Shown one piece after another: positions 1-15,621 of a DNA stretch of 15,621 bases; within the stretch, counting starts at the first letter, position 1, and the number at the start of each line of letters is the position of its first letter. Origin of the DNA: Glomus cerebriforme (lineage: Eukaryota > Glomeromycota > Glomeromycetes > Glomerales > Glomeraceae). A model generated the notes under the pieces. The model ran no database searches and was not told the DNA's origin. It saw nothing but the letters and a program-made list of their open reading frames with translations. The stretch is from assembly GCA_003550305.1 (NCBI GenBank), contig QKYT01000144.1:115578-131198 (forward strand), given 5' to 3'. Made by a program: the position numbers and the translations under genes.

Positions 1-744
1 AAATATTAGTTAACATTTTACTTATAAAAATAAAAAAAATAATAATTTTAAAATTATTTATCTTTAAAATTGTATTTAAAGAATTTCAAAATTTTTGAAA
101 CCTAAAAATAAAAAAAAAAGTAATGTTAGTTAACATTTTATTTAAAAAAATGAATTTTTTTTTTTAAAAAAAAAATTTTTAATTTTAATTAATTTTATTC
201 TTAAAAGTCAAATTATTAAAGAAATTTTAATTTTTTATTATAATGAAATTAATAAAATTTGCAATTTCAAAGATTATTACAATTTTTTTATAAAATATTT
301 TTAAAAAAAATATGACAAATCAAATCTGCAATATTACATAAATTTTTATTAAAATTGCATAAAAAAAAAGTAGCAAACTGCCTGCAATTCTGAATTATAA
401 AAAATTTTTTGTATATATAATTCTTTATTATTAATCAATTTATATAACTTTTAAAATATAATATTAACTAGTAATTAATAGTTATTTAGCACAAAATGCT
501 AAATAACTATTATATTGGGTAAATCAAATAAAAATCAAATTTGATTTCTAATATTATAAGCTACTTTATAAATAGTATCAGTTATTTGGTTTGAAGTATC
601 GAATAAGTGATTTATCTAGTGTCACATAAAATTTACATAATAAACTTTTTACTTTCATAATTAACATGTTTTTAAGTTTTTTTTTATAAACTTTTTTTAA
701 AATAAACCAAATTTATTTCTTTCAATAGAGAATACAAATTTTAA
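1..744. other. AT-rich intergenic stretch, no gene seen
   Basis: This stretch is long runs of A and T with no credible reading frame. A 15-base word TTAGTTAACATTTTA occurs at 6-20 and again at 126-140, so there may be a diverged 120-bp direct repeat. The only other ordered structure is the palindrome at 476-512, listed separately. Confidence 0.7.
476..512. repeat. Perfect 16-bp-stem palindrome (hairpin family copy 1)
   Basis: TAATAGTTATTTAGCA at 476-491 is the exact reverse complement of 497-512, with the 5-nt loop CAAAA. It has the same length and layout as the GC-rich hairpin at 8695-8729, and the stem positions that differ between the two copies differ on both arms. This looks like a dispersed palindromic repeat family rather than a chance AT palindrome. 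Confidence 0.75.
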
Positions 745-1593
745 TAATAAAGTTTAAAATTTGAACGTGTCTTATTCGAATGCACCTCCTGCAAGCACGT
801 GATATATAATTAAATTTAATTGGCTAATTAAGCCTTATATTATTACTATATAGTTAATTAGTAATAAATACACAATCTTCTTTTTATGTGATTTTTCAAA
901 GTTCAATATTAATAGCTAAAATTTGCCATTTACGAAGCCCAAGATTAGAGAACCTCTATAAAATTAAAAAAAAATAAATAAGAAATAAACTGTTAAAAAG
1001 AAACAGCAAAAATACGCTATTAATTACTTTTGCTGAAAATAAGCAAAATATAGAGAATTCTTCTTTATTTAATTATTATTTTTTTTTTTTACATAATATT
1101 TCAAGACATGACTTTGTAATAGGAATTGGAATCGATTCTAAAAAAAATTAAAACTAATAGTAAATTTAATCGAATTGAATCGAATCTCAAAAATTTCTTA
1201 CATATTAACCGATTTAACTCTGAAGTAATTTTTAAAGGCATTTAAATGCTGATCATTTTTCCAGAATTAGAAAATATTTTGGAGTCAGCATGGTCATCTA
1301 TGAAAGAAAATTTAGAGATTCGATTAAATCGATTCCAATCCCTACTTTGTAATTGATAAGTTTCAATTATTTTTATTATTTTTGTTAATTTTATTTCTTT
1401 ATTTGTTCATTATTCTCCTTTTTCAATCATTCTATTTGGTTTTAACAGTAAATTTTCTTTTTCTTTTTAGATGCAACCTTTTGCATCAGAAATACTTTGA
1501 CTGGATGATTTATAAGTATCTTAAGTCTTTATAAATGGTAGGTTTGGTCATTTTTGGGCTTATACTTTCTTTTTTTTTTGTTGTTACTTTACT
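745..1593 (+). repeat. Left arm of inverted duplication
   Basis: This arm pairs with 2732-3350 in reverse complement. Substitutions are scattered, and the main length difference is the hAT-like insertion at 1120-1344. The arm itself contains splice-like landmarks: a T-rich tract ending in TTTTTAG at 1463-1470, then an exon-like stretch ending TAAATG just before GTAGGTTT near 1537. Confidence 0.7.
1120..1344. mobile_element. hAT-like MITE (225 bp) with 8-bp target-site duplication
   Basis: The ends are TAGGAATTGGAATCGATT (1120-1137) and, in reverse complement, TAGGGATTGGAATCGATT (1327-1344), an 18-bp terminal inverted repeat with one mismatch. Both sides carry the direct repeat CTTTGTAA (1112-1119 and 1345-1352). 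The opposite arm of the inverted duplication shows the empty site at about 2975-2995, with a single CTTTGTAATTGG. An 8-bp duplication and ends of the TAGRG type are the hallmarks of hAT transposons. The interior has no coding capacity, so it would depend on a transposase in trans. Confidence 0.85.
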
Positions 1594-2460
1594 GTTCATT
1601 ACTGATTTGCCTTTTTTTTTTGGTATACTTTTTGCTTATTATGTTGAAGGAAACTTCTTTACAGGATCTTTGTAGATGGTGGGTTATGTTGATTCTTTGC
1701 TTTTTTTCACATTTTTTTGGTTTTATTTCCTTTTTTTTTATTTTCATTATTAATTTTATTTTCTTTTCTTTTTTAGATATACTTTCATTATTGACACTTC
1801 TGGACATGTAGACTTTACTGTTAAAGTAAAAAAATCTTTATGAATTTTGGATGGTGGAATTGTCATTATCAATGGAAAAGAAGAAGTGAAAGCCCAAACT
1901 GAGACTGTTTAAAGTCAAGCAGATAAATACCAAATCTTTCAGCTTATTTTTATTAACAAAATGGACAGTATAGATAGTACTAAGAATGTGAAAAATCATT
2001 TTATTGCTTGCTTTTCTACTTATTGCTTTAAAGGGAACTTCTTTGCAGAATCTTTATAAATGGTAAGTTATGGTCAATTTTTGACTTTTCTTTTTTTGCA
2101 TTTTTTGTTCTTATTTCTTTTTTTTTTATTTTTTATTTGTTCTTTCATACTGTTCATTACTAATTTTATTTTTTTTTTTAGGTATGCTGTATGTTTTTTA
2201 CTTATCAATACTTTGTGATGAAAAGTACTTTAAATCTTTTTTTGAATGGTAAGTTTTGATCAACTCTTTTATTTTCTTTTCTTGTTTTTTCATACTATTT
2301 GTTACTAAATTTATTTTCTTTTTTTTTAGATATGCTTTTTGCTTGTCAATACTTAGGTTTTTTTTGAATGGTAAGTTTTGGTTGATTCTTTCATTTTCAT
2401 TTTCTTGTTTTTGTTCATTGTTTATTCTTTTTCATTGCTAACTTTATTTTTTTTTAGTTT
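1464..2460 (+). repeat. Tandem array of intron/exon-like modules
   Basis: The same layout recurs head to tail: a T/C-rich tract ending in TTTAG, then a short exon-like block often starting ATATGC/ATATAC, then (T)CTTT(A/G)TAAATG or TTTGAATG followed by a donor-like GTAAGTT. Donor-like junctions fall near 1537 (GTAGGTTT), 1678 (GTGGGTTA), 2060 (GTAAGTTA), 2249 (GTAAGTTTT) and 2370 (GTAAGTTTT). The acceptor-like TTTAG ends fall near 1470, 1776, 2181, 2329 and 2458. The modules are about 110-190 bp, except the one enlarged by the EF-G fragment. The exon-like blocks carry stops, so this is not an intact gene. I read it as diverged tandem copies of one exon plus its flanking introns. Confidence 0.6.
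1778..1996 (+). pseudogene. Decayed GTPase-domain fragment of an EF-G-type translation factor (mEF-G2/MEF2-like)
   Basis: In one frame, without any frameshift, 73 codons read as the middle of an EF-G GTP-binding domain. The G3 motif appears as FIIDTSGHVDFT (standard DTPGH, with P changed to S). Next come K-SL-stop-ILDGG for the usual RVLDG region, V-K-A-Q-T-E-T-V, S-Q-A-D-K-Y, and the G4 motif FINKMD. EF-G moves tRNA on the ribosome, and mEF-G2 recycles mitochondrial ribosomes. The T-V-(W)-x-Q-A-D-K pattern favours a bacterial/mEF-G2 type over mEF-G1. There are two in-frame stops: TGA at 1841 where arginine is expected, and TAA at 1910 where the conserved tryptophan is expected. Both are explained by C:G to T:A changes. 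The fragment follows TTTTTTAG at 1769-1776, as an exon would, and the G1 motif is absent. It is not a working gene. Confidence 0.85.
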
Positions 2461-2731
2461 GACTATTTATTAAGAATTTACATATTAATTTGCATCACTT
2501 AATAGATTTGTAATTTTTGCAACGTAATCTTACTTTATACTTAAATTTACTTTGTAATTATATATCAATTTAATAAAATAGATTTAATAGACATGCAAAA
2601 TTATCAAAATCTTTATTATATAATTAAAAAGCCTATGTTAAAAAATTTATACACTAAAATGATTATTTAGCTTTTACGATTTGGATTTTGCATACATGTA
2701 TTTGAATAATGCCTAACTTTTTTACAAATTT

Positions 2732-3350
2732 GTAAAGTAGACAATGAAAAAAAAAGTACAAGCTTAAGAACAACCAAACCTACCATTTACAAAGACTCAA
2801 GACACTTACAAGATAAGTCGTCTAGTCAAAGTATTTCTGAAGTAGAAGACTGTATCTAAAAAGAAAAAGAAAATTTACTGTTAAAACCAAATAGAATGAT
2901 TAAAAAAGAAGAATAATAATCAAATAAAGAAATAAAATTAATGAAAATAATAAAAATAACTGAAACTTACCAATTACAAAGCCATGACTTGAAATGTTAT
3001 ATAAAAAAAGAGAAGAATGATTAAATAAAGAAGGATTCTCTTGTTCTTAGCAAAGGTAATTAATGACGTATTTTTGCTATTTTTTTTAACTGTTTATTCT
3101 TTATTTATTTATTTTTTTTATTTTATAGAGGTTTTTTAATCTTAAGCTTTGTAAATGGCAAATTTCAGCTGTTAATATTGAACTTTGAAAAATCACATAA
3201 AAAGAAAATCATGTAATAAATTAGTTTATTACTGATTAATTATATCGTAATAATGTAAGGCTTAATTAGCCAATCAAATTTAATTATATATCATGTAATT
3301 ACAGAGAGTGCATTTAAATGCAGGCGCATTTAAATTTTAAACCCTTAATA
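2732..3350 (-). repeat. Right arm of inverted duplication
   Basis: This is the reverse complement of 745-1593 without the MITE, so it preserves the pre-insertion site. On the minus strand it shows the same T-rich tract, acceptor-like TTTTTAG, exon-like block and donor-like GTAGGTTT (near 2790) as the left arm. A plus-strand block at 3124-3163 also ends CTTTGTAAATGG, so exon-end-like motifs face both ways within an arm. The outer end contains the palindrome GCATTTAAATGC (3309-3320). Confidence 0.7.
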
Positions 3351-3916
3351 ATATAATATAAATATTTAAATATATTAAAACTACAAATTATTGCAAAATT
3401 AATATGCTTTATTCCAAACTATTATGTTAAATAGTCAAATAGTCTAATAACTAATAAATTCTTTAGTCTTTTAAACTAACAGCTGAACTATGGTTATTTC
3501 AGGCAATTCATCAACTGGAATGCAAAATTATCTTAAAATAATAAAGAAGAAAAAAAGAAAGACAATTATTATAAATAAAAATTATTATACAAATTGTTCT
3601 ATTTATAATTAATTAAAATAAATAATGCTTAATACAAGATTTTAATGCCTGATATATGATTTTAATATTTGATACATGATTTTTATATCTGATAGTTTTA
3701 TTATAATCATTGTTAATTATAAAAAAAACTGAAAAAAATCATAAGATATCAAATAAATATTTTTATTATAACTAATATCTGCTAATAATATAACTTATAT
3801 AATTATAATGATATATCTCTAAATAGTTAACAATATTATATTATTTATATAATAATAGAATAAATTTTTATTAAATAAAAAAATCAAATTAATTTTTTAT
3901 TAAAAAATTAATTATT
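3351..3916. other. AT-rich gap with a short degenerate tandem repeat
   Basis: No credible gene is seen. At about 3640-3692 a 24-25-bp unit of the form TGATATATGATTTTAATATT is repeated about three times with changes. A 40-codon plus-strand open frame starts at the ATG near 3489, but it is Lys/Ile/Asn-rich and looks like chance. Confidence 0.5.
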
Positions 3917-4125
3917 GTCCGGAGCGAAGCGAAGGACTATATATGTTTACGCAAGGTGATAAATGATTAAGATCANNTGNCNATTTCNGGTTGTCNNCAC
4001 NNGTAAATTNACGAATAAAAATTGTTGTTTTGATTGTTTTGATGTTACGTTGGACAAGATATACCGATAAAATGATAACAATAAATAATGTTGCACAAAT
4101 GGTTTTTTTTCTCAAAGCTCCGGAC
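3917..4125. mobile_element. Small MITE-like unit with GTCCGGAGC ends, rich in Ns
   Basis: GTCCGGAGC at 3917-3925 is the exact reverse complement of GCTCCGGAC at 4117-4125, giving a 209-bp unit in very AT-rich flanks. The left end runs on into GAAGCGAAGGAC, giving a GC-rich terminal motif. No clear target-site duplication is visible, so the boundaries could differ by a few bases. Ten single Ns fall within 3976-4010, which looks like unresolved differences between collapsed copies. Short frames cross it on both strands (a hydrophobic minus-strand one ends near 3912). They run through the Ns and I do not believe them. Confidence 0.45.
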
Positions 4126-4992
4126 TTACAATGGTTTCTATTGCCTAGTAAATACTACATTCTAAATTATAACTTATAATTATTTTATTATAATAATTAT
4201 TCATTTATAAATCCTGATTAATACCAGTATTTTAAATAGTATTATTATATTGGAAAATTTTTAAAAGTACAGAATTGCATCAATCTATAATTTTTATAGA
4301 TTATTATTTTTTTTTTATCAAATTTTAATAAAAATCTATACAAAATAGCAGAAAAATTATATTCATTTTTTTTTAAAGTTTATTTTTATAAAAATTTGCA
4401 ATAATTTTTAAAATTGCAGGTTTTAACTAATAAAATCTTTAAATATTTAAAAACATATAAACTTTTATTATACTTAAATTTTTTATTAATTAATTCTAAA
4501 CTTTAGAATCAATACTATATATCAATATAAACTTTTATTTTTTATTAATTTTGATTTTTAATTTTAGTTAACTTTAAATTTGATTTTTTATTTTTTATTA
4601 ATTTACTAATTAAAATAGTTCATTTTGTCTAAATTTCAAATTGTCAAATATTGGACAAAATTAGATCTAATTTTGGCTGATCATTACCAAAAAAAATTGG
4701 CAAAAATAATATTAGTGATTTGTATAGATTGATTACTATTTATCAATAAATTAATCTTTAGATAATGGCAAAATTTCAATTTTAATTAAAAAAAATTGGT
4801 ATTAAAATTAATAAAATTCAACTTTATTATACAAATAATTTTTATTATAAATTATTTACAATTTAACCTAAATTTAAATAAGTCAAATATAGATCTAATC
4901 AGTATTAAACACAATATTTAGATATATTACAAATGACTACTAAAAATATATGTTAAAAATTAATAATAAAAATAAAAATTATATATTAATAA
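4126..4992. other. AT-rich gap, no gene seen
   Basis: The stretch contains no open frame of useful length. AGATCTAAT occurs at 4663-4671 and again at 4892-4900, in similar CAAATAT-containing surroundings. This might be the remains of an old element, but I cannot define ends. Confidence 0.5.
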
Positions 4993-5007
4993 TTAATATT
5001 ATATTTT
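4993..5007. repeat. Target-site duplication, left copy (TTAATATTATATTTT)
   Basis: This is identical over 15 bp to 6661-6675 directly after the poly(A) tail of the neighbouring insertion. The perfect match implies a recent target-primed insertion. Confidence 0.9.
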
Positions 5008-5982
5008 GATCTACTTAATTTGGGAAACGGGGCAACTCTCCCTGCTGATCCCTACGCCCATTTCTCTGAAGAAGTTTTGGAAAGAAAAGTTGCGCTTTTT
5101 GGCCGTTTTGTCCTAAGAAAGCGGTCTTTTAGTTATAGGAAAAGTTGCTCTACGCTGTTGGACTTAACTAGAGAGGTTTAGAAAATTTGTTATTTAGTGT
5201 CCAGATCACCAAGTTTTTCCGCAAGTCAGGTCAACATAATTTTCAGTCACCTACGTCTTTCTCAAAAGTTTATACCCGAGCAGTCGTTTGGTATTCTAAG
5301 ATACGCTTTGCGTGCACAAGACGGATGGGTTGGACTTGTGGCTGCTCCTGGTGGACCCTGGAGCAGACCTAGCGTGGAGTTTCTTTAGAAGTGAAGTGGT
5401 TTTTCACTGAGTTGTCGTATAGGCTTGGCTCAGCAGGAAGAGGCTTTTCTGGAGTATAAGTTTGGTGTAATTTCCCTTAATAAAATTTTAATTTTCGTTT
5501 TCTGTTGGTGGAAAGGTGGAAGGCATCAGGACAAATACCGAACTGGCTTTAGAACATAAACATATACCGCTATACTTAATCTACTTTCCTTGGCTGCAGA
5601 TTTTGAAGAACTACTGCGGAGTGGTGTCTTCAGGCAGGAGATGGGGGGTACTGGAAATTTTGATTGACAGTCGATCATCTGTTGATGATTGGTTCCCTTG
5701 TTGTTACATTCCTAGGTTATTTGTTTCACAGATGGTGATCCCTAATTTTGCCCCTTAAGGTAACGTCATTGTAGTTGAATAGAAAATTTAATAAAAAGAA
5801 TAAAATGGTGCGGAAGACGTTGGGTACAGGGTCGATTCTTAGTGTTGGGTAGAACTGGTTTGGATGTTTTAGGGACAAGATTGTTATTTATTCTGCAATA
5901 GGTATATCAAGGATCAAGATTCTTCGACAGGGTTGGATGTTATCCAAGCACTTCTGCTTGCACGTGCTGAGAAGTTTTAGGT

Positions 5983-6176
5983 AAGTAGTCATCTCGATTC
6001 ACTGGAATGAGAAGCATCTGGGCCGTGAGAAATTGACTTATTTCGGAAAGACACCTACCGGGTTGGACGGCGGTTGAAAAGCCATGTAGGTTGGCAAGGT
6101 ACTGCGGGATGGCTTTCAGACGAGATAGTATAAGCAGTCGACTCGATTCATCTGGAGCATCTATTAGGGCGCCGAG
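5983..6176 (+). repeat. Internal diverged direct repeat of the retro-insertion
   Basis: AAGTAGTCATCTCGATTCA at 5983 onward matches AAGCAGTCGACTCGATTCAT at 6132 onward. In each copy this is followed by CTGGA, GCATCT and a GGGC...GAG block. The copies are about 149 bp apart and differ by substitutions and a short gap. Confidence 0.6.
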
Positions 6177-6614
6177 TTGGGGTACTGGTCCTGATAGGGA
6201 AGTGGAGAGATAGAAGTAGGTTTCTTTTTCTTTCTTGTATTTTTAGGTTAGTATTAGATAGTTTTACCTTTCTTTCTGGAGGTTGGTACTAGTAGCCGAC
6301 TTCTATAATTTCTCTTACAACTTTCTGGTCGAAGTTATAACAAATCGTACTAGTTAGAAGATCCAATGTGATTGTGGAGAGATTTGGGGGAATTGATTGA
6401 AGGGTGAATTTTATTTGGTGCTAGTACTGCTGGGGTATGGGAGAGAACCAGAGCATATTAACTATCTAAGGAGTGTCTTGTCTTCAGACCTCACTCTGGG
6501 GACTCATGCTACGTAAGTACGATGCGTTGGGATTTTCCATTGGGTTGGAGGTCTTATCTCTGAGCTATATAATTTTATTTTTATGTATTCCGGGCATTGT
6601 CCACCGATTTACTT

Positions 6615-6620
6615 AATAAA
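6615..6620 (+). terminator. AATAAA polyadenylation signal of the retro-inserted RNA
   Basis: AATAAA lies 22 nt before the first A of the 18-A tail, the usual spacing for a cleavage and polyadenylation signal in the source transcript. Confidence 0.8.
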
Positions 6621-6660
6621 GTTCATGATTCAGCACGTCTTCAAAAAAAAAAAAAAAAAA

Positions 6661-6675
6661 TTAATATTATATTTT
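6661..6675. repeat. Target-site duplication, right copy
   Basis: This exactly repeats 4993-5007 and directly follows the poly(A) tail. Confidence 0.9.
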
Positions 6676-7062
6676 TCACACATCTTTAACATATTGTACT
6701 TTTAAGTATTTTGAGTTTAATTAATAATAGATCATGATAATGTATATACTATTGCTTTTATTTTTACTTACATATTCTTTATAGAGATTTAAATTAAAAC
6801 TTTATGCTGATCATCAATTATAATTATAAATAATTGCATATTGGGTTTTTGGATGAATGACTTCATATTTAGTGAATATTTATCAAAAAAAAAACACTGA
6901 AGTAGTTTTCATTATGATATAAAGTATTAAATAATATATATATATATATTTTTTTTATGACAAGTTAATCGATTTTATTATAATTAGTGAAATTCTATAA
7001 AGAATACATAATTATAGGATGATAAATCACAAATATACCTTCTATATAGAAAAGTATAACTT
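6676..7062. other. AT-rich gap with (AT)n microsatellite
   Basis: No gene is seen. A pure AT dinucleotide run of about 16 bases lies at 6934-6949. Confidence 0.5.
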
Positions 7063-7373
7063 GTCACGTGAAGAGCAGATTTAAGAGGAAAGTCTTGTTG
7101 CTAGGGACTGACTTCAATCATTATTTAACTCCTCCCGACCCTGTATCAGTGATGAATCAAAATAACTAACTAGTCTATTTAAGAATTGTAAATTACTATG
7201 TAAATCTAAATTTAAATCTAATTTTTCATACAACACACTATTGTATATTCTATCTATTAATTTTGATATTTTAAAAACCTTTTTAACTATAATATCCCCT
7301 AATCTAGAATTCTCCTCAATCACCTGATAAATACTATCTTTCCATCTGATTTTAGCACAAAGGTCACGTGAAG
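7063..7373. repeat. Pair of 11-bp direct repeats GTCACGTGAAG, 300 bp apart
   Basis: GTCACGTGAAG occurs at 7063-7073 and at 7363-7373, and 12 bases of the first copy (GTCACGTGAAGA) recur at 12213-12224. In such AT-rich DNA an 11-mer with an E-box-like CACGTG core is not expected to recur so often by chance. The spaced pair could be a target-site duplication, a shared coding word (it reads SSRD or TSRD on the minus strand) or a binding site. Confidence 0.5.
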
Positions 7374-7380
7374 TAGAGTA
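7114..7380 (-). pseudogene. 88-codon open frame of unknown family, probably a gene fragment
   Basis: The frame is open from the codon after a TAA at 7381-7383 to the stop at 7114, 88 codons in all. It has no ATG near its 5' end; the first usable start would be a GTG at 7321-7323, which is unlikely in a eukaryote. The reading begins YSTSRDLCAK, runs through KIRWKDSIYQ, IEENSRLGDI, KKVFKISKLIDRIYN, a leucine/aspartate-rich helix-like part and SLIQGREELNND. It looks like genuine coding sequence, being helical with mixed charge, but I recognise no domain. It lies almost entirely between the two GTCACGTGAAG repeats. It is probably an internal or terminal exon cut out of a larger gene. No TATA-like or splice context gives it a promoter or partners. 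Confidence 0.4.
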
Positions 7381-7539
7381 TTAAATAATATATTATTTAT
7401 GTTTATATTATATTATTGTATAATGATTGATATAATTTTATTAAAACAAAATGTTCATATATTTTTGATAGTTATCTGTATATGATTAATACATATATAT
7501 ATATCAGAAAATTTTTTAATGCAAAAATTTGTGTAAATT

Positions 7540-7735
7540 TATATACCGTAATATTTTGTAAGTTTTTAGATCTATTACAAGTTTATGTAAATATAATATT
7601 TTATAACTTTTTATAACTTTTCATAATTTTATGATATGTAATATTCTGTAATTTTATATAAATGTAACTCTTTATAATATTTTGCAATCTTATGATATAT
7701 AATATTCTATAAGCTTTATAATTAATAAATATAAT
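7540..7735. repeat. TAATATT(C/T)TRTAA-rich degenerate repeat
   Basis: The motif TAATATTTTGTAA / TAATATTCTGTAA / TAATATTTTGCAA / TAATATTCTATAA recurs several times at irregular spacing of about 40-60 bp. The same TAATATT core appears in the minisatellite at 8823-9211, so this may be a diverged relative. Confidence 0.35.
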
Positions 7736-7798
7736 AAATTTAGAGGTAATTTTATTATATATAAATATAAAATATATATAAAAATATAAAATAAGTTA

Positions 7799-8103
7799 AT
7801 ATTACTAATATTAGGAGTATAAGTGAAAAAGAGATAGAGAAATATAATTAGTAATATTAGTATTATTAGTATTAGAAGTATACATAAAAAAAAGTAAAAG
7901 AAATATAGTTAGTAGTATTAGTATCATTAGTATTAGAAGTACAAGTAAAAAAGAGTAAAAAAAATATAGTTAATAATAAGTATTAAAAGTACAAGTAAAA
8001 ATTGTAAAAAAAATACAGTTAGTAATATTAGTATTATTAATATTAGAAGTACAAGTAAAAGAAAAATAAAAGAAATATAATTAGTATTTATATAATTAGT
8101 ATT
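7799..8103. repeat. ~60-bp minisatellite, five copies
   Basis: The anchor TTAGAAGTACAAGTAAAA (or close variants) begins at 7811, 7872, 7933, 7983 and 8043, so the period is about 61, 61, 50 and 60 bp. Each unit runs on through an A-rich part, then ATATAGTTAGTAATATTAGTATT. The fourth unit has a deletion of about 10 bp. No reading frame follows the period. Confidence 0.8.
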
Positions 8104-8549
8104 AATAAACAAATATTTCTATATATACCTGCTAAACTACACAAAATTCTTTATTATTAAATAATATAAAATAAATAAATAAAGAGAAAAGCTAAATTAT
8201 AAAATGACTTGTAATATTTAGAATATTAAAAAAGAGAGAGATAAAATATTTAAAAAATAAAACTTATAATGTTTATTTTTAAAAAATGAGTATATGATAA
8301 TACATGATTTAAATTATATACAATAATCAACTTAGCTAATTTTAATTAATTAAATACCTTCAAAGTATATAAAGTATATACTAGTATATATATATACCTA
8401 TATATTTTTTTGTTGACTAATATAAAATTTAGTTAAAATAGTTAAAAATTTTTAAACAGTTAATAATAATTATTGGGCATTTACTATTTGATGATTTATG
8501 TTAGTACAACCAGTTACTATGCATAATAAAAGTTTAATAAAGGCTAAGC
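8104..8549. other. AT-rich gap, no gene seen
   Basis: This holds A/T runs and short AT-dinucleotide stretches (for example near 8382-8396) with no open frame or ordered repeat that I can define. Confidence 0.5.
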
Positions 8550-8553
8550 CCAA

Positions 8554-8729
8554 TAAAACAGTTACTCAGCACTACGTGACCTCGTAACTGCGGCACTATC
8601 GTGCCTTACATGTATTTACATAAGAATATGATCAGTAAAATTTGCTGAGCTGCGCTCAGCAAATTTCACCAATCATATTGCTTATTGCAAATACAACAGT
8701 TACTCGGCACTTCGTGCCGAGTAACTATT
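8554..8729. repeat. Cluster of GC-rich hairpins forming a foldback
   Basis: The cluster holds four structures. A decayed hairpin of the AGTTACTC...GTAACT type lies at about 8560-8589. GGCAC-TATC-GTGCC is at 8592-8605. AAATTTGCTGAGC-TGC-GCTCAGCAAATTT is at 8638-8666, and its flanks extend the pairing imperfectly to about 8610-8694. AGTTACTCGGCAC-TTC-GTGCCGAGTAACT is at 8698-8726. The first and last share the opening ACAGTTACTC. GC-rich perfect stems in this AT-rich sequence suggest inserted palindromic elements, perhaps a composite miniature element with one decayed and one fresh end. No target-site duplication is clear. Confidence 0.65.
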
Positions 8730-8822
8730 AAATATTGTACAAATTATTCTTAATAATTAGTATTATAAAAAATTACAATTAAAATTGTTCATAAATTTAT
8801 AAAAACTTAAATTTACAAAAGA

Positions 8823-9211
8823 TTTTGACTGTAATATTTTATAAATTTACAGACTGTAAACTTATAAAGAATTTTAACTATAATATTATATAAATTTACA
8901 AAATTGTAAACTTATGAAAAATTTTAATCATAATATTTTGTAAAACTTATAGACTATAAACTTAGAAGGATTTTAATCATAATATTATATAAATCTTATA
9001 AAACTGTAAATTTACAAAAATTTTAACTATAATATTTTATAAAACTTATAGATTATAAACTTATGAAGGATTTTAACTGTAATATTATGTAAATTTACAA
9101 AACTGTAAATTTACAAAAGATTTTAACTATAATATTTTATAAAACTTACAGGTTGTAAACTTATAAAGGATTTTAACCATAATATTATTTATGCAAATTT
9201 TCATATTAAAA
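8823..9211. repeat. ~50-bp minisatellite with alternating unit types (~99-bp higher-order period)
   Basis: About 7.5 units begin TTTTAAC(T/C)ATAATATT. They alternate between form A, which continues TTATAAAACTTATAGACTGT and ends AAACTTATAAAGGA, and form B, which continues ATATAAATTTACAAAACTGT and ends AAATTTACAAAAGA. Unit starts fall near 8823, 8872, 8922, 8971, 9021, 9071, 9121 and 9171, the last truncated. The alternation means the array probably grew as A+B dimers. Confidence 0.8.
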
Positions 9212-10258
9212 AATTTCCTATTGTAGAATTTAAAAATAAATTTCTATTCATAATATTAATATTTAGATTGTATATTTCAAAAGATGTATGTTAATATTTT
9301 TTTTATACTATTAATTTTTTACTAAAATAATGGTAAATATTGCATTTTTTATTAGCAATATTACCTAAAAAAAATATTGGTCAATTAGATCTTTACTAAT
9401 CAAAAGTAATTATAACATAATACTATATAGTTAGTTGATAATATATTAGTTATCATATGCTAATAAATTTTCAGAATATTAATAGTATTAATATAGCTAA
9501 TAAAAATTTAAGTATAACTTGTAATTTATCTGTAAAATTTTTAAAATAAGCTAAAGTATTAAAATTATTAATCTTTAAAAAAATTAATTATTAAATAATT
9601 TTCATTTGTACTTTCATTGAATAAATAAGCCTACTTATATTATTATAATAATTATATTAATTAAAAGAAATTATCTTTAAATAGTATTTAAAACATATAT
9701 CAATTTGAGTTTTTTAAATACAAAAAATTTATCTATTAAAATTTTCTTTAAATTTTTTATTGATTTTGAAAAGACATAAACTGTTAAAGAAAAAATAATA
9801 CTAAAAAATTATCTTTTTGAAGTTTATCAGAGAAAAGCATATTTTATATACCATTAAAAATTCCCATTAGTAATAAATAAGAATTAACATATTTGTAAAT
9901 AATAATATTGATTGATTTTATTTTTTGAGTTTATAATATATTAGCATTAAATTTCTAAGTAAAATAATAAAAAAGACTAATTTTACATCTTATTCTAATT
10001 CCTAAGTTTATCCTAATCTCATACTTTATCCTAATTTCTAATCTCATACTTTATTATTATCCTAATTTCTAATCTTATATTTAATTCTAATTTTTAACTT
10101 TCATAATTTCATATTTTATTTATTAGAAGAACTGTTGTTTAGAAATTTACATTTTTTTTTTACTTTAAGTAAAAATTTTTAATTAATATTTTACATCAAA
10201 ACATATTTGTTTAACATACCTGTGATTTAAATTTTTTAATTTTTTTTTCAAGTATCTT
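9212..10258. other. AT-rich gap with a short tandem repeat at 9990-10125
   Basis: No gene is seen. Around 9990-10125 a unit close to TATCCTAATTTCTAATCTCA is repeated about four or five times with increasing decay. GGTAAATATTGC and GCAATATTACC (9331-9365) form a near-perfect hairpin. Confidence 0.5.
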
Positions 10259-10325
10259 AACTCTGGCCGAAATTATCATGTTTGGCCAGAATTAAGCGGT
10301 GACAATCACCGCCGGTGAGATTTAG
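10259..10325. repeat. GC-rich hairpin pair, MITE remnant downstream of the Uma2-like gene
   Basis: CTGGCC at 10263-10268 pairs with GGCCAG at 10284-10289. Next to it GCGGTGA (10296-10302) pairs perfectly with TCACCGC (10306-10312) around the loop CAA, followed by CGGTGAG. These are the only GC-rich palindromes for several hundred bases. They lie about 240 bp past the stop codon of the minus-strand gene, so they are probably in or just beyond its 3' untranslated region. Confidence 0.5.
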
Positions 10326-10557
10326 CAATACCCAAATATTTATTTGCCATCTATACTTAGTATACATATTTTTTACTTATTCTACCAACAGCATGTCTAA
10401 AATTGCCAAGCTAATATAATGTGAAGAGGAAATATTATTAAATGTATTATTATGTAATAAGGCTTCGCAACATATTAACATTATTATTTTAAGATTATTT
10501 AGATTATTTATATACAGTATAAATTTGAATTTTGTATTATGAATTATTCTTGCACTT

Positions 10558-12017
10558 TCAATTTGGACCCATACTTCGAAAAATTGCTTGTTGAATATCG
10601 TATAAATCGATAGCAACTCCTGGTCTTTGAAGAGGATTGGGAACTTGAGGTTGAGGAGGCCCTTGAAGGAAAGGTTGTGAAGAGATGACAGTATAGAATG
10701 TAGGAAAAGCAGGAGGTTGAGGGCAACCAGCAAAAATACAATTACAATCGATTGTAATCCATTTCATATGAGGACCAGTGCAAAAAGAACCCTCCCTGCC
10801 ATTGGCATATACAGATCCGAACTCAATCTGAAAGTGACAAGTAATGTGAGCTAAACAAGCAAAAGAATAACAATTGTAAAACACACCAATCCTACCTCTT
10901 CAATTGCATCAAATGTTGTAGCAAATTGATTTTGCTGAAGAGTTGCAGTCCGACAAAATTTTAGGCACTGTCAAGAATACAAAAGAACAGATTAAGCAGA
11001 TGAATAGTGAAGAAAAAAATCACAAAATTATACTAACCCGCAAACGACGCAAAGGGCGTCTAGTCCGGTTATTACGACGTTTTCCCTTCCAATTACCTAT
11101 CTTGATAACAATAACATCTTCACAGCGATTTGGTGCTAGCCAGTAATTATTTATTTTATCCGTTACATGCTTAAGTGTTTCTGAGGAAGCGACTTCAAAA
11201 ATTATAGTTGGCCATGGATTTCCCTAAAAAAAAATTATAAGTTCTTAATGAAATCCATATTTTTCATATCTAACAAATTAATAGTAATATTGACAAATCA
11301 TACAAACATTCTTATCACAAGGATTTAGTGCTTGATTCAGTGGATCCTGTAGACGTACGGGTGTAAAACATGCGTCTGGCTCTTCATATTCACCCGTTTG
11401 AATGTTACTGTACAAACCTGGATGCAATAAAAATTAGTTTCAGCACAGCAAAATATGTACGCAGGCTAAATTCTTACTTTTTGCTCCACAGTTGTCGACA
11501 TCATCTTGCGCTGTTGCATTATTGAAGGCGCTCATAAACCGTTTAGTAAATTCACCGTGTGCACGTTCGTGCTCGCCATTAGGTAACTCAATAAGAGTTA
11601 CAGTACCGTTTCGATAGTCAAAGAACCTCCTGGCCTTAATCTTTTCAACTCGGTTTGCGAACTGATTAAACTTTACGCCTCTCTCTAAAACTAGAGGTAA
11701 TCTAAAAGATAAATCAAACTTCAGAATGAGACAAATGTAATAAGGTGAATGCTAACGTTTTACCTTCCCTCATCAACCTGCAGAGAACTTAAAGAATCTT
11801 CACTCAACCACCAATTCTTTTCCTTTTCGTTGGCTTCATTCATATTTGTATCTGTGTTCACACCTGTGTCCAAACTGTCCAAACTGAAACTGTTCAAGCT
11901 GGAAGCTGGCTGACGGCTACCGTAAGATCCGAACAAGATTTGACTAGCAATGCGCTGTGACCGCCGTTTTGGTGCGGAAGCGCTTTTAACTTTATTTTTT
12001 TTGTTTATTGGAGACAT
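10558..12017 (-). CDS. Uma2-like (DUF820) PD-(D/E)XK nuclease-fold protein, six exons, 371 aa
   Basis: The exons are 12017-11764, 11701-11478, 11417-11308, 11223-11038, 10967-10896 and 10827-10558. Introns of 60-84 nt are all GT-AG, and the phases fit (1116 nt, TGA stop). Residues 1-84 are polar with a basic KKNK/KRRSQR stretch (possible nuclear signal). The Uma2 fold follows: FFDYRNGTVTLIELPNGEHE (about 111-130), EPDACFTP with the PD aspartate at 174, PTIIFEVASSETL with Glu206, then K219 in DKINNYW, replacing the usual beta-strand lysine as in Uma2 proteins. A KGKRRNNRTRRPLRRLR basic patch (about 242-258) and a Cys- and Pro/Gln-rich tail ending IDLYDIQQAIFRSMGPN complete it. The family is mostly bacterial and annotated as putative restriction endonuclease, so an ancient transfer with later intron gain is likely. 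The substrate is unknown. The start is the first ATG after a short palindrome; an upstream non-coding exon is not excluded. Confidence 0.85.
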
Positions 12018-12028
12018 ACGATAACGAA

Positions 12029-12049
12029 TATCCGGCCGGATACGTCAGA
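12029..12049 (-). promoter_or_regulatory. 14-bp perfect palindrome and TGACGTA upstream of the Uma2-like start
   Basis: TATCCGGCCGGATA (12029-12042) is its own reverse complement and ends 11 nt before the ATG at 12017. On the gene strand it is directly preceded by TGACGTA, a CRE-like half site. CGG-CCG palindromes are typical zinc-cluster regulator sites in fungi. The position so close to the ATG could instead place it in the 5' leader, or it may be a fragment of a transposon end. Confidence 0.35.
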
Positions 12050-12179
12050 TTCTTGCACAGTTTAAAAATTTTTTTTTGAGCGAAAGATAATTTTATTAAA
12101 GAATGTATGAATACATACACACAAACTTGGGAAGTGAAAAACGCGAATAAATTTCCAGTACTATGTATCAAAACGTAAT

Positions 12180-12597
12180 CTAGAGATTTTTTTTTGATTG
12201 GGCGGCGAAGTAGTCACGTGAAGACTTCCCTGCGTACTCAGGCTCTGAATCAATTTTTCCCATCTCTGGGGTAAGAATTTATACTAAAAGAAATACTTAC
12301 CTTTCTCATGTATTTCTACAATTATCAGTGAATCCTTATTAGTAATCGCTTCTTGCCATTTGTTTTCAGTGATATTGCTACGCTTCATCAATGGCCTCAT
12401 AACTGTAGTCTTTAACCATTTAACATTATCCTTTTAGCAGTAATCGTTAAACACAAAGCCCAAAATGGGCAGATATACATTAATATAGTATTAATATATA
12501 TTTGAAAATACACGTAAACGAATTTCTGTTTTTTTAGTCTGGACATGCTGTCCGAACTCATCAAAATTGCGCAGAATGGTATAATATTCAGCTAAAA
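12180..12597 (-). pseudogene. 3' exons of an unknown multi-exon gene, still in frame
   Basis: Three exons join without a stop: 12597-12512, 12430-12301 and 12244-12180. Their introns are 81 and 56 nt (GTATTT...AAAG and GTAAGT...TCAG), and the frame closes at TAG 12180. The product reads LAEYYTILRNFDEFGQHVQT, then EIRLR joined to DNVKWLKTTVMRPLM, ITENKWQEAITNKDSLIIVE, and ends EPEYAGKSSRDYFAAQSKKNL. I recognise no family. The frame also runs open upstream of the first exon as far as 12685. Splice signals and frame are sound here, yet the 5' part (next entry) is full of stops, so the gene as a whole is dead unless these exons have another 5' partner. It ends about 160 bp upstream of the start of the Uma2-like gene on the same strand. 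Confidence 0.5.
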
Positions 12598-12813
12598 CTG
12601 CGAAGTGAAAGATACAATAAAAAATCAGAATAATTTTGGCAGGGGCCCTCAGCTGAAATATCAGTTTAGATCCAATATTACAAATTTATTCAATATCGTT
12701 AACACATGCAGAATATATAGAATATATTTTAAAATAAAACCCAATATGAAAAATGCTTTATTAATATGTTTTGTAATATACATGTACAAAATACTATTTT
12801 TTTCTGATAGTAA

Positions 12814-12867
12814 AGTCTGAACATGCTATTTAAACTTGTCAAAATTGCAAAAGAAACGGCGCAGTAC
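12814..12867 (-). pseudogene. Decayed duplicate of the NFDEFGQHVQT exon
   Basis: On the minus strand this reads LRRFFCNFDKFK-stop-HVQT, against LRNFDEFGQHVQT in the exon at 12512-12597. The shared nucleotides extend through AAAATTGC and the AGTCTG(A/G)ACATGCT block. It is a local exon duplication about 280 bp upstream, with a premature TAG and a small insertion. Confidence 0.6.
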
Positions 12868-12939
12868 ATTTATAGTAAATCATCCTTAATTAGATTTAAG
12901 ATGAATGTTATTAATCACTTAATCTGCACTATTTTTTCT

Positions 12940-13624
12940 TTACCTATGCTATTAAAAAGTTTATAAATTTTTTAGATCTCTCCATCCTTTTTCACAAAGC
13001 TTCATCAAAATATTTTGCTTCAGAAATCACTTTTCTAACCTTACTTTTAACTAATGCTTAAGATCCATTCTTGCTATAACTGGGTTTTAATTTCTTATAT
13101 CATTTAAATACAGCTTTTCCAAAATTAAAATAGCTGTAAATAACTGAAGATTCCAAAATACATCTTTATTTTTAGATTTGATATAATCAATCCTTTTAGA
13201 GAATTGCAAAAAGTTACTTGCACTTTCACTTATTTCTTTCAAACTTCTAACCACTATCAGAAATATCAGTTAATAATTCTTTAATAACTTTTTTTAGCAT
13301 ATTCAATATCTTCTTTCCATCAGCTTTTTCACTTTCTTATTAAAGGATTTTTTAGTAGATATGTCTGACTTTCTAGAGCATTTTTCTGTATGTTGCTCAA
13401 ACCTAAGCTTTTCAAATTATTTAATTTCCATATTAAAGGATTATCTAAAGTAGGACAAATCACGTAACTTCAGAAAAAAAATTGCTTGTTTAAATAAAAC
13501 TTTCTCTTACTTATATAACTTTTTAAAATATATATAGTAAATGTATTTTAGCCTGCTCTGTAAGTTTACTTAAAGCGCAAAATGAGGTTATGAATACCTC
13601 TTTTGATTTATTTAACTTTTTCAT
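12940..13624 (-). pseudogene. Decayed 5' part of the unknown multi-exon gene
   Basis: Coding-like pieces follow each other in three frames. From ATG 13624 the first reads MKKLNKSKEVFITSFCALSK and LTEQAKIHLLYIF, up to a TAA at 13523-13525. After an acceptor-like CTACTTTAG, DNPLIWKLNNLKSLGLSN and ALESQTYLLKNPLIRK run up to a TGA at 13329-13331. A shifted frame has KKVIKELLTDISDS. Another shift gives RSLKEISESASNFLQFSKRI, YIKSKNKDVFWNLQLFTAIL and EKLYLNDIRN, up to a TAA at 13087-13089. Then comes KVRKVISEAKYFDEAL-stop-KRMERSKKFINFL. The pieces are helical and charged, suggesting an all-alpha protein, but I recognise no domain. Several stops and at least two frameshifts make it a pseudogene. Same strand and order suggest it belonged with the exons at 12180-12597. 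Confidence 0.6.
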
Positions 13625-14642
13625 TTTTATTAAAATTAATTATTCATTTTATTTATCCATATGTAAAGTCAAAACCAGTATTTTTAATCTGCTTTATTTC
13701 CTTATGTAAACTTACAGAATAGATTAAAATACACTTACTTCAAAATTTTTAAGTATTAATTTCAAAAATAATTTATAAATTTGTATTTTTGTAAATCACA
13801 TAATTTGCTTCACTTTAGACGATTTTTATATTGGTCAATGGACATATAAAATACAACTTATATGAATTAATAATACAATCATAATACACAATATACTTGC
13901 AGATTAAATATATAAGTGATTTTAAAGAATTTTATAATTAAGCAGAAAATTAAAGAAAACCTATAGATAGAAGATATAAAGAAAGATTTTTATAGAATAT
14001 TTGACACATCTTAAATAACTTTGGCTTATTAAAATTCTGTATTTTTGATTCTTTCTATTTGTAAAATTGGTAAAGATAAGATAAAGTTTTCATTTATCTT
14101 GTTAAATAAAGATAAAACTCTACTTGGTTAAGATAATGATGAATCTTATATATTAAAAATAATATCAAAAATATTAGCTTATTCTAAAATATTTACATTT
14201 TTTTCATAACTAGAAAATGAATATATGCTTAGAGTAGCAAAAAAAAGTTTTTTTTTGATATAGAGTCTGTAAAAAAATTATTCACATTTAAGATAAATGA
14301 ACTTTTTGAGAGGAAAGTATTAGAAAATTATTATTATATTCAAAACATAAATCTAATTCTGAGAAATTAATATCTAATTATTTTATTTTTAAGATTTTTA
14401 AGAATATTATATTTAAGGTTTTAGATTAGAACTTATATATTTAATTTAAATATTTTCAATCCAATAAAGCATTTCATTTTCATTTATTCAAGTAGTATAA
14501 TAATAATTGCTCAAATTATTATAACTTATTAAACCATCCAATTACTTGTTGCTAAAAGCAAAAGTTTGCAAATCAGAATACTTAATTTGCTATTTATGTT
14601 ATTATGCAAATACTTTTGACTTTTACTTGTATCATACACTGG
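13625..14642. other. AT-rich gap with a possible plus-strand coding relic
   Basis: Most of this shows nothing. At about 14066-14300 on the plus strand one frame reads KDKIKFSFILLNKDKTLLG, a stop, DNDESYILKIISKILAYSKI, a stop, then LENEYMLRVAKKSFFLI with further stops. The amino-acid mix is more protein-like than the surroundings, but the AT bias makes this weak. Confidence 0.3.
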
Positions 14643-15147
14643 TCAAAAACTGATCTATCTTACAGATATCTTATAAATATTGGGTACCCAAAATGCAGAA
14701 AATCTGCTATACATTGGGTACCCAATATGTATACTATAGAATTAAAAAATACAATTTATTAATTATCTCGCTATCCAGTAATCATAAAAAGATGAAATAT
14801 AGCTCATTTGATTCACCTTACTGAGACGTATCGAATGGCACTAATTTCGCATTTCTAGGTTGATAGATGAAATATTTGATAAATCGTAAAAAAATAACAA
14901 TATCTTGATATCTATCGCACCTAGAAATGCGAAATTAGTACCATTCAATACGTCTTAGTGAGGCGAATCGAATGAGCTATATTTCATCTTTTTATGATCA
15001 CTGGATAGTGAGATAATTAATAAATTGTATTTTTTAATTTTATAGTATACATATTGGATATCCGATATATAGCNGATTTTCTGCATTTTGGGTACCCGAT
15101 ATTTATAAGATATCTGTAAGATATCTGCAAGATAGATCAGTTTTTGA
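14643..15147. mobile_element. Foldback MITE with ~220-bp inverted arms
   Basis: The left arm 14643-14860 and the right arm 14919-15147 are reverse complements with scattered mismatches, around a loop of about 58 nt. The ends are TCAAAAACTGATCTATCTT and its complement. The right arm carries one extra 11-bp AGATATCTGTA-type unit. Shared blocks include ATTTCGCATTTCTAGGT and AAAAAGATGAAATATAGCTC. The element has no coding capacity. The left side reads TACACTGG just before the arm, which would fit a Tc1/mariner-like end after a TA target, but the right end does not match beyond TTTTTGA. Superfamily and exact ends are therefore unsure. One N lies in the right arm (15074). Confidence 0.8.
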
Positions 15148-15185
15148 TAACAAATGCACTTTTAGAGTTTGGAACTGGTTGTACC

Positions 15186-15281
15186 ATCCGGTTTTAAATT
15201 CAGTTTCAACCCAGTTTTCTGATAATTCAGTTTAAACTGGATTCATGTTACGAAAACCGGTTTGAGTGTTGCAACCGGATG
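15186..15281. repeat. CCGGTT-rich inverted repeat region
   Basis: CATCCGGTT (15186-15194) is the reverse complement of AACCGGATG (15273-15281). Between them lie the 12-bp palindrome CAGTTTAAACTG (15228-15239) and AAAACCGGTTT (about 15254-15264). Variants of AACTGG/CCGGTT also flank the region. Repeated short words of this kind are common near the ends of hAT-like elements, but no target-site duplication is visible. Confidence 0.45.
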
Positions 15282-15510
15282 CCCAAATCGGGTTTATATT
15301 AAATAATAATTTATGAATTTAAGCATCAATTATTATTATTTTTATGAATATATATATGTATATAATTTATTAATNTAATAAAATTTATATAAAATAATAA
15401 TAAAAAAATTATTGTATTATTTATCCATAAAATAATGTTTTAAGAGCTGATNATTTTGCGTAANGTATTTTTATTGATCAATATCGTTTATTAAGCAAAA
15501 TTTATATACA

Positions 15511-15567
15511 AAACTAAAACCATAGCTACAAACTAAAACAATAGCTACAAAAATTAAAACTATGATT
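15511..15567. repeat. 19-bp tandem repeat, three copies
   Basis: AAACTAAAACCATAGCTAC (15511-15529) is followed by AAACTAAAACAATAGCTAC (15530-15548) and a decayed third copy (15549-15567). Confidence 0.75.
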
Positions 15568-15573
15568 ATTGAA

Positions 15574-15621
15574 CTAATTTAATGGAGGAAAAATATCAAA
15601 AAGATCACTATTTCTCTTCAA
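15574..15621 (-). CDS. Possible C-terminal codons of a gene running off the right edge
   Basis: On the minus strand 15 codons read LKRNSDLFDIFPPLN before the TAG at 15574-15576, and the frame is open to the window edge. The acidic/proline ending resembles a real C-terminus, and the window stops before more can be seen. It may equally be chance. Confidence 0.2.
   Translation of the reverse strand: MKRNSDLFDIFPPLN

What the first reader, a model, noticed from the sequence alone, without database searches (positions are those of the whole stretch)
10558..12017. Intron-bearing Uma2-type nuclease-fold gene in a eukaryote
The protein carries the Uma2 set: the ELPNGEHE strand-turn, the PD aspartate (D174), Glu206 in FEVASS and the shifted Lys219. 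The family is chiefly bacterial and its cellular role is poorly known. Here it sits in a six-exon gene with a basic N-terminus and an added Cys/Pro-rich tail, so it is likely an old bacterial acquisition adapted to a nuclear setting. Whether it cuts DNA, belongs to a transposon or serves defence is open.
Basis: partly seen in the sequence, partly recalled or inferred. Interest (0 to 1): 0.75.

Follow-up and report, generated by a model that had tools for sequence, protein, structure and literature searches.

The report
Fungal nuclease-fold gene with introns
A root-symbiotic fungus carries a five-intron gene for a protein with the fold and key residues of a mostly bacterial DNA-cutting enzyme family; relatives occur across this group of fungi, and what it does in the cell is not known.

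The parts
11764..12017 (-). exon 1: start codon and basic N-terminus (codons 1-85)
   Evidence: the sister copy on C291 starts further upstream
11702..11763 (-). intron 1, GT..AG
11478..11701 (-). exon 2: start of the Uma2 domain, incl. DYRNGTV and ELPNGEHE
11418..11477 (-). intron 2, GT..AG
   Evidence: found at 5 places in the genome, all family copies
11308..11417 (-). exon 3, incl. the PD aspartate
11374..11376 (-). codon of D174 (36 of 37 ungapped rows of 41)
11224..11307 (-). intron 3, GT..AG
   Evidence: found at 7 places, all family copies or remains of one
11038..11223 (-). exon 4, incl. FEVASS and the shifted lysine
11194..11196 (-). codon of E206 (37 of 37 ungapped rows of 41)
11155..11157 (-). 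codon of K219 (38 of 38 ungapped rows of 41)
10968..11037 (-). intron 4, GT..AG
10896..10967 (-). exon 5, incl. CLKFC
10828..10895 (-). intron 5, GT..AG
10558..10827 (-). exon 6: Cys-bearing stretch, Pro-rich linker, C-terminal Uma2 helix and stop

Best explanation
The gene encodes a member of an old, intron-bearing branch of the Uma2 PD-(D/E)XK family, found so far only in arbuscular mycorrhizal fungi. Shown: gene structure in the DNA, Uma2 fold (by prediction on a close copy), retained D-E-K set, purifying selection between open copies, and gain and decay of copies. Inferred: D174 and E206 bind divalent metal, K219 assists, and the protein cuts phosphodiester bonds in nucleic acid; the basic N-terminus helps it hold or reach nucleic acid. 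The role I think most likely is restraint of foreign or selfish nucleic acid, by analogy with suggested roles of bacterial Uma2; that last step has no direct evidence (about 0.25 on its own). The confidence given is for 'functional Uma2-fold nuclease family resident in the fungal genome', not for the defence role.
Against: The Pfam score of the window protein is at threshold and 6 of 18 relatives miss it. The sequence profile found no solved structure at E 1 and its comparison with bacterial-type Uma2 is weak (probability 18%, E 1.3e-3). Copies on C1, C1047 and C311 are decayed, and the window copy has lost the upstream start. No transcript, activity or localisation data. P0029 has R at the position of D174.
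Confidence: 0.65

Rival explanations
1. Nuclease of a mobile element: the copies are spread by transposition and the gene serves the element.
For: Several dispersed copies, some decayed. The window and the C257 locus both carry a 538-nt, 88% alike block about 3 kb upstream, which in the window is the inverted-repeat element at 14643-15147.
Against: No terminal repeats common to copies; homology ends differ between pairs among 15 pairs of loci; five shared introns; selection on the protein.
Confidence: 0.08
2. The fold is kept but not the cutting: the protein binds nucleic acid or a partner, and the conserved acidic and lysine residues serve structure.
For: Some single-frame relatives (B2) have other residues at the lysine position (by eye); the family is far from bacterial-type Uma2.
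Against: Within the window family E206 and K219 never vary in ungapped rows and D174 varies once.
Confidence: 0.2
3. Transfer from the fungi's own endobacteria rather than an old common acquisition.
For: A review table lists Uma2 endonucleases among genes moved from Mycoplasma-related endobacteria to Diversispora epigaea (passages of PMC8227670).
Against: No relative found in genome contigs with narrow patterns; the D. epigaea proteins seen here are family A, not the window family; fungal and oomycete rows group together. Endobacterial sequences were not in the tree.
Confidence: 0.1
4. The window copy itself is on the way to being a pseudogene, though the family is functional.
For: Upstream start lost; decayed sisters on C1, C1047, C311.
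Against: 371 open codons across six exons with all splice signals and the D-E-K set.
Confidence: 0.2

Closest known systems
Bacterial Uma2 / DUF820 / COG4636 (PF05685; 1wdj, 3ot2)
   Same: Predicted fold, order of D, E and shifted K, C-terminal strand and helix
   Different: Only weak sequence similarity; basic N-terminal extension, Pro-rich insert, Cys-bearing stretch, five introns
Family A of the same fungi: Uma2 domain in one exon, in some annotated proteins followed by a C2H2-like finger (P0042 and others)
   Same: Uma2 domain; same fungi; groups with the window family against bacterial-type rows
   Different: 21 of 21 rows scanned match PF05685, four of these rows being bacterial; close to bacterial-type Uma2 (E 3e-27); 5 of 21 show a C2H2-like match, for P0042 below Pfam's cut-off. 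The window protein shows none
Uma2 endonucleases reported as transferred to Diversispora epigaea (review table in PMC8227670, passages seen; primary paper not seen)
   Same: Uma2 in an arbuscular mycorrhizal fungus
   Different: No D. epigaea protein was among the 41 of the window family; those listed here belong to family A
Uma2 protein of Trichophyton rubrum (PMC4102429, passages seen)
   Same: PF05685 reported in a fungus
   Different: Only protein found among 137 fungal proteomes in that study; not compared here

Membership tests
Uma2 (PF05685) | Profile match above the curated cut-off | tested here: met
   27.1 vs 27 bits, marginal; P0002 34.5 bits; 12 of 18 relatives at E 1e-3
Uma2 (PF05685) | Uma2 version of the PD-(D/E)XK fold | tested here: met
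Uma2 (PF05685) | Active-site D, E and shifted K | tested here: met
   36/37, 37/37, 38/38 ungapped rows of 41; pairing with other Uma2 proteins
Uma2 (PF05685) | Nuclease activity | not testable with these tools
   no assay
Transposon-encoded nuclease | Shared terminal repeats and fixed ends of copies | tested here: not met
   pair-specific ends in 15 pairs of six loci
Family A, Uma2 with C2H2-like finger | C-terminal C2H2 finger | tested here: not met
   only Uma2 reported for the window protein at E 10
Endobacterial (Mollicutes-related) transfer | Nesting among endobacterial Uma2 proteins | not tested
   no endobacterial sequence was available to the tree
PADLOC candidate defence family PDC-S03 | Profile match | tested here: inconclusive
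   E 0.027 for P0002 with two models, 7.2e-7 for family A protein P0042; the window protein itself was not scanned

The most novel reading that the evidence does not exclude
Arbuscular mycorrhizal fungi turned one acquired bacterial Uma2 nuclease into several nuclear gene families, one of them intron-rich with gain and decay of copies, which act as an innate nucleic-acid defence against endobacteria, viruses or transposons: a eukaryotic counterpart of restriction.
Probability: 0.15. Interest if true: 0.8.

Novelty: new variant of a known kind. Interest (0 to 1): 0.42.

Why it matters
Uma2 proteins are abundant in cyanobacteria and their cellular role is little known. A long-lived, intron-bearing branch in plant-symbiotic fungi that keeps the active-site residues gives a eukaryotic setting in which to ask what Uma2 does. 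It also shows at least two Uma2 lineages in these fungi, one with zinc-finger-like tails in some members, so statements about bacterial nuclease genes in them should keep the two apart.

Tried and rejected
Mobile element: inverted repeats in 9000-14500 (110 pairs, 25 shown, AT-rich, none framing the gene and shared by copies), flank alignments, homology extents over 15 pairs among five paralogue loci and the window (blocks over 150 columns): no fixed ends. Mobile introns: intron 2 is found at 5 places and intron 3 at 7, the window included; all are family copies, one of them (C860:247317) a decayed remnant. Positive selection as the reason why introns are more alike than exons: dN/dS below 1; base composition explains only part. 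Relatives by direct search in bacteria, viruses, plasmids and phages: none, and none for family A in genome contigs; searches used narrow peptide patterns. Solved structures by sequence with the family profile: none at E 1. Rfam: nothing at gathering score. NCBIfam: nothing for P0002 and P0042. A horizontal-transfer survey of Rhizophagus irregularis (PMC5982333) holds none of the words endonuclease, restriction, nuclease in its main text. Eight counted literature searches listed no paper on this branch; many subscription papers are not held there.

Full report
Where it is. The window is G000:C233:115578-131198 in a 112.5-Mb genome. The product matches P0001, Glomus cerebriforme C1645_108299, at 100% over 70% of the query, so the organism is nearly certainly that fungus. 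P0001 is 263 aa and departs from my model after exon 4; several relatives carry the exon 5 and 6 part in their own annotated models (for example P0002, P0003, P0005, P0006, P0007), which supports the longer model.

Gene model. Exons 12017-11764, 11701-11478, 11417-11308, 11223-11038, 10967-10896 and 10827-10558 give 371 codons and a stop; all five introns are GT..AG. No transcript data were reachable, so copies serve as the test. In the two other open copies, on C291 and C257, five of five introns recur as GT..AG at the same places. In a distant copy on C74 the acceptor of intron 3 and introns 4 and 5, and in one on C860 introns 2 and 3, sit at the same positions, read by eye; their best exons are 52% and 45% identical to the window protein. 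The copy on C311 keeps most sites but has frame damage and a longer intron 5; copies on C1 and C1047 have in-frame stops and some lost splice signals.

Residues. In 41 rows besides my model (one, P0001, is the same locus), D174 is kept in 36 of 37 ungapped rows (R in P0029), E206 in 37 of 37, K219 in 38 of 38, E130 in 37 of 38, C259 and C263 in 31 of 32 each, C312 in 29 of 29. A metal-binding role of the cysteines is possible but untested.

Relatives. The single-sequence search gave 29 proteins at E 1e-3, the profile search 41 at E 0.01, with only the 7992 best candidates scored. Forty carry organism names, from ten genera: Glomus, Rhizophagus, Entrophospora, Paraglomus, Funneliformis, Acaulospora, Racocetra, Scutellospora, Dentiscutata, Gigaspora (that all are arbuscular mycorrhizal fungi is recalled); P0011 is unnamed. 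The Paraglomus protein P0007 sits among Glomus, Rhizophagus and Entrophospora rows, which does not follow the species tree as I recall it, so mixed assemblies or gene loss are possible. Scans of genome contigs, viral contigs, plasmids and phages found no relative. These methods have limited reach, so absence elsewhere is not proven.

Other Uma2 genes in the same genome. The family search lists 20 places; I read the open frames of 10 of these 20, plus L053. L001, L003, L004, L054 and L055 are family A, bacterial-looking; L048-L052 and L053 are single-frame proteins (B2) that share the PT-x-x-x-E-V strand and the C-terminal end with the window family. P0042, the public protein of the L004 locus, continues into a C2H2-like finger that is not in the L004 frame I read, so family A has at least one intron in some members. 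Family A was found in the same fungi, two Mortierella proteins and Phytophthora sojae, then in Crinalium and unnamed bacterial-type proteins (263 hits, 120 listed). Profile comparisons: family A to bacterial-type Uma2, E 3e-27; window family to bacterial-type, E 1.3e-3; window family to A3, family A mixed with four bacterial-type rows, E 5.3e-7; window family to seven family A rows, E 4.9e-4.

Tree. The first tree had 46 rows, seven bacterial-type, one of them named. The second had 49 rows: six rows of the first set were dropped and nine plasmid-borne proteins added (Thermomicrobium, Manganitrophus, Chlorohelix, Gloeocapsopsis, Leptospirillum, Jeotgalibacillus, Gloeocapsa, Tolypothrix, Pseudanabaena), giving 15 bacterial-type rows, ten named and five taken as bacterial by similarity. 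The 34 fungal and oomycete rows are one side of a branch (98/98), and the window family joins B2 (100/98) on a long branch. This fits one acquisition followed by divergence. The 206 columns, the long branches reported by the program and the missing endobacterial rows mean that separate origins are not excluded. A review's table lists Uma2 endonucleases among genes moved from Mycoplasma-related endobacteria to Diversispora epigaea (passages of PMC8227670); I did not see the primary paper.

Selection and copies. Between the three open copies omega is 0.26-0.40 for the whole coding region and 0.24-0.36 for the domain. Introns are more alike than exons in all five comparisons: 93.9 vs 83.1% (C291), 84.5 vs 76.4% (C257), 91.2 vs 79.0% (C1047), 84.0 vs 65.3% (C311), 89.4 vs 75.3% (C1); exon 1 of C257 and exons 1 and 6 of C311 were aligned to unrelated sequence, which lowers their exon values. 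Against C291, G/C sites change at similar rates in introns and exons (0.176, 0.195) but A/T sites do not (0.029, 0.148). I leave this open. Homology between copies ends at different points in different pairs, unlike an element with fixed ends. Against that, the window and C257 share a further 538-nt block about 3 kb upstream, which in the window is the inverted-repeat element at 14643-15147; it may be a dispersed repeat or part of a larger duplication.

Function. Bacterial Uma2 has been called a likely solo toxin and a predicted nuclease, rarely beside antitoxins (passage of PMC2701414), and DUF820 was identified as a PD-(D/E)XK family with 1wdj as representative (passage of PMC1913061). A plasmid Uma2 gene fetched for the tree lies between a phosphoadenosine phosphosulfate reductase family gene and a DUF4007 gene, and PADLOC holds a candidate-defence family, PDC-S03, that matches P0042 (E 7.2e-7) and only weakly P0002 (E 0.027). 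From this I infer a nuclease acting on foreign or selfish nucleic acid as the leading but weak guess; repair or other DNA processing is open to the same tests.

Prior knowledge. Public databases already label several relatives as putative restriction endonuclease proteins. A 2014 survey of 137 fungal proteomes reported Uma2 only in Trichophyton rubrum (passages of PMC4102429). The eight counted literature searches listed no description of this intron-bearing branch.

Noticed in passing
5010-6660: About 1.65 kb repeat ending in poly(A) and flanked by a repeated attaatattatattt, as in a non-LTR type insertion (by eye); its 5500-6500 part gives 41 matches in the genome, only 40 of 385 candidates being scored. 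No long open frame.
   Followed up: partly
14643-15147: Long inverted-repeat element: arms 14656-14860 and 14919-15123 are 93% complementary; a 538-nt block alike at 88% lies at a similar distance from the copy on C257.
   Followed up: partly
P0042, P0146 and relatives; L001-L008, L054, L055: A second Uma2 family in these fungi, with C2H2-like fingers in some members, also in Mortierella and Phytophthora sojae.
   Followed up: partly
introns within 10828-11763, compared with L039-L043: Introns of the gene family are more alike than its exons in five of five comparisons, only partly explained by base composition.
   Followed up: partly
L048-L053: Single-frame relatives (B2) that share the C-terminal end of the window family; several have another residue at the lysine position (by eye).
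   Followed up: partly
L064:523-1128: A Pseudanabaena plasmid Uma2 gene lies between a phosphoadenosine phosphosulfate reductase family gene and a DUF4007 gene, perhaps a defence setting.
   Followed up: no
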